This document shows positions 1 through 64,000 of a stretch of DNA of 64,000 bases, one piece after another. The notes beneath the pieces were generated by a model, which was not told the DNA's origin, did not search any database, and was given only the letters and a program-made list of their open reading frames with translations. Numbering within the stretch: the stretch's first letter is position 1; the number at the start of each line of letters is the position of its first letter. Made by a program: the position numbers and the translations under genes. Location: NCBI RefSeq assembly GCF_002926165.1, contig NZ_MAGP01000024.1, forward strand, positions 1-64,000, written 5' to 3'. The DNA is from Micromonospora chalcea. Lineage in GTDB: Bacteria; Actinomycetota; Actinomycetes; Mycobacteriales; Micromonosporaceae.

Positions 1-678
1 GGGGTGGGGGGGGGGGGGGGAGAGGACCTTCAGGGTTTCGGCTGTGGCTATCGCGTCGCTGCGGGCACTGCCGTGCCGCCCGTCGCTGCTGTACAGCGAC
101 GGGTCGGCCACCAGCGGATGGTCGGTCAGGTGCACGTGCAGCGTGCCCAGCCGCTCGGCCACGCCGCGGGTGTGCCGGGACAGCCGGCGCATCCGCTCGC
201 CCAGGCCCGCGCGCAGCGTCTCCGGCACGGCCGGGCTGTGCGAGACGTCGAACATGCCCACCGTGATCACGTCCGCCCCCGCTTCCCGCAGCGCGGTGAT
301 CATGGCGGTCAGCTCGGCGTCGACCGCGTCCGGGTCGTAGGCGGACCGGAACGCGTCGTTGCCGCCGCACACCACCAGTGCGAGATCCGGTGCGAAGGCC
401 AGCGCGTCGGCCAGCTGGGCCGCCCGCACCTCGTGCGCGCGCAGCCCGCGCCGGCCCAGGTTCAGGTACGCCAGCTCCGGCCGGACGGCGCGCAGCTCGG
501 CGGCGATCCGGTCGGCCCACTGGAGGTCCGGGTAGCCGTCGACCGGCTCGCACAGTCCTTCCGCGACGCTGTCGCCGAGCACCACGAACCGGCGCCACGG
601 GTGCCCGCGCAGCAGCTCGGTGGCCTCGCCCGGACGCAGGCACCACGGATCAGTCGCCTCGGTCAACGTCGATGCCAT
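1..678 (-). CDS. SGNH/GDSL-family esterase (C-terminus cut by window edge)
   Basis: Putative serine esterase/lipase of the SGNH hydrolase superfamily; no signal peptide, so probably cytoplasmic. Seen: block I motif VVLGDSVAEG with the nucleophile Ser at residue 37, block III GGND near residue 110, and a C-terminal DGRH that would supply the catalytic Asp and His. The frame stays open to base 1, so the true C-terminus is outside the window; the last visible codons run through a poly-G tract (poly-Pro), which may not be reliable. ATG at 678 is preceded by TAGCCT with a 7-base spacer, suggesting a leaderless start. The natural substrate cannot be inferred. Confidence 0.85.
   Translation of the reverse strand, partial: MASTLTEATDPWCLRPGEATELLRGHPWRRFVVLGDSVAEGLCEPVDGYPDLQWADRIAAELRAVRPELAYLNLGRRGLRAHEVRAAQLADALAFAPDLALVVCGGNDAFRSAYDPDAVDAELTAMITALREAGADVITVGMFDVSHSPAVPETLRAGLGERMRRLSRHTRGVAERLGTLHVHLTDHPLVADPSLYSSDGRHGSARSDAIATAETLKVLSPPPPHP
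6..20. repeat. 15-base homopolymeric G tract at window start
   Basis: Bases 6-20 are uninterrupted G (19 G in the first 20 bases, broken only by a T at 5). It lies inside the 3' part of the SGNH esterase and encodes proline on the minus strand. Such a long G run is odd even at this GC content. It could be a contig-end or sequencing artefact, or a true slippage-prone tract. Confidence 0.8.
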
Positions 679-719
679 GATCGGCAGGCTAGCCGAGCGC
701 CCGGCGCGGCAAAAGAGGC

Positions 720-1352
720 TCAGCTCAGCAGGGTCAGCAGTTCGCCGGGCCGGGACAGACTGAGGTCGGCGGGTTCGGCCGGATCGTACTGATGGCCCCA
801 CGCGGCGGCCACCGCCACCGCGCCGCTGCTGCGGGCGGCGCGCAGGTCCAGCGGCGAGTCGCCCACGTACGCGGCCCGGCCGGCCGGCACGCCGAGCCGC
901 CGGCAGGCCACCTCGACGCCCTCGGGCGCCGGTTTGGGGCGGGTGACCTGGTCGCCGCCGAGGACCACCCGGAAGTGACCGAGCAGGCCGACCCGGTCGA
1001 GCATGATCTCCGCCGCCTGGTGGCTCGCGCCGGTGAACACGCCCACCGGCACCCGGGCGGCGAGGTCGGCGAGCATCTCCGGGACTCCGGGGTAGACGCT
1101 CACCCGCCCGGCCGTCGCGGCCAGTTCGGTGTGGTAGCGGTCGAGGTCAGCGGCGGTGGCGGGGCGCCGGAGCAGGTGCGTCAGCAGGTCGGACGGTGAG
1201 CCGATCGAGTAGCCGGCGATGACCTCGGCGTCGGTGTACGACGGGCCGCCACCGGCCCGCACCGCCGCCCGGTACGCCGCCGGCACCACCTCGTGCGACT
1301 CGATGAGCGTGCCGTCCATGTCGAAGACGACGGCGTCCACCGGGCGGCTCAC
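720..1352 (-). CDS. HAD-superfamily hydrolase (phosphoglycolate phosphatase/beta-phosphoglucomutase-like)
   Basis: 210-residue HAD phosphatase. Motif I is FDMDGT near the N-terminus (Asp nucleophile and acid/base Asp), motif II Thr is in VFTGAS, motif III Lys is in RPKPAPEG, and motif IV is YVGDSPLDLRAA. A helical cap lies between motifs I and II, as in subfamily IA. I chose GTG at 1352, which overlaps the TGA of the upstream gene in a GTGA junction and puts the FDMDGT motif at the usual distance; longer frames add a basic stretch that is only the neighbour read out of frame. It is co-transcribed with the MmcQ/YjbR-type gene. Substrate unknown. Confidence 0.88.
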   Translation of the reverse strand: MSRPVDAVVFDMDGTLIESHEVVPAAYRAAVRAGGGPSYTDAEVIAGYSIGSPSDLLTHLLRRPATAADLDRYHTELAATAGRVSVYPGVPEMLADLAARVPVGVFTGASHQAAEIMLDRVGLLGHFRVVLGGDQVTRPKPAPEGVEVACRRLGVPAGRAAYVGDSPLDLRAARSSGAVAVAAAWGHQYDPAEPADLSLSRPGELLTLLS

Positions 1353-1741
1353 GCGGCCCCGGCCCGGTGCGCGGCGGCGAGCCGCTTCGGCGCGCGGGTG
1401 TGCCACGCCTCGGTGATCAGCTCGGTCAGGTCGTCCACGGCGATCCGGTCGAGCCGGACCAGCACGGCCGGGTAGCCGTCGAGGTGCGGCGTGGTGAAGT
1501 AGACCGCCGGGTCGTCGGCGAGCAGCGCCTCCTTGGCGCCCAGGTCGGGCACCCGGGCGCCGAGGATCGGGCCGTCCGGCGCGGCGTCGCCGAGCGCTTC
1601 GAGGTCGCTGCGGCGCAGCGGCCGGTCCCAGACGAACATCTTGTCGCGCACCCGCCAGGCGGGCAGGTCGTCGTACGAGCCGCGCTCGGTGGTCTCCGGC
1701 AGGGCCAGCGCGATGCGCCGCACGTCGTCCCAGGTCGCCAT
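1349..1741 (-). CDS. MmcQ/YjbR-family protein
   Basis: 130-residue protein of the MmcQ/YjbR (CyaY-like fold) family, small proteins usually annotated as DNA-binding or of unknown function. Seen: N-terminal ATWDDVRRIALALP, a central W-R-V-R-D-K-M-F-V strand, and DGYPAVLVRLDRI followed by a C-terminal helix with AWHTRAPKR, as in the family. The start MATWDD at 1741 is preceded by TAGGGT with a 7-base spacer (leaderless pattern). Its stop overlaps the GTG of the HAD phosphatase, implying translational coupling, but no functional link is evident. Confidence 0.82.
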   Translation of the reverse strand: MATWDDVRRIALALPETTERGSYDDLPAWRVRDKMFVWDRPLRRSDLEALGDAAPDGPILGARVPDLGAKEALLADDPAVYFTTPHLDGYPAVLVRLDRIAVDDLTELITEAWHTRAPKRLAAAHRAGAA

Positions 1742-1777
1742 GGCCCCGACCCTACCGCCGCCCACCGACACCCCGGC

Positions 1778-2998
1778 TCAGACCGGCGTGGGGGTCGCCG
1801 GTTCCGGGGCCGGGCGGTGGGACCCGCGGGTCAGCAGCAGCGGTCCCACGGTCAGCACCAGGCAGACCACCGACATCACCAGCAGCGCCGGGGTGAGGTC
1901 GAGCAGCGCCACCGACCAGCCGCCGAGCAGCGCGCCGACGGGCAGGCCGAGGAACGCCACCGACCCGGAGATGCCCAGCACCCGGGTCTGCAGCTCGCCC
2001 GGCACCCGCTGGTAGAGCGACGCGCCGAGCAGCGGGTTCACCGCCGCGATGCCGATGCCGGACAGGAACGTCACCACCAGCACCACGACCAGGTCGTCGC
2101 TGAGCGCCAGCGCGAGCAGCCGGGGCGCGCCGCTGAGCGTCAGCCCCAGCGCGAACGTCGTCCCGGCGGGCAGCCGGGTGCCGAACATCGTGAACAGCAC
2201 GTTGCCCAGCAGCGCGCCGCCCGAGAACACACCGAGCAGCAGGCCGAAGCCGGCCGGGTCGCCGAGCACCTGGTTGACCCAGAGCGGGATCCAGACCGCG
2301 ACGCTGGCGTTGGCGAACATGTTCGACACCGAGACCACGATCAGCATGATCATCAGCGTCCGGTCGGTGCGCAGGTACGCGAAGCCGCCGCGCAGCGCCC
2401 GCAGGTAGGGCTCCCGGGGTGCGGGTTGAGTCGGCGCGGGCGGCCGGACCAGCACGCCGATGAGCAGCGCGCAGACCGCGAACGTGGCCGCGTCGATCCA
2501 GATGGCCCGGGTCAGCCCGACCCAGTCGATGAGCAGTCCGCCGAGCACCGCGCCGAACAGCGTCATGCCCCGGGCCAGGCCGTCGTAGGCGCTGGTGAGC
2601 CGGATCAGCGGCACCCCGGCCCGCTCGGCGGCCGGTTTGAACAGTACGTGCTTGACCCGGTCGCCGATGCCGCGCAGCCCGCCGGCGACCGCCACCAGGA
2701 CCAGCAGCCGGCCGAACCCGAGCCAGGGGGCCAGCGCCACCACCGCCATCGCGACGGCGCTCGCCGCGTCCACGAACACGGAGGTACGGCGTACCCCGAA
2801 GCGGTCCGCCCACGGCGTGGCCAGCGCGCTGGAGAGCATGTACGGCAGCGTCTCCGCCGCCGCGACGAGTCCCATCTTGGTGGGGCTGCCGGTGGTCTCC
2901 AGCACCAGCCAGGGGATGGCCACCACGGAGATCCGGGTGCCGAGGTTGGACAGCAGGTCGGCGCCGACCAGGGTGTACAACTCCCGGCGCGGGTTCAT
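1778..2998 (-). CDS. MFS transporter (drug-efflux type)
   Basis: 406-residue integral membrane transporter with about 12 hydrophobic segments and the family signature GADLLSNLGTRISVVAIPWL in TM1. The loop after TM2 contains ADRFGVRR, the usual MFS motif A position. It resembles macrolide/multidrug efflux MFS proteins (DHA3-like). ATG at 2998 overlaps the TGA of the upstream acyl ligase (ATGA), so the two are coupled. Next to a ligase, P450, oxidase and aminotransferase it is a plausible exporter of the locus product. That role is inferred from context only. Confidence 0.85.
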   Translation of the reverse strand: MNPRRELYTLVGADLLSNLGTRISVVAIPWLVLETTGSPTKMGLVAAAETLPYMLSSALATPWADRFGVRRTSVFVDAASAVAMAVVALAPWLGFGRLLVLVAVAGGLRGIGDRVKHVLFKPAAERAGVPLIRLTSAYDGLARGMTLFGAVLGGLLIDWVGLTRAIWIDAATFAVCALLIGVLVRPPAPTQPAPREPYLRALRGGFAYLRTDRTLMIMLIVVSVSNMFANASVAVWIPLWVNQVLGDPAGFGLLLGVFSGGALLGNVLFTMFGTRLPAGTTFALGLTLSGAPRLLALALSDDLVVVLVVTFLSGIGIAAVNPLLGASLYQRVPGELQTRVLGISGSVAFLGLPVGALLGGWSVALLDLTPALLVMSVVCLVLTVGPLLLTRGSHRPAPEPATPTPV

Positions 2999-4569
2999 GC
3001 CGAGCTGCCGATCACGGTGCCCAGCGTGTCGGCGTCGGCGGGATGCGCGGCGGCGTACCGGGCCCGAAGCGCCCGTTTGTCCACCTTCGCGGACCGGTTC
3101 AGCGGCAGCGCGTCCACGAACTCCACGGCGCCGGGCGCCCACGTCTCGCTCAGCTCCCGCACCACCAGCGCGATCAGCTCCTCGCCGGTCACCGACGCGC
3201 CGGGCGCCGGCACCACGTACGCGTACGGCAGCTCCCCGGCGACCGGGTCCGGCACGCCGATCACGGCGGCGGCCCGCACCTCGGGGTGGCCGGCGAGCAC
3301 GTCCTCGATCGGGCGGGAGTAGATCGGCCAGCTGCGCGCCCGGGTGAGGATCCGGTCCTGCAACCGGTCGACCAGGTAGAGGTAGCCGTCGGCGTCGAGG
3401 TGGCCGATGTCGCGGGTGCGGACCCAGCCGTCGACGAGCGTCTCCGCGGTCAGCTCCGGCCGGCCGTGGTAGCCGGCGAAGCTCAGCTTCGTCCGGACCC
3501 ACACCTCGCCGTCGTCGCCGGGCGGCAGCACCTTGCCGTCGGCGTCGCGGATCTCCACCGTCACGTCGCCGTACGGGCGGCCGCAGGAGCGCAGACGCTC
3601 CGGGTGCTCCGGGTCCTCGGTCAGCCCGGGCAGCGCGCAGATGACCACCGCCTCGCTGAGGCCGTACACGATGCGCAGGCACGGGCCGAAGCGGGCGATG
3701 GCCTGGCGCAGCCGGGCGGGCGCGGCGGGCCCGGCGCCCACGTTGAACATGAACATGGCGGAGAAGTCGGCGCCCGGCAGGTCGGGGTGGTCGAGCACCT
3801 CGTAGAGCATCGGCGGGGTGACGAATGTGGAGGTGAGCCGCTCGGCGTCCACTGTCGCGATGAACGCGGCCGGGTCCCACTGCTCGCGCAGGAACAGCAC
3901 GCCGCCGGTGAACAGGTTGAACAGCGTGGTGATCTGGCCACTGGCCAGCCACATCGGTGAGTGCGACAGGTGCCGCAGCAGCGGGAACCCGGCGCCCCGG
4001 AAGTCGGCGGCCAGGGCGAGGACCTGCCGGTAGAAGCTCTCCCGGTGGTGCACCAGCTTCGGCGTGCCGGTGGTGCCGCTGGTCTGCAGGAACGACTCCG
4101 GCGCGGGCGCGTCGGCGGGCAGCTCAGCCGCCGGCTCGCCGGCCGTCGCGGTCAGGTCCGGTCCGGCGCCGCCGGGGCCGAGGCAGAGCACCGGTACGCC
4201 GGACAGCCCGGCCGCGATCTGGACCGCCTGCGGGTCGCGCGGGTCGTACACGAACGCCTCCGGCGCGGACAGCGCGACGAACTCGTCGACCTCCCGCCGC
4301 GAGGTCACCGGGGCGACCCACATGCTCCGGCAGCCCAGCAGGTGCAGCGCCAGTTGCAGCAACGGGCCCTCGACCGTGTTGCCGAGCATCACCAGCACGG
4401 CCGCGCCGGGGCGTACCCCGTGCCGGCGCAGCGCGGCGGCCAGGCCGCGCACCCGCGCGGCGACCTGGGGGTAGGTGAGGCGGCGTCCGCCGCCGACGAG
4501 CGCCTCCCGGTCGCCGAAGCCGGCGAAGAGCTCCAGCGCCTCGTGCACATAGTTCGGCCGGTCGGTCAT
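2995..4569 (-). CDS. AMP-dependent acyl-CoA synthetase/ligase (ANL superfamily)
   Basis: 524-residue adenylate-forming enzyme that would activate a carboxylate as acyl-AMP and then probably as the CoA thioester. Seen: P-loop TSGTTGTPKLV (about residue 165), core YGLSEAVV, GEVWVRTKLSFAGYHGRPELT, the hinge region DRLQDRILTRARSW, and the C-terminal catalytic lysine in PLNRSAKVDKRALR. The hinge lacks the common G-R-x-K-D pattern, so the family branch is unusual. No carrier protein or NRPS module is present in the window. It is the first gene of a two-gene operon with the MFS exporter and is divergent from the SGNH hydrolase and P450 operon. The substrate is unknown; an aryl or fatty acid is possible. 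Confidence 0.88.
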   Translation of the reverse strand: MTDRPNYVHEALELFAGFGDREALVGGGRRLTYPQVAARVRGLAAALRRHGVRPGAAVLVMLGNTVEGPLLQLALHLLGCRSMWVAPVTSRREVDEFVALSAPEAFVYDPRDPQAVQIAAGLSGVPVLCLGPGGAGPDLTATAGEPAAELPADAPAPESFLQTSGTTGTPKLVHHRESFYRQVLALAADFRGAGFPLLRHLSHSPMWLASGQITTLFNLFTGGVLFLREQWDPAAFIATVDAERLTSTFVTPPMLYEVLDHPDLPGADFSAMFMFNVGAGPAAPARLRQAIARFGPCLRIVYGLSEAVVICALPGLTEDPEHPERLRSCGRPYGDVTVEIRDADGKVLPPGDDGEVWVRTKLSFAGYHGRPELTAETLVDGWVRTRDIGHLDADGYLYLVDRLQDRILTRARSWPIYSRPIEDVLAGHPEVRAAAVIGVPDPVAGELPYAYVVPAPGASVTGEELIALVVRELSETWAPGAVEFVDALPLNRSAKVDKRALRARYAAAHPADADTLGTVIGSSA

Positions 4570-4736
4570 CGGGCAGCCCCCATCATGGTCCGCGAGCGGC
4601 GTCCGGCCAGGTCAGGGCCGGGACATGACGGCAGGTGCCAGGTCGGCGACCGCACCGCCGCCAGCTTCCGAGCCTAGGCAGCGGCGGTCCACCGCGGACA
4701 GAGCCGATCGTCGCTGCGTCCCGCGACGTGGGCATT

Positions 4737-4791
4737 TGATCATGTCGATCAGGTTGATTGACGCTCGTCACCGCCGGAAGCTAGTTTCCGG
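4737..4791 (+). promoter_or_regulatory. Candidate promoter and inverted repeats upstream of secreted SGNH hydrolase
   Basis: Within the 285-base divergent region (4570-4854) I see TTGACG at 4758-4763 and TAGTTT at 4782-4787, an 18-base spacing typical of a housekeeping sigma-factor promoter. Two short inverted repeats overlap it: TGATC-N5-GATCA (4737-4751) and CCGGAA-N6-TTCCGG (4774-4791); the second covers the -10 box and could be an operator. GGAGG sits just before ATG 4855. Confidence 0.4.
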
Positions 4792-4854
4792 TCCATCGCC
4801 CGGGCCGGTGCCGCCGACCGCGTCACGCCCGGGGCTGCCGACCATGGAGGATCG

Positions 4855-6165
4855 ATGCCGACCCCGAAGAGATGGCACGTCATAGCTTCCGCCGTAACGC
4901 TGCTGATCGCCGCCACCCCGGCGGTCACCGCGAGCGCCGGCCCGACCGACACCGACCGCGCCGGGCACGGGCGCGCCGAGTGGGCCGGGACCTGGGCCGC
5001 GGCGGTGACCCGCGGGAACACCGTGGGCCTGACCGAGACCGGCCTGAACAACCAGAGCATCCGGATGACCGTGCAGACCTCGGTGGGCGGGCCGCGCCTG
5101 CGGGTGCGGCTGACCAACCTCTACGGCCAGCAGGCCATCCAGGTCGGCCGCGCCACCATCGCCCGGCCGAACACCGCCACCCCCGACGACCTGTCCGACA
5201 TCGTCCCGGCCAGCGTCCGCCAGCTGACCTTCTCCGGCGCCGGCTCGGCGACCATCAACAAGGGCGCCGAACTGCTCAGCGACCCGGTGGCCTTCCCGGT
5301 GGCCGAGCAGGAGGACCTGGTGGTCACCCTGTACTTCCCGGTGCTCACCGGGCCGGTCACGTTCCACGGCCAGTCCCGGGTCACCAACTTCATCGGCGCC
5401 ACCGACCTCACCTCGGCGGCCGACGGCGCCGGCTTCACCATCCGGCCCAACTGCTGCTGGATGTTCCTGTCCGGCATCGACGTGGAGCGCAAGGTGACGC
5501 CCGGCTCCGTGGTGGTGCTCGGCGACTCCATCAGCGACGGCAACGGCAGCACCGTCAACGCCGACCGCCGCTGGCCGGACCTGCTCGCCAAGCGGCTGAT
5601 CGACGCCCGCCCGGAGCCGCGTACGCCGGGCGTGCTCAACCTCAGCCTGGCCGGCAACCGGCTCAACCACGAGGGCACCGAGCCCGGCGCGGGCGACTTC
5701 CCCGGCTACTACGAGCTGGGCCCGAACGCGCTGGCCCGGCTCAACGAGGACGTGTTCCCGCAGACCGGGGTGCGTACCGTCATCACCCACCTGGGCATCA
5801 ACGACATCTGGATGAACGGTGACAGCCCGGAGGCGATCATCGCCTCGCTGCGCCAGCTCAACCGGCAGGTCCAGGCGCGCGGCCTGACCAGCATCGCCGG
5901 CACGCTCATGCCGTACGAGGGCAACGGCGGGCCGGGCGTGTGGACGCCGGAGAAGGACGCCACCCGGCAGGCCGTCAACACCTGGCTGCGCGGGCCCGGC
6001 CGGGCCGAGTTCGACGGCGTCGTCGACTTCGACGCGGTGATGCGCGACCCGGCGCAGCCCAGCCGGCTGCTGCCGGCGTACGACTCGGGTGACCACATCC
6101 ACCCGAACGACACCGGAGCCGCGGCGATGGCGAACGCGGTGCCGTTGAAGCTGCTCGGACTGTGA
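4855..6165 (+). CDS. Secreted SGNH/GDSL hydrolase
   Basis: 436-residue extracellular esterase-type hydrolase. An N-terminal signal peptide (basic KR, hydrophobic VIASAVTLLIAATPAVTASA) is followed by a beta-rich domain and the SGNH catalytic domain: GDSIS with Ser225, GxND at residues 314-317, and D413-H-I-H416 completing the triad. This arrangement is typical of actinobacterial secreted GDSL proteins acting on polysaccharide acyl groups or lipids. GGAGG precedes ATG 4855 closely. A 12-bp hairpin with a T-run follows the gene, so it is probably transcribed separately from the downstream P450 operon. Confidence 0.9.
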   Translation: MPTPKRWHVIASAVTLLIAATPAVTASAGPTDTDRAGHGRAEWAGTWAAAVTRGNTVGLTETGLNNQSIRMTVQTSVGGPRLRVRLTNLYGQQAIQVGRATIARPNTATPDDLSDIVPASVRQLTFSGAGSATINKGAELLSDPVAFPVAEQEDLVVTLYFPVLTGPVTFHGQSRVTNFIGATDLTSAADGAGFTIRPNCCWMFLSGIDVERKVTPGSVVVLGDSISDGNGSTVNADRRWPDLLAKRLIDARPEPRTPGVLNLSLAGNRLNHEGTEPGAGDFPGYYELGPNALARLNEDVFPQTGVRTVITHLGINDIWMNGDSPEAIIASLRQLNRQVQARGLTSIAGTLMPYEGNGGPGVWTPEKDATRQAVNTWLRGPGRAEFDGVVDFDAVMRDPAQPSRLLPAYDSGDHIHPNDTGAAAMANAVPLKLLGL

Positions 6166-6171
6166 CACCGG

Positions 6172-6205
6172 GCGGGGGCGGCGGTCGACACGACGCCGCC
6201 CCCGC
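6172..6205 (+). terminator. Intrinsic terminator/attenuator between SGNH hydrolase and P450
   Basis: Perfect 12-bp stem (6172-6183 with 6194-6205), 10-base loop, followed after five bases by TTTT. It sits between the secreted hydrolase stop and the P450 ribosome-binding site, so it separates or attenuates transcription of the two units. Confidence 0.7.
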
Positions 6206-6231
6206 CGCCGTTTTCCTGGGGAGGAAAGACA

Positions 6232-7455
6232 GTGGACGTCAGCGAGATCCTGACCGGGCTCTACAGCGAACAGGGCCGGCAGAACCCCTATCCCTTCTAC
6301 GCGGCCCTGCACGAGCACGGGCCGATAAACGCCGTTCCGGCCCGCGCCGAGCACAGCACCGTCAGCGCGGTGGCCGGCGGCTACGACATGGTGGACCAGA
6401 TCCTGCGCGATCCCGGCTGGTACAAGGGCTTCCCGCCCGGCTGGGAGGAGCAGGAGATCCTGCGGACTTTCCTGACGTCGATGATGTTCGTCAACCCGCC
6501 CGACCACACCCGGATGCGCGCGGTGTTCGCGAAGACGTTCACCCCGCGCCGGCTGGTCGCGCTGGAGCCGGTGATCGAGCGGGTCGTCGCCGAACGCCTG
6601 GACCACATGGCCGAGGTGGGCGCCGACGGGCACGAGGTGGACTTCGTGGCCGACTTCGCGTACCCGGTCCCGGCGCTGGTGATGGCCGAGTTCATCGGCC
6701 TGCCCCCGGCCGACCTGGCCTGGTACCGGCAGCGGGTCGACTGGATCGACGAGTACATGGACGTGTCCGGCAAGACGCCGGAGCGGCTGGCCCGGGCCAA
6801 CCAGGCCGCCGAGGAGCTGCGCGTCTACTACCGCGACCTGATCGCCCACCGGCGCCGTACGCCCGGTCACGACCTGATCAGCGGGCTGGTCGAGGTGCTC
6901 GACGCGGGCGGCGTCGACCTCACCGAGGACGAGTTGATCAGTAACCTGATCGTGCTGTTCAACGCCAGCTTCGTCACCACCGTCTACATGTTCAGCAACG
7001 GCCTGCCGCTGCTGCTGGACCACCCGGACGTGACCGCCGCGCTACCCGGTGACGACGCGCTGGCCCGGGGCTGCGTGGAGGAGGTGCTGCGGATGGAGAG
7101 CCCGGTGCACTTCCTGGCCCGCTCCGCGCCCGCCGGCGTCGACCTCGGCGGCGTGCCGGTCGACCGGGACGACAACGTGCTGCTGCTGATCGCCGCCGCC
7201 AACCGCGACCCGGCCCGGTTCCCCGACCCGGACCGCTTCGACCCGCGCCGTCCCGGCCCGCCGTCGTTGGCCTTCGGCGTCGGGCTGCACTTCTGCCTCG
7301 GCTCGGCGGTGTCCCGGCTGGAGGGCCGGCTGCGGCTGCCGCGCCTGTTCGCGCGCTTCCCGCGGCTGGCCGTCACCCAGCCGTACACGTACAGCGGGAG
7401 TCTGTTCCTGCGCGGCATCGACAAGCTCTTCGTCACCACAGGGGAGGCCGGATGA
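6232..7455 (+). CDS. Cytochrome P450 with atypical I-helix (no conserved acid)
   Basis: 407-residue soluble heme monooxygenase of the actinobacterial class. The heme loop FGVGLHFCLG places the Cys ligand at residue 355, and the K-helix E-x-x-R is in EVLRM. The I-helix, normally A-G-x-[DE]-T-T, reads A245-S-F-V-T-T: the Thr pair is kept but the Gly and the acidic residue used in proton delivery are replaced by Ser and Val. This suggests altered O2 activation, a peroxide shunt, or assistance from the substrate. GTG 6232 has a good GGGGAGGA ribosome-binding site. It is the first gene of a tightly coupled four-gene unit (P450, hydrolase, FMN oxidase, aminotransferase). Substrate unknown; no ferredoxin gene is adjacent. 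Confidence 0.92.
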   Translation: MDVSEILTGLYSEQGRQNPYPFYAALHEHGPINAVPARAEHSTVSAVAGGYDMVDQILRDPGWYKGFPPGWEEQEILRTFLTSMMFVNPPDHTRMRAVFAKTFTPRRLVALEPVIERVVAERLDHMAEVGADGHEVDFVADFAYPVPALVMAEFIGLPPADLAWYRQRVDWIDEYMDVSGKTPERLARANQAAEELRVYYRDLIAHRRRTPGHDLISGLVEVLDAGGVDLTEDELISNLIVLFNASFVTTVYMFSNGLPLLLDHPDVTAALPGDDALARGCVEEVLRMESPVHFLARSAPAGVDLGGVPVDRDDNVLLLIAAANRDPARFPDPDRFDPRRPGPPSLAFGVGLHFCLGSAVSRLEGRLRLPRLFARFPRLAVTQPYTYSGSLFLRGIDKLFVTTGEAG

Positions 7456-8462
7456 CACTCGATCCGCAGGTGGTCGCGTGGCGGACCGCGCGGGCCGCCG
7501 CCGGGACCGTGCCGCTCTACACCCAGACCCTGGCCGAGGCCCGCGCCGCCGACCTCGCCGCGATCCGTGCCGGCTCCGGCGCGGTCGAGCCGGTCGCCGA
7601 GGTACGCGACACGACGGTGCCCGGCCCGGCCGGGCCGCTGCCGGTGCGGATCCACCGGCCGGACGGCGACGGCCCGCTGCCGACGCTCGTCTACTTCTTC
7701 GGTGGCGGCTGGACCCTCGGCAGCGTCGACACCGCCGACGGAATCTGCCGGCGGCTGGTCAACCTGACCGGCGCGCAGACCGTGACGGTCGGCTACCGGC
7801 TCGCCCCGGAGCATCCGTTCCCGGCGGCGGTGGAGGACTGCCACGCCGCGGTGCGGCACCTCGCCGCGCACGCCGCCGAGTTCCGCGTCGACCCGGACCG
7901 GCTGGCGGTCGGCGGGGACAGCGCGGGCGGGAACCTGGCCGCCGCTGTCACGCTGCTGGCCCGCGCCGACGGCGGTCCCCGGCTCGCCGCCCAGCTGCTG
8001 GTCTATCCGAACACCGACCAGCGGCCCGGGCACCGCCCCGGCGACGACGAGGACCCGATGCTGTTCAACAGGCACTCGGTGGGCTGGTACCGGAGCCACT
8101 ACCTGGCCGACCCGGGCGACGCGGCCCACCCGCTGGCGTCTCCGCTGCTCGCCGAGGACCTGGGCGGCCTGCCCCCGGCGCTCGTGATCACCGCCGGGTA
8201 CGACCCGCTGTGCGCCGAGGGCCGGCGGTACGCCGAGCGGCTGGGCGAGGCCGGCGTGCCCACCGAGACGGCCCACTACCCGGGGATGGTGCACGGGTTC
8301 TTCGCCATGCCCGGCGTGTTCGACGCCGGACGGCAGGCCCAGGAGCGGGCCGCCGCCTTCCTGCGCCGCACGTTCGGGCTCGACCGCACGCCCGGTGCGG
8401 GCGAGTCCGCTGCGGGCGTGGACCCGGCCGGGAACACGGTGGGCGCGGGCGGCCATGGCTGA
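7452..8462 (+). CDS. Alpha/beta hydrolase (hormone-sensitive-lipase-like esterase)
   Basis: 336-residue esterase/thioesterase-like alpha/beta hydrolase. Seen: the oxyanion-hole region FFGGGW (the family HGGG with Phe in place of His), nucleophile elbow GDSAGG at residues 155-160 with Ser157, catalytic Asp in GYDPLC and His in VHGFF. ATG 7452 overlaps the P450 stop (ATGA) and its own stop overlaps the next start, so it is translationally coupled. In this locus it may hydrolyse an ester or thioester intermediate; that is inference. The last 35 residues are low-complexity and probably not part of the fold. Confidence 0.88.
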   Translation: MTLDPQVVAWRTARAAAGTVPLYTQTLAEARAADLAAIRAGSGAVEPVAEVRDTTVPGPAGPLPVRIHRPDGDGPLPTLVYFFGGGWTLGSVDTADGICRRLVNLTGAQTVTVGYRLAPEHPFPAAVEDCHAAVRHLAAHAAEFRVDPDRLAVGGDSAGGNLAAAVTLLARADGGPRLAAQLLVYPNTDQRPGHRPGDDEDPMLFNRHSVGWYRSHYLADPGDAAHPLASPLLAEDLGGLPPALVITAGYDPLCAEGRRYAERLGEAGVPTETAHYPGMVHGFFAMPGVFDAGRQAQERAAAFLRRTFGLDRTPGAGESAAGVDPAGNTVGAGGHG

Positions 8463-9588
8463 CCCGGCACGCGACACGCAGCCGCCCGCCGACGCGGCGG
8501 ACGGCTTCGTGCCGCCGGTCAGCCTGGCCGACTTCGCCGCGCTGGCCCGGGCGGTGCTGCCGCCCGACGTGTGGGACTTCGTCGACGGCGGCAGCGGCGC
8601 CGAGACCGCCCTGGCCGCGAACCGGGCCGCGCTCGATCGGGTGGCGGTGCTGCCGCGGATGCTGGCCGGCGTGGACGACCCGTCCACCGAGGCGGCGCTG
8701 CCCGGCGGCCGGGCCGCGTTGCCGGTGGCTGTCGCGCCGATGGCGTACCAGCGGTTGCTGCACCCCGACGGCGAGCCCGCGCTCGCGGCGGCGGCCCGCG
8801 CGGCGGGCGTGCCCTACGTGGCCAGCACGCTGGCCAGCACGCCGATCGAGGAGATCGCGGCGACCGGCGCGACGGTGTGGTTCCAGCTGTACTGGCTGCG
8901 CGACCGGACGCTGGTGGCCGACCTGCTCGACCGGGCGTCGGCGGCCGGCTGCGCGGCGGTGATGGTGACTGTGGACGTGCCGGTGCTCGGGCGGCGCCTG
9001 CGCGACGCCCGCAACGGGTTCGCGCTGCCGCCGCACGTCACCGCCGCGAACCTGCCCGGCGGCCGGGACGACCTGGCGCACCAGGGCACCCCCGGCGTGT
9101 CGGCGGTGGCGGTGCACACCGGCGCGGTCTTCGCCCCGGCGCTGAGCTGGGCGGACCTGGAGTGGCTGCGGGAGCGTACCCGGGTGCCGTTGCTGGTCAA
9201 GGGCATCCTGGACGCGCGCGACGCGGTCCGTGCGGCGGACGCCGGCGTGGACGCCGTGGTGGTCTCCAACCACGGCGGACGGCAGCTCGACGCCGCCCCG
9301 GCCAGCGCGAGCGTGCTGCCCGAGGTGGTCGAGGCGGTCGACGAGCGGTGCGCGGTGCTGCTGGACAGCGGCGTCCGCGGCGGCGTCGACGTGCTGCGCG
9401 CGCTGGCGCTGGGCGCGGACGGCGTGCTGCTGGGCCGGCCGCTGCTCTGGGCCCTGGCCGCCGGTGGCCGGGTCGGCGCCGAGGCGGCACTCGCGCTGCT
9501 CGCGGCGGAACTGCGCGACGCGCTCATCCTCAGCGGCTGCCCGGACCCGGCCTCGGCCCGGCGGCTGCGCACCCGGATCGGAGGCTGA
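8455..9588 (+). CDS. FMN-dependent alpha-hydroxy-acid oxidase/dehydrogenase
   Basis: 377-residue TIM-barrel flavoenzyme of the glycolate/lactate/mandelate oxidase family, which converts an alpha-hydroxy acid to the 2-oxo acid. Seen: WFQLYW (substrate-binding Tyr), TVDVPVLGRRLRDARNGF, catalytic VSNHGGRQLD with His273 and Arg276, and the FMN phosphate loop DSGVRGG...GADGVLLGRPLLW. I chose ATG 8455, which overlaps the preceding stop by eight bases and gives the normal N-terminus. With an aminotransferase immediately downstream, the pair recalls the 4-hydroxymandelate oxidase/HpgT steps of arylglycine biosynthesis, although no 4-hydroxymandelate synthase is seen here. Confidence 0.9.
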   Translation: MADPARDTQPPADAADGFVPPVSLADFAALARAVLPPDVWDFVDGGSGAETALAANRAALDRVAVLPRMLAGVDDPSTEAALPGGRAALPVAVAPMAYQRLLHPDGEPALAAAARAAGVPYVASTLASTPIEEIAATGATVWFQLYWLRDRTLVADLLDRASAAGCAAVMVTVDVPVLGRRLRDARNGFALPPHVTAANLPGGRDDLAHQGTPGVSAVAVHTGAVFAPALSWADLEWLRERTRVPLLVKGILDARDAVRAADAGVDAVVVSNHGGRQLDAAPASASVLPEVVEAVDERCAVLLDSGVRGGVDVLRALALGADGVLLGRPLLWALAAGGRVGAEAALALLAAELRDALILSGCPDPASARRLRTRIGG

Positions 9589-9589
9589 C

Positions 9590-10933
9590 GTGGAACCGGT
9601 CGACCTGGCCGTCACGGCGCTGCACGGCAGTGTCGGCGACCCGGCGCTGAACTCGATGAACTTCCTCAACGAGGTGGCGCAGCACTACCCGGACGCGGTG
9701 TCGCTGGCGGCCGGGCGGCCGTACGAGGAGTTCTTCGACTCGGCGGTGCTGCACACGTACCTGGACCGCTTCCGCCGCCACCTCGCCGAGGACGTCGGGC
9801 TGGACCGGGCCGGCGTGGACCGGACGCTGCTGCAGTACGGCCGGACCAAGGGCGTCGTGCACCACCTGATCGCCCGGCACCTCGCCGTGGACGAGGGGCT
9901 CACCGTCGACCCGGAGTCGATAGTGGTGACAGTTGGCTGCCAGGAGGCGATGTTCCTGGTGCTGCGCGCGCTGCGGACCGGCCCGGCGGACGTGCTGTTC
10001 GCTGTCGCGCCCACGTACGTCGGGCTCACCGGCGCGGCCCGTCTGGTCGACCTGCCGGTGCGCCCGGTGGCCGGCGGGCCCGACGGCGTCGACCTGGCCG
10101 ACCTGCGCGCCGGGGTGCGCCGCGCCCGCGCGGAAGGGCTGACGCCCCGGGCCTGCTACGTGATGCCCGACTTCGCCAACCCGTCCGGCGTCAGCATGGG
10201 CACCGGGCAGCGGCGACGGCTGCTGGAGCTGGCCGCCGAGGAGGACCTGCTGCTGATCGAGGACAACCCGTACGGCCTGTTCCCGGCCGACGGCACCGCG
10301 CGGCGGCCCACGCTCAAGGCGCTGGACACCGCGCGCCGGGTGGTCTACCTCGGCTCGTTCGCCAAGACCGTGCTGCCCGGGGCCCGGGTCGGCTACGTGG
10401 TCGCCGACCAGCGGGTGGGGGAGGCCGACGGCACAGTGGTCCCCTTCGCCGACCACCTCGCGAAGATCAAGAGCATGGTCACGGTGAACACGTCACCGAT
10501 CAGCCAGGCGGTGATCGGCGGCGCGCTGCTGGCGCACGACTGCTCGCTGGTGGCCGCGAACGTGCGGGAACGGGCCGCGTACGCCCGCAACCTGCGCCAC
10601 CTGGTCGACGGCCTGGCCCGGCGCTTCCCGGCCGGCGGCCCGGTCACCTGGACCGTCCCGGCGGGCGGCTTCTTCGTGGTGGTGAGCGTCCCGTTCCCGG
10701 TCGACGACGCGCTGCTGCACCGCTCGGCCCGCGAGTACGGCGTGCTCTGGACGCCGATGGCCCACTTCTACGATGCGGGCACGCCGGTGAATGCGTTGCG
10801 GCTGTCGGTGAGCGCTGTCACACCGGAGTCGATCGATCTCGGGCTGGACCGGCTCGCCGCGCTGGTCACGGACACCATGTCCGGCAGCGTGACGCCGGAG
10901 TGTCAGGGTTCCGGCACACTACGTGTTTCCTGA
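9590..10933 (+). CDS. PLP-dependent aminotransferase, HpgT/DpgT-like
   Basis: 447-residue fold-type I class I/II transaminase. Seen: PLP-stacking region VTVGCQEAMF, PDFANPSG, EDNPYG and the Schiff-base lysine in GSFAK (Lys259), then ARVGYVV with the phosphate-binding Arg. The N-terminus (ALHGSVGDPALNSMNFLNEV) and overall pattern recall hydroxyphenylglycine/dihydroxyphenylglycine transaminases of glycopeptide clusters; that resemblance is from memory. GTG 9590 lies one base after the oxidase stop, so the 2-oxo acid made by the oxidase is the likely amino acceptor. This is the last gene of the four-gene unit. Confidence 0.88.
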   Translation: MEPVDLAVTALHGSVGDPALNSMNFLNEVAQHYPDAVSLAAGRPYEEFFDSAVLHTYLDRFRRHLAEDVGLDRAGVDRTLLQYGRTKGVVHHLIARHLAVDEGLTVDPESIVVTVGCQEAMFLVLRALRTGPADVLFAVAPTYVGLTGAARLVDLPVRPVAGGPDGVDLADLRAGVRRARAEGLTPRACYVMPDFANPSGVSMGTGQRRRLLELAAEEDLLLIEDNPYGLFPADGTARRPTLKALDTARRVVYLGSFAKTVLPGARVGYVVADQRVGEADGTVVPFADHLAKIKSMVTVNTSPISQAVIGGALLAHDCSLVAANVRERAAYARNLRHLVDGLARRFPAGGPVTWTVPAGGFFVVVSVPFPVDDALLHRSAREYGVLWTPMAHFYDAGTPVNALRLSVSAVTPESIDLGLDRLAALVTDTMSGSVTPECQGSGTLRVS

Positions 10934-10960
10934 CGCCGTTCGTCTGTTGATAATGGACCA

Positions 10961-11212
10961 ATGGTTGCCTGGGAGTACGCGTTGCTCGTTCGTCGGTATC
11001 AGGGTCAGGGACGCAATTTCCACGTCTCGTTCGTGTGGTACGGCCCGGACGGGTCACGCACCGACGTGACCGCGTACGGCGACACCGCCATCGCGCACCT
11101 GAACCGGGTCGGCCGGGAGGGCTGGGAACTGGTCTCCGCCGCCGAGGACGTGAACAACGTGCAGGGCAGCACCGAGGTCCACCGCTACCACCTGAAGCGC
11201 CCGCTGCGCTGA
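10961..11212 (+). CDS. Small conserved protein (DUF4177-like), function unknown
   Basis: 83-residue protein: WEYALLVRRY at the N-terminus, a central repeat of beta strands, and GREGWELVSA followed by a C-terminal basic strand. The W-E-Y start and G-W-E-L-V motif are typical of the small DUF4177 family, whose role is not known. GATAAT lies six bases upstream of ATG 10961, so the mRNA is probably leaderless. A strong hairpin follows immediately. Confidence 0.7.
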   Translation: MVAWEYALLVRRYQGQGRNFHVSFVWYGPDGSRTDVTAYGDTAIAHLNRVGREGWELVSAAEDVNNVQGSTEVHRYHLKRPLR

Positions 11213-11224
11213 CCCCGTAACCGC

Positions 11225-11259
11225 CGGCACCCCGGGAAACTCCTTCTCCCGGGGTGCCG
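11225..11259. terminator. Bidirectional hairpin terminator
   Basis: Perfect 13-bp stem (11225-11237 with 11247-11259) and 9-base loop between the convergent small protein gene and glyA, with a T-rich stretch on the plus-strand side. It can serve both genes. Confidence 0.75.
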
Positions 11260-11277
11260 CTTCGTGTTGTCGGGCGC

Positions 11278-12714
11278 TCAGCCCAGGTCGACCGAGGGGT
11301 AGAGCGGGAACGGCGTGAGCAGGTCGGCGGCCTGCTTGCCGACGGACTCGGCGACCGCCGGGTCCAGCACGTACTTCGCCTTCGACGGCGCGCCGTCCGG
11401 GCCGGTGCCGGGCGTGGTCTGGCTGAGCACGGTGTGGATCAGCTCGGCGGTGGCGTCCATCTCGGCGGCGCCGAGGCCCCGGGTGGTCAGCGCCGGGGTG
11501 CCGATGCGGATGCCGGAGGTGTACCAGGCGCCGTTCGGGTCCTGCGGCACCGAGTTGCGGTTGGTCACGATGCCCGAGTCCAGCAGCGCCTGCTCGGCCT
11601 GCCGGCCGGTCAGGCCGTACCCGGACACGTCGATGAGCACCAGGTGGTTGTCGGTGCCGCCGGTGACCAGCGTCGCGCCCCGGCGCAGCAGCCCGTCGGC
11701 GAGCGCCTGCGCGTTGTCCACGATCCGCTGGGCGTAGTCGGCGAAGTCGGGGCGGCGTGCCTCGGCCAGCGCGACCGCCTTGGCGGCCATCACGTGCGGC
11801 AGCGGCCCGCCGAGCACCATCGGGCACCCCCGGTCGACCTGGTCGGCCAGCTCCGGGCCGCAGAGCACCATGCCGCCGCGCGGGCCGCGCAGCGACTTGT
11901 GCGTGGTGGTGGTGACGATGTGCGCGTGCGGCACCGGGTCGAAGTCGCCGGTGAAGACCTTGCCGGCGACCAGCCCGGCGAAGTGGGCCATGTCGACCAT
12001 GAAGGTGGCGCCGACCGAGTCGGCGATCTCCCGCATGATCCGGAAGTTGACCTTCCGCGGGTACGCGGAGTAACCGGCGACCAGGATCAGCGGCTTGAAC
12101 TCGCGGGCCGCCTCGGCCACCCGGTCGTAGTCGATCAGGCCGGTGGCCGGGTCGGTGCCGTAGCTGCGCTGGTCGAACATCTTGCCGGAGATGTTCGGCC
12201 GGAAGCCGTGGGTGAGGTGCCCGCCGGCGTCCAGCGACATGCCCAGCATCCGCTGGTTGCCCAGCTCACGGCGCAGCGCGAACCAGTCGGCCTCGGTGAG
12301 GTCGTTCACCTGCCGGGCCTGCGCCTTGCGCAGCGCGGGGGACTCGACCCGGTCGGCCAGGATCGCCCAGAACGCGACCAGGTTGGCGTCGATGCCCGAG
12401 TGCGGCTGCACGTAGGCGTGGGACGCGCCGAACAGCTCGCGGGCGTGCTCGGCGGCGAGCGCCTCGACCGTGTCGACGTTCTGGCAGCCGGCGTAGAAGC
12501 GGCGCCCGACGGTGCCCTCGGCGTACTTGTCGCTGAACCAGTTGCCCATGGCCAGCAGCGTCGCCGGGGAGGCGTAGTTCTCGCTGGCGATGAGCTTGAG
12601 CGACTCGCGCTGGTCGGCCAGTTCCGCGGCGATGGCGTCGGCGACGCGCGGCTCGACGCCGCGGACGACCTCCAGCGCGCTGCGGAAGGCGGTGGACTCG
12701 GCGTTGCGCGACAT
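11278..12714 (-). CDS. glyA: Serine hydroxymethyltransferase
   Basis: 478-residue PLP enzyme interconverting serine plus THF with glycine plus 5,10-methylene-THF. Seen: [37 protein letters not shown], the PLP-lysine motif [14 protein letters not shown], and C-terminal [12 protein letters not shown]. It is longer than the common ~420-residue GlyA because of an insertion before the PLP-binding half, a form seen in some actinobacteria. Start ATG 12714 has GGAGG four bases upstream; a longer in-frame start at 12756 would lie inside the ZTP riboswitch and is rejected. Expression is probably induced by ZMP/ZTP through that leader. Confidence 0.95.
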
Positions 12715-12732
12715 GCGACCTCCAGGTGACGT

Positions 12733-12822
12733 GCGGAAGGCCCAGGCGCTCGGCATGCGTCCTCATGACGAGGCCGCTCCCCGATGGTGCTCCATCTCCA
12801 CGCGCCAGTCACGGCCCGTGCC
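12733..12822 (-). promoter_or_regulatory. ZTP/ZMP riboswitch (pfl motif) in the glyA leader
   Basis: On the minus strand, just upstream of glyA, I read the conserved pfl elements in order and spacing: CCGTGACTGGCG (about 12818-12801), CACCATCGGGGAGCGGC (about 12788-12772) and GCCGAGCGCCTGGGC (about 12754-12739). These match the ZTP riboswitch consensus (GUGACUGGCG, CACCGGGGAGCG, CGCCUGGGC). Known members sense the purine intermediate ZMP/ZTP and activate one-carbon/folate genes such as glyA, which fits the position. The aptamer ends about 20 bases before the glyA Shine-Dalgarno, so control may be translational. Confidence 0.9.
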
Positions 12823-12881
12823 GATCCTACCGGCCCGGCCCGGACCTGCGGGGTTGGGCCGCCGGTCCCGGCGACTGAACC

Positions 12882-12937
12882 CCGCGACGCGAGCGGGACC
12901 GCCCCTCTGCCTCGGGGCGGTCCCGCTCGCGTCGCGG
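12882..12937. terminator. Very long hairpin terminator downstream of hemerythrin gene
   Basis: Perfect 24-bp GC-rich stem (12882-12905 with 12914-12937) with an 8-base loop, directly after the minus-strand hemerythrin stop. There is no clear T-run, as is common for actinobacterial terminators. It also insulates the glyA riboswitch leader. Confidence 0.75.
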
Positions 12938-12943
12938 CCGGTG

Positions 12944-13444
12944 TCAGGCGACCACGGCATCGAGGGACTTCTTCAGCGCCTTCGGCGCGGTCGGCGTCTT
13001 CGGGGCCTTCGGGCGCAGGTCGAGCATCCGCTGGCCGATCTCCTGGAGCTGGTTACGGCCGAGCGCCTCCCGGACCTTCGGGAACCACTCCTGCTCCTCC
13101 TCCTCGACGTGGTGCAGCACGTTCTCGATCAGCACCGTCGTCTTGGCGGCGAACCGCTCGTCGTCGGCGTCCATGGTGAACAGCTCGAAGCAGAGCACGT
13201 CCGCGACGTGGTGCTCCTCGTACGACTCCAGGATGTCGTCCTCGACGTCGGGCACCAGCTTGCGGACCTCCGGGTACATCACCTCGTTCTCCAGGTAGGT
13301 GTGCACCGTCAGCGCCTCGAGGATCTGCTCGACGATCTTCCCGCGCTTGCTCGCCGGTCCCTCCTCGGCCTCCTGGAAGGCCTTGAACAGGCGGCGGATC
13401 TCCTTGTGGTCCTCCTTGAGCAGGACGATCGCGTCGGTGGACAC
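12944..13444 (-). CDS. Hemerythrin HHE-domain protein
   Basis: 166-residue four-helix-bundle protein with a predicted non-heme di-iron site. Ligands visible in order: His13 in KEDHKEI, VHTYLENEVMYPEV (His and Glu), EEHHVADVL, and LHHVEEEEQEWFP. Such proteins bind O2 or sense redox, nitrosative or iron status. The C-terminal 35 residues are Lys/Pro/Ala-rich (KAPKTPTAPKALKK), a disordered tail. Start ATG 13444 has GGAGG just upstream. It is a single gene ended by a long hairpin. Confidence 0.9.
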   Translation of the reverse strand: MSTDAIVLLKEDHKEIRRLFKAFQEAEEGPASKRGKIVEQILEALTVHTYLENEVMYPEVRKLVPDVEDDILESYEEHHVADVLCFELFTMDADDERFAAKTTVLIENVLHHVEEEEQEWFPKVREALGRNQLQEIGQRMLDLRPKAPKTPTAPKALKKSLDAVVA

Positions 13445-13507
13445 CGGTTACCTCCTATAGTCGGCTGACGCTGCCCCCCTACCCGGGGCCCGACCAGGAC
13501 AAACAGA

Positions 13508-13535
13508 CCGGGCCCGGCGCGTTCGCCGGGCCCGG
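13508..13535. terminator. Hairpin terminator after subtilase gene
   Basis: Perfect 12-bp stem CCGGGCCCGGCG with CGCCGGGCCCGG and a 4-base loop, 17 bases beyond the subtilase stop. The same 12-bp arms recur at 59778-59817. Confidence 0.7.
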
Positions 13536-13551
13536 TCCACGCGGGTACGGG

Positions 13552-15036
13552 TTACTTCACCGCGTTGTACGCGTCCACGACACCGGCGCCGTAGAACCCG
13601 TTGCGCTTCCCGCCGGAGCAGGTCGCGTCGTACGCGTTCGGGCCCGCCGGGATCAGCGGCACCGGGTTGTACACGCCCGCCGGGCAGGACTTCGCCACCG
13701 CCGTGCGCTCCAGGAACGAGGAGAGCTGGCCCGGCGTCATGCCCGGGTGCGCGGACAGCGCCAGCGCCGCGACGCCCGCGGCGTGCGGGCCGGACATCGA
13801 GGTGCCCTGCTTGTAGCCCCACCCGTTGGTACGGGTGGCGGTGTTGAAGGTGGTGGACAGGATGCCGTCGGTGGACGTCGAGCGCGCGCCCTGGGTCCGG
13901 AACCGGGTGTCGCCACCGGGTGCGGTCACGTCGATCACGCCCTGGCCGTACGAGGAGTAGTAGCTCTTGTCACCGGTCGGGCCGACGGCGGCGACGGTCA
14001 CCACGCCCGGCGCCTCGGCCGGGAGGACCAGGCAGGCGTTGGTGAGGTTCGCGCGCTCCTCCGGCGTGCCGTTGTTCGGGCTGCCGGTGTCGGTGATCTT
14101 GTGGGCCAGGTCGAAGTTCGCGTTGCCGGCCGACGCCACGTGCAGCACGCCCTGCGACTGCGAGTAGCGCAGCGCCCGCTGCACGGCCTGCCACACCGGA
14201 CGCTGGCGGGCGTCGTTGCGGCAGTTCAGCTGCCACGGGTCGATGTAGTAGCTGTTGTTGGTGAGCTGGAAGCCGTGCTCGGCGGCCCACATGAACCCGC
14301 AGACCGCGGCCTCCGGGAAGATGTAGCCGTCGTCGTTGACCACCTTGACGGCGGCGACCTTGACGCCCGGGGCGACGCCGGTGACGCCGACGCCGTTGAC
14401 CGCGGCGGCGATGGTGCCCGCCACGTGGGTGCCGTGGTCGCTGGTGGTCGGGTTCCACGCCGGCTCGGCGGTGTCGGTGACGCCGCCGATGCAGGACGTG
14501 CTCTTGTCCTTGGCGATCTGGGTCGCCAGGTCCGGGTGGCTGCTGGAGATGCCGCTGTCCAGCACGCCCACCACGACCGACGGGCTGCCGCCGGTCACCG
14601 CGTGCGCCTGCGGGACGCGGATCATGTCCATGTCCCACTGCTGGCCGTACAGCGGCTCGGCGGTCGGGTCGCCCGCGGCGCGGACCACGTCGGCGGCCGG
14701 GACCTCGACCGTCTCGCCCTCGTCGAGGGCGGTGCCCAGACCGGCGGTGGAGGCGACCGACTCGACGCCGGCACCGGCCACGCGGGTGGCGAAGTCCGGG
14801 GCGGAGGAGCGCGCGACGAGCACGCCGATCTTGTCGTACGCGGCCACGACAGCGCCGTCGGCGGCGGCCACCCGCGCGGCGGCCTTGGCGGTGCCGTTGC
14901 CCTGCGGGGCGAGGACCAGGTACGACGTCTCCGGTCCGGCGGCCGCCACCGGCGCCGGGACGCCGATCAGGGCGAGACCGGCGCCGAGCGTCACGGCGGA
15001 CGCGGCGGCGAGTGTCTTGCGACGGAGATTGTTCAC
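13552..15036 (-). CDS. Secreted S8-family serine protease (subtilase)
   Basis: 494-residue exported protease. Signal peptide NNLRRKTLAAASAVTLGAGL...APVAAAG, then a propeptide of about 90 residues resembling an I9-type inhibitor (SYLVLAPQGNGTA...), then the catalytic domain with Asp in VGVLDSGISS, His in DHGTHVAGT and Ser in GTSMSGPHAAGV. Several Cys pairs suggest extracellular disulfides. GTG 15036 follows a GGGAG ribosome-binding site; longer frames only add a basic leader with no signal sequence. Likely role is extracellular proteolysis. It forms a single-gene unit with its own hairpin. Confidence 0.92.
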   Translation of the reverse strand: MNNLRRKTLAAASAVTLGAGLALIGVPAPVAAAGPETSYLVLAPQGNGTAKAAARVAAADGAVVAAYDKIGVLVARSSAPDFATRVAGAGVESVASTAGLGTALDEGETVEVPAADVVRAAGDPTAEPLYGQQWDMDMIRVPQAHAVTGGSPSVVVGVLDSGISSSHPDLATQIAKDKSTSCIGGVTDTAEPAWNPTTSDHGTHVAGTIAAAVNGVGVTGVAPGVKVAAVKVVNDDGYIFPEAAVCGFMWAAEHGFQLTNNSYYIDPWQLNCRNDARQRPVWQAVQRALRYSQSQGVLHVASAGNANFDLAHKITDTGSPNNGTPEERANLTNACLVLPAEAPGVVTVAAVGPTGDKSYYSSYGQGVIDVTAPGGDTRFRTQGARSTSTDGILSTTFNTATRTNGWGYKQGTSMSGPHAAGVAALALSAHPGMTPGQLSSFLERTAVAKSCPAGVYNPVPLIPAGPNAYDATCSGGKRNGFYGAGVVDAYNAVK

Positions 15037-15181
15037 ACAGACTCCCAGGGGGTTGGTGCGGCCGGGCCGCTCCCTGGACGGGGGTACGGCCCGGTGGAGA
15101 CGCGCAGGCTGCACGCCTCGCCGCAACAGCGCCCACCGACGGCGGGGTGTTACACGCCTCACCCCGCCGAGCTGTGGATCG

Positions 15182-16045
15182 TCAGACCGTGGCGATCGTG
15201 TACGGAATCTCGTCGAGCAGCTCCCGGGCGAGGAAGCCGATCCGCCCGTACCGGGGGACCAGCCGCTGCCCGCTCACCGCGTGCGCGAACGCCGCCCAGC
15301 AGGCGGCCTGCGCCGGGTCGGCGCCCCGGGAGAGCAGACCCGCGAGCAGCCCGGAGCGCACGTCGCCGCTGCCCGAGGTGCCCAGCCCGGCGTCCCCGCT
15401 CTCCTCCCGCCAGGCCCGGCCGTCCGGCGTCGCGATGTGCCCGTACAGCGAGACGGCAGCGTCGTACCGGCCGGCCAGTTCCACCGCCTCGGCGTCCAGG
15501 TCGTCGCCCGGATCGCGGCCCAGCAGGTGCTTCGCCTCGGTCAGGTTGGGAGTGAGCACCGCCTTGCGGCCGGACCCGGCCAGCAGCTCCGGCGCGTGGC
15601 TGAGCGCGCCCAGCGCGTACGCGTCGAGCACCAGCGCGGTCTCCCGGCCGGCCGCGTCCAGGACCAGGCGCAGCAGCTCCCCGGTGGTCTCGATGTCGGT
15701 CAGGCCGGGTCCGACCGCCACCACGTCGGCCTCGGCGACCAGGCCGTGGAGCAGGTCGCCCGGGTCGCCGCGGACCGCGCCGTCACCGGTCTCCGGCAGG
15801 CCGACCACGAGCGCCTCCGGCACCTGGATGCTCAGCGACGCCGCCGTCGACTCGGCCGCGGCGAGCTGGAGCACGCCGGCCCCGGCGCGCAGCGCGGCCA
15901 CCCCGGCGAGCAGCACCGCGCCGGGGGTGAACCGGGAGCCGCCGACCACCAGCACGGTGCCGCGCGCCTCCTTGCCGCCGGTGGGCACCGGCAGCGCCCA
16001 GTCCCGCAGCAGCGCGGGGGTGATCACGTCAGACCGGCTCGGCAT
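15182..16045 (-). CDS. nnrD: ADP-dependent NAD(P)H-hydrate dehydratase
   Basis: 287-residue ribokinase-like enzyme that dehydrates damaged NAD(P)HX back to NAD(P)H using ADP. Seen: GTVLVVGGSRFTPGAVLLAGVAALRAGAG, VGPGL, LTPNLTEAKHLLG and GTSGSGDVRSGLLAGLL (nucleotide-binding Asp in GSGDV). The epimerase (NnrE) domain found fused in many bacteria is absent, so an epimerase gene should lie elsewhere. Its start overlaps the stop of the histidine phosphatase by 17 bases, so both are in one minus-strand operon. Confidence 0.88.
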   Translation of the reverse strand: MPSRSDVITPALLRDWALPVPTGGKEARGTVLVVGGSRFTPGAVLLAGVAALRAGAGVLQLAAAESTAASLSIQVPEALVVGLPETGDGAVRGDPGDLLHGLVAEADVVAVGPGLTDIETTGELLRLVLDAAGRETALVLDAYALGALSHAPELLAGSGRKAVLTPNLTEAKHLLGRDPGDDLDAEAVELAGRYDAAVSLYGHIATPDGRAWREESGDAGLGTSGSGDVRSGLLAGLLSRGADPAQAACWAAFAHAVSGQRLVPRYGRIGFLARELLDEIPYTIATV

Positions 16046-16760
16046 TGACCTCGTCCTCCCTGGTGGGCGTCGCCCCCTGCCGGTGCAGGTGGGCGACGTC
16101 GTTGAACACGTCCGGCACGAGCCGGCCGGTGTCGTCGGCGTGCCAGCCGGTGACCGAGCAGTTGGCGATCACGTGCTCGCGGGTCAGCGCCATCAGCTCG
16201 GCCTCGGTGAGCCCCTCCACCAGGTAGCGCAGCAGGAAGACCAGCGCGTCGTGGCCGAACAGCAGCACCCGGCCCCCCTCGTGGTCGCGGCGCAGGTCGC
16301 CGAGCAGCGCCCGCAGCCGCAGCGCCACGTCGGTCCAGGACTCGCCGCCGGGCGGGCGGTAGTAGAACTTGCCGAGCCGGGTACGCCGCCGCGCCTCCTC
16401 CGGGTAGCGCCGGTTCACGCCGTGGCCGGTGAGCCCGTCGAGGACGCCCAGCTCCCGGTCGCGCAGCCGCTCGTCGACGCTCGCCGGGATCCCGGTGCCG
16501 TGCAGCGCCAGCTCGGCCGTGCGCACCGCCCGCAGGTACGGCGACACCACCGCCACGTCCGGGCGCCGCGAGCCCGGCAGCCCGGCCAGCCACCGGCCGG
16601 TCGCCCGCGCCTGCTCCTCGCCGGTGGGCGACAGCGGCACGTCCGCGTCCCGGTGGCTGAGGTCGATCAGCTCGGCGCCGGACGTCTCGGCCGCCGTGGC
16701 CGCGACGTTCGCCGTGCTCTCGCCGTGCCGGACGATCCAGAGCGATGCCAACTCCGCCAT
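16029..16760 (-). CDS. Histidine phosphatase family protein (phosphoglycerate mutase-like)
   Basis: 243-residue branch-1 histidine phosphatase. Seen: LWIVRHGESTANVA with the phospho-acceptor His, VVSPYLRAVRTAEL, the acid-donor region DRELGVLDG, and the second catalytic His in LLFGHDALVFLL. Start ATG 16760 gives the canonical short N-terminus. It is followed by nnrD with an overlap. Substrate unknown; a phosphosugar or small phosphoester is likely. Confidence 0.88.
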   Translation of the reverse strand: MAELASLWIVRHGESTANVAATAAETSGAELIDLSHRDADVPLSPTGEEQARATGRWLAGLPGSRRPDVAVVSPYLRAVRTAELALHGTGIPASVDERLRDRELGVLDGLTGHGVNRRYPEEARRRTRLGKFYYRPPGGESWTDVALRLRALLGDLRRDHEGGRVLLFGHDALVFLLRYLVEGLTEAELMALTREHVIANCSVTGWHADDTGRLVPDVFNDVAHLHRQGATPTREDEVNAEPV

Positions 16761-16895
16761 GCGGCTCCCGGTACCCGGGCCCGACCGGGGATAACCGTGC
16801 CGGCCCGGCCCGGCGCGGGACTGCGCGGCCGTGCATCGACCCGGCACAATGTCCCACGACGCGGGACGGACGGCCCGGGTACGAGGGAGGCGCAC

Positions 16896-17225
16896 ATGGC
16901 GACTGTGGTGCGGGGGCTGCGGGAGGCGCTGGTGCTCTTCCTGATCGCGGTCCTGGTGATCGCGGCGGCGGTCGGCATCTGGGTGGCCGTCGGCGGCGGC
17001 GACTTCACGCACCGGCTCGGCGTCGCGTTCATGATTGTCGGCGCCGTGATCGGGATGACCGGTGACCTCACGTTGAGCCGCATCGGCATGCTGCCGGCCC
17101 GGTCGGCGTTCGGCCTCGCGCCGGAGCGGGAGGACGGCGGCGCCGCGCTGGTGCTCACCGGCGTCGGCATCTTCCTGTTCGTCTCGGTGCCGCTGATCGT
17201 CGTCGGGGCGCTGCTGATCACCTGA
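16896..17225 (+). CDS. Small integral membrane protein, function unknown
   Basis: 109-residue hydrophobic protein with three predicted transmembrane segments: VLFLIAVLVIAAAVGIWVAV, LGVAFMIVGAVIGMTGDL and VLTGVGIFLFVSVPLIVVGA. A short acidic loop (APEREDGG) lies between the second and third. GAGGGAGG precedes ATG 16896. It is divergent from the histidine phosphatase and 67 bases upstream of the WGR-DUF4132 gene, which has its own ribosome-binding site. I do not recognise a family. Confidence 0.75.
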   Translation: MATVVRGLREALVLFLIAVLVIAAAVGIWVAVGGGDFTHRLGVAFMIVGAVIGMTGDLTLSRIGMLPARSAFGLAPEREDGGAALVLTGVGIFLFVSVPLIVVGALLIT

Positions 17226-17292
17226 GCGGTTCTCACGCTGTCGGTGCCGCCGGTTATGGTCCCCGCACACTGCGGGCGATCAAGGAGACGGT

Positions 17293-20200
17293 GTGCGCAG
17301 ATTCGAGTTCGTGGGCGGCGGTTCGGCCAAGTTCTGGGAGGTCGGGCAGCGCGACGCGACGGTGACGGTCCGCTATGGATCCCTCGGCTCGCAGGGCCGC
17401 ACCCAGGTCAAGGAGCTGGGTTCGCCGGCCGAGGCCACCGCGCACGCCGACCGGCTGATCGCGGAGAAACTGCGCAAGGGGTACGCCGAGGCGACCGCCG
17501 CGCCCTCCGCCGGGCACACCGGCGCGCCGGCCGTCGGGCCGGCCGGACCGAGCCACGAACCGGAGGCGACCGTCGCCGATCCGGCTGGCGCTGGTTCGGC
17601 CGGCAGCGACCGGGCCGGGACGCCGTCGGCCGCGTCGCCCGCCGGCGACCTGCCGGACGAGGACGCGTTCGAGGTCCCGGCCGGCTGGCGACGGATGCTG
17701 GCCCCGCGCCGGGGCGGCGCACCGGGCCCGGCCCTGCCCAGCGCCGCGAAGGGGCGGGCCGCCGGGCGGAAGGTGCTGGACTCGGTGGCCGACCAGGTCG
17801 CCGCCATCGCCCGGGCCACCACCGACCCGGAGCTGGGTCCGGCGCTGCGCGGCTACCTCGACGGCGAGCCCGGTCCGCTGGGCGGTGCCGCGCTGGTGGC
17901 GGCGGTGGCCATGGCGCTCGGCTATCACGGGCGCGACCAGCAAGGGCTGGCCCTCGGCGACCTGCTGGTCGCCGATCTCGGTCCGGCCGGTGCGGCCGTC
18001 GCCGCGACCGAGCAGATCACCGTGGCTGCCGCCGGGTCGATGTCCCCGCTGCCGCTGAACCGCATCAGGGCGGAGAAGTCGCAGAACTACGGCCACTGGC
18101 GGCTGCGCCAGTCCGTGCTGCGCCGGGTCCGCGCCCATCTCGCGGCGGCCGGCGACGACGACTACGCCGCGGCCCGCGCCGCGCTGGTCCCGTACCGGTC
18201 CGGGCCGTTGGCGACGCGGGTGGTCACCTCGTTCCTGCTGCCGACCGAGCGGGAGTGGGTGGCCCGGGACGCCGCCGACGTGGCGCGCGACGGGGGCCCG
18301 CTGCTCGCCGAGCTGCTGCTGGGCGCGGTCGACGAGGTGGACGCGATCCACGCCCTCAGCGGGCACCTGGCGGTCTACCGGCTGATGTACGACCAGGCGC
18401 CGATCGTCACCGCCACCGCGGCGGTCGGGTCGCCGATCGCGCCGCTGCTGACCGAATGGTTCGACCACGAGCACGCCGGCGCGGACGCGCGGCAGCGGCT
18501 GGCGTCGCTGCTGGCGGCCCTGCCCGGCGACGAGCCGATGGCGGCGCTGCTCGACCGGCTGGACCGTAGGTACGTGCCGCCCGCGGTGACGGAGATGCTG
18601 CGCCGCTTCCCGGTGCGCGGCGTGCGCCTGCTGTCCGCCGCCGCCGAGGGGCGCAGCCCGGCTGCGCGGGAGGCAGCCACGTTGCTGCGCGCCCACGTGC
18701 TGGCCAACCCGGCCGCTGTCGAGGCGGCGCTGCCGACGCTGGCCCCGGCACAGCGGGAGCGGATCGAGCGGATCCACGACGACGCCTCCGCGCTGCCGGC
18801 CGCCGGGCCGGACCGGCTGCCACCGGTGCTGGTGTCCCCGCCCTGGTCGGTCCGCCGCCCACGTTCCGCCCCGCCGGTGGTGGACGGGCTGGCCCGTCCC
18901 GCCGGGTCCGCCACGGCCTGGCTGCCGGGCGAGCGGGAGCGGTGGGCCGCGGTGGTGCCCCGCTGGTCCGGCTGGTGGCGGGGTGACGACCTGACCGTGC
19001 TGGCCGCCGAGGTCGCCGCCGGGCGAGCCGGATCGTCAGCGGCGATCCACTTCTTCGTCCGGGCCACCGAGGAACTGGCCCGGCCGCTGCTGCCGGCCTG
19101 GCGGCCCACCGAGTCCTGGGGCGCCGACGAGTGGATGTCCCGCCTCGCCGGGCGCTACGAGCTGGACGCGCTGCCCACCGCGCTGCACCTGGCCCGTACC
19201 GCGCCGAAGAGTGTCGGCGAGGTGCTGCTGCCGTACGCCGACGGCGAGGTCGCCGACCTGATGGCCGACTGGCTCGACCGGCTCAAGACGGCCCGCCCGG
19301 TCGCCCGGGCCTGGCTGCGGCGGCACCCGGAGTACGCCGTGCGGGCGCTGCTGCCGGCTGCCCTGGGCGCGCCCGGCCCGCGCCGCCGGGCCGCCGAGCG
19401 GGCGCTGCGCCTGGTCGCCGCCGAACACCGCGACACGCTCCTCGGCGTGGCCCGCGAGCACGGCGAGGAGGCGCTCGCCGCCGCCACGGCGATGCTCGAC
19501 GCGGACCCGCTGGCGCAGCTCCCGGCCCGGATGCCGAGCCTGCCGGCGTGGCTGGACCCGGCGGTGCTGCCGCAGGTGCTGCTGCGGGACCGTTCGGCGG
19601 CGCTGCCCGCCGAGGCGGTACGCCACCTCTGCACGATGCTCGCCATCTCCGCGCCCGGCGAGCCGTACCCGGGGGTGGAGATCGTCCGCGCGGCGTGCGA
19701 CAGCGACTCCCTGGCGGAGTTCGGCTGGGCGCTGTTCGAGAGCTGGCAGGCCGCCGGCGCGCCGTCGAGGGACGGCTGGGCGTTCACCGCGCTGGGGCTG
19801 CTCGGCGACGACTCGACCGCGCGGCGGCTCGCGCCGCTGGTCCGGGCCTGGCCGGGTGAGAGCCAGCACGCCCGGGCGGTGACCGGCCTGGAGGTGCTGG
19901 CGCAGATCGGCACCGACGTGGCGCTGATGCACCTGTACGGCATCTCGCAGAAGGTGAAGTTCCGCGGCCTGCGGGAGCAGGCGGCCCGCAAGGTCACCGA
20001 GGTCGCCGACGGGCTGGGGCTGACGCCCGAGCAGCTCGGCGACCGGCTGGTGCCCGACCTCGGGCTGGACGCCGACGGCAGTCTGGTCCTCGACTACGGG
20101 CCGCGCCGGTTCACCGTCGGCTTCGACGAGCAGCTCAAGCCGTACGTGGTGGACGGCGCCGGCGCCCGCCGCAAGGACCTGCCCAAGCCCGGCGCCCGGG

Positions 20201-20976
20201 ACGACGCCACGCTCGCGCCCGCCGCGCACAAGCGTTTCGCCGGCCTGAAGAAGGACGTGCGCACGCTCGCCGCCGATCAGATCCGCCGCTTCGAGACGGC
20301 CATGGTGACCGGGCGGCGCTGGCCGGCCACGGACTTCCGCCGCTACTTCCTGTCCCACCCGCTGCTGTGGCACGTCGTGCGCCGGCTGGTCTGGGCCACT
20401 GTGGACGACGCCGGTCAGGTGGTCACCGCGTTCCGGGTCGCCGAGGACCGCACGCTCGCCGACGCCGACGACGAGACGTACGCGCTGCCGGATGACGCCA
20501 CCGTCACCATCGCGCACCCGCTGCGCCTCGGCACGGCGGTGCCGGCCTGGGCGGAGGTCTTCGCCGACTACGAGATCCTCCAGCCGTTCCCGCAGCTCGG
20601 CCGCGACGTGCACCGGCTGGACGAGGCCGAGCGCGCGGAGAAGCTGCTGCGGCGGCACGCGGGCGTCACGGTCCCGGCCGGGCGGCTGCTCAGCCTGGAG
20701 CGGCGAGGCTGGCGGCGCGGCGACCCGCAGGACGCCGGCATCCAGAGCTGGCTGGAACGCGAGGTCCCCGGCGGCGGGGCGGTGGTGATCGACCTCGACC
20801 CCGGCATCGCGGTCGGGATCGTCGACATGTTCCCCGACCAGAAGATCGAGGCGATCTGGGTCAACGACGTGCCGTACGGCGGCTGGTTCCAGCGCGACGG
20901 CAAGGTCCGCCTCGGCGACCTGGACGACGTCACCGTCTCCGAGGTGCTGCGCGACCTGGCGGAGGTGACCCGGTGA
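17293..20976 (+). CDS. WGR domain-DUF4132 protein (YehI/MolR-like)
   Basis: 1227-residue protein. The N-terminus (FEFVGGGSAKFWEVG...VRYGSLGSQGRTQVKEL, residues 3-45) is a WGR domain, a fold known from PARP and MolR proteins. A low-complexity linker (about 65-125) follows, then a large alpha-helical HEAT-like region and a C-terminal DUF4132 module (KDVRTLAADQIRRFETAMV...RRLVWATVD...ADYEILQPFPQLGRDV). In enterobacteria the equivalent yehI/molR sits by yehLMPQ, the same gene set that follows here. GTG 17293 has AAGGAG upstream. Its stop overlaps the MoxR start (GTGA). Function uncertain; likely a substrate or adaptor partner of the MoxR-VWA machine. Confidence 0.85.
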   Translation: MRRFEFVGGGSAKFWEVGQRDATVTVRYGSLGSQGRTQVKELGSPAEATAHADRLIAEKLRKGYAEATAAPSAGHTGAPAVGPAGPSHEPEATVADPAGAGSAGSDRAGTPSAASPAGDLPDEDAFEVPAGWRRMLAPRRGGAPGPALPSAAKGRAAGRKVLDSVADQVAAIARATTDPELGPALRGYLDGEPGPLGGAALVAAVAMALGYHGRDQQGLALGDLLVADLGPAGAAVAATEQITVAAAGSMSPLPLNRIRAEKSQNYGHWRLRQSVLRRVRAHLAAAGDDDYAAARAALVPYRSGPLATRVVTSFLLPTEREWVARDAADVARDGGPLLAELLLGAVDEVDAIHALSGHLAVYRLMYDQAPIVTATAAVGSPIAPLLTEWFDHEHAGADARQRLASLLAALPGDEPMAALLDRLDRRYVPPAVTEMLRRFPVRGVRLLSAAAEGRSPAAREAATLLRAHVLANPAAVEAALPTLAPAQRERIERIHDDASALPAAGPDRLPPVLVSPPWSVRRPRSAPPVVDGLARPAGSATAWLPGERERWAAVVPRWSGWWRGDDLTVLAAEVAAGRAGSSAAIHFFVRATEELARPLLPAWRPTESWGADEWMSRLAGRYELDALPTALHLARTAPKSVGEVLLPYADGEVADLMADWLDRLKTARPVARAWLRRHPEYAVRALLPAALGAPGPRRRAAERALRLVAAEHRDTLLGVAREHGEEALAAATAMLDADPLAQLPARMPSLPAWLDPAVLPQVLLRDRSAALPAEAVRHLCTMLAISAPGEPYPGVEIVRAACDSDSLAEFGWALFESWQAAGAPSRDGWAFTALGLLGDDSTARRLAPLVRAWPGESQHARAVTGLEVLAQIGTDVALMHLYGISQKVKFRGLREQAARKVTEVADGLGLTPEQLGDRLVPDLGLDADGSLVLDYGPRRFTVGFDEQLKPYVVDGAGARRKDLPKPGARDDATLAPAAHKRFAGLKKDVRTLAADQIRRFETAMVTGRRWPATDFRRYFLSHPLLWHVVRRLVWATVDDAGQVVTAFRVAEDRTLADADDETYALPDDATVTIAHPLRLGTAVPAWAEVFADYEILQPFPQLGRDVHRLDEAERAEKLLRRHAGVTVPAGRLLSLERRGWRRGDPQDAGIQSWLEREVPGGGAVVIDLDPGIAVGIVDMFPDQKIEAIWVNDVPYGGWFQRDGKVRLGDLDDVTVSEVLRDLAEVTR

Positions 20977-22103
20977 CCGCGCTCGACCCGACCGCCGAGC
21001 GGGCCCAGCGGCCCCCGGCCGTCGAGCGAGCGCAGCGGCCTCCGGCCGAGGTGCGGTACGCCGACGAGCTGACCGCGCTGGCCGCGAACGACAGTGACCC
21101 GCGCCCGCCGGGCTGGCGGCTGAGCCTGCGCGCCGCGCGCCGGTTCATCCTCGGTGACCCGGCGGCCGGGATCCGGCGCAAGTTCGTCGGCGACCCGTCG
21201 CTGATCGACAGGGCGCTGGTGGCGCTGGCGACCAGCCGCGGGCTGATGCTCGTCGGCGAGCCCGGCACCGCCAAGTCGCTGCTGTCGGAGCTGCTCGCGG
21301 CCGCGGTCAGCGGCGACTCCACGCTGACCATCCAGGGCGGCGCGGCCACCACCGAGGACCAGATCCGCTACTCGTGGAACTACGCTCTGCTGGTCGCCGA
21401 CGGCCCGTCGCCGCGCGCGCTGGTGCCGGCGCCGCTGCTGCGCGGCATGGCCGAGGGGCGGGTGGTCCGCTTCGAGGAGATCACCCGCTGCCCGCTGGAG
21501 GTGCAGGACTGCCTGCTCTCCCCGCTGTCGGACCGCGTGCTCGCCATTCCGGAGCTGCCCGGCGCCGACGCCATGGTGTTCGCCCGCGAGGGCTTCAACG
21601 TGATCGCCACCGCGAACACCCGGGACCGGGGCGTCAACGAGATGAGCGCCGCGCTGAAGCGGCGGTTCAACTTCGAGACCGTCTTCCCGATCCCCGACCT
21701 CGGCACCGAGCTGGAACTGGTGGAGGCCGAGGCGGGCGAGTTGCTGCGCCGCTCCGGTGTGACCGCGCCGCCCCGCCGGGACCTGCTGGAGGTGCTGGTC
21801 ACCACGTTCCGGGAGCTGCGGACCGGGATCACCGAACGTGGCGACGCGATGGAGCGGCTGTCGGCGGTGATGAGCACCGCCGAGGCGGTGTCGGTGGCGC
21901 ACGCGGTCGGGCTGCGCGGCTGGTTCCTGCGCGGCGAGCCCGGCGACGCCGCCGACCTGGTCGCCTGCCTGGCCGGCACCGCCGCGAAGGACGACGCGGA
22001 GGACCTGGCCCGGCTGCGTCGCTACCTGGAACAGCAGGTGTCCCGCCGCTCCGGCGCGCAGTGGCGGGCGGTGCACGACGCCCGGCACCTGCTGCCCGGG
22101 TGA
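20973..22103 (+). CDS. MoxR-family AAA+ ATPase (YehL-like)
   Basis: 376-residue AAA+ ATPase. Walker A is GEPGTAKS (Lys101), Walker B-like VVRFEEI, sensor-1 NVIATANTRDRGVNEMS, then an arginine-rich ALKRRFNFE. MoxR ATPases pair with VWA proteins and act as chaperone-like remodelling machines, commonly for metal insertion or stress responses. The N-terminus has a tandem 9-residue repeat (AERAQRPPA/VERAQRPPA, encoded at 20994-21047). GTG 20973 overlaps the WGR gene stop, and the next gene starts with a GTGA overlap, so the operon is translationally coupled. Confidence 0.9.
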   Translation: MTALDPTAERAQRPPAVERAQRPPAEVRYADELTALAANDSDPRPPGWRLSLRAARRFILGDPAAGIRRKFVGDPSLIDRALVALATSRGLMLVGEPGTAKSLLSELLAAAVSGDSTLTIQGGAATTEDQIRYSWNYALLVADGPSPRALVPAPLLRGMAEGRVVRFEEITRCPLEVQDCLLSPLSDRVLAIPELPGADAMVFAREGFNVIATANTRDRGVNEMSAALKRRFNFETVFPIPDLGTELELVEAEAGELLRRSGVTAPPRRDLLEVLVTTFRELRTGITERGDAMERLSAVMSTAEAVSVAHAVGLRGWFLRGEPGDAADLVACLAGTAAKDDAEDLARLRRYLEQQVSRRSGAQWRAVHDARHLLPG

Positions 22104-24409
22104 GCACCGTCGAGGCGCCCGGCGGCGTCACCTTCCTCGGCGTCCGGCACCACAGCCCGGCCTGCGCCCGGCTGGTCGCGGCCACGGTGGCGCGGCTGCG
22201 CCCGGCGTACGTGCTGGTGGAGGGGCCGGCGGACCTGAACGGGCGGATGGACGAGTTGCTGGGAGACCACGAGCTGCCGATCGCCGTGTTCACCGCGCAC
22301 CGCGACGGCAACCGGCGGCACGCCTCCTGGAGCCCGTTCTGCGCGTACTCGCCGGAGTGGGTGGCGCTGACCGCCGGACGTGAGGTGGGCGCGCAGCTGC
22401 GCTTCATCGACCTGCCCGCGTGGCATCCCGCGCTGTCCGGCCGCGCCAACCGGTACGCCGACGCCGACCAGCGGTACGCCGAGGCGGTACGCCGGCTCTG
22501 CGCCACCCTCGCCGTGGACAACGTGGACGCGCTCTGGGACCACCTGTTCGAGATCGGCCCGGACGACGGGCTGGCCGAGCGCCTCGACACGTACTTCGAC
22601 GTGCTGCGCGGCGAGTCGGCGGCCGGGGCGGACGACACGGCCCGGGAGGCGTACATGGCCCGCTGGGTACGCGCCGCCCGCCGCCGGGCCGCCGGCCGCC
22701 CGGTGCTGGTGGTGACCGGTGGCTTCCACCGTCCCGCCCTGGTCCGGCTCACCGCCGGGGCGGGGGACGACGGACCGGAGGACGAGGACTGGCCGGAGGT
22801 GCCCGCCCCGGCTCCGGACGCGGTGGCGGGCAGCTACCTCGTGCCGTACTCGTTCCGGCGCCTCGACGCGTTCGTCGGCTACCAGTCCGGGATGCCGTCC
22901 CCGGCGTACTACCAGCGGGTCTGGGAGGACGGCCCGCGCCGGGCCGCGGAGGCGCTCACCGAGGCGGTGGCGGCCCGGCTGCGTGCCCGGCGGCAGCCCG
23001 TCTCCACCGCCGACCTGATCGCCGCCCGGACCATGGCCGGCGGCCTGGCCCGGCTGCGCGGCCACGCCCACCCGGGCCGGGTCGACGTGCTCGACGCTCT
23101 GGTGTCCGCGCTGGTCACCGACGCGCTCGACCAGCCGCTGCCGTGGGCGACCCGGGGCACCCTCGCGCCCGGCGCGCACCCGGTGGTGGTGGAGATGGTC
23201 GCAGCGCTCAGCGGCGACCAGGTCGGCCGCCTGCACCCGGACACGCCACTTCCGCCGCTCGTGCACGACGTCGACGCCGAGCTGGCACGGCACCGGATCG
23301 ATCCGCAGGAGACGGTCGAGCTGGACCTGACAGTCTCCGGCGACCTGGCCCGCAGCCGCCTGCTGCACCGGCTGCGGCTGCTCGACGTACCCGGTCACAG
23401 CCGCGAGAGCGGCCCCCGGGTGGGCGCGGACGCGCTGCTCACCGAACGCTGGACGCCCGCGCCGTCGGCGGACCGGCTCGCCCGGGTGATCGAGGCCGGT
23501 GGGTACGGGCCGACCGTCACCGACGCGGTCACCGCCCGGATCGAGGAGCGGATGACGCTGCTCGGCGCCGACGTCGACGCGCTCGCCACGACGCTGTTCG
23601 ACACCGCGCTGGCCGGGCTGACCGAGCACTCCACCCGCACGCTCACCGCGATCACCCGCGCCACCGGCACCGTCACCGACCTGCGGGCGCTGGGCCGGGC
23701 GCTCGCCGTCGCGCTGGCGCTGTGGCGGCACGACCGGCTCCTCGGCAGCGCCGGAACCGCACCGCTGGGCGCGCTGATCACCGCCGCCGTACGCCGGGCG
23801 CTCTGGCTCGTCGAGGGCGTACGGGCCACGGCCGCGCCGGCCGACCCGGGACGGCTGGCCGCGCTCGTCGCGGTCCGGGACGCGATCCGCCACGCCGGTC
23901 CCGCGCTCGGGCTCGACCGCGACGGCGCGCTCGCGGTGGCCGGGCGGGTCGCCGCCGACGCGGCGGCCCCGCCGGACCTGCGCGGCGCGGCGCTGGGCCT
24001 GGCCTGGTCGCTGGGCGACGTGCCGGACGCCGCCCGCGCGGTCCGGGCCGTGGCCGCGCCGGACACGCTCGGTGACTGGCTGTCCGGGTTGTTCGCGCTG
24101 GCCCGCGAGGAGGTGGTGGCGGGCGACGCCGCGCTGCTCACGGTCGTCGACGAGCTGCTGGCCGGGATGGGCGCGCACGACTTCCTGGTGGCGTTGCCCG
24201 CGCTGCGGCAGGCGTTCGGCTGGTTCCCGCCGCGGGAGCGGGCGGAGGTGGCCCGGCACGTGCAGGCGCTGCACGGCGGCGACGCGCCGCCCGGTGGCCT
24301 GCTGCGGCTGGACGCCGACCCGCTGCTGGTGGCCGCCGCCCGCGCGGTGGAGGAGCGGGTCGACGCGGTGCTGGCCCGGGAAGGGCTGTGGGAGGGGGAG
24401 CGGGCGTGA
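22100..24409 (+). CDS. DUF5682-family protein (YehM-like)
   Basis: 769-residue protein of unknown biochemical function, occupying the YehM position. Seen: N-terminal GVRHHSPACARLV, YVLVEGPADLNGRMDELL, AVFTAHRD and SPEWVAL, a pattern I recognise from DUF5682 proteins, which resemble TraB/erythromycin-esterase-like folds at the N-terminus. The rest is mainly helical and Ala/Leu/Arg-rich with no transmembrane segment. GTG 22100 overlaps the MoxR stop and its TGA overlaps the VWA start. Its conserved place in the operon suggests it is a structural or regulatory part of the MoxR-VWA system. Confidence 0.8.
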   Translation: MSTVEAPGGVTFLGVRHHSPACARLVAATVARLRPAYVLVEGPADLNGRMDELLGDHELPIAVFTAHRDGNRRHASWSPFCAYSPEWVALTAGREVGAQLRFIDLPAWHPALSGRANRYADADQRYAEAVRRLCATLAVDNVDALWDHLFEIGPDDGLAERLDTYFDVLRGESAAGADDTAREAYMARWVRAARRRAAGRPVLVVTGGFHRPALVRLTAGAGDDGPEDEDWPEVPAPAPDAVAGSYLVPYSFRRLDAFVGYQSGMPSPAYYQRVWEDGPRRAAEALTEAVAARLRARRQPVSTADLIAARTMAGGLARLRGHAHPGRVDVLDALVSALVTDALDQPLPWATRGTLAPGAHPVVVEMVAALSGDQVGRLHPDTPLPPLVHDVDAELARHRIDPQETVELDLTVSGDLARSRLLHRLRLLDVPGHSRESGPRVGADALLTERWTPAPSADRLARVIEAGGYGPTVTDAVTARIEERMTLLGADVDALATTLFDTALAGLTEHSTRTLTAITRATGTVTDLRALGRALAVALALWRHDRLLGSAGTAPLGALITAAVRRALWLVEGVRATAAPADPGRLAALVAVRDAIRHAGPALGLDRDGALAVAGRVAADAAAPPDLRGAALGLAWSLGDVPDAARAVRAVAAPDTLGDWLSGLFALAREEVVAGDAALLTVVDELLAGMGAHDFLVALPALRQAFGWFPPRERAEVARHVQALHGGDAPPGGLLRLDADPLLVAAARAVEERVDAVLAREGLWEGERA

Positions 24410-25518
24410 CGGACCCGATGCGGGAACGCTGGCGGCTGGTGCTCGGCGACGCCGCGCAGGACAGCCTGGGCGGTCTGTCGGCGGAGGCGGCCGGCCGGGA
24501 CGCGGCGCTGGACTGGCTCTACGGCCGCGACGCCGACCTCGGCCGCCGCGACGTGCGGCGCGGCGGGTCCGGCCCGTCCGCGCTGACCACTGTGGACTGG
24601 CTGGACGGGATCACCCGGCTGTTCCCGAAGGAGACGGTGCAGCGGCTGGAACGCGACGCGGTCGAGCGGTACGGCATCCACGAGGTCGTCACCGACCCGG
24701 CGGTGCTGGCCCGGGTCGAGCCGAACCCGGCGCTGCTGCGCGCGGTGCTGCGCACCAAGCACCTGATGGACCCGGAGGTGCTGCGCCTGGCCCGCAAGCT
24801 GGTCGAGGCGGTGGTGCGGCAACGGGTCGAGCGGCTGGCCGCCGAGGTACGGCAGTCGTTCTCCGGGCCCCGGGCGCGACGACCCAGCCGGTTCCGGCAG
24901 GCCCGCAACTTCGACGTCCGGCGCACCATCCGGGCGAACCTGGCGCACTGGCGGCCGGACGAGCGCCGGCTGCACGTACGGCAGCCGCACTTCTTCTCCC
25001 GTACCCGCCGCCACCTGGACCGCTGGCAGGTGATCCTGCTGGTGGACCAGTCCGGTTCGATGCTCGGCTCGGTGATCCACGCCGCGGTGACCGCCGCCTG
25101 CCTGTGGGGGCTGCCGGGCGTGCGCACCCACCTGGTCGCGTTCGACACCGACGTGGTCGACCTGACCTCCGACGTGGACGACCCGGTGGAGCTGCTGATG
25201 AAGGTGCAGCTCGGCGGCGGCACCGACATCGCCCGCGCGGTCGCGTACGGCGCGCAGCTCGTGGAGAACCCGCGCCGGGCCATCGTCGCGCTGGTGTCCG
25301 ACTTCTACGAGGGCGGGAACGCCGGACGTCTGGTCCGGTCGGTGCAGCAGCTGGTGGAGCAGGGCACGCACGTGCTGGCGCTCGCCGCGCTGGACGAGGA
25401 GGCCGACCCGGCGTACGACCGGGCCACCGCGCAGCGGCTGGCCGACGTGGGCGCCGCGGTGGGCGCGATGACGCCGGGCGAGCTGGCCGCGTTCGTGGCC
25501 GAGCACGTGGGCCGGTAG
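24406..25518 (+). CDS. VWA-domain protein (CoxE/YehP-like)
   Basis: 370-residue protein. The N-terminal half is helical (residues 1-200); the C-terminal von Willebrand A domain carries an intact MIDAS: DQSGS starting at Asp214, Thr in GGGTDIA, and Asp in VSDFYEG. VWA partners of MoxR ATPases bind divalent metal and present clients to the ATPase. Here it is coupled by a GTGA overlap to the DUF5682 gene and lies 9 bases ahead of the SWIM gene. An intact MIDAS suggests the complex is functional. Confidence 0.9.
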   Translation: MTDPMRERWRLVLGDAAQDSLGGLSAEAAGRDAALDWLYGRDADLGRRDVRRGGSGPSALTTVDWLDGITRLFPKETVQRLERDAVERYGIHEVVTDPAVLARVEPNPALLRAVLRTKHLMDPEVLRLARKLVEAVVRQRVERLAAEVRQSFSGPRARRPSRFRQARNFDVRRTIRANLAHWRPDERRLHVRQPHFFSRTRRHLDRWQVILLVDQSGSMLGSVIHAAVTAACLWGLPGVRTHLVAFDTDVVDLTSDVDDPVELLMKVQLGGGTDIARAVAYGAQLVENPRRAIVALVSDFYEGGNAGRLVRSVQQLVEQGTHVLALAALDEEADPAYDRATAQRLADVGAAVGAMTPGELAAFVAEHVGR

Positions 25519-25527
25519 GGGGACCGG

Positions 25528-27606
25528 ATGACCCGTGACGACCTGATCGCGCTCACCCCGGACGTGCTGGCCGCGCTGAGCAACAGGGGCCTGTTGAAGC
25601 GCGCCACGAAGGAGGTCGACGCCGGTGAGCGGCCGATGCTCACCGAGGACACCGACGGCGCGGTGCGCGCCGCGTACCCGGACGGGGTGACGGTGACGCT
25701 GCCCGTGCGCGGCGGCCTCGCGGCCGGGATCTGCTCCTGCCCGGCGCCCGGCGTGTGCCGGCACCTGCTCACCGTCGTGCTGACCTACCAGCGCACGCAC
25801 GCCGACGCCCCCGGCCGCGAGGTCGCGCCGGACCAGCCCGCGGCGTCGGACCGGCAGGCCGTGCCGGGCCACGACGCCGCGTCGAGCCACGACGCCGAGC
25901 CGGGCCACGACGTCACGCCGGGCCTGGACGACGCCGGCTCCGGCGGCGAGCCGTGGCGGTGGTCGCCGGGCGACGTCACCGACGAGGAACTGGCCGCCGC
26001 GATCGGCGCCCCGGCGCTCGCCGCCGCGAAGCGACGGCTGCGCCGCGGCTACACCGCCGTGGTCCACCGGCCGGACGCCGCCGACCCGGTCCCGCGCGTG
26101 GAGCTGCCTACCGGCACGGTCCGGTTCCTCGTGCCCCGCCAGATCGGGTACGCGCGCGGCGACGCCGCCGACGACGGCGGAGAGTCGATCGCGCTCGCCG
26201 TGTGGGCGTGCCGGGCGGCCGACCGGGAACACCCGGACCGTCCCGAGGCGCAGGTACGCGTCGGCGGACCGGCCACCGTGACGGATCACCCGGCGCTGGA
26301 CGCGGCGGTGGCGCTGGCCGCCGACGTGCTGCTGACCGGCGTCGCGCACCTGGGCTCCGGCGTGGACGCCCGGCTCGCGGCGGCCCGGCGGGACCTCGAC
26401 GCGGCCGGTCTGCGCTGGCCGCTGCTGGCGGTGGAGGACCTGGCCGGGCAACTGGAGGCGTACGCCGCGCGCGGCGCCCGGTACCGGCCGGAGACCCTCG
26501 CCGACCTGCTCGCCGAGCTGCCCGCGCGGCGGCGCGCGGTGGTCAACGCCGGGGCCACCCCGCCGGAGCGGGTACTCGGCACCCACGAGCCGGCGGAGAC
26601 GCCGCTGCGGCGGGTACGGCTGACCGGCCTCGGCGCCCGGGTCCGGTCCAGCGGCGGCGAGGTGGGCGTGGACGTGGTGCTCGCCCACCCGGCCGCCGTC
26701 TCGGTGCTGGTGCTGCGCCGCGCCTACCCGGTCACCGGCGACGACCCGCCCACCGGGCGCGAGCTGGCCGGGCGGCGGATCACCGGCGCCACGCTCGGCG
26801 CGCTCGCCGGCGGCAACGTGGTCTCCGAGTCGGCGGTGCGCAGCGCCGCGCACCAGCTCCGGTTCGCCGCCGGCCGGCTGGCCCGCACCACTGTCACGCC
26901 CGGCGCGGGAGACTGGTCCGGCCTGCCGCCGGGCCTGCTCGCCCGCGACCCGGACGCGCTCGCCGCCGAGCTGGCCGGACGGCCACCCCGGCTGCTCCGC
27001 CCCCGGACCGCCGCCGAGTCGGTGCGGGTGCTCGCGCTCGGCGAGGTCCGCGCCATCGGGTACGCGGCCGGCGAACAGCGCCTGCACGCCACGGTGACCG
27101 GGGTCGACGGCGGCACGGCGACCGTCACCGCCACTCACCACGCCGCCGCCCCGGGTGCACTCGACGCGCTCGCGGCGGCACTGGACGGCACACACGGGCC
27201 GCCGCGCTACGTCAGCGGGACAGTCCGCCGGGGCGCCGACGGACTCGTCGTCGAGCCGCTGGCGGTGGTCGCCGACACTGTGGTCGTACCCGATCTGGCG
27301 CCTGGGGTGGGTGACGGGCGGCTGGCCGGCGCGGTCGACGCCCGGCCCGACCCGGTCGCCGCGGCGCTGGGTGCGGCGGCGGCGCTGCTCGCGCAGGCCG
27401 CGCACACCGGCCTGCGGCACCTGCCGGCCGCCTTCCCGGAGCGGTTGCGCGCGACGGCGGCCGGGCTCGCCGCGGTCGGCCTGGACCGCTGCGGCGCGAC
27501 AGTGGCCGGCCTGGCCGGCGCGCTCGGCGCCGACCCCGGCGAACCGGCGGTACGGGCCTGGGTGGACGCCTGGATCCGGCTGTCGGTCACCGGGGAGTCC
27601 CGGTGA
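25528..27606 (+). CDS. SWIM zinc-finger protein (YehQ-like)
   Basis: 692-residue protein. The N-terminal SWIM motif is complete: CSCPAPGVCRH (C-x-C-x6-C-x-H) near residue 70, a fold linked to DNA or protein binding. The remainder is Ala/Arg/Gly-rich, probably helical, with an acidic/Ala/His linker (residues 90-140) and no recognisable catalytic motif. ATG 25528 has GGGGGA upstream. It is the last gene of the WGR-MoxR-DUF5682-VWA-SWIM operon; in enterobacteria the SWIM gene also closes the yehLMPQ set. Confidence 0.85.
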   Translation: MTRDDLIALTPDVLAALSNRGLLKRATKEVDAGERPMLTEDTDGAVRAAYPDGVTVTLPVRGGLAAGICSCPAPGVCRHLLTVVLTYQRTHADAPGREVAPDQPAASDRQAVPGHDAASSHDAEPGHDVTPGLDDAGSGGEPWRWSPGDVTDEELAAAIGAPALAAAKRRLRRGYTAVVHRPDAADPVPRVELPTGTVRFLVPRQIGYARGDAADDGGESIALAVWACRAADREHPDRPEAQVRVGGPATVTDHPALDAAVALAADVLLTGVAHLGSGVDARLAAARRDLDAAGLRWPLLAVEDLAGQLEAYAARGARYRPETLADLLAELPARRRAVVNAGATPPERVLGTHEPAETPLRRVRLTGLGARVRSSGGEVGVDVVLAHPAAVSVLVLRRAYPVTGDDPPTGRELAGRRITGATLGALAGGNVVSESAVRSAAHQLRFAAGRLARTTVTPGAGDWSGLPPGLLARDPDALAAELAGRPPRLLRPRTAAESVRVLALGEVRAIGYAAGEQRLHATVTGVDGGTATVTATHHAAAPGALDALAAALDGTHGPPRYVSGTVRRGADGLVVEPLAVVADTVVVPDLAPGVGDGRLAGAVDARPDPVAAALGAAAALLAQAAHTGLRHLPAAFPERLRATAAGLAAVGLDRCGATVAGLAGALGADPGEPAVRAWVDAWIRLSVTGESR

Positions 27607-27634
27607 GCCGGTCCCCACGGCCGGGCCGGATCGC

Positions 27635-27640
27635 TACGGT
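27635..27640 (+). promoter_or_regulatory. -10 box of a leaderless start for the LigD-polymerase gene
   Basis: TACGGT six bases upstream of GTG 27647. The spacing matches actinobacterial leaderless promoters and favours 27647 over the in-frame GTG at 27641. Confidence 0.5.
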
Positions 27641-27646
27641 GTGACG

Positions 27647-28621
27647 GTGGCGACCACGGCGGCGCAGGAGATCCAGGTGGGGGAGCGGCTGGTCCGCGTC
27701 TCCAGCCCCGACAAGCCCTACTTCCCGGAGCGCGGGCTGACCAAGCTGGACGTGGTCAACTACTTCCTGTCCGTCGGCGACGGCATCCTGCGCGCGCTGC
27801 GGGACCGGCCGACCATGCTGGAACGCTGGCCGCGCGGCGTGTTCGAGGGCGCAAAGGTGGCCACCCGGCAGACCAACAAGGGCGACGCGTTCTACCAGAA
27901 GCGGCTCCCGGCCGGCGCGCCCGACTGGGTGCGCACCGCGCACATCACGTTCCCCAGCGGCCGTACCGCCGACGAGGTGGCGCCGAGCGAGCTGGCCGTG
28001 GTGATCTGGGCGGCCAACCTGGGCACGCTGCGGTTCCACCCGTGGCCGGTGTCGAAGGGCGACGTGGAACGCCCCGACCAGTTGCGCATCGACCTCGACC
28101 CGATGCCGGGTGTCGACTTCGCGCAGGTGGTGCCGGTGGCGCACGAGGTACGCGCGTTCCTGGCCGAGCTGGGCCTGGAGGGCTTCCCGAAGACCACCGG
28201 CGGACGCGGCATCCACGTCTACGTCTCGATCGAGCCGCGCTGGAGCTTCGGCGAGTGCCGGCGTGCGGTGCTCGCGCTCGGCCTGGAGATGCAGCGACGC
28301 CTGCCCGACCTGGTCACCACCACCTGGTGGCGCGACCAGCGGGACCGGCCGGTGTTCGTCGACTACAACCAGATGGCCCGCGACCACACCATGACCTCGG
28401 CGTACTCGATCCGGCCGACACCCGCGGCGCTGGTCTCGGCGCCGCTGGACTGGTCCGAGCTGGACGACGCCCGCCCGGAGGACTTCGACGTGCTCAGCAT
28501 GCCCGACCGGTTCGCCGACCGCGGCGACCCGCACGCCGGGCTGGACGGGCGGCGGTACTCGCTGGAACCCCTGCTGGAGCGGGCCGACGCCGAAGGGCTG
28601 GAGTCGCCGCCGGAACGCTGA
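27647..28621 (+). CDS. LigD-type DNA repair polymerase/primase domain protein
   Basis: 324-residue stand-alone polymerase (archaeo-eukaryotic primase-like) domain of the bacterial NHEJ ligase LigD family. Seen: PDKPYFPERGLTKLDVVNYF, catalytic DLDP in RIDLDPMPG, KTTGGRGIHVYV, and MTSAYSIRPTPAALVSAPLDW. The ligase and nuclease domains of full LigD are absent, and no Ku gene is in the window. Such proteins act in end-joining or ribonucleotide gap filling. The stop is only five bases from the convergent Lrp gene stop. Confidence 0.9.
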   Translation: MATTAAQEIQVGERLVRVSSPDKPYFPERGLTKLDVVNYFLSVGDGILRALRDRPTMLERWPRGVFEGAKVATRQTNKGDAFYQKRLPAGAPDWVRTAHITFPSGRTADEVAPSELAVVIWAANLGTLRFHPWPVSKGDVERPDQLRIDLDPMPGVDFAQVVPVAHEVRAFLAELGLEGFPKTTGGRGIHVYVSIEPRWSFGECRRAVLALGLEMQRRLPDLVTTTWWRDQRDRPVFVDYNQMARDHTMTSAYSIRPTPAALVSAPLDWSELDDARPEDFDVLSMPDRFADRGDPHAGLDGRRYSLEPLLERADAEGLESPPER

Positions 28622-28626
28622 GGCGG

Positions 28627-29133
28627 TCAGTCCCAGGGGCTCTGCGTGCCGTCGAACTCCTCGAACACCAGCCAGGTACGTGTGGACAGCACCCCGGCGA
28701 TGCTCTGCACCCGGTCCAGCACCACGTCCCGCAACGTCGCGTTGTCCGGCGCCCGGACCAGCGCGAGGACGTCGTGCTCGCCGCTGAGCAGCGCCGCGTG
28801 CTCGATGTAGCGCACCCGGGCCAGCTCGGCGGAGACCTCCCGCCAGGTGTTCTGCTCGATGGTCAGCGCGATGTACGCCGACGTGCCCAGCCCGGCCGGC
28901 TCCGGCGCGACCCGCGCGGTGAACCCGGTCAGCACCCCGTCGCGCAGCAGCCGCTCCACCCGGGCGTACGCGTTGGTACGCGAGACGTGCACCCGTTCGG
29001 CCAGCGTACGGATGGACGTGCGGGCGTCACGGACCAGCTCGCGCAGGATCCGCCGATCCACCTCGTCGAGCGGCCCGGCCGAACGTCCCGTTCCGCCCGC
29101 CGCGCCCGGTGTGGTGCCGGTCTCCTGGCTCAC
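28627..29133 (-). CDS. Lrp/AsnC-family regulator, likely BkdR
   Basis: 168-residue transcription factor: N-terminal winged HTH (LDEVDRRILRELVRDARTSIRTLAERVHVSRTNAYARVERLL) and a C-terminal RAM/AsnC ligand-binding domain (YIEHAALLSGEHDVLALVRAPDNATLRDVV). It is transcribed divergently from the branched-chain oxoacid dehydrogenase genes, the classical place for BkdR, which responds to branched-chain amino acids. The spacer 29134-29238 holds TTGAGTCAA (29179-29187), a small symmetric site that could be part of its operator. A disordered Gly/Thr-rich stretch of about 20 residues precedes the HTH. Confidence 0.88.
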   Translation of the reverse strand: MSQETGTTPGAAGGTGRSAGPLDEVDRRILRELVRDARTSIRTLAERVHVSRTNAYARVERLLRDGVLTGFTARVAPEPAGLGTSAYIALTIEQNTWREVSAELARVRYIEHAALLSGEHDVLALVRAPDNATLRDVVLDRVQSIAGVLSTRTWLVFEEFDGTQSPWD

Positions 29134-29238
29134 CGCAGCCGCCCTCCCGTGCCATTCGTCCCGCGTTCATCCCGCATGTTGAGTCAATCATCCACGACCG
29201 GGAGCATAGGGCCACCACACGTCCAGGAGGTCCCCGCC

Positions 29239-30405
29239 GTGACGACCACACCCCAGGCGGTCCGCAGGGCATCCCCGCGCACCCGCCGGAAGACCACCCC
29301 GGCCGCACCCGACCCGTCGGCCGGCTTCATGCCGCAGCGGGAGCCGGTCCGGCTGCTCGAACCCGACGGGACCCCGCTGCCGGCCCGCGACGACTACCCG
29401 GAGCCGCCGGTGGAGACGCTGCGCGAGATGTACCGGCGGATGGTCGTCGGCCGCCGCTTCGACGTGCAGGCCACCGCGCTCACCAAGCAGGGCCGCCTCG
29501 CCGTCTACCCGTCCGCGCGCGGCCAGGAGGCGTGCCAGATCGGCGGCGTGCTCGCGCTGCGCGAGGACGACTGGGTGTTCCCCACGTACCGCGAGTCGAT
29601 GGCGCTGACCGCGCGCGGCCTCGACCCGGTCGAGGTGCTCACGCTGCTGCGCGGCGACTGGCACTGCGGGTACGACCCGGCCGCCACCCGCACCGCGCCG
29701 CAGTGCACCCCGCTCGCCACCCAGTGCGTGCACGCCGCCGGGCTGGCCTACGGCGAGTCGTACCAGGGCCGCGACACCGTGGCACTGGCGTTCATCGGCG
29801 ACGGCGCCACCAGCGAGGGCGACTTCCACGAGGGCATCAACTTCGCCGCCGTGTTCAAGGCGCCCGTCGTCTACCTGGTGCAGAACAACAAGTACGCGAT
29901 CAGCGTGCCGCTGTCCCGGCAGACCGCCGCGCCGAGCCTCGCGTACAAGGGCGTCGGCTACGGCGTACCCAGCGAGCAGGTCGACGGCAACGACCCGGTC
30001 GCCGTGCTCGCGGTGCTGGAGCGCGCCGTCGCGCACGCCCGCGCCGGCAAGGGCCCCTACCTGGTCGAGGCGCACACCTACCGGATGGAACCGCACACCA
30101 ACGCCGACGACCAGACCCGCTACCGCGACGCCGACGAGGTCGAGGCGTGGCGCGACCGCGACCCGATCGCCCGGCTCGAGGCGTACCTGCGGGCCAAGGG
30201 CGTCCTCGACGACGCCGCCGTCGCGGCGATCGCCGAGGTGGCCGAGGAGTACGCCGCGGCGCTGCGCCGCCGGATGGACGACCAGCCGACAGTGGACCCG
30301 CTGAGCCTGTTCGACCACGTGTACGCCGAGCCGACGCCGCAACTGGTCGAGCAGCGCGAGATGGTCCGGGCCGAGCTGGCCGCCGACGCGGAGGGGGATG
30401 CCTGA
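29239..30405 (+). CDS. bkdA: 2-oxoacid dehydrogenase E1 component alpha subunit (branched-chain type)
   Basis: 388-residue thiamine-diphosphate enzyme subunit. Seen: YRRMVVGRRFDVQATAL, the TPP motif GDGATSEGDFHEGINFAAVF ending in QNNKYAISVP, and HTYRMEPHTNADD with the phosphorylation-loop-like region. With E1beta it decarboxylates branched-chain 2-oxo acids and reductively acylates the lipoyl E2. GTG 29239 has AGGAGG eight bases upstream. The stop overlaps the E1beta start (TGATG). The N-terminal 30 residues are basic and Pro/Ala-rich. Confidence 0.92.
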   Translation: MTTTPQAVRRASPRTRRKTTPAAPDPSAGFMPQREPVRLLEPDGTPLPARDDYPEPPVETLREMYRRMVVGRRFDVQATALTKQGRLAVYPSARGQEACQIGGVLALREDDWVFPTYRESMALTARGLDPVEVLTLLRGDWHCGYDPAATRTAPQCTPLATQCVHAAGLAYGESYQGRDTVALAFIGDGATSEGDFHEGINFAAVFKAPVVYLVQNNKYAISVPLSRQTAAPSLAYKGVGYGVPSEQVDGNDPVAVLAVLERAVAHARAGKGPYLVEAHTYRMEPHTNADDQTRYRDADEVEAWRDRDPIARLEAYLRAKGVLDDAAVAAIAEVAEEYAAALRRRMDDQPTVDPLSLFDHVYAEPTPQLVEQREMVRAELAADAEGDA

Positions 30406-31409
30406 TGGCCACCATGACCATGGCGAAGGCGCTCAACGCGGCGCTCGCCGACGCGATGCTCGACGACGAGCGGGTGGTCGTCTTCGGTGAGGACGTCGGC
30501 CAGCTCGGCGGCGTCTTCCGGATCACCGACGGGCTGCAGGCCCGGTTCGGCGACAAGCGCTGCTTCGACACCCCGCTCGCCGAGGCCGGCATCGTCGGGT
30601 TCGCGGTCGGCCTGGCCATGTCCGGCCTGCGGCCGGTGGTCGAGATGCAGTTCGACGCGTTCGCGTACCCGGCGTTCGAGCAGATCGCCTCGCACGTGGC
30701 GAAGCTGCGCAACCGCACCCGCGGCGCGTTGAGCGTGCCGATCGTCATCCGCGTGCCGTACGCCGGTGGCATCGGCGGCGTGGAGCACCACTGCGACTCG
30801 TCCGAGGCGTACTACGCGCACACGCCCGGCCTGAAGGTGGTCACGCCCGCGACCGTGGACGACGCGTACTCGCTGCTGCGCGCCGCCATCGACGACCCCG
30901 ACCCGGTGGTGTTCCTGGAGCCCAAGAAGCTCTATTTCACCAGCGCCGAGGCGGAGCTGCCGGCCCGTACCGCGCCGATCGGCAGCGCCGTGGTGCGCCG
31001 CCCCGGCACCGACGCGACGCTTATCGCGTACGGGCCGGCGGTGCCTGTGGCGCTGGCCGCCGCCGAGGCCGCCCGCGAGGAGGGCTGGGACCTGGAGGTG
31101 GTCGACGTGCGCAGCATCGTGCCGTTCGACGACGCCACGGTCACCGCCTCGGTACGCCGTACCGGCCGGTGCGTGGTGATCCAGGAGGCGCAGGGCTTCG
31201 CCGGTGTCGGCGCGGAGATCGCCGCGCGGGTGCAGGAGCGCTGCTTCCATGCGCTGCACGCGCCGGTGCTGCGGGTGTCCGGGCTGGACATCCCGTACCC
31301 GGCGCCGATGCTGGAGCACACCCACCTGCCCTCGGTCGACCGGGTGCTGGACACCGTGGCCCGCCTGCAGTGGGACGACCAGCCCGACACGAGGTGGGTG
31401 GCGGCATGA
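30405..31409 (+). CDS. bkdB: 2-oxoacid dehydrogenase E1 component beta subunit (branched-chain type)
   Basis: 334-residue transketolase-like beta subunit that completes the E1 active site. Seen: VVVFGEDVGQLGGVFRIT, DTPLAEAGIVGFAVGLAM, GGIGGVEHHCDSSEAYYAHTPGLKVV, and the C-terminal transketolase domain DVRSIVPFDDATV...VIQEA. ATG 30405 overlaps the E1alpha stop and its stop overlaps the E2 ATG, so all three subunits are translationally coupled. Confidence 0.92.
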   Translation: MATMTMAKALNAALADAMLDDERVVVFGEDVGQLGGVFRITDGLQARFGDKRCFDTPLAEAGIVGFAVGLAMSGLRPVVEMQFDAFAYPAFEQIASHVAKLRNRTRGALSVPIVIRVPYAGGIGGVEHHCDSSEAYYAHTPGLKVVTPATVDDAYSLLRAAIDDPDPVVFLEPKKLYFTSAEAELPARTAPIGSAVVRRPGTDATLIAYGPAVPVALAAAEAAREEGWDLEVVDVRSIVPFDDATVTASVRRTGRCVVIQEAQGFAGVGAEIAARVQERCFHALHAPVLRVSGLDIPYPAPMLEHTHLPSVDRVLDTVARLQWDDQPDTRWVAA

Positions 31410-31519
31410 CCGAACGCACCGAGCGGAGCGAGGGCCGTGAGGGCATGCCCGGCCGGAACGGCATGACCGAACGCACCGAGCGGAGCGAGGGCCGTGAGGG
31501 CATGCCCGGCCGGCACGGC
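31406..31519 (+). repeat. 57-bp in-frame tandem duplication at the E2 start
   Basis: Two head-to-tail copies (31406-31462, 31463-31519) differ at a single base (AAC versus CAC). Each encodes M-T-E-R-T-E-R-S-E-G-R-E-G-M-P-G-R-[NH]-G, and a third ATG follows at 31520. The length is a multiple of three, so the frame is kept whichever ATG is used. Confidence 0.95.
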
Positions 31520-32854
31520 ATGAGCACGGCTGTGGGGACCCGCGACTTCCTCCTGCCCGACCTCGGGGAAGGGCTGAGCGAGGCGGAGATCGTCGAGTGG
31601 CGGGTGGCCGTGGGCGACGTGGTCACCGTGGACCAGAGCGTGGTCGAGGTGGAGACCGCCAAGGCCGTCGTCGACGTGCCGTGCCCGTACGCCGGACGGG
31701 TCGTGGCCCTGCACGGCGCGGCCGGTGAGGTACGCCCGGTCGGTCAGCCGCTGATCACCATCGCCCCGCTCGACGACGCCCCCGACCCGCACGCCACCTA
31801 TTGCGAGGAGGAGCGGGCCGGGTCCGGAAACGTCCTGATCGGCTACGGCACCGGCCACGGCGGCTCCGGCCAGCGGCGGCGTCGGCCGCGTCTGGCGCTC
31901 GCTCCCGAGGCCGCGCCGGCGTCGGTCGACCCGGCGCGGACCGGCGGACCGGCGGCGGCGCCGCTTGTCATCTCGCCGATCGTGCGGCGGCTGGCCAAGG
32001 AGCACGGCATCGACCTGGCGTCGCTGCGCGGCACCGGGCCGGGCGGCGTGATCCGCCGGGCTGACCTGGACGCCGCCGTGGCCGCTGCTGCTCCGGCGGC
32101 CCGGCTGGCCGCGGTGCCGGACGCCCCGGCCGCCCACGTCGGGCTCGCCCCGGCCGGCGACGGTGACACGGTCATCCCGCTCACCGGCATCCGCAAGGTG
32201 ATCGCCGACAAGCTCTCCCGCAGCCGCCGGGAGATCCCCGAGGTGACCATCTGGGTCGACGTGGACGCCACCGGCCTGCTGGAGACGCGCGCCGCGATCA
32301 ACGCCGCCGCGCCGGAGGCGCCGGTGAGCATCCTGGCCCTGCTGGCCCGGATCTGCCTCAGCGGCCTGCGGAAGTATCCGCAGCTCAACGCGCACGTCGA
32401 CACCGAGGGGCAGCGGATCATCCAGTCCGCGGGCGTGCACCTGGGCATCGCCGCGCAGACCGACAGGGGCCTGGTCGTGCCGGTGCTGCGTGACGCGCAG
32501 CGGCTGACCACCCGGGAGCTGGCCGCCGCGCTCGCCGAGACCACCGCGGCGGCCCGGGCCGGCACGCTGCCCCCGGCACGGCTGACCGGCGGGACATTCA
32601 CGCTCAACAACTACGGCGTGTTCGGCGTCGACGGCTCGACGCCGATCATCAACCATCCGGAGGCGGCGCTGCTCGGCGTCGGCCGGATCGTGGACAAGCC
32701 GTGGGTGGTGGACGGGCAGCTCGCCGTCCGCAAGGTGACCCAGATCAGCCTCACCTTCGACCACCGGGTCTGCGACGGCGGGGTGGCGGGCGGCTTCCTG
32801 CGCCACGTCGCCGACTGCGTCGAGCAGCCCGCCCTCCTGGTCGCCAACGTCTGA
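31406..32854 (+). CDS. bkdC: 2-oxoacid dehydrogenase E2 (dihydrolipoyl acyltransferase)
   Basis: 482 residues from ATG 31406. Domains: lipoyl domain (LPDLGEGLSEAEIVEWRV...VETAKAVVDV, lipoylated Lys), peripheral-subunit-binding domain (ISPIVRRLAKEHGIDLASLRGTGPGG) and a catalytic acyltransferase core ending in FDHRVCDGG with the active-site His. The first 38 codons are a tandem duplication: bases 31406-31462 and 31463-31519 are the same 57-bp unit with one difference, each starting with ATG. The natural start may be ATG 31520 (MSTAVG), just before the lipoyl domain; any of three in-frame starts is possible. No E3 gene is adjacent. Confidence 0.92.
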   Translation: MTERTERSEGREGMPGRNGMTERTERSEGREGMPGRHGMSTAVGTRDFLLPDLGEGLSEAEIVEWRVAVGDVVTVDQSVVEVETAKAVVDVPCPYAGRVVALHGAAGEVRPVGQPLITIAPLDDAPDPHATYCEEERAGSGNVLIGYGTGHGGSGQRRRRPRLALAPEAAPASVDPARTGGPAAAPLVISPIVRRLAKEHGIDLASLRGTGPGGVIRRADLDAAVAAAAPAARLAAVPDAPAAHVGLAPAGDGDTVIPLTGIRKVIADKLSRSRREIPEVTIWVDVDATGLLETRAAINAAAPEAPVSILALLARICLSGLRKYPQLNAHVDTEGQRIIQSAGVHLGIAAQTDRGLVVPVLRDAQRLTTRELAAALAETTAAARAGTLPPARLTGGTFTLNNYGVFGVDGSTPIINHPEAALLGVGRIVDKPWVVDGQLAVRKVTQISLTFDHRVCDGGVAGGFLRHVADCVEQPALLVANV

Positions 32855-32868
32855 CCGGTCAGGCTCCC

Positions 32869-32900
32869 GGCCCCGGCCCTCCCCACGGAGGTCCGGGGCC
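32869..32900 (+). terminator. Hairpin terminator after bkd operon
   Basis: GGCCCCGG (32869-32876) pairs with CCGGGGCC (32893-32900), with a CCT/AGG inner helix. It lies 15 bases beyond the E2 stop. Confidence 0.55.
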
Positions 32901-32966
32901 GCGCCGCGTCACCGCCCTGCGCGTCCCCGCCCCCGCTCCCCGCCCCGGCCTCCCCGCCCCCCGCTC

Positions 32967-33037
32967 GCGATCTTGCACTTGCGGCCCTCGACGTGCCCGA
33001 TTCGCACCCTTCTCCGGGGCCGCAACTGCAAGATCGC
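32967..33037. repeat. Palindromic intergenic repeat 1
   Basis: 21-base arms (32967-32987, 33017-33037) complementary except one C-C mismatch, with a 29-base spacer. The arms contain GATCTTGCA...TGCAAGATC. First of three unrelated hairpins in the 609-base gene-free stretch 32855-33463. Confidence 0.85.
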
Positions 33038-33118
33038 CGCGGCGGCACGGGTGACGCGAGCGAGGGAGTCCAGCGCTGGCCGTCTTGCGGGACCCTTGTT
33101 CCGGTGGGTGGGATCGGT

Positions 33119-33172
33119 CGAGATCTTGGTAGCAAAGTGCCCCTATGGAGGCCGTTTCGTACCAAGATCTCG
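33119..33172. repeat. Palindromic intergenic repeat 2
   Basis: Perfect 13-base arms CGAGATCTTGGTA (33119-33131) and TACCAAGATCTCG (33160-33172), with a 28-base spacer. Different sequence from repeats 1 and 3. Confidence 0.85.
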
Positions 33173-33200
33173 CCGGGTCGGAACCTCACGCCGCCCTCTC

Positions 33201-33267
33201 TTCGTCGATCATGAGGTTGGCGGGGACAAAAAGGACGCCGCGCGCCGTCAACTTCATGATCGACGGA
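33201..33267. repeat. Palindromic intergenic repeat 3
   Basis: 17-base arms CGTCGATCATGAGGTTG (33203-33219) and CAACTTCATGATCGACG (33249-33265) with one G-T pair; flanking and inner bases extend the helix. The rest of 32855-33463 shows no credible gene. Confidence 0.85.
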
Positions 33268-33463
33268 CAAGGGGCGGTCAAGAGGTGAGGAGGGGCGGTG
33301 GTGGGAACCGGGCGGAGGGCGCGTGCGGCGCAAGCGGGGACGGGAATTACCTGTCCGGCACGATTCTCCGCAGCCTTTTCCGAGCAATTCCGCCGAAGGT
33401 GCCACGGCGTGATCCTGGGCCTACAGAATGTGGGCGAGAGGGTTCGGAAATGGGGGGCGAAAT

Positions 33464-34729
33464 ATGTTTGCGAGGCGCCGACTGACGCTTTTCGCGATGA
33501 CTGTCGCAGCCGCGCCGCTGGCGGTCGGCGCGTGCACCGCCGGCCCGAAGTCGGTGGCGAAACAGGCCGAGGCGTCGCCGCCGTCGGTCACCGTGACACC
33601 CGCCGATCGCACGAAGAACGTGCCGATCAGCGCGGAGGTGGGCACGAAGGTCAGCAACGGCAAGGTGACAGCCGTCAAGCTGACCGACGACAAGGGCAAC
33701 GCCGTACCGGCCCAGCCGCGCGAGGACGGCTCCGGCTGGGTGCCGGACCGTCCGCTGGCCAATTCCCGGACGTACACGGCGGAGGTGACCGCGACCGGCG
33801 ATTCGGGGAAGACCGCCACGCAGAAGACGACGTTCACGACGATGGCCAAATCCACCAAACCGGCCGTCACCAGCGAATTGTATTTCCGGCCGAATCAGAC
33901 GTACGGGACGGCGATGCCGGTGGTGCTCGGATTCGACCCGCCGATTCCGAAGGAGGCCCGCGCGGACGTGCAGCGCCGGCTGTTCGTGAAGACCGACCCG
34001 CCGCAGCCCGGCACCTGGTCGTGGGTGGCCGACGGCAAGCAGGCCGAGTACCGGGCGCCGGACCGCTGGAAGCCGGGCACGACGATCAGCGTGCGCAGCG
34101 CGTTGCAGGGGCTGCCCATCGGCAAGGAGGCGATCGGCGACTCCGACCGGGTCGCGACCGCCAAGGTCGGTCGGCAGGTGACGCTCGACATCGACAACGG
34201 GACCAAGCAGATGACCGTCTACGAGGACGGCAAGGTGCTCAAGAAGATCCCGGTCAGTCTCGGCAAGGAGAGCACGCCGACGTCCAGCGGCACCATGGTG
34301 ATCATGGAGAAGCACGAGCACACCACGTTCGACACCCGGGGTGAGCCAAACGGCGGCTACGTGGTCGACGTGGACGACGCCCAGCGGCTGACCTGGGGCG
34401 GCGAGTTCATCCACTCCGCGCCGTGGTCGGAGGGGGAGCAGGGCTACACCAACACTTCGCACGGCTGCACGAACGTGTCGGCCACGGCCGCGGACTGGCT
34501 CATGGGCGTCACGCAGGTCGGTGACCTGGTGACAGTGCGGGGCACCGAGGTGAAGCTCGACCAGGGCAACGGCTTCACCGCCTGGAACGTCAGCTGGGAC
34601 GAGTTCGCCAAGGGCAGCGCGCTGCCCGTACCGGCGGGGCTGAAGCCCACGCAGAGCGCCACGCCGCACCCGGGCGCGGTGGCCGGCGGGTCGGCGCCGG
34701 CGCCGTCGCGGAGCAACAGCGGCGGCTGA
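33464..34729 (+). CDS. L,D-transpeptidase lipoprotein (Ig-like domains plus YkuD)
   Basis: 421-residue cell-wall enzyme that makes 3-3 crosslinks in peptidoglycan. N-terminal lipoprotein signal with lipobox LAVGAC, then two Ig-like/beta domains (about residues 45-240) and the YkuD catalytic domain (about 245-365) with HS...TSHGCTNVS; Cys335 is the nucleophile. The Ser/Pro/Ala-rich tail is probably wall-spanning. ATG 33464 follows a G-rich ribosome-binding site. The first third of the gene has lower GC than its surroundings (AAATCC, AATTGTATTT), which may be relaxed codon use in the exported part. Usual arrangement of LppS/LdtMt2-like proteins. Confidence 0.92.
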   Translation: MFARRRLTLFAMTVAAAPLAVGACTAGPKSVAKQAEASPPSVTVTPADRTKNVPISAEVGTKVSNGKVTAVKLTDDKGNAVPAQPREDGSGWVPDRPLANSRTYTAEVTATGDSGKTATQKTTFTTMAKSTKPAVTSELYFRPNQTYGTAMPVVLGFDPPIPKEARADVQRRLFVKTDPPQPGTWSWVADGKQAEYRAPDRWKPGTTISVRSALQGLPIGKEAIGDSDRVATAKVGRQVTLDIDNGTKQMTVYEDGKVLKKIPVSLGKESTPTSSGTMVIMEKHEHTTFDTRGEPNGGYVVDVDDAQRLTWGGEFIHSAPWSEGEQGYTNTSHGCTNVSATAADWLMGVTQVGDLVTVRGTEVKLDQGNGFTAWNVSWDEFAKGSALPVPAGLKPTQSATPHPGAVAGGSAPAPSRSNSGG

Positions 34730-34758
34730 ACCTGGGGAGGAACGGCCCCGTGCCGTGC

Positions 34759-35778
34759 TCAGTCCAGGTCGACGCGGGCCACCCCGGCCGCGGTCAGGCT
34801 GCCCAGCCAGAGCCGGCGGCCGTGCAGCCGCACGCCGGTGACCATCGGGTACGCCCCGCTCGGGCCGTGCAGCGTCCGCAGCACCCGCCCCGCGCCGTCG
34901 ACCAGCGCGACCAGCCCGTAACGGCGCGGCCGGGGCTGCACCGCGCCGGGCAGCAGCGCGACGATCTGGCGGACGCGCGGATGCGGCAGCAGCCGTTCCA
35001 TCGTCGCCAGCCGGGGGCTGGGCAACGCGACCCAGTACGTCCCGTCACCCACCGCGGAGATGTTGTCCGGGTACGCCGGCAGGTCGGTCAGCACCGTGGC
35101 CCGCCCGCCCGGCAGGTCGATCCGGAGCAGCCGGTGGGTGGCGGTCTCGGCGAGCATCAGCGCCGACTCGTCCGGGGTGAGCGCCAGCCCGTTGGGGAAG
35201 TAGAGCCCGTCGGCGACCACGTCGGTGCGCCCGGTGCGCCTGTCGTAGGCCAGCACCCGCCCGTTGGGCCGGTGCTCCAGCAGGTCCCGCTTCCAGTGCG
35301 ACAGCGGGAAGCGGTCGGAGGAGTCGGTGAAGTAGACGGTGCCGTCGCTCGCGACCGCCGCGTTGTCGGCCAGGTGCACCGGCGGGGCGGTCCCGGTCAG
35401 CTCGTGCACCGCGCCGGCGGGGTCGACCCGCAGCAGTCCCCGGTACGCGTCGCAGACGAGCAGCCCGCCGTCGGCCGGGTCCCGTTCGATGCCCAGCGGC
35501 CGTCCGCCGGTCTCGGCCAGAAGCGTGGGCCGGGTGCCGGCCGCCGCCTCGGCGGGCCACCACCAGAGCCGGCCGTCCTCGTCGCCGCTGACCACCCGGC
35601 CGTCGGCGTCGACCACCACGTCCTCCGGCCCGTGCCCGCCGGCCGGCAACGGCAGCAGGTCGGCCCGGTCGAGCCGGGTGTCGGCGGGCGTCCAGGGCCC
35701 GGTCAGCGGCGGCGGCACGGTCGCCGGCTCGCGGACCGGCCGGATCAGCAGGGGCGCACGCGGGCGGGGGACAGCCAT
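34759..35778 (-). CDS. SMP-30/gluconolactonase/strictosidine synthase-like protein
   Basis: 339-residue six-bladed beta-propeller. Seen: GPEDVVVDADGRVVSGDEDGRLW, PLGIERDP, DNAAVASDGTVYFTDSS, YFPNGLALTPDESALMLAET, and DLPAYPDNISAVGDGTYWVALPSPR, matching the strictosidine-synthase/SMP-30 repeats and their metal-binding Glu, Asn and Asp. No signal peptide. Family members hydrolyse lactones or phosphotriesters; the substrate here cannot be told. The first ATG with normal context is 35778. Confidence 0.85.
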   Translation of the reverse strand: MAVPRPRAPLLIRPVREPATVPPPLTGPWTPADTRLDRADLLPLPAGGHGPEDVVVDADGRVVSGDEDGRLWWWPAEAAAGTRPTLLAETGGRPLGIERDPADGGLLVCDAYRGLLRVDPAGAVHELTGTAPPVHLADNAAVASDGTVYFTDSSDRFPLSHWKRDLLEHRPNGRVLAYDRRTGRTDVVADGLYFPNGLALTPDESALMLAETATHRLLRIDLPGGRATVLTDLPAYPDNISAVGDGTYWVALPSPRLATMERLLPHPRVRQIVALLPGAVQPRPRRYGLVALVDGAGRVLRTLHGPSGAYPMVTGVRLHGRRLWLGSLTAAGVARVDLD

Positions 35779-35952
35779 CGGCTCATTGTGGCCCGGCGGC
35801 GTCGCGAAGGGCAGTGCCCGACGGCGTTTCGCGCCCGTGGCGCGGCGGCTGCGGGATGACCCTGAGACGGCTCGGGGTCGGTTCCCGGACAGTACCCGGA
35901 ACCCCCGCCGCGAGGCCCGGAATTGTCGGTGGGGCCGGGTAGGTTTGGCCGC

Positions 35953-36351
35953 ATGGTACACAGCGTTGAGCGCTTCCACGTGGCGATGGACGTGCACGAT
36001 CACGTGGTCGAGCTGCGTCCGGTCGGCGAGATCGACATCGCCACCGTGACGGCGTTCCGGGCCGCGCTCTGGGCCGCGCCGGCGCGGCCGGTGCTGCGGG
36101 TCGACCTGTCGGGTGTGCGGCTGCTGTCCGCCGCCGGGGTCCGCGCGCTCGTCGCCACCCACCTGCGGGTCCGGGCCCGCGGTGGCGAGCTGGTGCTCGT
36201 CGACCCGGACCCGGTGGTGGCCCGGGTGCTGCGGGTGACCGGCCTGCACCGGGTGCTCCCGGTGCGCTGCTCCGACCGCTCGCAGGACGTGCCGAGTCGT
36301 GCCCACGACCGGTCCGGCCGCACCCACGAGATGGTGGCGTGCGCGGCCTGA
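35953..36351 (+). CDS. STAS-domain anti-sigma factor antagonist
   Basis: 132-residue SpoIIAA/RsbV-like protein. Seen: ELRPVGEIDIATVTAFRAAL, LRVDLSGVRLLSAAGVRALVATH (the Ser in LLSAAG would be the phosphorylation site), and LVDPDPVVARVLRVTGL. The C-terminal 25 residues (SRAHDRSGRTHE) are outside the fold. TAGGTT seven bases before ATG 35953 suggests a leaderless start. No anti-sigma kinase or sigma gene is adjacent, so the partner is elsewhere. Confidence 0.88.
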   Translation: MVHSVERFHVAMDVHDHVVELRPVGEIDIATVTAFRAALWAAPARPVLRVDLSGVRLLSAAGVRALVATHLRVRARGGELVLVDPDPVVARVLRVTGLHRVLPVRCSDRSQDVPSRAHDRSGRTHEMVACAA

Positions 36352-36377
36352 ACGGGAGCGGGCCGCCGGGCACACGA

Positions 36378-36407
36378 CGGGCCGCCGGCGCGAGTGCCGA
36401 CGGCCCG
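36378..36407. terminator. Hairpin between convergent STAS and FKBP genes
   Basis: CGGGCCG (36378-36384) pairs with CGGCCCG (36401-36407) and the helix continues inward with a mismatch. Confidence 0.5.
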
Positions 36408-36425
36408 ACGTGAACGGCGCTGCGC

Positions 36426-36794
36426 TCAGCGCACGCCGAGCAGGTCCACCACGAAGACGAGCGTCTCGTTCGGCTTGATGACGCCGCCGGCGCCGCGGGC
36501 GCCGTAGCCCAGGTGCGGCGGGATGGTGAGCTTGCGCCGGCCGCCGACCTTCATGCCGACGACGCCCTGGTCCCAGCCGGCGATGACCTGGCCGCCGCCG
36601 AGCGGGAACTCGAACGTCTCACCCCGGTTCCACGAGGCGTCGAACTCGCGGCCGTTCGAGTGGGCCACGCCCACGTAGTGCACGCTCACCAGTTGGCCCG
36701 GGCGGGCCTCCGGGCCGTCGCCGACGGTGATGTCCTCGACGACCAGATCCGCGGGCGGCGCGCCCTCGATCGGGCCGACCTGGGGCTTGTCCAT
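36426..36794 (-). CDS. FKBP-type peptidyl-prolyl cis-trans isomerase
   Basis: 122-residue single-domain FKBP. Seen: GQLVSVHYVGVAHSNGREFDASWNRGETFEFPLGGGQVIAGWDQGVVGMKVGGRRKLTIPPHLGYG, with the FKBP pocket residues (Tyr, Phe, Asp, Val-Ile, Trp, Tyr). No export signal, so a cytoplasmic folding helper. The start MDKPQ at 36794 has GAGGAG upstream. Confidence 0.95.
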   Translation of the reverse strand: MDKPQVGPIEGAPPADLVVEDITVGDGPEARPGQLVSVHYVGVAHSNGREFDASWNRGETFEFPLGGGQVIAGWDQGVVGMKVGGRRKLTIPPHLGYGARGAGGVIKPNETLVFVVDLLGVR

Positions 36795-36901
36795 GAACGG
36801 TCTCCTCGGTGCTGACGGTGTGGTCACCGTCGATCCTGCGGGATCGCGACCGGCCGATACGCGCCGGTCCCCGCACAACGGCGTGGCGGGGACACGAGAA
36901 G

Positions 36902-36935
36902 GGGGCGGGCGCCGCCTGTCGGCGACGCCCGCCCC
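36902..36935 (-). terminator. Hairpin terminator after DoxX gene
   Basis: 10-bp stem GGGGCGGGCG (36902-36911) with CGCCCGCCCC (36926-36935), 14 bases past the DoxX stop. Confidence 0.6.
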
Positions 36936-36948
36936 GCAGCGGGCTGGT

Positions 36949-37521
36949 TCACTTCAGCCAGGGGAGACGCTGGACCAGGGGGAGCTTCGCCCAGATCCGG
37001 CCGAGGCCGAGGGTGTTGCCGGCGCCCACCAGGGCGAGACCGGCCAACAGGCCCGCGTAGATGAGGTGGTCGTCCATGAAGGGGTTGTTCGCCGGGGGCA
37101 GCACGGCCGTCCACATCAGGACCAGGAGCAGTCCGCCGGCCACGGCGGCGATCCGGATGCCGATGCCGAGCATCAGCGCGACACCGATGCCGAGCAGGCC
37201 GAGCATGAACAGCGTGTCCGCCCAGGCCGCGCCGGCGATGTTCCGGTAGAGGTCCGCGAACGGGCCCTCGACCGCGTTGCCCAGGAAGCCCTTGGTCGGG
37301 CTGCCGCCGTTGATCCAGGCGTTCTTCGCCGCGGTCTCGTGGCCGAGGCCGAACATCTTGTCGAGGAAGGCCCAGAGGAAGATCCAGCCCAGCGCGAGCC
37401 GCAGGCCGGCCCACACGTACCGGGTGGCCTTCTGCCGGGTGGTCTCGATGTGCGCCGCCGGAGCGGTGGTGGCGGCGGGGGTCCGCTTGACGGCGGGGGT
37501 CCGCTCGATTGTCGCGGTCAT
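36949..37521 (-). CDS. DoxX-family membrane protein
   Basis: 190-residue polytopic protein, four transmembrane helices (YVWAGLRLALGWIFLWAFLDKMFGL, a middle pair from LFMLGLLGIGVALMLGIGIR, and LIYAGLLAGLALVGAG). The family includes thiosulfate:quinone oxidoreductase subunits and membrane redox proteins of uncertain role. The basic N-terminal 30 residues are disordered. ATG 37521 was chosen; GTG 37530 is possible. It is divergent from the CBS-BON gene across a 226-base spacer with short palindromes. Confidence 0.82.
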   Translation of the reverse strand: MTATIERTPAVKRTPAATTAPAAHIETTRQKATRYVWAGLRLALGWIFLWAFLDKMFGLGHETAAKNAWINGGSPTKGFLGNAVEGPFADLYRNIAGAAWADTLFMLGLLGIGVALMLGIGIRIAAVAGGLLLVLMWTAVLPPANNPFMDDHLIYAGLLAGLALVGAGNTLGLGRIWAKLPLVQRLPWLK

Positions 37522-37600
37522 GGTCTCCACGTCCCTTCCTGTGCCTCGCACCGCGCTTCCCGGTGGCACATTCATTCCACCGCCGAGCCGCCTCCCGGAG

Positions 37601-37633
37601 CAGGGCCTACCGGTGCCCTGATGACCGGGTCAT
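37601..37633. promoter_or_regulatory. Inverted repeats between doxX-like and CBS-BON genes
   Basis: CAGGGC-N8-GCCCTG (37601-37620) followed directly by ATGACC-G-GGTCAT (37621-37633). Symmetric sites in a divergent promoter region are operator candidates. A DosR-type box is conceivable but the match is weak. Confidence 0.3.
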
Positions 37634-37747
37634 TGGTCCCGTCCGTACCCGGTCCGGTCGGCCCGTCCCCGCCGGTCCGCCGCCCCTGACCAGGGCGTTT
37701 GCGGCGGCCTATCGTCGCAGGTGAAGGCCCGGTACGAGGAGGTCGTG

Positions 37748-38446
37748 ATGAGGACGTGGCAGGTGGCCGACGTGATGACCAGGGACGTCGCGGCGGTGAC
37801 GGAGCAGACCCCGTACCGCGAGATCGTCGACGTGCTGGTGCGTAAGCGGATCAGCGGCGTGCCGGTGGTCGACTCGTTCCACCGGGTGCTCGGCGTGATC
37901 TCCGAGGCGGACCTGCTGCACAAGGTGGAGCGGGCCGGTCACCCGGACGAGCGCCGGGTGTTCGAGGGGCGGCGGCGCCGTACCGCCCGGGAGAAGGCCG
38001 ACGCGCTGGTGGCCGGGGACCTGATGACCGCACCGGCGGTCACCACCCACGAGCGCGCCTCGCTGGCCGCGACGGCCCGGCTGATGGACCGCGAGGCGGT
38101 CAAGCGGGTGCCGGTGCTGGACGACCTGGGCCGGCTGTCCGGCATCGTCACCCGTGGTGACCTGCTCCGGGTGCACCTGCGTACCGACGCGGAGATCCGC
38201 GAGGAGGTGGTGCACGAGGTGCTGCGCCGGGTGCTGTCGGTCCGCGACGGCCTGGTCACGGTGCAGGTCCGCGGCGGCGAGGTCACCATGGACGGTCGGC
38301 TGGACCGGCGCAGCGCCGTCGAGCTCGCCGGCCGCCTGGCCGGACAGGTCGCGGGCGTGGTCGCCGTGCACAACGCCATCGGGTACGACCTGGACGACAC
38401 CACGCTGATGGAGCTGGACCCGGTGCACGCCACCCCGGTTGCCTGA
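37748..38446 (+). CDS. CBS-domain pair plus BON-domain protein
   Basis: 232 residues from ATG 37748, which has a strong GAGGAGG ribosome-binding site; an in-frame GTG at 37721 would add nine residues. Two CBS motifs (ADVMTRDVAAVTEQTPYREIVDVLVRK...GVPVVD and DLMTAPAVTTHERASLAATARLM...KRVPVLD), usually binding adenosine nucleotides, then a C-terminal BON domain (VQVRGGEVTMDGRLDRRSAVELAGRLAG). Such proteins are typical of actinobacterial stress or dormancy regulons. Cytoplasmic. Confidence 0.9.
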   Translation: MRTWQVADVMTRDVAAVTEQTPYREIVDVLVRKRISGVPVVDSFHRVLGVISEADLLHKVERAGHPDERRVFEGRRRRTAREKADALVAGDLMTAPAVTTHERASLAATARLMDREAVKRVPVLDDLGRLSGIVTRGDLLRVHLRTDAEIREEVVHEVLRRVLSVRDGLVTVQVRGGEVTMDGRLDRRSAVELAGRLAGQVAGVVAVHNAIGYDLDDTTLMELDPVHATPVA

Positions 38447-38460
38447 GCGTGCCGGCGTGG

Positions 38461-39180
38461 TCAGGCGGTGGCGCTCGCGAGCTGGGCGGCGAGCAGCGCC
38501 GGCGCCTCGGCCAGCGACGGGCCGTACCAGGTGAGGTGCCGGCCGGACACCAGCGCCGCCGGCACCCCCGGGAACGCCTCCGGCCCGTCGTCGGCGGTGA
38601 ACCGGTACGGCTCGTCGGGCAGCACCACCAGCTCCGGTGACCGGGCGCGCAGCTCGTCGAGAGTGGGCCGGGGATAGCGTTCCGCGTCCCCGGCCCAGCC
38701 GTTCACCACGCCGAGCCGGGCCAGCACGTCCCCGGCGAACGTGTCCCGGCCGAGCACCACCCACGGGCGCCGCCACACCGGCACCACAGCGGTGCGGACG
38801 CGCGCCGGCGTGCCCAGGGCCGCCCAGGCGCGACGGGCTGCCGTCAGCCACGGCGGCTCGGCCGGCGCGCCGAGCGCTACCACCAGCTCGCCGAGCTGGT
38901 CGAGCGCCTCCGGCACGGTACGCGGGAACGTGACCCGCACCGGCGCCCCGGCCGCGCGCAACGCCTCGGCGTCGGCCAGCCGGTTCTCCTCCTCGTTGAG
39001 CAGCACCAGATCCGGTTTGAGGGCGAGCACCCGGTCCAGGTCCGGATACTTCGTCCCGCCGACCCGGGCGACGTCCAGCCCGGCCGGATGGGTGCACCAG
39101 TCGGTCGCCCCGACCAGCACCTCCGGGCGGGTGGCCGCCACCGCCTCGGTCAGCGACGGCACCAGCGACACCACCCGCAC
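38461..39180 (-). CDS. Helical-backbone metal-receptor protein (BtuF-like, no signal)
   Basis: 239-residue protein with the two-lobed periplasmic-binding fold of vitamin B12/Fe-siderophore receptors: VVSLVPSLTEAVAAT, LVGATDWCTHP, VGGTKYPDLDRVLALKPDLVLLNEEEN, and a C-terminal lobe ending PSLAEAPALLA. There is no signal peptide or lipobox, so it is probably cytoplasmic, as in many actinobacteria, and its role is unclear. GTG 39180 has GGGGAG upstream. It follows the DICT protein by 26 bases in the same operon. Confidence 0.85.
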   Translation of the reverse strand: MRVVSLVPSLTEAVAATRPEVLVGATDWCTHPAGLDVARVGGTKYPDLDRVLALKPDLVLLNEEENRLADAEALRAAGAPVRVTFPRTVPEALDQLGELVVALGAPAEPPWLTAARRAWAALGTPARVRTAVVPVWRRPWVVLGRDTFAGDVLARLGVVNGWAGDAERYPRPTLDELRARSPELVVLPDEPYRFTADDGPEAFPGVPAALVSGRHLTWYGPSLAEAPALLAAQLASATA

Positions 39181-39206
39181 GGCGTGTTCTCCCCTCGTAC
39201 CGCGGA

Positions 39207-40298
39207 TCAGCGGGCCGGCGCGGTCGCGGCGTCGGCCGTCTCCGGCGGCAGGCCCGCCACCGGCAGGCCCTTGCGGGCCGCCCAGTCGACGGCGGCGCGC
39301 AGGTCTGCGGTGGGCAGCGGCCGCCGGGTGCTCACCCCGACCGCCGCGTGCATCGTGTAAACCAGGAACGGGTACGACTTGGCGAGCGCGGCGATCGCGT
39401 CGTGCAGGCGGCGCACCACCTCGAGCGCGGCCGGCTCGTCCAGCCCGGGCAGCAGGAGCTGGTACTCGTTCTCGGCGACCCGCAGCGCGCGGTCGACCGG
39501 GCGCAGCGCGCCGGTGACGGCGGCGAGCACGGCATGGCCCTCCCGGGCGCCGTTGCGCCGGCCGAATCGTTCCGGCGAGCCGGGCGGCTCGTCCACCCGC
39601 AGGCCGACCAGCGCCACCGGCAGCGTGCCCGAGGCGGTCACCCCGTCCATGCCGGCCCACCGGCGCAGGCCCGGCTCGTCGAGGAACGCCTCGGCGGGCT
39701 GGACCGGCGGCGTGACCCGGTCGGCGCGGCGGGCCAGCAGCCGCAGCGCCGCCTCGGCGCGCGGCTCGCCCGGTCCGGCCGGGATGTCGCGCACCCGGGC
39801 GATCGCCTCGTCCAGCGCCGTGCGCGCCTCGGCGGGCAGCCGCTCGGCGAGTTGTTCGCGCAGCCGGATGGCCTCGTGCAGCGCCTCGTCCCGGCGGAAT
39901 CCCCAGCGGCCGTCGAAGAGCCGGCCGGCTTCCAGCGTCGGCGCGGGCGTCGCCTCGGCGCGGTCGTGGGCCACGAGGGTGGCGCCGAACCGAGGGCTCA
40001 GCACCACCACGCTCCACTCGCGGGCCAGCTCCTCCGCCTCGTCGAGCGTCACGCCGTACGTGCGATCGGGCAGGTCGGGCGGCGGGCCGCCGACCATCGC
40101 CACCACCGTCGCCGCGGCGCGGCCGGCGATGCGCCGGTAGACCTCGCGCTCCCGGTCGAAGTACGGCAGCCGCTGGAACAGGGCGAACACGATCAGCGGG
40201 CCGTCCTCGGCCTCGGCGAGCGCGGCCCGCTCGATGGCGTGGGAGAGGGCGACGAGACTGCGTTTGGTGAACTGCTCCGGGGTCCGTCCGCTGTGCAC
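39207..40298 (-). CDS. DICT sensory domain-degenerate GGDEF protein
   Basis: 363-residue putative signalling protein. N-terminal DICT domain (RSLVALSHAIERA...LIVFALFQRLPYFDREREVYRRIAG...EWSVVVLSPRFGATLVAHDR), a helical middle (about 130-200), then a GGDEF-like domain where the active-site motif GGDEF is replaced by ENEYQ in VAENEYQLLLPG. The domain should therefore not make c-di-GMP, and may only bind GTP or c-di-GMP or be structural. GTG 40298 has TAGGCT six bases upstream (leaderless pattern). Co-operonic with the metal-receptor gene. Confidence 0.8.
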   Translation of the reverse strand: MHSGRTPEQFTKRSLVALSHAIERAALAEAEDGPLIVFALFQRLPYFDREREVYRRIAGRAAATVVAMVGGPPPDLPDRTYGVTLDEAEELAREWSVVVLSPRFGATLVAHDRAEATPAPTLEAGRLFDGRWGFRRDEALHEAIRLREQLAERLPAEARTALDEAIARVRDIPAGPGEPRAEAALRLLARRADRVTPPVQPAEAFLDEPGLRRWAGMDGVTASGTLPVALVGLRVDEPPGSPERFGRRNGAREGHAVLAAVTGALRPVDRALRVAENEYQLLLPGLDEPAALEVVRRLHDAIAALAKSYPFLVYTMHAAVGVSTRRPLPTADLRAAVDWAARKGLPVAGLPPETADAATAPAR

Positions 40299-40429
40299 GG
40301 GCAGAGCCTAGAGGCACGGACGCGGCTGCGCACCGGTCGGCGGGCCCCGGCGTGCTCCACCGCACCGCCGGGGCGGACGCCCGACGCCCTACACTCGGGC
40401 GTCGACCGGACGACGGGGGGCGGGGCGAG

Positions 40430-41296
40430 ATGACGAACACCGGCAGCGTGACCGCCTCCTGGCTGCGGCCGGTCCCGTCCGGCGCGACGCCGTGCCTGAC
40501 CCGCCACGGGCACGTCGGGTACGCCGGCCGGCGGCTCGGCGAGCTGGTGCAGGGCCGTCCGCCGGGAGTCACCGGCAACCAGTGGAGCACGGCCGGACGG
40601 GCGCCGCTGGACCTGGTGGTCGGCGCCGCCGACACCGGCCTGCCGCGCTTCGCGGTGCGGTTCACCGCGCCCGCGTCCGACGGGTCGCCCGCCCGCCGGG
40701 AGGAACGGCTGACCGACGCGGTGTCCGCCGCCGTCGGCCTGCCGCTGCTGCGGGTCGAGTCACCGACGCTGCGCGGCGCCGATCACGTCCGCCGCTTCGT
40801 CGAGTACGTCCTGGACGCGCGGGCCTACGCCGAGGGCACCGACCCGGAGGCCGGGGACGCGGTCGGCTTCCGGGACATCATCGGCCGGCTGCCGGACGGC
40901 CGGCGTGGACCGGTGAACGACCTCGGGGCGCTCGCGCGGGTCGAGGCGGTCGAGGCGTACGTGGCCGGCCGGCTCGCCGACCCGATCGTGCGCGGGCTGC
41001 ACGTGCGCTGGACCGGCGGCCCGGCGGAGGGCTGGTGCTGGGTCGAGGTGCGGCCCGGCGGCTGCCTGCTGGAGCGGGTACGGCTGACGTCGCGGGGATT
41101 CTCCTGCGGCGTGGACCCGGGCCGGCTCGCCGAGGACCTGGCCGCGATGGCGCTGGGGGAGCGACTGCGCGATCTCGACGCCGCCGGGGCGTCTCTGGTG
41201 GACCGGGAGGAGCTTCGCGGTCGGGTGCGCGCGCTCGCGGCCCGGCGGGACTCCTTCGACGGCGGCTTCGCCTTCGACCACCTCTGCGCGGACTGA
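40430..41296 (+). CDS. Conserved hypothetical protein
   Basis: 288-residue soluble protein; I do not recognise the family with certainty. The middle (residues 60-120, PLDLVVGAADTGLPRFAVRFTA...LTDAVSAAVGLPLLRVESPTLR) has an alternating beta/alpha pattern, and the C-terminus has Arg-rich helices. There is no signal peptide or obvious catalytic motif. ATG 40430 has GGGGCGAG upstream. The 270 bases that follow separate it from the next gene. Confidence 0.75.
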   Translation: MTNTGSVTASWLRPVPSGATPCLTRHGHVGYAGRRLGELVQGRPPGVTGNQWSTAGRAPLDLVVGAADTGLPRFAVRFTAPASDGSPARREERLTDAVSAAVGLPLLRVESPTLRGADHVRRFVEYVLDARAYAEGTDPEAGDAVGFRDIIGRLPDGRRGPVNDLGALARVEAVEAYVAGRLADPIVRGLHVRWTGGPAEGWCWVEVRPGGCLLERVRLTSRGFSCGVDPGRLAEDLAAMALGERLRDLDAAGASLVDREELRGRVRALAARRDSFDGGFAFDHLCAD

Positions 41297-41566
41297 ATCC
41301 TTCCTGGCCGCGGCGCCGAGCCGACCCCGGCCCGGCACGTCCCGATTTTTTTCGATCTCCGGTTGAACCTTCGCCGACGGCGCTCCGTACCTCATCGGGA
41401 ATGGACGCAGACTTCGCCGCCGCGCCCGGACGGCGCGGAGACGATGCGGAAAGGGCATCGTCGGCCATCGACGCGCGACCCGAGCGTCGCAGTGATCTCA
41501 CACCCCGAATTCATCGGTCCGCCGGGATCACCAGTCAACTACCGGATCGAGAAGGAGAGCAATTCG

Positions 41567-42859
41567 ATGCGCAGGTCCACACGGGCGCGCCGGTCATCCG
41601 GTAACGCGCGGAGCAAGCGGGTGCTGGCAGTGGTCGGCACGCTCGCGGTCTTCGGCGGCATCGTGGCCGTCACCCAGATCTCGTCCGCCCAGGACCGGCG
41701 GACGACCACGCGCGCCGCCTCGGCGTCCTGTGTGCCCGCCAGCCCGGGGGCGACCGCCCCGGACGGCCAGGGCAGCAGCACCCGTACCTGGCAGAACGGC
41801 CGCTGGGTCCGCAACCACTGGGGCGACGGCCAGATGTCGCCGGCCGAGTGCCAGCAGACGACCGCGGGTGGCGCCGGCGCCGGCACTCCGACCGTGACCT
41901 GCCCGGACGTCCGGGGTCGGCTGCCGCAGGTGCCCGGCCGGGCCCGTGCCGAGGTGGATCGCGAGCTGGCGGCGCTGACGTCCCAGATCGCTGAGGCGAA
42001 CCGGCGGCTCGCGGCGGAGGGCCGCAACGGCGGCGAGTTCATCGACAACGCGATCCTGGGTCCGCTCGCGGACAAGCGGACCGCGGCGCTGAACCGGATC
42101 GCCACCGCCATCGGCCGGTTCGGCCAGCGCCCGCAGGGGCTGGACCAGTTCGCCCGGTGCGCGTTGACCGACGTCCCCGGCAACGGTGGGGGTCAGAACG
42201 GCGGGGGTCAGAACGGCGGCAACAACAACGGCGGTCAGAACGGGGGCCAGAACGGCGGGAACAACGGCGGCGGGAACAACAACGGCGGCGGCCAGAACAA
42301 CGGTGGCGGCAACGGGCTGAACGTGCTCGCCAAGGACTGCTCCGGCAGCCAGCTGCAGGGGCACGACGGCTTCCAGAACGGCAACCGGTGCGTCAGCACC
42401 GCGTTCGGTGAGGTGGGCGCCGCGGCGAACAACCCGTCGCTGCTGATCACGCAGTTCCCGAACCAGGTGCGGCGCAACCAGCCGTTCACGCTCCGGGTGA
42501 CCACCAAGAACCTGGTGCGGGACCGCTTCCTCGCGGCCGGGCAGGGCGGCTACTACCTGGAGAGCTCGCTGCTCAACGGTCAGGGCCTGGTGCGCGGCCA
42601 CTTCCACACCGCCTGCCGGATGCTCGGCAGCACCCGGCAGCCCCCGAACCCGCAGGACGTGCCGGCGTTCTTCGTCGCCACCGAGGACGGCCGCGGCGGC
42701 AACCAGCCGGACGACGTGCTGATCCAGATCCCGGGCCTGGCGCAGTCGGGCGTGGCGCAGTGTGCGGTCTGGGCCGGTGACGGCTCGCACCGCATCCCGA
42801 TGATGGAGCGGGCGAACCAGACTCCCGCCATCGACGTGGTGCGCATCCGGGTCAACTGA
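41567..42859 (+). CDS. Secreted protein with Gly/Asn/Gln-rich linker, function unknown
   Basis: 430-residue exported protein: twin-Arg/Lys-rich N-terminus (RRSTRARRSSGNARSKR) with hydrophobic VLAVVGTLAVFGGIVAVT, a helical domain (about 120-205), a low-complexity linker of repeated G-G-Q-N/G-G-N-N units encoded at about 42180-42320, and a conserved C-terminal domain (about 260-430) with CVSTAFGEVGAAANNPSLLITQFPNQ, GHFHTACRML, ATEDGRGGNQPD and AGDGSHRIPMM. Cys residues pair between domains. GAAGGAGA precedes ATG 41567. Possibly a cell-surface or spore-coat component; no enzymatic motif is evident. Confidence 0.8.
   Translation: MRRSTRARRSSGNARSKRVLAVVGTLAVFGGIVAVTQISSAQDRRTTTRAASASCVPASPGATAPDGQGSSTRTWQNGRWVRNHWGDGQMSPAECQQTTAGGAGAGTPTVTCPDVRGRLPQVPGRARAEVDRELAALTSQIAEANRRLAAEGRNGGEFIDNAILGPLADKRTAALNRIATAIGRFGQRPQGLDQFARCALTDVPGNGGGQNGGGQNGGNNNGGQNGGQNGGNNGGGNNNGGGQNNGGGNGLNVLAKDCSGSQLQGHDGFQNGNRCVSTAFGEVGAAANNPSLLITQFPNQVRRNQPFTLRVTTKNLVRDRFLAAGQGGYYLESSLLNGQGLVRGHFHTACRMLGSTRQPPNPQDVPAFFVATEDGRGGNQPDDVLIQIPGLAQSGVAQCAVWAGDGSHRIPMMERANQTPAIDVVRIRVN
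42180..42320 (+). repeat. Gly/Asn/Gln-coding low-complexity repeat
   Basis: Irregular tandem units of GGCGGCCAGAAC-like triplets code for the linker of the secreted protein. Such arrays vary in copy number between strains. Confidence 0.8.
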
Positions 42860-42868
42860 GGACACGCG

Positions 42869-42911
42869 ACGGCCGCGGCCGCCCGGGAACCGTCCGGGTG
42901 GCCGCGGCCGT
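42869..42911 (+). terminator. Hairpin terminator after secreted protein gene
   Basis: 12-bp arms ACGGCCGCGGCC (42869-42880) and GGCCGCGGCCGT (42900-42911) with further inner CCGG pairing, ten bases after the stop. Confidence 0.65.
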
Positions 42912-43093
42912 GTCGTGTCCGCGTGGTGGGTACGCGAGGCGGGTCCGGCAGGGGAGCGTGGGAATCGTTCCGGGAAGAAGTTTCATGCCGTCGGACTCCA
43001 GCCCGATGAAAGTCACCGACAACACAAAAGGCCGGCCGGGCGCTGCGATTTCTCAGCGTGACCCTGGGATACCCGACGGTGAGTGTTTAGCGC

Positions 43094-43441
43094 TCAGCGG
43101 TTCTTGTACGCCTCGACGACCGACACCGGGATGCGCCCGCGCTCGGAAATCTCGTACCCGTTCTTGGCTGCCCATTCGCGGATGGCGCGGTTCTGCTCGC
43201 GGTCCATTCCCGAGGTGCTCGGCCGGCCCGCGCGCCGGGTGGCGCGGGCGACCTCGGTGGCGCCGCGGCCGATCCGCCTGCCAGCGCTGATGTACGGGTC
43301 CAGCGCCTTGCGCAGAACGCCCGCGTTCTCGTCGGACACGTCGATCGTGTACGCCACGCCGTCCAGGCTGAACTCGACGGTCCGATCGGCCTTTCCGCCG
43401 TCGAGGTCGTCGGTCAGAACGGTGATTACTTTCCTTGCCAT
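43094..43441 (-). CDS. lsr2: Lsr2-family nucleoid-associated protein
   Basis: 115-residue H-NS-like DNA-bridging protein. The N-terminal oligomerisation region ([34 protein letters not shown]) and C-terminal DNA-binding part with the AT-hook-like RGRIP ([20 protein letters not shown]) are typical. It silences AT-rich, horizontally acquired DNA. I chose ATG 43441 because AGGGAG lies eight bases upstream; ATG 43447 would be too close to it. Divergent from lon. Confidence 0.95.
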
Positions 43442-43511
43442 CGCCATTACTCCCTGTGTCGGGCGGGGTGTGCTAAGAGTCTGACTTACCTCACGGTAAT
43501 TTCGCAACAAT

Positions 43512-43536
43512 ACCCGCCTCTTTGCATTCGGCGGGT
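43512..43536. promoter_or_regulatory. Inverted repeat in the lsr2-lon intergenic region
   Basis: ACCCGCC (43512-43518) and GGCGGGT (43530-43536) with an 11-base AT-richer spacer, about 70 bases upstream of lsr2. Possible operator or small hairpin. Confidence 0.3.
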
Positions 43537-43645
43537 CGTGCCAGGTAAGCGTCGCGGCCAATAGAGGACCGGTGCGCGAACAGGCGTCGGGAAGGTCGGA
43601 CAGTGGCGTGGGTCACAACCCGGAACAAGGGGCACCTTTTGTTAC

Positions 43646-43664
43646 TTGAGCCAGACACGCTCAA
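43646..43664 (+). promoter_or_regulatory. HAIR element (HspR binding site) upstream of lon
   Basis: TTGAGC-N7-GCTCAA, close to the HAIR consensus CTTGAGT-N7-ACTCAAG. It ends 22 bases before the lon start. HspR repression of lon through HAIR is known in Streptomyces, so the same control is likely here. Confidence 0.8.
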
Positions 43665-43686
43665 CCAACGTGATGGCAGGTGTCCG

Positions 43687-46023
43687 ATGGCAACTCTTCC
43701 GGTACTTCCCCTGACCGACACCGTCCTGCTGCCCGGGATGGTCATCCCGGTCACCCTCGACCCGACCACCCAGGCCGCCGTCGACGCGGCCCGCGCCACC
43801 GGCGACAAGGAACTCCTGGCCGTGCCCCGCCTCGACGGCGAGTACGGCTCCGTCGGCGTGGTCGCCACGATCGAGAAGGTGGGCCGGCTGCCCAGCGGCG
43901 AGCCGGCCGCCGTGATCCGCGGTCTCGTCCGCGCCCGCATCGGCTCCGGCGTGCCCGGTCCCGGCGCCGCGCTCTGGGTCGAGGCCGCGACGCTCGACGA
44001 ACCCGCACCGGCGGGCCGCGCCCGGGAACTCGCCCGCGAGTACCGCGCGCTCATGACCTCGGTGCTCCAGCAGCGCGGCGCCTGGCAGGTGATCGACGCG
44101 ATGGAGCGGATGACGGACCTGTCCGAGCTGGCCGACTCGGCCGGCTACGCGCCCTGGCTCAGCCTGGCGCAGAAGACCGAGCTGCTCGCCGCGCCGGACG
44201 TCACCGGTCGGCTGGAGCTGCTGGTCGGCTGGGTGAAGGAGCACCTGGCCGAGCAGGAGGTCACCGAGCAGATCAACAGCGACGTGCGCGAAGGGCTGGA
44301 GAAGTCCCAGCGCGAGTTCCTGCTCCGCCAGCAACTCGCCGCGATCCGCAAGGAACTCGGCGAGGACGAGCCCGACGGCTCCGCCGACTACCGCTCCCGG
44401 GTGGAGTCCGCCGACCTGCCGGAGAAGGTACGCGAGGCGGCGCTGCGCGAGGTCGGCAAGCTGGAACGGGCCAGCGACGCCTCACCCGAGGCGGGCTGGA
44501 TCCGTACCTGGCTGGACACCGTGCTGGAGATGCCGTGGAGCACGCGTACCGCTGACAACACGGACCTGGCCGCGGCGCGGGCCGTGCTCGACGCCGACCA
44601 CGCCGGCCTGGCCGACGTGAAGGACCGCATCCTGGAGTACCTCGCGGTGCGCAACCGGCGCGCGGAGCGCAACCTCGGCGTGGTCGGCGGACGCGGCTCC
44701 GGCGCGGTGCTCGCCCTGGCCGGCCCGCCCGGTGTCGGCAAGACCAGCCTCGGCGAGTCGGTCGCCCGGGCGCTGGGCCGCAACTTCGTCCGCGTCTCCC
44801 TCGGCGGCGTCCGGGACGAGGCGGAGATCCGCGGCCACCGGCGCACCTACGTCGGCGCGCTGCCCGGCCGGATCGTGCGGGCGCTGCGCGAGGCCGGCTC
44901 GATGAACCCGGTCGTGCTGCTCGACGAGGTCGACAAGCTGGCCGCCGGCTACTCCGGCGACCCGGCGGCGGCTCTGCTGGAGGTGCTCGACCCGGCGCAG
45001 AACCACACGTTCCGCGACCACTACCTGGAGGTCGACCTCGACCTGTCCGACGTGCTGTTCCTCGCCACCGCCAACGTGGTGGAGGCGATCCCCGGCCCGC
45101 TGCTGGACCGGATGGAGCTGGTCGCGCTGGACGGCTACACCGAGGACGAGAAGGTGGCCATCGCCCGCGACCACCTGCTGCCCCGGCAGCGGGAGCGGGC
45201 CGGGCTGACCGGCGAGGAGGTGAGCGTCGCCGACGACGCGCTGGCGCTGATCGCGGGCGAGTACACCCGGGAGGCCGGTGTCCGGCAGCTCGAACGGGCC
45301 CTGGCGAAGATCCTGCGCAAGGTGGCCGTCGCGCTCGCCACGGACGCCGCGCCGGTACACGTGGACGCCGGGAACCTGGCCCGCTACCTGGGCCGGCCGA
45401 AGTTCACCCCGGAGTCGGCCGAGCGGACCGCCGTGCCCGGCGTGGCGACCGGCCTGGCCGTCACCGGCGCCGGTGGCGACGTGCTGTTCATCGAGGCCAC
45501 CACCATGGAGGGCGAGCCCGGGCTGACGCTCACCGGGCAGCTCGGCGACGTGATGAAGGAGTCCGCGCACATCGCGTGGTCGTACCTGCGGTCGAACGGG
45601 CGGCGCTACGGGCTGGACCCGAACGCGCTGGCCGGGCGGCGGATCCACCTGCACGTCCCGGCGGGCGCGGTACCGAAGGACGGCCCGAGCGCCGGCATCA
45701 CCATGGTGACCGCGCTGGCCTCACTGGTGACCGGGCGTCCGGTGCGGCCCGAGTTCGGGATGACCGGCGAGGTGACGCTCTCCGGCCGGGTGCTGCCGAT
45801 CGGCGGGGTGAAGCAGAAGCTGCTCGCCGCGCATCGGGCCGGTCTCACCGAGGTGATCATCCCGAAGCGCAACGAGCCGGACCTGGACGACCTGCCGGCG
45901 CAGGTGCGGGAGGCGCTGACCGTGCACACCCTGTCTGACGTGGCGGACGTGCTCGCGCTGGCGCTGCGCCCGGCCGAGATCGGCACGCAGGCGCTGGACG
46001 GCCCGGCGCTCGCCGCGGCCTGA
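43687..46023 (+). CDS. lon: ATP-dependent Lon protease
   Basis: 778-residue LonA. N-terminal substrate domain (LPVLPLTDTVLLPGMVIPVTL, residues 3-200), AAA+ module with Walker A GPPGVGKTS (Lys352) and Walker B VVLLDEVDK, then the proteolytic domain with Ser668 in KDGPSAGIT and Lys709 in GGVKQKLLAAHRAG. It degrades misfolded and regulatory proteins. ATG 43687 is the correct start; a longer frame would translate through the HAIR element. A strong bidirectional hairpin follows. Confidence 0.97.
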   Translation: MATLPVLPLTDTVLLPGMVIPVTLDPTTQAAVDAARATGDKELLAVPRLDGEYGSVGVVATIEKVGRLPSGEPAAVIRGLVRARIGSGVPGPGAALWVEAATLDEPAPAGRARELAREYRALMTSVLQQRGAWQVIDAMERMTDLSELADSAGYAPWLSLAQKTELLAAPDVTGRLELLVGWVKEHLAEQEVTEQINSDVREGLEKSQREFLLRQQLAAIRKELGEDEPDGSADYRSRVESADLPEKVREAALREVGKLERASDASPEAGWIRTWLDTVLEMPWSTRTADNTDLAAARAVLDADHAGLADVKDRILEYLAVRNRRAERNLGVVGGRGSGAVLALAGPPGVGKTSLGESVARALGRNFVRVSLGGVRDEAEIRGHRRTYVGALPGRIVRALREAGSMNPVVLLDEVDKLAAGYSGDPAAALLEVLDPAQNHTFRDHYLEVDLDLSDVLFLATANVVEAIPGPLLDRMELVALDGYTEDEKVAIARDHLLPRQRERAGLTGEEVSVADDALALIAGEYTREAGVRQLERALAKILRKVAVALATDAAPVHVDAGNLARYLGRPKFTPESAERTAVPGVATGLAVTGAGGDVLFIEATTMEGEPGLTLTGQLGDVMKESAHIAWSYLRSNGRRYGLDPNALAGRRIHLHVPAGAVPKDGPSAGITMVTALASLVTGRPVRPEFGMTGEVTLSGRVLPIGGVKQKLLAAHRAGLTEVIIPKRNEPDLDDLPAQVREALTVHTLSDVADVLALALRPAEIGTQALDGPALAAA

Positions 46024-46027
46024 CGGC

Positions 46028-46067
46028 CGTCGCCCCGGCCACCGTACGCACGGTGGCCGGGGCGACG
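46028..46067. terminator. Bidirectional terminator between lon and DEAD-box helicase
   Basis: Perfect 18-bp stem (46028-46045 with 46050-46067) with a 4-base loop, between two convergent stops. Confidence 0.8.
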
Positions 46068-46083
46068 CCGTGTCCGCCCGCGC

Positions 46084-47841
46084 TCAGCGCCGGTCGCGCC
46101 GCTCGTAACCCCGGTCGCGGCGCTCACCGGAACCGTCGCCGTCCCGGTCCCGGCGTACGGTCGCCTTACGGCCCTTGATCGTGGTGCCCCGCAGCCCTGA
46201 GATGATCTCGTCGGCCACCGCCTGCGGCACCTCGACCAGCGAGAACCGGTCGGCGATCTCGATCGAGCCGATGTCCCGGCCACTGATCCGGGTCTCCCCG
46301 GTGATCGCGCCGACCAGGTCCTGCGGCCGTACCCCGGCGCGTCGGCCCAGCCCGATGAAGACCTGGGTGGTCCCCCCGGTACGCGGACGGCCCGGGCCCC
46401 GGCGCTCGCCCCGCCCACCGGTCTCCGGGCGGCCCTCGCGCGGGCCGCGGACCGGAACCTGCGGGATCTCCTCCTCGTCGTCCGAGCCGGGCGACGTCGC
46501 CTCGTGCGCCAGCTTCACCGCCGCCAGCGCCACCTCGACCAGGTCGAACTCGTCGGTCAGCGACTCGACGATCACCCGGTACGGGTCGAGGTCGTCCTCC
46601 AGCAGGCTCTCCCGCAGCGCGCCCTGGGTCAGCTCCAGCCGCCGGGTCCGCATGTCCGCCACCGTGGGGATCTTGTCGATGGTGATCCGCTGGCCGGTGA
46701 CCCGCTCGATGGTCTTGAGCATCCGGTGCTCGCGCGGCTCGGCGAGCGTGATCGCCACACCCTCCCGCCCGGCCCGGCCCACCCGGCCGATCCGGTGCAC
46801 GTACGACTCCGGCGCCGACGGGACGTCGTAGTTGACCACGTGGGTGAGCTGCTCGACGTCCAGCCCCCGGGCGGCCACGTCGGTGGCGACCAGCAGGTCC
46901 GCCGTACCCGCGCGCAGCCGGCCCATCACCCGGTCCCGCTGCTCCTGGCTCATCCCGCCGTGCAGCGCCTCGGCCCGGTAGCCCCGGCCGTTCATCGTCT
47001 CGGTGAGCCGGTCGACCTCCTCGCGGCTGCGGCAGAACACGATCGCCGCGGTGGGCGACTCCACGTCCAGCACCCGGCCCAGCGCGGCCGGCTTGTGACC
47101 CCGGGCCACGATGTACGCGCTCTGCCGTACCCGGGGCGCCTCCACGGCGACCGGCCGCTCCCGCTCGATCTGGATCCGGACCGGATCGGTCAGGTGCTGC
47201 CGGGCCAGCCCGTCGATGCGGGCCGGCATGGTGGCCGAGAACAGCACCGTCTGCCGGCCGGCCGGCGCGTGCTCCAGGATCGCCTCGATGTCCTCGGCGA
47301 AGCCCATGTCGAGCATCTCGTCCGCCTCGTCCAGCACCACCGTGGCCAGCGCGCCCAGCCGCAGCGTGCCCCGGGCGATGTGGTCCAGGGCCCGGCCCGG
47401 CGTCGCGACCACCACGTCCACCCCGTGGTCGAGCGCGCGCAGCTGCCGGCCGATCGGCTGCCCGCCGTAGATCGGCAGCACCCGGGCGCCCAGGTCCTTG
47501 CCGTAGCGGTGGAACGCCTCGGAGACCTGCACGGCCAGCTCACGGGTGGGCACCAGCACCAGCGACACCGGGTCGCCGTCCGGTCGTCCCACCGGCATCC
47601 GCTGCAGCAGCGGCAGCGCGAACGCGGCGGTCTTGCCCGTACCGGTCGCCGCCTGTCCCAGCAGATCCTGCCCGGCCAGCAGCGGAGGGATCGCCTCCCG
47701 CTGGATCGGGGTGGGTTCCTCGTAGCCGAGCGCGGCCAGCGCGCCCAGCAACTCGGTGCGCAGCCCGAGATCCGCGAAGGCGGTGGCGTCCTCGGCGTCG
47801 GCGGGAATGGCGGGGTCGGTCGGGGTCGGTGCGGCGGTCAT
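46084..47841 (-). CDS. deaD: DEAD-box RNA helicase (CsdA/DeaD-like)
   Basis: 585-residue ATP-dependent RNA helicase. Seen: Q motif PTPIQREAIPPLL, motif I ATGTGKT, PTRELAVQ, GGQ, TPGR, motif II DEADEM, SAT, then domain 2 FCRSREEVD, HGGM, ATDVAARGLD and HRIGRVGRAG. The C-terminus has an acidic/Arg-Gly linker (about 440-490) and a DbpA-type RNA-binding domain (TQVFIGLGRRAGVRPQDLVGAI) with a basic RDR-rich tail. Probably ribosome biogenesis or cold-stress mRNA unfolding. Confidence 0.93.
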   Translation of the reverse strand: MTAAPTPTDPAIPADAEDATAFADLGLRTELLGALAALGYEEPTPIQREAIPPLLAGQDLLGQAATGTGKTAAFALPLLQRMPVGRPDGDPVSLVLVPTRELAVQVSEAFHRYGKDLGARVLPIYGGQPIGRQLRALDHGVDVVVATPGRALDHIARGTLRLGALATVVLDEADEMLDMGFAEDIEAILEHAPAGRQTVLFSATMPARIDGLARQHLTDPVRIQIERERPVAVEAPRVRQSAYIVARGHKPAALGRVLDVESPTAAIVFCRSREEVDRLTETMNGRGYRAEALHGGMSQEQRDRVMGRLRAGTADLLVATDVAARGLDVEQLTHVVNYDVPSAPESYVHRIGRVGRAGREGVAITLAEPREHRMLKTIERVTGQRITIDKIPTVADMRTRRLELTQGALRESLLEDDLDPYRVIVESLTDEFDLVEVALAAVKLAHEATSPGSDDEEEIPQVPVRGPREGRPETGGRGERRGPGRPRTGGTTQVFIGLGRRAGVRPQDLVGAITGETRISGRDIGSIEIADRFSLVEVPQAVADEIISGLRGTTIKGRKATVRRDRDGDGSGERRDRGYERRDRR

Positions 47842-47959
47842 GCGACAAGTTTTTCATCACCGCCGCGCGGCGCTCGCGGCGACCGGGCCAAACGTTCGCC
47901 GCGCCACCTGCGTGCCGTCCCCTCCGGGTGATCCGGCGTGGCCCCGTGCCCCCGCCGGA

Positions 47960-48787
47960 TCACCGGGACAGGACGGCCAGCAACGTGGTGAAACCGACCG
48001 CGACGTCGAACACCGCGCACCACAGCGCGTACCCGCGCGGCACCACAGTTCCGGTGCGGTGGTACCAGGCGTCCCAGGCGGCGTGGACGAGCCAGCCCAC
48101 CCCGACGAGCACCCCGGCGACGTCGGCGGACGCGGTCGTCGCCACGACCGCCAGGCCGCCCCACCCGGCCGGCCCGGCGAGCTGCGCGGCCAGCGCGCGC
48201 CGGTCGCCCCACTGCCGCCGCCAGGTGCCGATCAGCAGGTAGCCGGCCGGCAGGACCAGCAGCGTCCACGGCGCGAAGACGGTCGGCGCGAACCACATGT
48301 CCACGGTCATGAGCAGCGCCAGCCCGGCCGGCCACCCGCGCGCCACGGCTGCCGCGACCGGGTGTCGGCGGGGCGGCGCGGCGGACGTGTGCCGGTGCCG
48401 CAGCGCCACCAGCAGCATCGCCGGCACCATCAGCAGGTGGCCGCCGAGCAGCAGCGCGTCGTCGCCGACCCACCCCGCCCACCAGGGCGGAAGCAGCAGC
48501 AGGAACGGCACGTACATGGCCGCCGACATCTCGCCGGTGGCGGCCCAGCCGTACCCCCGGTGCCACATCCACGCGGCCATGCCCGCCGCCATGTTCGTCG
48601 CCATCACCAGCGCGCCCACGTCCGGCCGCGCCAGCACCGCCGCGCCGCCCAGCACGTCCGCGCCCACCCGCCACAGCGGCCCGAGCAGCACCATCCCGGC
48701 CAGCATCGCCACCACCATCGCGGCCAGGTGCCGCGTCCGCGCCCACCCGGCCCACCGCCGGGGTACGACCACAGTCATCTCCGTCAT
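47960..48787 (-). CDS. Polytopic membrane protein, function unknown
   Basis: 275-residue hydrophobic protein with about seven transmembrane helices (AAMVVAMLAGMVLLGPLW, ATNMAAGMAAWMWH, YVPFLLLLPPWWAGWV, LLMVPAMLLVALRHRH and others) and many Trp residues. His and Met residues (RHRHTS, NMAAGM, HRGYG) occur near membrane edges, which could bind metal. I do not recognise the family. It is divergent from a two-component pair, which may regulate it, but nothing in the sequence proves this. Confidence 0.75.
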   Translation of the reverse strand: MTEMTVVVPRRWAGWARTRHLAAMVVAMLAGMVLLGPLWRVGADVLGGAAVLARPDVGALVMATNMAAGMAAWMWHRGYGWAATGEMSAAMYVPFLLLLPPWWAGWVGDDALLLGGHLLMVPAMLLVALRHRHTSAAPPRRHPVAAAVARGWPAGLALLMTVDMWFAPTVFAPWTLLVLPAGYLLIGTWRRQWGDRRALAAQLAGPAGWGGLAVVATTASADVAGVLVGVGWLVHAAWDAWYHRTGTVVPRGYALWCAVFDVAVGFTTLLAVLSR

Positions 48788-48919
48788 GCCCCGACCCTGC
48801 CGTCGCCGGGCGCACCGGAGAAGGCGCGTCAGTCATCGGGAAACCGTGCGGATCGCACGGCCCGGCCGTGACGTTTCTCAGGAGTGGGCGGACCGGTGCA
48901 CGCCCTAGGATCAGCGGGC

Positions 48920-50065
48920 ATGAGCGTCGATCCGGCGGACCACCGGCTGCGCCGGGCCCGGCGGGTCACGCTGCTGTCGCTGGCCACGAACGTGTGGACG
49001 ACGGTGCTGCTGCCAGCGGTCGGACTGGCCCGCGAACCCGACCCGGTACGCGTCGCGCTCGGCGCCGCCGGGCTGCTCGTGTTCACCGCCGCCCAGGTCG
49101 CGGTGCTGCACGCCGCCGTCACGCCGTGGCTGCCCGTGCCGGCGCGCCGCCGCCGGCACGCCGCGCTGACCGTGGCGGCGCTGCTCAGCCTGCCGCTGCT
49201 CGGCCCGGTCGCGGCCGGCTCCTGGCCCACCTGGGCGTGGCTCGGCGCGTCGCTGGTCGGCATGACGCCGCTGCTGTTCCGGCCCGTCGTGGCGGCGGTG
49301 GCGGCGGCCGGCGTCCTCGCGGCGTCCGCGGCCGTCACCTGGTGGACCGATGGCCCGCTGACCACGGCGCTGCTGGTCACCGGCCTGGTGGGGGCCGGGA
49401 CAGCCGCGCTCACCTGGGTCCAGGTCTGGTTCTGGGACCTGCTGGTCGAGGCCCGGCAGGGGCAGGCCGCCCAGGCCCGGCTGGCCGCCGCCGAGGAACG
49501 GCTGCGCTTCGCCCGGGACGTGCACGACCTGCTCGGCCACGACCTGACGGTGATCGCGCTGAAGGCCGAGCTGGCCGAGCGGCTGGCGCCGGTCGAACCG
49601 GACCGGGCCGCCCGGGAGGCGGCGCAGGCGCGGCGGCTCGCCGCAACGGCGCTGACCCGGGTACGCGCGGCGGTGCACGGCTACCGCGCCGTCGACCTGG
49701 CCGAGCAGGCCGCCGCGGTGGGGGAGGTGCTGCGCTCCAGCGGCGTACGCACGACTGTGGTCCCGCCGTCCGGCGACGTGCCCGGTCCGGTCGCCGCCGA
49801 CCTGGCCGCCGTGCTGCGTGAAGCCGGGACGAACGTGCTGCGGCACAGCCGGGCCGGCTGGTGCCGGATCGAGATCACCCGGGAGGACACGGCGGTGACG
49901 CTGACCGTACGCAACGACGGCGTGCGTGACGGCGACGGCCCGGACCGGCTCAGCGGCGGCCTGCGCGGCCTGTCCGACCGGCTCGCCCCGGTCGGCGGCC
50001 GGGTCCGGGCGGACGCCGCCGACGGCGTGTTCAGCCTGGTCGCGACCGTGCCGGTGGCGCGATGA
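48920..50065 (+). CDS. Sensor histidine kinase (NarL/DesK family)
   Basis: 381-residue membrane kinase: five to six N-terminal transmembrane helices (residues 15-165), then a HisKA_3 dimerisation domain with phospho-acceptor His in RDVHDLLGHDLT, and an HATPase_c with REAGTNVLRHS (N-box) and GGLRGLSDRL (G-box). The stimulus is unknown. ATG 48920 is preceded by TAGGAT with an 8-base spacer (leaderless pattern). Coupled to the response regulator by an ATGA overlap. Confidence 0.9.
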   Translation: MSVDPADHRLRRARRVTLLSLATNVWTTVLLPAVGLAREPDPVRVALGAAGLLVFTAAQVAVLHAAVTPWLPVPARRRRHAALTVAALLSLPLLGPVAAGSWPTWAWLGASLVGMTPLLFRPVVAAVAAAGVLAASAAVTWWTDGPLTTALLVTGLVGAGTAALTWVQVWFWDLLVEARQGQAAQARLAAAEERLRFARDVHDLLGHDLTVIALKAELAERLAPVEPDRAAREAAQARRLAATALTRVRAAVHGYRAVDLAEQAAAVGEVLRSSGVRTTVVPPSGDVPGPVAADLAAVLREAGTNVLRHSRAGWCRIEITREDTAVTLTVRNDGVRDGDGPDRLSGGLRGLSDRLAPVGGRVRADAADGVFSLVATVPVAR

Positions 50066-50667
50066 TCCGGGTGCTGCTGGCCGACGACGAGGAGCTGATC
50101 CGGCTCGCCCTCGCCGCGCTGCTCGACCTGGAGCCGGACATCGAGGTGGTGGCGCACGCGGGCGACGGGCGCGCAGCCCTGGACGCGGCGCTGGCTCACC
50201 GCCCGGACGTCGCGGTGCTCGACCTGGAGATGCCGGCGCCCGGCGGGGTCGAGGTCGCCGCCGAGCTGACCCGGGCGCTGCCCGGCTGCGCCCCGGTGAT
50301 CCTCACCGGACACGGCCGCCCCGCCCAGCTCCCGCCGGCGCTGGCCGCCGGAGTGCGCGGCTTCCTCGCCAAGGGCGCTCCCGGCGGCGCGCTGGCCGAC
50401 GTGATCCGCCGCGTGCACTCCGGCGCCCGGTACGTCGATCCGGCGCTCGCGGCCGACGCGCTCACCCTGCCCGAGTGCCCGTTGACGCCGCGCGAGCTGG
50501 AGACGCTGCGCCTGGCTGAGCTGGGCACCCCGGTCGCGGTGATCGCCCGGCGTACCCACCTGGCCGCCGGGACGGTCCGCAACCACCTGAGCGCCTGCGT
50601 GCAGAAGCTCGGCGCCGCGAACCGGGCCGAAGCGGTACGGCTCGCCCGCGAGGCCGGCTGGCTCTGA
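50062..50667 (+). CDS. LuxR/NarL-family response regulator
   Basis: 201 residues: receiver domain (DDEE acidic pocket, phospho-Asp in VAVLDLEMP, Thr in VILTGHG, Lys in FLAKGAPG) and a C-terminal LuxR HTH (LTPRELETLRLAELGTPVAVIARRTHLAAGTVRNHLSACVQKLG). Cognate to the upstream kinase; DesR-like. Targets unknown, perhaps the divergent membrane protein. Confidence 0.92.
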   Translation: MIRVLLADDEELIRLALAALLDLEPDIEVVAHAGDGRAALDAALAHRPDVAVLDLEMPAPGGVEVAAELTRALPGCAPVILTGHGRPAQLPPALAAGVRGFLAKGAPGGALADVIRRVHSGARYVDPALAADALTLPECPLTPRELETLRLAELGTPVAVIARRTHLAAGTVRNHLSACVQKLGAANRAEAVRLAREAGWL

Positions 50668-50711
50668 GGTACGGGACGTCGTGGCACGCTGCCGGCGGCT
50701 AGCCTGATCAC

Positions 50712-51245
50712 GTGCGGACGGTCGAACTGCTCTGCTCATCCGAACTGGAAGCGGCGGTTCGCGCTGCCTGGGACCGGCTCGCCGCTGCCGGGCTGCCCAG
50801 CCTGGCCCGCAACACGCACCCGACGAACCGGCCGCACCTGACGCTCGCCTCCGTCGAGGAGTTCCCGTCCGGCGCCGAGCAGCGACTGGCCGACCTCTGT
50901 GACGCGGCGCTGCCGCTGCCGGTGCGGCTGGGCCGGGTGGCGGTGCTCGACGGCAGCGCGCCACTGGTGTGGCTGGTCCGCCCGACACCGCAGCTCGTCG
51001 CGCTGCACGGCGCGGTCTGGGACGTGCTGGCCGAGGCGTCCGGCGGGCACTCGTGGCACCAGCCCGGCCGGTGGGTGCCGCACCTGAGCCTGGCGCTGCG
51101 GTTCGGCGCGGCGGACCGGCGGCGCGCCCGGGCGGTCGCCGGGGCGCACCCGCCGGCCGGGGCGTTCGTGGCGGCGCGCAGCTACGACGGCGACACCCGC
51201 ACGATCAGCGAGCTGACCACCGCCTGCCCGCGTTCCGGCGGCTGA
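50712..51245 (+). CDS. 2'-5' RNA ligase family protein
   Basis: 177-residue 2H-phosphoesterase fold protein with both H-x-[TS] motifs: PHLTL near residue 37 and PHLSL near residue 123. Family members hydrolyse or ligate 2',3'-cyclic phosphates; the in vivo substrate is usually unknown. TAGCCT six bases before GTG 50712 indicates a leaderless start. Confidence 0.88.
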   Translation: MRTVELLCSSELEAAVRAAWDRLAAAGLPSLARNTHPTNRPHLTLASVEEFPSGAEQRLADLCDAALPLPVRLGRVAVLDGSAPLVWLVRPTPQLVALHGAVWDVLAEASGGHSWHQPGRWVPHLSLALRFGAADRRRARAVAGAHPPAGAFVAARSYDGDTRTISELTTACPRSGG

Positions 51246-51330
51246 CCGAGAGGTCATACCCGGCGCTGGTGGGCGTCGGTTCCGCTGACCGGGACCCCCG
51301 GCGTGGGCAGATCCGGGTACTCTTCGCCCC

Positions 51331-52275
51331 ATGATCGACAGTGTTCGATTGGCGGTCGTCGGTGTGGGCAACAACACGTCGGCGTTGGTGCAGGGCATCG
51401 CCTTCTACCGCAACACCGGCAGCCTGGTAGGGCTCCACCGGCCAGAGATCGCGGGACTGTGCGTCAGCGACATCGACGTCGTCGCCGCTTTCGCCATGTC
51501 CGACCGAAAGGTGGGCAAGGATCTCCACGAGGCGATATTCATGCCGCCCAACAACTTCCCGCGCCTCGACACCGAACTTCCGCCCGCCGGCGTGACGGTG
51601 CGGCGTGGCCTGGTGGACTCGACGGAAGTCGAACGGGTGGCGCACGCGCTGGAAGGGGCGGAGGTGCTGCTCTACTCCGCTCCGAGCGGCCGGCCGGACA
51701 CGGCTCGGGCTTACGCCGAGGCGGCTCTGACAGCGGGAGTCGCGTTCGTGAACACCACGTCGGATCCGGTGGCCAGGCACGAGTCACTACTGGCACGTTT
51801 CGAGGAAGCCCGTGTGCCGTTGCTCGGCGACGACCTGGCCAGCCAGTTCGGCACCTCCGTGCTGCACCACGCACTACTGCGGCTGATCGAGGAGCGCGGC
51901 CTCACCCTGGGCAGCTCCTACCAGGTCAATCTGGGCGGGACCGAAGACTTCCGCAACCTGGTCGAGAACCCGAACACCAAGAAGCAGTCCAAGCTGAACG
52001 CCCTGGGGTCGTCCGGCAAGGTCCAGATGGCGCCCCTCGCGTACATGCCGCACCTGCGATCCCACAAGATCGCCCACCTCAACATCGAAGCGCAGGGCTG
52101 GGCCGAGACGGCGGTGAGTGTGGAGGTGCGCCTGCAGGTCCATGACCCGAGTGGTGCTGCCGGCGTCAACATCGACCTGATTCGTCTGGCGGCCATCGCC
52201 CTGCGGTCGGGTCGTGGCGGCTACCCGGCCGAAGCGGCATCCCTCCTGAAGTCCCCACCCGGAACCGCGATCTGA
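51331..52275 (+). CDS. Inositol-3-phosphate synthase-like protein (short, atypical)
   Basis: 314-residue homologue of myo-inositol-1-phosphate synthase (glucose-6-phosphate isomerisation/aldol cyclisation, NAD-dependent). Seen: Rossmann VGVGNNTSALVQGI, NTTSDPV, GDDLASQFGTSVLHHALLRL, NLGGTEDFRNLVENPNTKKQSK and IEAQGWAETAVSVEVRLQVHDP. It is shorter than typical actinobacterial enzymes, lacking N-terminal and insertion segments. Its codons are visibly richer in A/T than neighbours (TTCGATTGG, GCACTACTG), hinting at transfer. Likely a specialised paralogue rather than the housekeeping Ino1. Confidence 0.85.
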   Translation: MIDSVRLAVVGVGNNTSALVQGIAFYRNTGSLVGLHRPEIAGLCVSDIDVVAAFAMSDRKVGKDLHEAIFMPPNNFPRLDTELPPAGVTVRRGLVDSTEVERVAHALEGAEVLLYSAPSGRPDTARAYAEAALTAGVAFVNTTSDPVARHESLLARFEEARVPLLGDDLASQFGTSVLHHALLRLIEERGLTLGSSYQVNLGGTEDFRNLVENPNTKKQSKLNALGSSGKVQMAPLAYMPHLRSHKIAHLNIEAQGWAETAVSVEVRLQVHDPSGAAGVNIDLIRLAAIALRSGRGGYPAEAASLLKSPPGTAI

Positions 52276-52291
52276 CCCCAACCCCCGGACC

Positions 52292-52309
52292 GTTCGGCGC
52301 GGCCCGAAC
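52292..52309. promoter_or_regulatory. Operator upstream of ArsR-type regulator
   Basis: GTTCGG-N6-CCGAAC, 24 bases before ATG 52333. The identical arms and spacing recur at 53141-53158 before the P450. Confidence 0.65.
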
Positions 52310-52332
52310 CGTGCCCGTGTCAGCATGGGCCG

Positions 52333-53076
52333 ATGACCACCGGTGCCGACGGACGCGGACTCGCCGGGTTCGCCCGGCTGCTCGCCGACCCCACCCGGGC
52401 CGGCTTCTGCCTGGCCCTGCTCGACGGCCGCGCCTGGACCGCCGGGGAGCTGGCCCGCGCCGCCGGGGTGGCCGCGTCCACCGCGAGCGGCCACCTCACC
52501 CGGCTGGTGGCGGGCGGTCTGGTGGTCGAGGAGCGGCAGGGCCGCCACCGGTACGTCCGCCTCGCCGACCCGGGCGTCGCCCAGCTCGTCGAGGACCTGG
52601 CCGCGCGGGCGCCCGCACCGGCGGCCCCGCCCCGCACGTTGCGCGCCGCGTCGGCCGGTGCCGCCCTGGCGTACGCGCGCACCTGCTACGACCACCTGGC
52701 CGGGCGGCTCGGCGTGCTGCTGCACGACGCCCTGCTCGACCGTGGCGTGCTCGACCGCACCGGCGGCCTCGCGCTGACCGAGGCCGGCATGAGCTGGCTG
52801 GACCGTCTCGGCGTACCCGTCGAACCACTGCGCGGCACCCGGCGGCCGCTCGTCCGCGACTGCCTGGACTGGACCGAACGGCGCCCGCACCTGGCCGGCG
52901 CGGTCGGGGCGGCGCTGTGCGGGCGCTTCCTCGACCTCGGCTGGACCGCGCGCGGCAACGGCCGGGCGGTACGGGTCACCCCGGCGGGGCGGGACGCGCT
53001 GGCCGAGGCGCTCGGGCTCGACCCGGTGCTGCTGGCCGCGCCCGCCACCCGGGTCACCGGCCCGGCGCGCGCCTGA
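52333..53076 (+). CDS. ArsR-family transcriptional regulator
   Basis: 247-residue regulator. N-terminal winged HTH (LLADPTRAGFCLALLDGRAWTAGELARAAGVAASTASGHLTRLVAGGLVVEERQGRHRYVRLAD) then a 140-residue C-terminal region with scattered His and Cys (CYDHL, HDALLDRG, CLDW) that may sense a ligand or metal. It probably represses itself and the downstream P450/PEP-mutase pair, since the same operator precedes both. CAGCAT lies six bases before the ATG. Confidence 0.85.
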   Translation: MTTGADGRGLAGFARLLADPTRAGFCLALLDGRAWTAGELARAAGVAASTASGHLTRLVAGGLVVEERQGRHRYVRLADPGVAQLVEDLAARAPAPAAPPRTLRAASAGAALAYARTCYDHLAGRLGVLLHDALLDRGVLDRTGGLALTEAGMSWLDRLGVPVEPLRGTRRPLVRDCLDWTERRPHLAGAVGAALCGRFLDLGWTARGNGRAVRVTPAGRDALAEALGLDPVLLAAPATRVTGPARA

Positions 53077-53140
53077 CCCGCCCGTGCCCCGCGGCACCGG
53101 TCCCGCCCGCGGCTGACCGCCGGGTGTGCCCGGCCGGATC

Positions 53141-53158
53141 GTTCGGTCCGGGCCGAAC
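53141..53158. promoter_or_regulatory. Operator upstream of P450-PEP mutase operon
   Basis: GTTCGG-N6-CCGAAC, 24 bases before ATG 53182, overlapping the expected -35. TACGGT (53170-53175) is the -10 box of a leaderless mRNA. Confidence 0.65.
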
Positions 53159-53181
53159 TGTCGGCGCCCTACGGTCCGGTG

Positions 53182-54186
53182 ATGGATTCACCGACGATCA
53201 CGGCTGCTCCGGGCACGCCGCCCTGCGGGCCGCCGACCTCGGACGACGGCGGCTGGGTGGTCACCCGGTACGCGGACGTCGTCTCCCTCCTGACCGATCC
53301 CCGCTGCGTGGTGCCGCCCGCCGAGGAGGCGCCGGAGGGCGGCCTGGCATGGCTGCGCGCCTCGGTGAGCCGGTTCAGCCCGCCGGACCGGCATGCCGCG
53401 CGGCGAGCCGTCGGGGTGGCGGCGCTCGACACGCTCGACCCACGGGAACTGCGCGTGATCGCGGAACGGCTGACCGGGCGGATCCTCGACCGCGCCGCGA
53501 GCGCGGACAACGGCGGCGACCGGGTGGACGTGACCGGTGACCTGGCTCGGCGCGTACCCCTTGTGGTGCTGGCGGAGCGGCTCGGGCTGGCCGACCCGGC
53601 GGCGGCCGTCGCGGAGGTGACGGCGGTGGCCGCCGCCTACCACCCGGGCGCCGGCCCGGCGGCGGTGCGGCGGGCGGACCGGGCGGTGGCGGCGCTGCTG
53701 GCCATGTCGCCGCCCGCTCCGGCCGAGGTGACAGCGAACCGGCTCGGGCTGCTGGTGCAGGCCGCCGACGCCACCGCCGGGCTGATCGTGGCCGCCGTCC
53801 GGCACGGGCTCGACGCGCCGGACGGGCTCGAGACCGACGCGCTGCTCGCCGAGGTGCTGCGCCTCGACCCGCCGGTACGGGTCACCCGCCGGGTCGCCGC
53901 CGACCCGCTGACCCTGGACGGCCAGCCGGTGCGCGTGGGGGAGCGGCTGCTGCTGCGGTTCGACGCCGCCAACCGCGACCCGGCGGTCTTTCCGGAGCCG
54001 GACCGTTTCCGCGCCGGCCGGGCGAACGCCGCGCTGACGTTCGGCGCCGGCCCCCGCGGCTGCCCCGGGCAGCGGCACGCGCTCGCCCTGGCCGCCGGCG
54101 TGGTCGGCGTGCTGCGCCGCCGCTGCCGTCCCGGCGGCCCTACCCCTGACGTCCCGCCGACCCCACTCGAGGTGATCCTCCGATGA
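53182..54186 (+). CDS. Cytochrome P450 (short)
   Basis: 334-residue P450, shorter than the usual ~400 residues because N-terminal strands are reduced. Heme loop is FGAGPRGCPGQRHAL (Cys ligand) and E-x-x-R is in EVLRL. The I-helix reads QAADATAGL in place of AG-x-[DE]-T-T, so the acidic and second Thr positions are altered. ATG 53182 follows TACGGT by six bases. Overlaps the PEP-mutase-like gene (ATGA). Substrate unknown. Confidence 0.88.
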   Translation: MDSPTITAAPGTPPCGPPTSDDGGWVVTRYADVVSLLTDPRCVVPPAEEAPEGGLAWLRASVSRFSPPDRHAARRAVGVAALDTLDPRELRVIAERLTGRILDRAASADNGGDRVDVTGDLARRVPLVVLAERLGLADPAAAVAEVTAVAAAYHPGAGPAAVRRADRAVAALLAMSPPAPAEVTANRLGLLVQAADATAGLIVAAVRHGLDAPDGLETDALLAEVLRLDPPVRVTRRVAADPLTLDGQPVRVGERLLLRFDAANRDPAVFPEPDRFRAGRANAALTFGAGPRGCPGQRHALALAAGVVGVLRRRCRPGGPTPDVPPTPLEVILR

Positions 54187-54977
54187 CCGACCGGTACCGC
54201 GCATTCCGTGACCTGCACCGGCCCGGCGAACCGCTGCTCCTGCCGAACGCCTGGGACCACGCCTCCGCCGCGGCGCTCGCCGCCAGGGGCCATCAGGCGA
54301 TCGGTACGACCAGCCTGGGCGTGGCGGCGGCCGCCGGGCGGCCGGACGCCGTCAGGGCGACCCGCGCCGAGACGCTGGAGCTGGCGTACCGGCTGCGGGA
54401 CCTGCCGGCGCTGCTGACGGTGGACGTCGAGGACGGCTTCCACGATGACCCGGCGCAGGTCGCCGGGTTCGTGGGCGAGCTGGCCGCGCTCGGGGTGGTC
54501 GGCGTGAACCTGGAGGACGGGCGCCCGGACGGGCGACTGGCCCCGGCGGACCACGTCGCCGCCGTGATCGCTGCGGTCCGCGCGGCGGTGCCGCGGATGG
54601 TCGTCAACGCCCGCACCGACGCCTGGTGGCTGGGCGTGCCGGCGCCGCTGGACGAGGCACGGCGGCGGGCGGCGGCGTTCCGGGCCGCCGGTGCCGACTG
54701 CCTGTTCGTGCCCGGCGCGCCGGACGACCTGGTCGGCCTGCTCGCCGCCGAGGCGGGGTTGCCGCTGAACGTGCTGTACCGGCCGGGCGGCCCGGACCTC
54801 GCAGCCCTCGGGCGGCTCGGCGTGGCCCGGGTCAACACCGGATCGCTGCTGTTCCGGGCCGCGCTCGGTGCCGCGCTGCACCTGACCGACGCGATCGGCG
54901 CCGGGTGTGACGCGGGCCTGCCGGCGCCGCCCGGATACGAGGAGGTGCAGGCCCTGGTGTCGCCGTCCGCCACCTGA
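54183..54977 (+). CDS. Isocitrate lyase/PEP mutase superfamily protein
   Basis: 264-residue TIM-barrel enzyme: LLPNAWDHASAAALAARGHQAIGTTSLG, VDVEDGFHDDPAQVAGF (metal-binding Asp), GVNLEDGR, VVNARTDAWW and CLFVPG. The family cleaves or forms C-C or C-P bonds of oxaloacetate-like acids; this oxaloacetase-like branch has no assigned substrate. Coupled to the P450 and controlled by the same ArsR operator. Confidence 0.85.
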   Translation: MTDRYRAFRDLHRPGEPLLLPNAWDHASAAALAARGHQAIGTTSLGVAAAAGRPDAVRATRAETLELAYRLRDLPALLTVDVEDGFHDDPAQVAGFVGELAALGVVGVNLEDGRPDGRLAPADHVAAVIAAVRAAVPRMVVNARTDAWWLGVPAPLDEARRRAAAFRAAGADCLFVPGAPDDLVGLLAAEAGLPLNVLYRPGGPDLAALGRLGVARVNTGSLLFRAALGAALHLTDAIGAGCDAGLPAPPGYEEVQALVSPSAT

Positions 54978-55079
54978 TCGGGCACTTCGGGGGAGATGGG
55001 AGGAATCGCGCCTTCTCCGGTCTTTACGGTGTGTGCAGGCCCAATCACGCCGTGTCCTGACCGAGAGGGGACGGAGACC

Positions 55080-56039
55080 ATGCGAGTGCCCAGCCGCAGC
55101 CCCGGTCGCCAGCCCGGTCCCGCCGCCGTACCCACCGCTCCCGCCCGCCGGGTGCCCGCAGCCGGCCGGCGCGGCGACGCCGTCCCGGACCTGTCCGCGT
55201 ACCGGGCGGCGGTGGCGGACCTCCTGGTCGAGGTGGGCGCGCTCGCCGACGCGCCGTCGGCCACCGCCCGCCAGGTGCTGCTCGACCAGCGGCTGCGCGA
55301 ACCCGCCATCGCCGCCGTCCTCGACGCCACGCCCCAGGGGCTGATCGGGGCCCGGGAGACGCTGCTGCTGGAGATGGCCCGCTACCAGCCAAACGCGCGC
55401 AGCTCGGCGCAGGACCTTACCGCGCTGGTGCGGATCTACCTGCTCTCCCGCGTCGACGTGCTCTGGTGGCGGGACGCCCCGACGTTCCTCACCGACGACC
55501 AGGTCCGCACCAGCGCCGAACTCGTCGACCTGGAGTGGCTGCGCCGGCGCGGGCTGATCGAGTTCCGCTATCAGGAGCAGCCCGCCACGGTCGTGGGCCG
55601 GGGCCTGCGCGCGGCGCGCCGCCGGTTGCTTCCGGCCGCCACCCCGCGTACCGCCGGTCTGCTGTTCCGCCGGGCCCGCCGCGAGATGATCGCGTTCCTC
55701 AACGACCTGGCCCGGGAGTTCGCGGCCGTCGCGCCGGACGGCACGCCGCCGCTCTGGGTGACCAGCCTGGCCCGCAGCGCCGAGCACCAGTACCGGCTGC
55801 GCCGCCTGGGGTACGCCGCGATGGTGCCCAGCGGACACTGCCTCGGCTGGGCCGCCGATGTCGAGCTGGAATGGTACGAGCGCTTCGGCGCCCGTTCGGC
55901 CCTCGCCGGGTTGCTCCTGGCCCGCCAGGACGCCGGCGAGGTGAACGTGGTCGACGAGGGACAGGCCTGGCACGTGTGTCTCGCCCCGGACGCCCGCCGC
56001 CGCTACCGGCGGGCGTACGAGGCCGAGATGGGGGTGTGA
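55080..56039 (+). CDS. DUF5715/M15-like zinc peptidase-fold protein
   Basis: 319-residue protein. The C-terminal region carries the M15 (VanY/D-Ala-D-Ala carboxypeptidase) signature S-x-H-x2-G-x-A-x-D as SGHCLGWAAD (Ser251, His253, Asp260) and a second E...WH (Glu293, His298), all expected zinc/catalytic residues. The N-terminus is Pro/Ala/Arg-rich without a clear signal peptide; the middle (about 80-190) is helical with basic patches. GGGGACGGAGA precedes ATG 55080. Four bases separate it from an asparagine synthetase, suggesting joint action, possibly on peptidoglycan stems. Confidence 0.8.
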   Translation: MRVPSRSPGRQPGPAAVPTAPARRVPAAGRRGDAVPDLSAYRAAVADLLVEVGALADAPSATARQVLLDQRLREPAIAAVLDATPQGLIGARETLLLEMARYQPNARSSAQDLTALVRIYLLSRVDVLWWRDAPTFLTDDQVRTSAELVDLEWLRRRGLIEFRYQEQPATVVGRGLRAARRRLLPAATPRTAGLLFRRARREMIAFLNDLAREFAAVAPDGTPPLWVTSLARSAEHQYRLRRLGYAAMVPSGHCLGWAADVELEWYERFGARSALAGLLLARQDAGEVNVVDEGQAWHVCLAPDARRRYRRAYEAEMGV

Positions 56040-56043
56040 CCCG

Positions 56044-57654
56044 GTGTGCGGCATCGCGCTGAGCATCGGCCCCGAGGCCGACCCGGCCACGTTCCGCCGG
56101 ATGCTCACCGCGCTCGCGTCGCGTGGTGAGGTCACCGAGACCCGCCAGGAGAACGGCCTCCTGGCCGGCGTACGGCGCCTGAAGATCGTGGACCGGGAAC
56201 GGTCCGTCCAGCCGTGGATGTCGCCGGACGAGCGGCACCTGCTCTGCTACAACGGCGAGATCTTCAACCACCACGAGCTGCGCGCCGAGCTGACCCGGCT
56301 CGGGCACGAGTTCCGCACCACCGGCGACACCGAGGTCGTGCTGACCGCGTTCCGCCAGTGGGGCGAGAACGCGGTACGCCGGCTGCGTGGGGAGTACGCG
56401 TTCGTGATCGTCGAGCGGGACAGCGGGCGGGCGTACCTGGCCCGGGACCCGCTCGGGGTCAAGCCGCTGTACTGGTCCCGCCTGCCCGGCTGCCTGCACC
56501 TCGCCTCCGAGGTCAAGGCGCTCGTCGGGCACGGCGCGCCGATCGGCGAGGTGGCGCCCGGGCACCACGGCTGGGTCGAGCCCGGCGAACCGGTCCGGCC
56601 GCGCCCGCACGTCGACCTGCTCACCCTCGGCGACGGCCTGCCGGTGATCGACGACCCGGACGAGGCGGCCCTGCTGGTCCGCGTCGCGCTCACCGACGCG
56701 ATGCGGGCCCGGCTGGACACCGACCTCACCGTCGGCGTGCTGCTCTCCGGCGGCCTGGACAGCTCGCTGGCGCTGCTGCACGCCCGCGAACTGCACCCGG
56801 ACTGCGTGGCGGTCACCATCGGCGTGCCGGAGAGCCCCGACGTCGCGTACGCCCGGCGGCTCGCCGCCGACCTCGGCGTGCCGCACGAGGTGATCGAGCT
56901 GCGCCCCCGCGACATCCGGCTGGCCGACGTACGTGAGGCGATCCGGGTCTCCGAGCTGACCGAGTACGGCGACATCATCAACGCTGTCGTCTCGGTGCCG
57001 ATCTTCCGGCGGCTGCGCGAGCTGGGCGTACGGGTGGTGCTCACCGGCGACGGCTCCGACGAGCTGTTCGGCGGCTATCCGATGTACCACCAGGTCGGGC
57101 CGGAGCGGTCCCGCCGGCTGTTCCTGCACAAGATCCGCAACCTGTGCCGGACCGAGCTGCAACGGGTGGACCGGGCCAGCATGGCGCACGGGGTGGAGGC
57201 CCGGGTGCCGTTCCTCGACCTCAGCGTCGTCGAGCTGGCCATGCGGCTGCCGCTGGACCTCAAGCTGCGCGACGGGCAGGAGAAGTGGATCGTCCGGCAG
57301 GCCTTCGCCGACCTGCTGCCCGCCTACGTCCGGCAGCGGCCGAAGAACCCGATGTCGTACTCGTCCGGGCTGCACGAACGGGCCCGCCTCTACAAGCCGC
57401 TGTTCGCCCGGCTGCACCGCTCCTTCGGCTACGACCTGCTGGAACCGGTCCGCCGGGACTTCGACAGCGTGCTCACCCGCTGCGGCAACGACCTCGACCG
57501 GGCCATCGCCGAGGGCATGGCCCGGCCCGACTACACCGTGCTGGAACACGCCCGGGACCTGGTCGGCGCGGCCCGGTGGAACGCCGCGCCGATGGTCCGG
57601 CGGCTGGTCAACCCGCGCCGCACCCGAGGCGACGAGGCGCCCCTGCCCGGGTGA
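56044..57654 (+). CDS. Asparagine synthetase (glutamine-hydrolysing) family, AsnB/LtsA-like
   Basis: 536-residue amidotransferase. GTG start gives Val-Cys2, so Cys2 is the N-terminal glutaminase nucleophile (CGIALSIG); then CYNGEIFNHHELR, GDTEVVL, LARDPLGVKPLYW, synthetase PPi loop SGGLDSS, GDGSDELFGGYP and EARVPFLD. It could make Asn, but short AsnB homologues such as LtsA amidate diaminopimelate in cell-wall precursors. Tight pairing with the M15-like gene favours a cell-wall role; this is inference. Confidence 0.88.
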   Translation: MCGIALSIGPEADPATFRRMLTALASRGEVTETRQENGLLAGVRRLKIVDRERSVQPWMSPDERHLLCYNGEIFNHHELRAELTRLGHEFRTTGDTEVVLTAFRQWGENAVRRLRGEYAFVIVERDSGRAYLARDPLGVKPLYWSRLPGCLHLASEVKALVGHGAPIGEVAPGHHGWVEPGEPVRPRPHVDLLTLGDGLPVIDDPDEAALLVRVALTDAMRARLDTDLTVGVLLSGGLDSSLALLHARELHPDCVAVTIGVPESPDVAYARRLAADLGVPHEVIELRPRDIRLADVREAIRVSELTEYGDIINAVVSVPIFRRLRELGVRVVLTGDGSDELFGGYPMYHQVGPERSRRLFLHKIRNLCRTELQRVDRASMAHGVEARVPFLDLSVVELAMRLPLDLKLRDGQEKWIVRQAFADLLPAYVRQRPKNPMSYSSGLHERARLYKPLFARLHRSFGYDLLEPVRRDFDSVLTRCGNDLDRAIAEGMARPDYTVLEHARDLVGAARWNAAPMVRRLVNPRRTRGDEAPLPG

Positions 57655-57685
57655 GCCCGCGTGGCCCCGGTAGGAGGCCGCCGGG

Positions 57686-58561
57686 TCAGCGCCGCAGGTC
57701 CACGTCGGCGGCCACGCCGGAGACCGGGTCCATGCAGTGCACCGTCGGGCCCGGACGCAGCCGGGCGTCCGAGGCGTACCGCCGGGCCAGCTCCCGCCCG
57801 GCGGCGGCGTCGCCGCGGTCGGCGGCCACCAGCAGCGCGGCGACCTCGTCGACGAGCGTGAGGTCGGCGCCGGTCAGGTCCTCGGTCATCGCCCCGAAAC
57901 CGTCCCAGAGCAGCACCTCGTCCTTGTGCCGGTGGGCCAGCTCCAGCAGCACGTAGTCGTGGATGAACCAGTCGCCCCGGATCGGCAGCGACGGGTCCAC
58001 GCCGTAGCTGTCCGGGTCGACCCGGCCCGCCCGGTACGCCAGCCACACCCGGGCCGCCGACTCGAAGTGCCCGGCCTCCGGGTCGATGTCGTAGCCGTCG
58101 AACGGCCGGTCGCCGGCCGGGTCCAGCTCGGGGTCGGACCAGACCCACCGCTCGCCGTCCCACCACTCGGCGAGCACATGGTCGTGGTGCCAGCCGGGCA
58201 CGAAGTAGCTCGCGAACCCGACCCGGCTGCGGGCCGGGACGCCGTGCTGGCGCAGCGCCGCGACGGTGAGCAGCGTGTGGTCCCGGCAGCACCCGGCGAC
58301 CCGCTCGGCGGCCGGGCGCTCGGCGGTCAGCGGCAGCGGGAACCGCGACTGGTCGGCGTCGAGGATGCGGTCCAGCCAGCGCAGATTCACCTCGGCCCGG
58401 CGGACGTCCGGCAGCTCCACCCCGCCGGCCCGGTAGTGGATGATCACGTTGCGGGCGGTCGCCGCGACGGTGGGCAGGTCAGCCGGCACGGCGTCGAGCA
58501 GCGCCGCGTGGTGGCGGGGATCGCTGTACGGGGAGTGGGTCCGGTAGTCGTCGACGTCCAT
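57686..58561 (-). CDS. Transglutaminase-like domain protein
   Basis: 291-residue cytoplasmic protein. Catalytic triad pattern: Cys in GCCRDHTLLTVAAL, His in WHHDHVLAEWW and Asp in WVWSDPELDP, as in bacterial transglutaminase-like proteases. The rest is helical with an N-terminal DDYRTHSPYSDP. ATG 58561 gives the normal N-terminus. It is divergent from the linear-amide hydrolase across a 173-base spacer. Confidence 0.85.
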   Translation of the reverse strand: MDVDDYRTHSPYSDPRHHAALLDAVPADLPTVAATARNVIIHYRAGGVELPDVRRAEVNLRWLDRILDADQSRFPLPLTAERPAAERVAGCCRDHTLLTVAALRQHGVPARSRVGFASYFVPGWHHDHVLAEWWDGERWVWSDPELDPAGDRPFDGYDIDPEAGHFESAARVWLAYRAGRVDPDSYGVDPSLPIRGDWFIHDYVLLELAHRHKDEVLLWDGFGAMTEDLTGADLTLVDEVAALLVAADRGDAAAGRELARRYASDARLRPGPTVHCMDPVSGVAADVDLRR

Positions 58562-58734
58562 CCGGCCATTGTCGGCGCGGGACGCGGCCGGCGGGTGCCC
58601 GCTCGGCGCGCAATCTCGCGGCACCCGAATGCCAGGTCCGGTCACCGCCGGCGCGGTGGCGGATGTTCGCTGTGGTGCGGAGTTGACCGGGTCCCGGATG
58701 GACATCGGCGGACGCCTCTTCTAGCGTCGCTGTC

Positions 58735-59727
58735 ATGCGGAGGACCCTCATCGCCGGCGGGCTCGCGTTGCTCCTGCTCGGCACGGCCTGCGGGGAGAGC
58801 CGCCGGTCCGACCCGCCGGCCGCGGCCGGCTCGCCCACCGCCTCGCGGCAGGACCCGGGCCAGGTCGAACGGACGCTGGCCAGCCTCCGCAAGATCGACG
58901 ACCTGCCGATGTACGAGATGACGTACGACGGCGACTACGACCCGACCGCCGGGCTGGCCGGGTCGACGCCGCCGAGCCCGTTCGGCTGCTCGTTGTTCGC
59001 CGCGCTCGGCGACCGGGAGCGGCCGGTGTTCGCCCGCAACTTCGACTGGGAGCCGAACCCCGCGCTGGTGCTGCGCACCGACCCGCCGGACGGTTACGCC
59101 TCGATCTCGCTGGTCGACATCTCCTACCTGGGGGTGGCCGCCGACCCGACGGGGGACCGGCGGCTGCTGGACGCGCCGCTGCTGCCGTTCGACGGCATGA
59201 ACGAGCGGGGTCTCGCGGTCGGGCTGGCCGCCGACGACGGGGCGCGCGCCGAGCCGGTGCCGGGACTGCCGAAGGTGGGCTCGGTGCGCATCCTGCGCCT
59301 GGTGCTCGACTCGGCCGCGACCGTGGACGAGGCGGTCGCCGTGTTCAAGCGCTACAACCTGGACTTCGACGGCGGGCCGCCGCTGCACTACCTGCTGGCC
59401 GACGCGACCGGCACGTCGGCGGTGGTGGAGTTCGTCGACGGGAAGATGACAGTGGACCGGCGCAGCGGCCCGTGGCAGGCGCTGACGAACGTGCCGGCCG
59501 TCGGTGTGCCCGACCGGGAACTGCGCCAGGACCGCAGGTACGGGGTGCTGGCGAAGGAACTGGACCGCACCGGTGGGGTGGTCGACACGGCCGGGGCACT
59601 GCGGCTGCTGAACGCGGTACGCCAGTCGCACACCCGCTGGTCGGTCACGTACGGGCTGCGCAGCGGCGAGGTGCGGGTGGTCACGGCCGGTGGCGGCACC
59701 CGCGACTACCGCCTGCCGATGAGCTGA
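58735..59727 (+). CDS. Lipoprotein linear-amide C-N hydrolase (choloylglycine hydrolase/C45-like)
   Basis: 330-residue Ntn-hydrolase-like protein. Lipobox LGTAC (lipid-modified Cys), then the nucleophile region FGCSLFAAL...RPVFARNFDWE, typical of penicillin V acylase/bile salt hydrolase and C45 peptidases, LPFDGMNERGLAVGLA and HYLLADATGTSAVVEF. It would hydrolyse amides at the cell surface; substrate unknown. TAGCGT seven bases before ATG 58735 suggests a leaderless start. Confidence 0.88.
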   Translation: MRRTLIAGGLALLLLGTACGESRRSDPPAAAGSPTASRQDPGQVERTLASLRKIDDLPMYEMTYDGDYDPTAGLAGSTPPSPFGCSLFAALGDRERPVFARNFDWEPNPALVLRTDPPDGYASISLVDISYLGVAADPTGDRRLLDAPLLPFDGMNERGLAVGLAADDGARAEPVPGLPKVGSVRILRLVLDSAATVDEAVAVFKRYNLDFDGGPPLHYLLADATGTSAVVEFVDGKMTVDRRSGPWQALTNVPAVGVPDRELRQDRRYGVLAKELDRTGGVVDTAGALRLLNAVRQSHTRWSVTYGLRSGEVRVVTAGGGTRDYRLPMS

Positions 59728-59777
59728 TCCGGGCCGGGTGGACCGCTCCGGCCGAGGTCGTCGGCGCTGATAACGCA

Positions 59778-59817
59778 CCGGGCCCGGCGGCCCCCGCGAG
59801 GGGAGCGCCGGGCCCGG
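59778..59817. terminator. Hairpin terminator between convergent genes
   Basis: 12-bp arms CCGGGCCCGGCG (59778-59789) with CGCCGGGCCCGG (59806-59817) and an inner CCCC/GGGG helix. The arms equal those of the hairpin at 13508-13535. Confidence 0.7.
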
Positions 59818-59831
59818 GACGGGTCAGCGGG

Positions 59832-61283
59832 TCACCAGCTCAGGTAGCCCGCCTGGGTCTGCACGTTCAGCTCGGGAACCAGCAGGAACTGCGCCAGCCA
59901 GGTACGCGGGTCACGCAGCTCCAGCACGTCCAGTCCCTTCTGGATGTCGCTGGAGTAGATGTGGCCGTTGTACCAGTACGCCGACCAGGACCCGCCGGTA
60001 CGCAGCTGCGTGGCGTCCAGCGGACCGCGCTCCCAGTAGGCGATCTCGGTCGGCTTGCGGGAGTTGGTGAAGTCCCACACCGAGATGCCGCCCTGGTACC
60101 ACGCCTGCACCATGATGTCGCGGCCGGGCACCGGGATCAGTGAGCCGTTGTGGGCCACGCAGTTCTCGGTGTCGGCGTTGACGCGCGGGATCTTGTAGTA
60201 GCTGCGGAATTCCAGCTTGCGGGCGTTGCCGCGGCCGGTGATGTCGTAGATGGCGTCCGCGCCACGGTTCGGGCCGACCACCTCGTTGCAGGTGGCCGCG
60301 CCGCCGCCGCCCAGCTCGTCGGTGAAGACGACCTTGGTGCCGGAGTTGTTGAAAGTGGCCGAGTGCCAGAACGCGAAGTTCTCGGCGTCGGTCACCCGCT
60401 CGATCACCCGGGGCGCCTCACGGTCCTTGATGTCCAGCAGGATGCCGTCACCCATGCACGCGCCGGCGGCCAGGTCCTTCGCCGGGTACGCGGTGATGTC
60501 GTGGCAGCCGGTGGTGGCCGACGACTGGCCGGGGATGCCCGGGTAGCCGCCGTCCGGGAACAGGTTCGGCGTGGCCACCACGGAGGCGGTGGTGGGGCTC
60601 TTCACCGGCACCTTGACGATGGAGATGGAGTCGTGCGGCGGCTGGCAGTCCGGGAAGTCGGCGCGCGGGCTGTACGACGAGACGTACAGGTAGACGTTGC
60701 GCTTGTCCTTGCCGGGCACGAGCGTGTGGGTGTGCGAGCCGCACGCCGTTTCGACCGACTTGATGTAGCGCGGGTTGCGCTTGTCGCGGATGTCGAAGAT
60801 CTTGATGCCCTCCCAGGACTCCTTCACCGACGCCGGCTGGCTGGTGCTGGCGCAGGAGTCGTCGCTGCGGGAGGAGTCGGTGGACAGGAAGAGCAGGTCG
60901 CCGTGGACCGAGATGTCGTTCTGCGAGCCGGGGCAGAGCACCTGCGACACGATCGTCGGGCGGCTCGGCCGGAGGATGTCGTAGATGACGAACCCGTCGT
61001 AGTTGCCGACGAACGCGTACCGCCCCTGGAAGGCGATGTCGGTGCCGAGGGCTGCGGTGGTGTCGAACGGCGCCTGCTTCGGCAGGTTGGCCACCTGCCG
61101 CAGGTTGGGGCTGCTGGAGATCTCGTCGACACCGGGGACGGCGCTGTCCACGGTGGCCGGCGCGGCCTGGGCGCGGGGGATCTCCTGGGCGCTGCTCGGC
61201 GGCGCGGCGACCACGCCGGCGAGCAGCAGGCCGGCGGCGGCGAGGCTGATGATGCGGGTGCGGGACGTGCGGATGCTGATCAC
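59832..61283 (-). CDS. Secreted LVIVD-repeat beta-propeller protein
   Basis: About 483-residue exported protein. The signal peptide is RTSRTRIISLAAAGLLLAGVVAAPPSSAQ. The mature part repeats propeller-like blades (YAFVGNYDGFVIYDI, GIKIFDIRDKRNP, GISVWDFTNSRKPTEI) typical of LVIVD-repeat proteins, with many conserved His and Cys (GSHTHTLVPG, TGCHDITAYPA, FWHSATFNNSG). GTG 61283 was preferred because AAGGG lies eight bases upstream; GTG 61292 is also possible. Divergent from DUF305 across a CRP-like site, an association seen in other actinobacteria. Metal or redox related function is possible. Confidence 0.85.
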   Translation of the reverse strand: MISIRTSRTRIISLAAAGLLLAGVVAAPPSSAQEIPRAQAAPATVDSAVPGVDEISSSPNLRQVANLPKQAPFDTTAALGTDIAFQGRYAFVGNYDGFVIYDILRPSRPTIVSQVLCPGSQNDISVHGDLLFLSTDSSRSDDSCASTSQPASVKESWEGIKIFDIRDKRNPRYIKSVETACGSHTHTLVPGKDKRNVYLYVSSYSPRADFPDCQPPHDSISIVKVPVKSPTTASVVATPNLFPDGGYPGIPGQSSATTGCHDITAYPAKDLAAGACMGDGILLDIKDREAPRVIERVTDAENFAFWHSATFNNSGTKVVFTDELGGGGAATCNEVVGPNRGADAIYDITGRGNARKLEFRSYYKIPRVNADTENCVAHNGSLIPVPGRDIMVQAWYQGGISVWDFTNSRKPTEIAYWERGPLDATQLRTGGSWSAYWYNGHIYSSDIQKGLDVLELRDPRTWLAQFLLVPELNVQTQAGYLSW

Positions 61284-61320
61284 CGGCAACACCCTTCGAA
61301 AGGGGATGATGATTCGCCAA

Positions 61321-61326
61321 ACCTTA
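61321..61326 (-). promoter_or_regulatory. Candidate -10 box of the LVIVD gene
   Basis: TAAGGT on the minus strand. Its implied start puts the CRP-like site at about -41.5. Confidence 0.4.
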
Positions 61327-61347
61327 CCGATCGGAGACCGTCATCAA

Positions 61348-61363
61348 TGTGACCTGGGTCACA
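61348..61363. promoter_or_regulatory. CRP/FNR-family operator in LVIVD-DUF305 divergent promoter
   Basis: Perfect palindrome TGTGACCTGGGTCACA, i.e. the CRP consensus TGTGA-N6-TCACA. TAGGAT (61386-61391) is the plus-strand -10 candidate. The palindrome centre is near -42 for both divergent promoters, a class II activator position. Confidence 0.65.
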
Positions 61364-61421
61364 CTGGGGAACTTTTATCTATGTATAGGATCGCCTTCAC
61401 CTTGACCGGAGGAGGCGTCGT

Positions 61422-62114
61422 ATGACCAGCCGGCAGGCGCGCGTGTGGGTGGGCGTCACAGCGCTCGTCATGCTTGTGGTGATCGGCGGGCTGGCGCTCG
61501 CCGAGCGCGACGACACCCGGCCCGAGGCGGCGGGCAACGCCGCGACGGGCGCGCCGAGCCCGAGCGCCACCACCTCGGCGCCGCCGCTGCTGGTTCCCGG
61601 CCGCCCGGGGGAGTCGGCCGCCACCCGTGCGCCCGATCAGGTGCGGGCAGCGTCGACACCCCGGTTCAACAGCCTCGACATCTGGTACGTCCGGATGATG
61701 ATCCCGCACCACGAGCAGGCGCTGGAGATGGCGACGCTCGCCCCCGACCGGGCCGCCGACCCCCGCATCCGCGCCGTGGCCGAGCGGATCCGCGCCGCCC
61801 AGGGGCCGGAGGTCGGCCTGCTGCGTGCCTGGCTCAGCACCCGCGACCTGCCCGCCGACGTGCCGGGGCACGACCACGGCAGCATGCGCGGGATGCAGTC
61901 CGCCGAGGCGATGCGGCAGCTCGCCGACGCGAAGGGCGCGGCGTTCGACCGGATGTTCGTGCGGATGATGACCGATCACCACCAGGGCGCGATCGTGATG
62001 TCCACCGACCTGCTGAAGGTCGGCGCCGACCAGGCCATGCAGGAGTTCGCCACCGGCGTGGCCGTCGAGCAGTCCGCCGAGATCACCCGCATGCGCGCCC
62101 TCCTGCCCTCCTGA
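61422..62114 (+). CDS. DUF305-family exported protein
   Basis: 230-residue protein with one N-terminal membrane anchor/signal (VGVTALVMLVVIGGLALA), a Pro/Ser/Ala linker, and two DUF305 halves with His/Met-rich motifs MMIPHHEQALEMA, HDHGSMRGMQSAEAMRQLA and MMTDHHQGAIVMS. Family proteins are linked to copper/metal handling, though the role is not settled. GGAGGAGG precedes ATG 61422. Confidence 0.9.
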   Translation: MTSRQARVWVGVTALVMLVVIGGLALAERDDTRPEAAGNAATGAPSPSATTSAPPLLVPGRPGESAATRAPDQVRAASTPRFNSLDIWYVRMMIPHHEQALEMATLAPDRAADPRIRAVAERIRAAQGPEVGLLRAWLSTRDLPADVPGHDHGSMRGMQSAEAMRQLADAKGAAFDRMFVRMMTDHHQGAIVMSTDLLKVGADQAMQEFATGVAVEQSAEITRMRALLPS

Positions 62115-62134
62115 CCCCCGCGCCCCGGCGGGGG
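62115..62134 (+). terminator. Hairpin terminator after DUF305 gene
   Basis: 7-bp stem CCCCCGC (62115-62121) with GCGGGGG (62128-62134), 6-base loop, immediately after the stop. Confidence 0.55.
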
Positions 62135-62168
62135 AGAGGTGGGGAGAGCGGGCCTAGGCTGGGGAATC

Positions 62169-63371
62169 GTGGCTCGCCTCATCCTCGGCCGTCCGCTGCG
62201 CGGCATCGCCTTCGACACCGCCGTCTGCGGGCTGGTCGTGTTCTTCGCCGTCTCCGCGTACGTCGCCGGCCAGATCGGCGTACCGGCGTTCGCGGTCGGG
62301 CTGGCGGCGGCGGTGGCGGTGTTCTTCCGGCGTGCCCACCCGACGGCGGTCGCCGTCGCGGTGGCCGCGCTCGCGCTGGTCCAGGTGATCGCCGGCTGGG
62401 GTCCGCTCGCCTACGACATCGCCGTGCTGATCGCCCTCTACAGCGTGGTCAAGTACGCCGACCGGCTCCGTGACGGCATCGTGGCCGGGGTCGTCGCCGT
62501 GCTCGGCGGGGTGCTCGCCGCGCTCCAGACGCCCGGCGCCGGGCCCTGGTGGATGGGCGCGTTCTTCTACGCCCTGATCGTCGGCGCGGTCTGGCTGGCC
62601 GGGCTGAACCTGCGGACCCGTCGGCTCTACGTGCTCAGCCTGGAGGACCGGGCCGCGACGCTGGAACGGGAACGGGAGGCGCAGGCGCGGGCCGCGGTCG
62701 CCGAGGAGCGCACCCGGATCGCCCGCGAGCTGCACGACGTGGTCGCCCACAGCATGGCCGTGATGATCGTGCAGGCGGACGGGGTGCGGTTCACGCTCGA
62801 CCGGGATCCGGCCACCGCCCGCGAGGCGGCCAAGGTGGTGGCGGACACCGGCCGGGCGGCGCTGGAGGAGATGCGGCGGCTGGTCGGCGTACTGCGGGAA
62901 CCCACAGCGACGCAGCCGGACCCGGCGGACGGGCCCGCGCACCGCCGGCCCGCGCTGGTGGAGCTGCCCGCGTTGCTCGACCGGTTCCGCGCCGCCGGGC
63001 TGCGGGTCGCCTGCGGCGGCGCCGGCGCGCCGCCGCCGCTGCCCCCCGGCCTGGAGCTGACCGTCTACCGGGTGGTGCAGGAGAGCCTGACCAACACGCT
63101 CAAGCACGCGGGCGTCGGCGCGTCGGTGGAGCTGACGCTGGACTGGAGCGCCGACGCCGTCGTGATCCGCGCCGTGGACGACGGGCGCGGCCGTCCGGTC
63201 GACGGCCCGGCGCCGTCCGGCGGTCACGGCCTGGTCGGCATGCGGGAACGGGTCGGGGTGTACGACGGCAGCCTCGCCGCCGGACCCACACTTGCCGGTG
63301 GCTGGCGGGTGCGGGCGCGGCTGCCGCTGGCCCCGGCGGCCGGCACCGGGGAAGGGAGCGCGGCGGCGTGA
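62169..63371 (+). CDS. Sensor histidine kinase (NarL family)
   Basis: 400-residue membrane kinase with about five N-terminal transmembrane helices (residues 8-150), HisKA_3 with phospho-acceptor His in IARELHDVVAHSMAV, and HATPase_c with VQESLTNTLKHA (N-box) and GHGLVGMRERV (G-box). GTG 62169 is preceded by TAGGCT with an 8-base spacer (leaderless pattern). GTGA overlap couples it to the response regulator. Signal unknown. Confidence 0.9.
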   Translation: MARLILGRPLRGIAFDTAVCGLVVFFAVSAYVAGQIGVPAFAVGLAAAVAVFFRRAHPTAVAVAVAALALVQVIAGWGPLAYDIAVLIALYSVVKYADRLRDGIVAGVVAVLGGVLAALQTPGAGPWWMGAFFYALIVGAVWLAGLNLRTRRLYVLSLEDRAATLEREREAQARAAVAEERTRIARELHDVVAHSMAVMIVQADGVRFTLDRDPATAREAAKVVADTGRAALEEMRRLVGVLREPTATQPDPADGPAHRRPALVELPALLDRFRAAGLRVACGGAGAPPPLPPGLELTVYRVVQESLTNTLKHAGVGASVELTLDWSADAVVIRAVDDGRGRPVDGPAPSGGHGLVGMRERVGVYDGSLAAGPTLAGGWRVRARLPLAPAAGTGEGSAAA

Positions 63372-64000
63372 CGGTACGGGTGATGATCGTCGACGACCAG
63401 GCGCTGGTACGCGCCGGGTTCCGGATGGTGCTCGACTCCCAGCCCGACCTGGCGGTGGTCGCCGAGGCCATCGACGGCGCGGACGCGCTGCGGGTGCTGG
63501 ACCGGGTCGCCGTCGACGTGGTGGTGATGGACCTGCGCATGCCGACCATGGACGGGGTGGAGGCGACCCGGCGGATCTGCGCCCGGCGCGACGACGGGCG
63601 CCCCCGCGTGCTGGCGCTGACCACGTTCGACACGGAGGCCGACGCGTTCGCCGCGCTGCGCGCCGGGGCGAGCGGGTTCCTGCTCAAGAACGTGCCGCCG
63701 GAGGAGCTCATGGCCGCGATCCGGGTGGTCGCCCAGGGCGACTCGGTGGTGGCCCCGTCGATCACCCGGCGGCTGCTCGACCGGTTCGCCGGGCAGCTCG
63801 GCCCCGCGCCGGCCGCCGATCCCCGGCTGGCCCAGCTCACCGAGCGGGAACGGGAGGTGCTGCTGCTGGTGGCGCAGGGGCTCTCCAACGCCGAGATCGC
63901 CGCCCGGGTGCACGTCGCGGAGGCGACGGTGAAGACCCACGTCGGCCGCATCCTGGCCAAGCTCCAACTGCGCGACCGGGTCCAGGCGGTCGTCCTGGCG
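63368..64000 (+). CDS. LuxR/NarL-family response regulator (3' end cut by window)
   Basis: At least 211 residues: receiver with DDQ acidic pocket, phospho-Asp in VVMDLRMP, Thr in LALTTF and Lys in FLLKNVPP; then a LuxR HTH (LTEREREVLLLVAQGLSNAEIAARVHVAEATVKTHVGRILAKL). The frame remains open at base 64000, so the last residues are missing. Partner of the upstream kinase. Confidence 0.92.
   Translation, partial: MTVRVMIVDDQALVRAGFRMVLDSQPDLAVVAEAIDGADALRVLDRVAVDVVVMDLRMPTMDGVEATRRICARRDDGRPRVLALTTFDTEADAFAALRAGASGFLLKNVPPEELMAAIRVVAQGDSVVAPSITRRLLDRFAGQLGPAPAADPRLAQLTEREREVLLLVAQGLSNAEIAARVHVAEATVKTHVGRILAKLQLRDRVQAVVLA

Follow-up and report, generated by a model that had tools for sequence, protein, structure and literature searches.

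The window examined here, a stretch of 64,000 nucleotides of Micromonospora chalcea DNA, corresponds to positions 1 to 64,000 of contig C24, and its first base is the first base of the contig, at a contig end. Close to this end, two divergent arms lie on either side of an intergenic region and a GDSL/SGNH esterase gene (Table 1). In the minus-strand arm, the genes of an MFS transporter and of an AMP-dependent ligase overlap by 4 bases. In the plus-strand arm, the cytochrome P450 and α/β hydrolase genes also overlap by 4 bases, the FMN oxidase gene starts with an ATG at 8455 and overlaps the hydrolase gene by 8 bases, and 1 base separates it from the aminotransferase gene.

Table 1. Genes and other features at the left end of the window (window positions)
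Feature	Position	Strand	Basis or remark
SGNH hydrolase gene, truncated by contig end	1..681	-	Probably outside the core; orthologue in locus L120 is a GDSL-type hydrolase
MFS transporter, probable exporter	1778..2998	-	PF07690 7.8e-33
AMP-dependent acyl/aryl ligase	2995..4569	-	PF00501 4.6e-52, PF13193
Intergenic region separating the two divergent arms	4570..4854	.	Direct reading
GDSL/SGNH esterase, probably secreted	4855..6165	+	PF13472 4e-22; N-terminal signal-like stretch by eye
Cytochrome P450	6232..7455	+	PF00067 1.3e-29
α/β hydrolase, HSL/LipP1-like	7452..8462	+	PF07859 1.3e-71; NF058653 355 bits (cut-off 350)
4-Hydroxymandelate oxidase-like FMN oxidase (Hmo)	8455..9588	+	PF01070; 5zzp match; tree; catalytic-site His and Arg
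HpgT-like PLP aminotransferase	9590..10933	+	Closest relatives; tree

This layout agrees with a previous sequence-only reading, in which a ligase and an exporter diverged from a coupled P450, hydrolase, oxidase and aminotransferase, and Pfam backs each of the general class labels. The transporter gene reaches further left than the extent given there (2995-10933), and the esterase gene had been overlooked. Orthologues of the esterase travel with the unit and are found in three Kribbella loci (57-59%). The syntenic orthologues of the transporter are 62-98% identical, and its match to TIGR00900 stays under the cut-off of that model. The best PDB match of the ligase is the fatty-acyl-CoA synthase 8pyy (290 bits). 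Conservation of the unit was also borne out, since it is syntenic in many genomes of the genus, more than by chance.

Relatives of the oxidase and the aminotransferase

The oxidase has the 4-hydroxymandelate oxidase 5zzp as its best PDB match, with 391 bits. The lactate oxidase 7f22 scores 322 bits, a total from two stretches of a fusion chain of 736 residues, and the next single-domain enzymes, hydroxyacid and glycolate oxidases, score about 270 bits. In a quick tree, which held no lactate or glycolate oxidase references, the oxidase and the solved Hmo share a clade with 99% SH-aLRT; some oxidases adjoining other HmaS genes (L087, L088, L090) lie outside it. Using a position numbering that we take to be that of glycolate oxidase, the two enzymes are identical at 7 of 7 active-site positions (catalytic Tyr, Asp, His and Arg; substrate-site Phe/Leu). 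The Hmo-type Phe is not diagnostic, because it is common to the four paralogues of the alignment and because in many orthologues Tyr takes its place (8 of the 11 rows with the oxidase only, 3 of the 9 other rows of the genus). Match scores and tree together argue for an Hmo-like enzyme, and a general lactate or glycolate oxidase was rejected.

The aminotransferase is 57% identical to the enzyme encoded beside dpgA-D in Nonomuraea gerenzanensis, and 56-60% identical to enzymes whose genes adjoin dpgA-D or phenylglycine-type genes with an NRPS. It falls with rows located beside dpgA-D, phenylglycine-type genes or HmaS in a 99% clade, in a tree whose outgroup is a single general paralogue on a very long branch. 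Three further rows beside HmaS (L087, L088, L090) are placed outside this clade. Its other matches in the same genome are only 29-35% identical. A grouping with general transaminases is not what we observe. A search of plasmids with the aminotransferase gave 35 records with a best identity of 61.6%; no copy of the unit was found in the three plasmid neighbourhoods opened, which supplied references. Because closest relatives and trees identify the oxidase as Hmo-like and the aminotransferase as HpgT-like, the earlier proposal of a locus for an arylglycine-like amino acid holds.

The HmaS-type gene and the larger cluster

A gene of the 4-hydroxymandelate synthase (HmaS) type is carried by another contig, C151. 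When the two contigs are aligned to two relatives, about 250 bp separate the starts of C24 and C151 in L120, and about 590 bp do so in L119. We infer that C151 abuts C24, and the link of HmaS to the window unit within the strain itself would thus cross a contig gap bridged by these two relatives. Among solved proteins, the product of the HmaS-type gene best matches 2r5v (308 bits, vs. 240 for the HPPD 1t47), which we take to be the HmaS of A. orientalis. An Ile replacing the HPPD Phe near the C-terminus is diagnostic of HmaS. Of the 106 readable rows (2 gapped), 102 have this Ile and four, the housekeeping HPPDs, have Phe; the iron ligands are kept. In 73 of the 87 genomes of the genus having both genes, HmaS and the oxidase share a strand, with HmaS 12.6-32.6 kb upstream; in 12 of the remaining 14, the two genes are on separate contigs. 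At the level of enzyme families, the full cassette for L-4-hydroxyphenylglycine (HmaS, Hmo and HpgT) is therefore present in one cluster, its linkage in this genome resting on the inferred abutment.

Besides HmaS, C151 carries genes for two ACP-like proteins, ketosynthases, AMP ligases, a PhyH protein encoded beside HmaS, a DUF3050 protein, E1α/β and a glutathione-synthetase-like ATP-grasp ligase. Neither ACP-like protein is recognised by Pfam, and NCBIfam weakly recognises one. The active site of ketosynthase KS4 is complete, whereas in KS3 the first catalytic His is missing. The role of E1α/β is a guess, since these proteins resemble phenylglycine-type E1s no more than they do those of the PDH type. 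Among the cluster genes scanned, no Condensation domain was found and no NRPS gene was recognised; Condensation domains are present in L123 and L197, from other genera. The statement that neither NRPS nor carrier protein is near holds inside the window and fails on C151, with its ACP-like proteins. As part of our best overall explanation, a larger biosynthetic cluster probably has the window unit as its right-hand end.

Distribution and partial loss of the cluster

Relatives of the cluster are present in Kribbella, Streptomyces and Catellatospora, among others, and the trio accompanied by ACP, ketosynthase and ligase genes is found in other genera, for example in Kribbella L138. In the DNA fetched for loci outside the genus, where the 10 kb flank limits all loci and contig ends cut some, Hmo is present in 24/49 and the aminotransferase in 21/49. 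The cluster is widespread in soil and marine actinobacteria. It is apparently undescribed: no description was found in searches of open-access literature, judged by titles and the starts of abstracts.

Orthologues of HmaS were kept at at least 70% identity (88 of 93 matched genomes, five with only 47-58% matches being left out). In 151 genomes, P450 and HmaS orthologues are both present in 84, P450 alone in 3, HmaS alone in 4 and neither in 60 (raw counts that ignore relatedness); the corresponding numbers for the aminotransferase and HmaS are 86, 4, 2 and 59. For the oxidase, 133 genomes had a match at E <= 1e-40 among the matches listed, and 126 were kept as orthologues of at least 68% identity, fragments included. 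The HmaS of the unit is absent from 39 of these 126 (again among the matches listed), which argues that the oxidase also acts without HmaS, and the oxidase is under purifying selection in the examined genomes devoid of HmaS. That Hmo is retained where its supplier and its acceptor are gone calls for a further function of this enzyme. The unit of genome G002 has lost HmaS, PhyH and the aminotransferase, and that of G106 the aminotransferase; both genomes carry a second HmaS-Hmo-HpgT locus elsewhere (L083, L085), which fits supply in trans in these two cases only.

A possible pathway and its relation to known systems

We consider it likely, from the gene content, that hydroxyphenylglycine is made and then built into an exported, non-NRPS product. 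HmaS would convert 4-hydroxyphenylpyruvate to (S)-4-hydroxymandelate, the Hmo of the window would give 4-hydroxyphenylglyoxylate, and HpgT would give L-4-hydroxyphenylglycine or a close arylglycine. The stand-alone ACPs may then be charged by AMP ligases with an acid, for which the arylglycine or its keto acid is the likeliest candidate. The discrete ketosynthases, the PhyH oxygenase, the DUF3050 protein, E1α/β, the ATP-grasp ligase and the P450 could serve in extension, tailoring and coupling. Export would fall to the MFS transporter; once outside the cell, the product may be trimmed by the secreted GDSL esterase. The sequences themselves show which family each enzyme belongs to, the HmaS/Hmo/HpgT trio, the conservation of the cluster and its ACP-like proteins and ketosynthases; every activity, the ligase substrates, the tailoring order and the product are predicted in this scheme.

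The sequence-only reading had favoured a P450 replacing HmaS by α-hydroxylation of an arylacetate, with a free arylglycine as the exported product. The P450 gene is indeed translationally coupled to the hydrolase, Hmo and HpgT genes and co-occurs with them, and the MFS gene adjoins. However, the cluster has its own HmaS-type gene, so that the P450 need not replace HmaS, and this substitution was rejected. P450 hydroxylases usually have an acidic residue in the I-helix; here the motif NASFVTT is without it, NA[SAG]FxTT being found in 53 of 56 aligned P450 rows (query and overlapping loci counted in). Moreover, L133 and L193 keep HmaS, Hmo and the aminotransferase with the P450 unmatched in the fetched DNA. 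As to the end product, the ACP-like proteins, ketosynthases and ligases of the cluster make a free amino acid less likely. Taken as a whole, this alternative is highly improbable.

It is unlikely, too, that the oxidase is mainly an oxidative decarboxylase or a feeder of E1α/β, providing a 4-hydroxybenzoyl-type starter for the ketosynthases with the aminotransferase as a side branch. E1α/β and the intact KS4 would suit such a route, as would L086, where HmaS-PhyH-Hmo are found with ketosynthases and no aminotransferase in its 20 kb (a 49% aminotransferase is encoded elsewhere in the genome). However, the aminotransferase accompanies HmaS in 86/92 genomes having either, and L133, L149 and L193 keep HmaS, Hmo and the aminotransferase with the E1s unmatched. 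We also see little chance that the module has no product of its own and instead serves to decorate or prime the black spore pigment made next to it. Within the genus, it adjoins KSα/KSβ/cyclase/ACC genes on the same strand, and the oxidase is still near these genes in 7 of 10 examined genomes without the module. A type II PKS common to all S. arenicola strains is regarded as the likely source of the black spore pigment (PMC12838356); it may correspond to these KSα/KSβ genes. Against this, the fetched DNA of loci that carry the module in other genera, and of L086 within the genus, has no cyclase/ACC matches; because of the other-genus loci, the type II PKS was dropped as a requirement of the pathway.

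Hydroxyphenylglycine, a constituent of vancomycin-type antibiotics, is known mainly as an NRPS building block. Returning to the non-NRPS product, we suggest tentatively that it could define a new natural-product family, made on a non-NRPS assembly line in which stand-alone AMP ligases load a tyrosine-derived arylglycine on discrete ACPs, discrete ketosynthases extend it, a PhyH acts solely in the arylglycine branch and an ATP-grasp ligase forms an amide, spread over much of Micromonospora/Salinispora and at least eight other actinobacterial genera. If a cluster conserved throughout a well-mined genus makes hydroxyphenylglycine for another type of assembly, a core metabolite would seem to have been overlooked, and the gene set together with the genomes showing partial loss makes the question directly testable.

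The HmaS-Hmo-HpgT steps lead to L-4-hydroxyphenylglycine (PMC10991500), and the vancomycin cluster contains hmaS, hmo and hpgT (PMC4048454). By sequence, best matches and trees, all three enzyme families of the vancomycin-group pathway are common to the present cluster. In contrast to that group, the cluster has discrete AMP ligases, ACP-like proteins, ketosynthases, an ATP-grasp ligase and PhyH beside HmaS, and no recognised NRPS gene. A plasmid of Streptomyces sp. NBC_01294 (L210), with an NRPS and phenylglycine-type genes that we take to be Pgl, also unites a related aminotransferase (60%) with E1α/E1β in one cluster. However, the E1s of our cluster are only 35 and 38% identical to its E1s, about as far as PDH-type E1s, and the hydrolase has no significant match; E1α/β and the hydrolase were therefore rejected as PglB/C/D. 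The spore-pigment-like type II PKS of Micromonospora/Salinispora adjoins the module on the same strand within the genus, whereas module loci of other genera are without matches to its cyclase/ACC genes. Finally, Wenjunlia vitaminophila L193 shares one arylglycine cassette in a compact HmaS-Hmo-PhyH-aminotransferase-EamA row (Hmo 62%, aminotransferase 64% and PhyH 70% identical). Unlike our cluster, it has no ACP, ketosynthase or ligase matches in 20.9 kb and ends in the EamA transporter; a free amino acid is possible there, and L193, rather than the window, looks like the free-arylglycine locus.

The unit and its core enzymes

In the 7.0-Mb genome, the window covers bases 1-64000 of contig C24, which opens on a G run (window 1-20), where the present assembly cuts the cluster. 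The locus is also present in named Micromonospora and Salinispora genomes. The reading frames of the unit genes other than the oxidase are backed by position-specific GC.

Genes of the unit in the window
Gene	Position	Direction	Remark
MFS	1778-2998	leftward	
AMP ligase	2995-4569	leftward	
GDSL esterase	4855-6165	rightward	unmentioned by the sequence-only reading
P450	6232-7455	rightward	
alpha/beta hydrolase	7452-8462	rightward	overlaps P450 by 4 bases
FMN oxidase	8455-9588	rightward	overlaps hydrolase by 8 bases
aminotransferase	9590-10933	rightward	1-base gap after oxidase

Among solved structures, the FMN oxidase best matches the 4-hydroxymandelate oxidase (Hmo) 5zzp (391 bits), followed by the lactate oxidase chain 7f22 (322 bits in two stretches) and by hydroxyacid/glycolate oxidases (about 270 bits). 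The aminotransferase (AT) is 57% identical to the one adjoining dpgA-D in Nonomuraea gerenzanensis, a locus we take to be the A40926 cluster, 56% to that adjoining dpgA-D on a Streptomyces cellulosae plasmid, and 60% to one adjoining phenylglycine-type genes and an NRPS, vs. 29-35% for the other matches in its own genome. In quick-search trees, which carry SH-aLRT but no bootstrap values, have several long branches, and include no reference lactate oxidase, the AT and these references form a single 99% clade, and the oxidase falls in a 99% clade with the solved Hmo and oxidases adjoining 4-hydroxymandelate synthase (HmaS) genes (fetched loci L083-L085 and L193). The 47-50% paralogues of L001/L092/L091 are outside this clade, a fourth (L089) groups with L088 and L090, and the oxidases adjoining HmaS in L087, L088, L090, and several other loci are also outside.

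HmaS was sought with TIGR01263 in 14 genomes. In addition to housekeeping HPPD, six of them carry an HPPD-like gene upstream of the oxidase, 14-18 kb from it, and the window's genome carries one on another contig, C151. Its product is closest to 2r5v (named PCZA361.1; 308 bits, vs. 240 for HPPD 1t47), presumably HmaS of A. orientalis. At the Phe site of housekeeping HPPD, 102 of the 108 aligned rows (overlapping loci counted) have Ile, four, the housekeeping HPPDs themselves, have Phe, and two have a gap. Among 151 genomes of the genus, 126 carry an oxidase orthologue (at least 68% identity, fragments included), 88 carry HmaS, and 87 carry both. HmaS is located 12.6-32.6 kb upstream of the oxidase, on the same strand, in 73 of these 87 genomes; in 12, including the window's, the two genes are split over contigs, and the last two show a 42-kb distance and a location elsewhere. 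Aligned separately to relatives, the ends of C151 and C24 are about 250 bp apart in L120 and 590 bp apart in L119. Sequence comparisons lend good support to the HmaS, Hmo, and HpgT assignments.

The P450 had been proposed to stand in for HmaS. P450s normally carry an acidic residue before the Thr of the I-helix; this residue is absent from the window's P450 (NASFVTT). Of 56 aligned rows, 53 have the motif NA[SAG]FxTT and three, which are P450s below 35% identity, do not; the motif family reaches Kribbella, Longispora, and Labedaea. Such a motif lends no support to the substitution, hydroxylation as such being still compatible.

The wider cluster and its distribution

In the genus genome G018, the left part of the cluster encodes, in order, a BTAD-domain regulator, a TcmI-type cyclase, ACC subunits, KSalpha, KSbeta, and an AMP ligase. 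Then come two ACP-like proteins, KS3, an AMP ligase, KS4, HmaS, PhyH, and DUF3050, followed by E1alpha, E1beta, a 449-aa ATP-grasp protein, an SGNH hydrolase, and the window's unit. C151 has matches to every gene from the ACC subunits through the ATP-grasp protein. By eye, the active sites of KSalpha and KS4 are complete and KSbeta is without the active-site Cys. KS3 (L107:5943-7073) keeps the Cys and shows, also by eye, NATGT in place of HGTGT at the first catalytic His motif, which suggests acyl transfer rather than ordinary condensation. In structure comparison, the predicted model of the ATP-grasp protein (pLDDT 91) resembles glutathione synthetases and glutathionylspermidine synthetase, with a best E value of 6e-17, a TM of about 0.6 and, among the higher-ranking matches, 11-18% identity; its predicted fold is a C-N ligase fold. 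According to the mangotoxin operon paper, DUF3050 is haem-oxygenase-like and disruption of its gene reduced production without abolishing it (PMC3298696).

A PhyH from a diverged relative also served as query against named genomes and gave 211 relatives. HmaS is encoded in all of the best 80 of these 211 loci, a rate biased by the query itself adjoining HmaS. In 75 of them, HmaS lies upstream of PhyH at a distance of no more than 400 bp; in three others the two genes overlap, one has them 531 bp apart, and in the last Hmo stands between them. Thirty-one of the 80 are from Micromonospora/Salinispora and 49 from elsewhere (Kribbella 12, Streptomyces 11, Catellatospora 7, Actinokineospora 4, Dactylosporangium 4, Phytohabitans 3, Saccharothrix 2, six singletons). 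HmaS is accompanied by matches to KS4 and LIG1 in 41 of the 49 (a KS3 can likewise give a KS4 match). Best assignments place KS4 in eight named genera: Kribbella, Streptomyces, Catellatospora, Actinokineospora, Dactylosporangium, Phytohabitans, Allorhizocola, and Longispora. Within the fetched DNA, 24 of the 49 have Hmo, 21 AT, and 18 both. Kribbella antibiotica (L138) has GDSL-P450-hydrolase-Hmo-AT in an order identical to that of the window. A thin class-wide sample of 394 genomes had PhyH in seven, of which three belong to the genus.

Other arrangements were seen. Kribbella-type loci L142, L162, L184, L188, and L201 show two or three consecutive ATP-grasp ligase matches. Streptomyces monashensis (L147:5448-14285) has an HmaS-PhyH-prephenate dehydrogenase-HpgT-Hmo row downstream of ATP-grasp and luciferase-like monooxygenase genes, with like HmaS, PhyH, AT, and Hmo matches in L148 and L157; it looks like another arylglycine cluster type. 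Wenjunlia vitaminophila (L193:7699-13352) has a compact HmaS-Hmo-PhyH-AT-EamA transporter row, in which none of the cluster's carriers or ligases was matched. The sequence-only reading had the MFS protein export what may be a free amino acid; for a free amino acid derived from an arylglycine, this row is the likelier locus.

Co-occurrence and the oxidase without its partners

In the 151 genomes, the P450 is found in 87, the unit AT in 90 (fragments included), and HmaS in 88. P450 and HmaS occur together in 84, P450 only in three, HmaS only in four, and neither in 60; for AT and HmaS, the corresponding numbers are 86, four, two, and 59. These counts ignore kinship, so that Fisher values are not probabilities. 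The unit lacks HmaS, PhyH, and AT in G002 and AT in G106, and both genomes have a second HmaS-Hmo-HpgT locus elsewhere.

The unit HmaS is absent from 39 of the 126 oxidase-bearing genomes, four of which (G002, G053, G124, G148) keep P450 or AT. Ten genomes without HmaS, P450, and AT were sampled (11 loci: L062, L064, L078, L082/L117, L094, L097, L098, L077, L093, L095). On the tree, which gives no direction, the oxidase-only state needs four changes, at least three by the starred branches. The oxidases concerned are stop-free across the aligned part, and dN/dS is 0.12-0.23 in six oxidase-only pairs, 0.20 in a mixed pair, and 0.085-0.27 in three pairs whose genomes hold all or most of the module. 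Hmo is under purifying selection in the examined genomes devoid of the unit HmaS and AT. Seven of the ten have spore-pigment-type type II PKS genes near the oxidase (one with the hydrolase too), and three show no type II PKS genes within the fetched 20 kb; Hmo may have a second role. According to PMC12838356, all S. arenicola strains have a type II PKS, the presumed producer of the black spore pigment. This PKS may correspond to the type II PKS genes neighbouring the cluster.

Proposed pathway

The most likely route starts in the host, which would supply hydroxyphenylpyruvate from tyrosine; HmaS, Hmo, and HpgT would in turn convert it to an arylglycine. We infer that ligase/ACP/ketosynthase and tailoring steps would then turn arylglycine into an exported compound. 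Searches of an open-access library gave no description of the cluster, which is weak evidence of absence. As far as arylglycine, the chemistry is already known, as set out in PMC10991500, and the HmaS and HPPD reactions are also given in PMC13111500.
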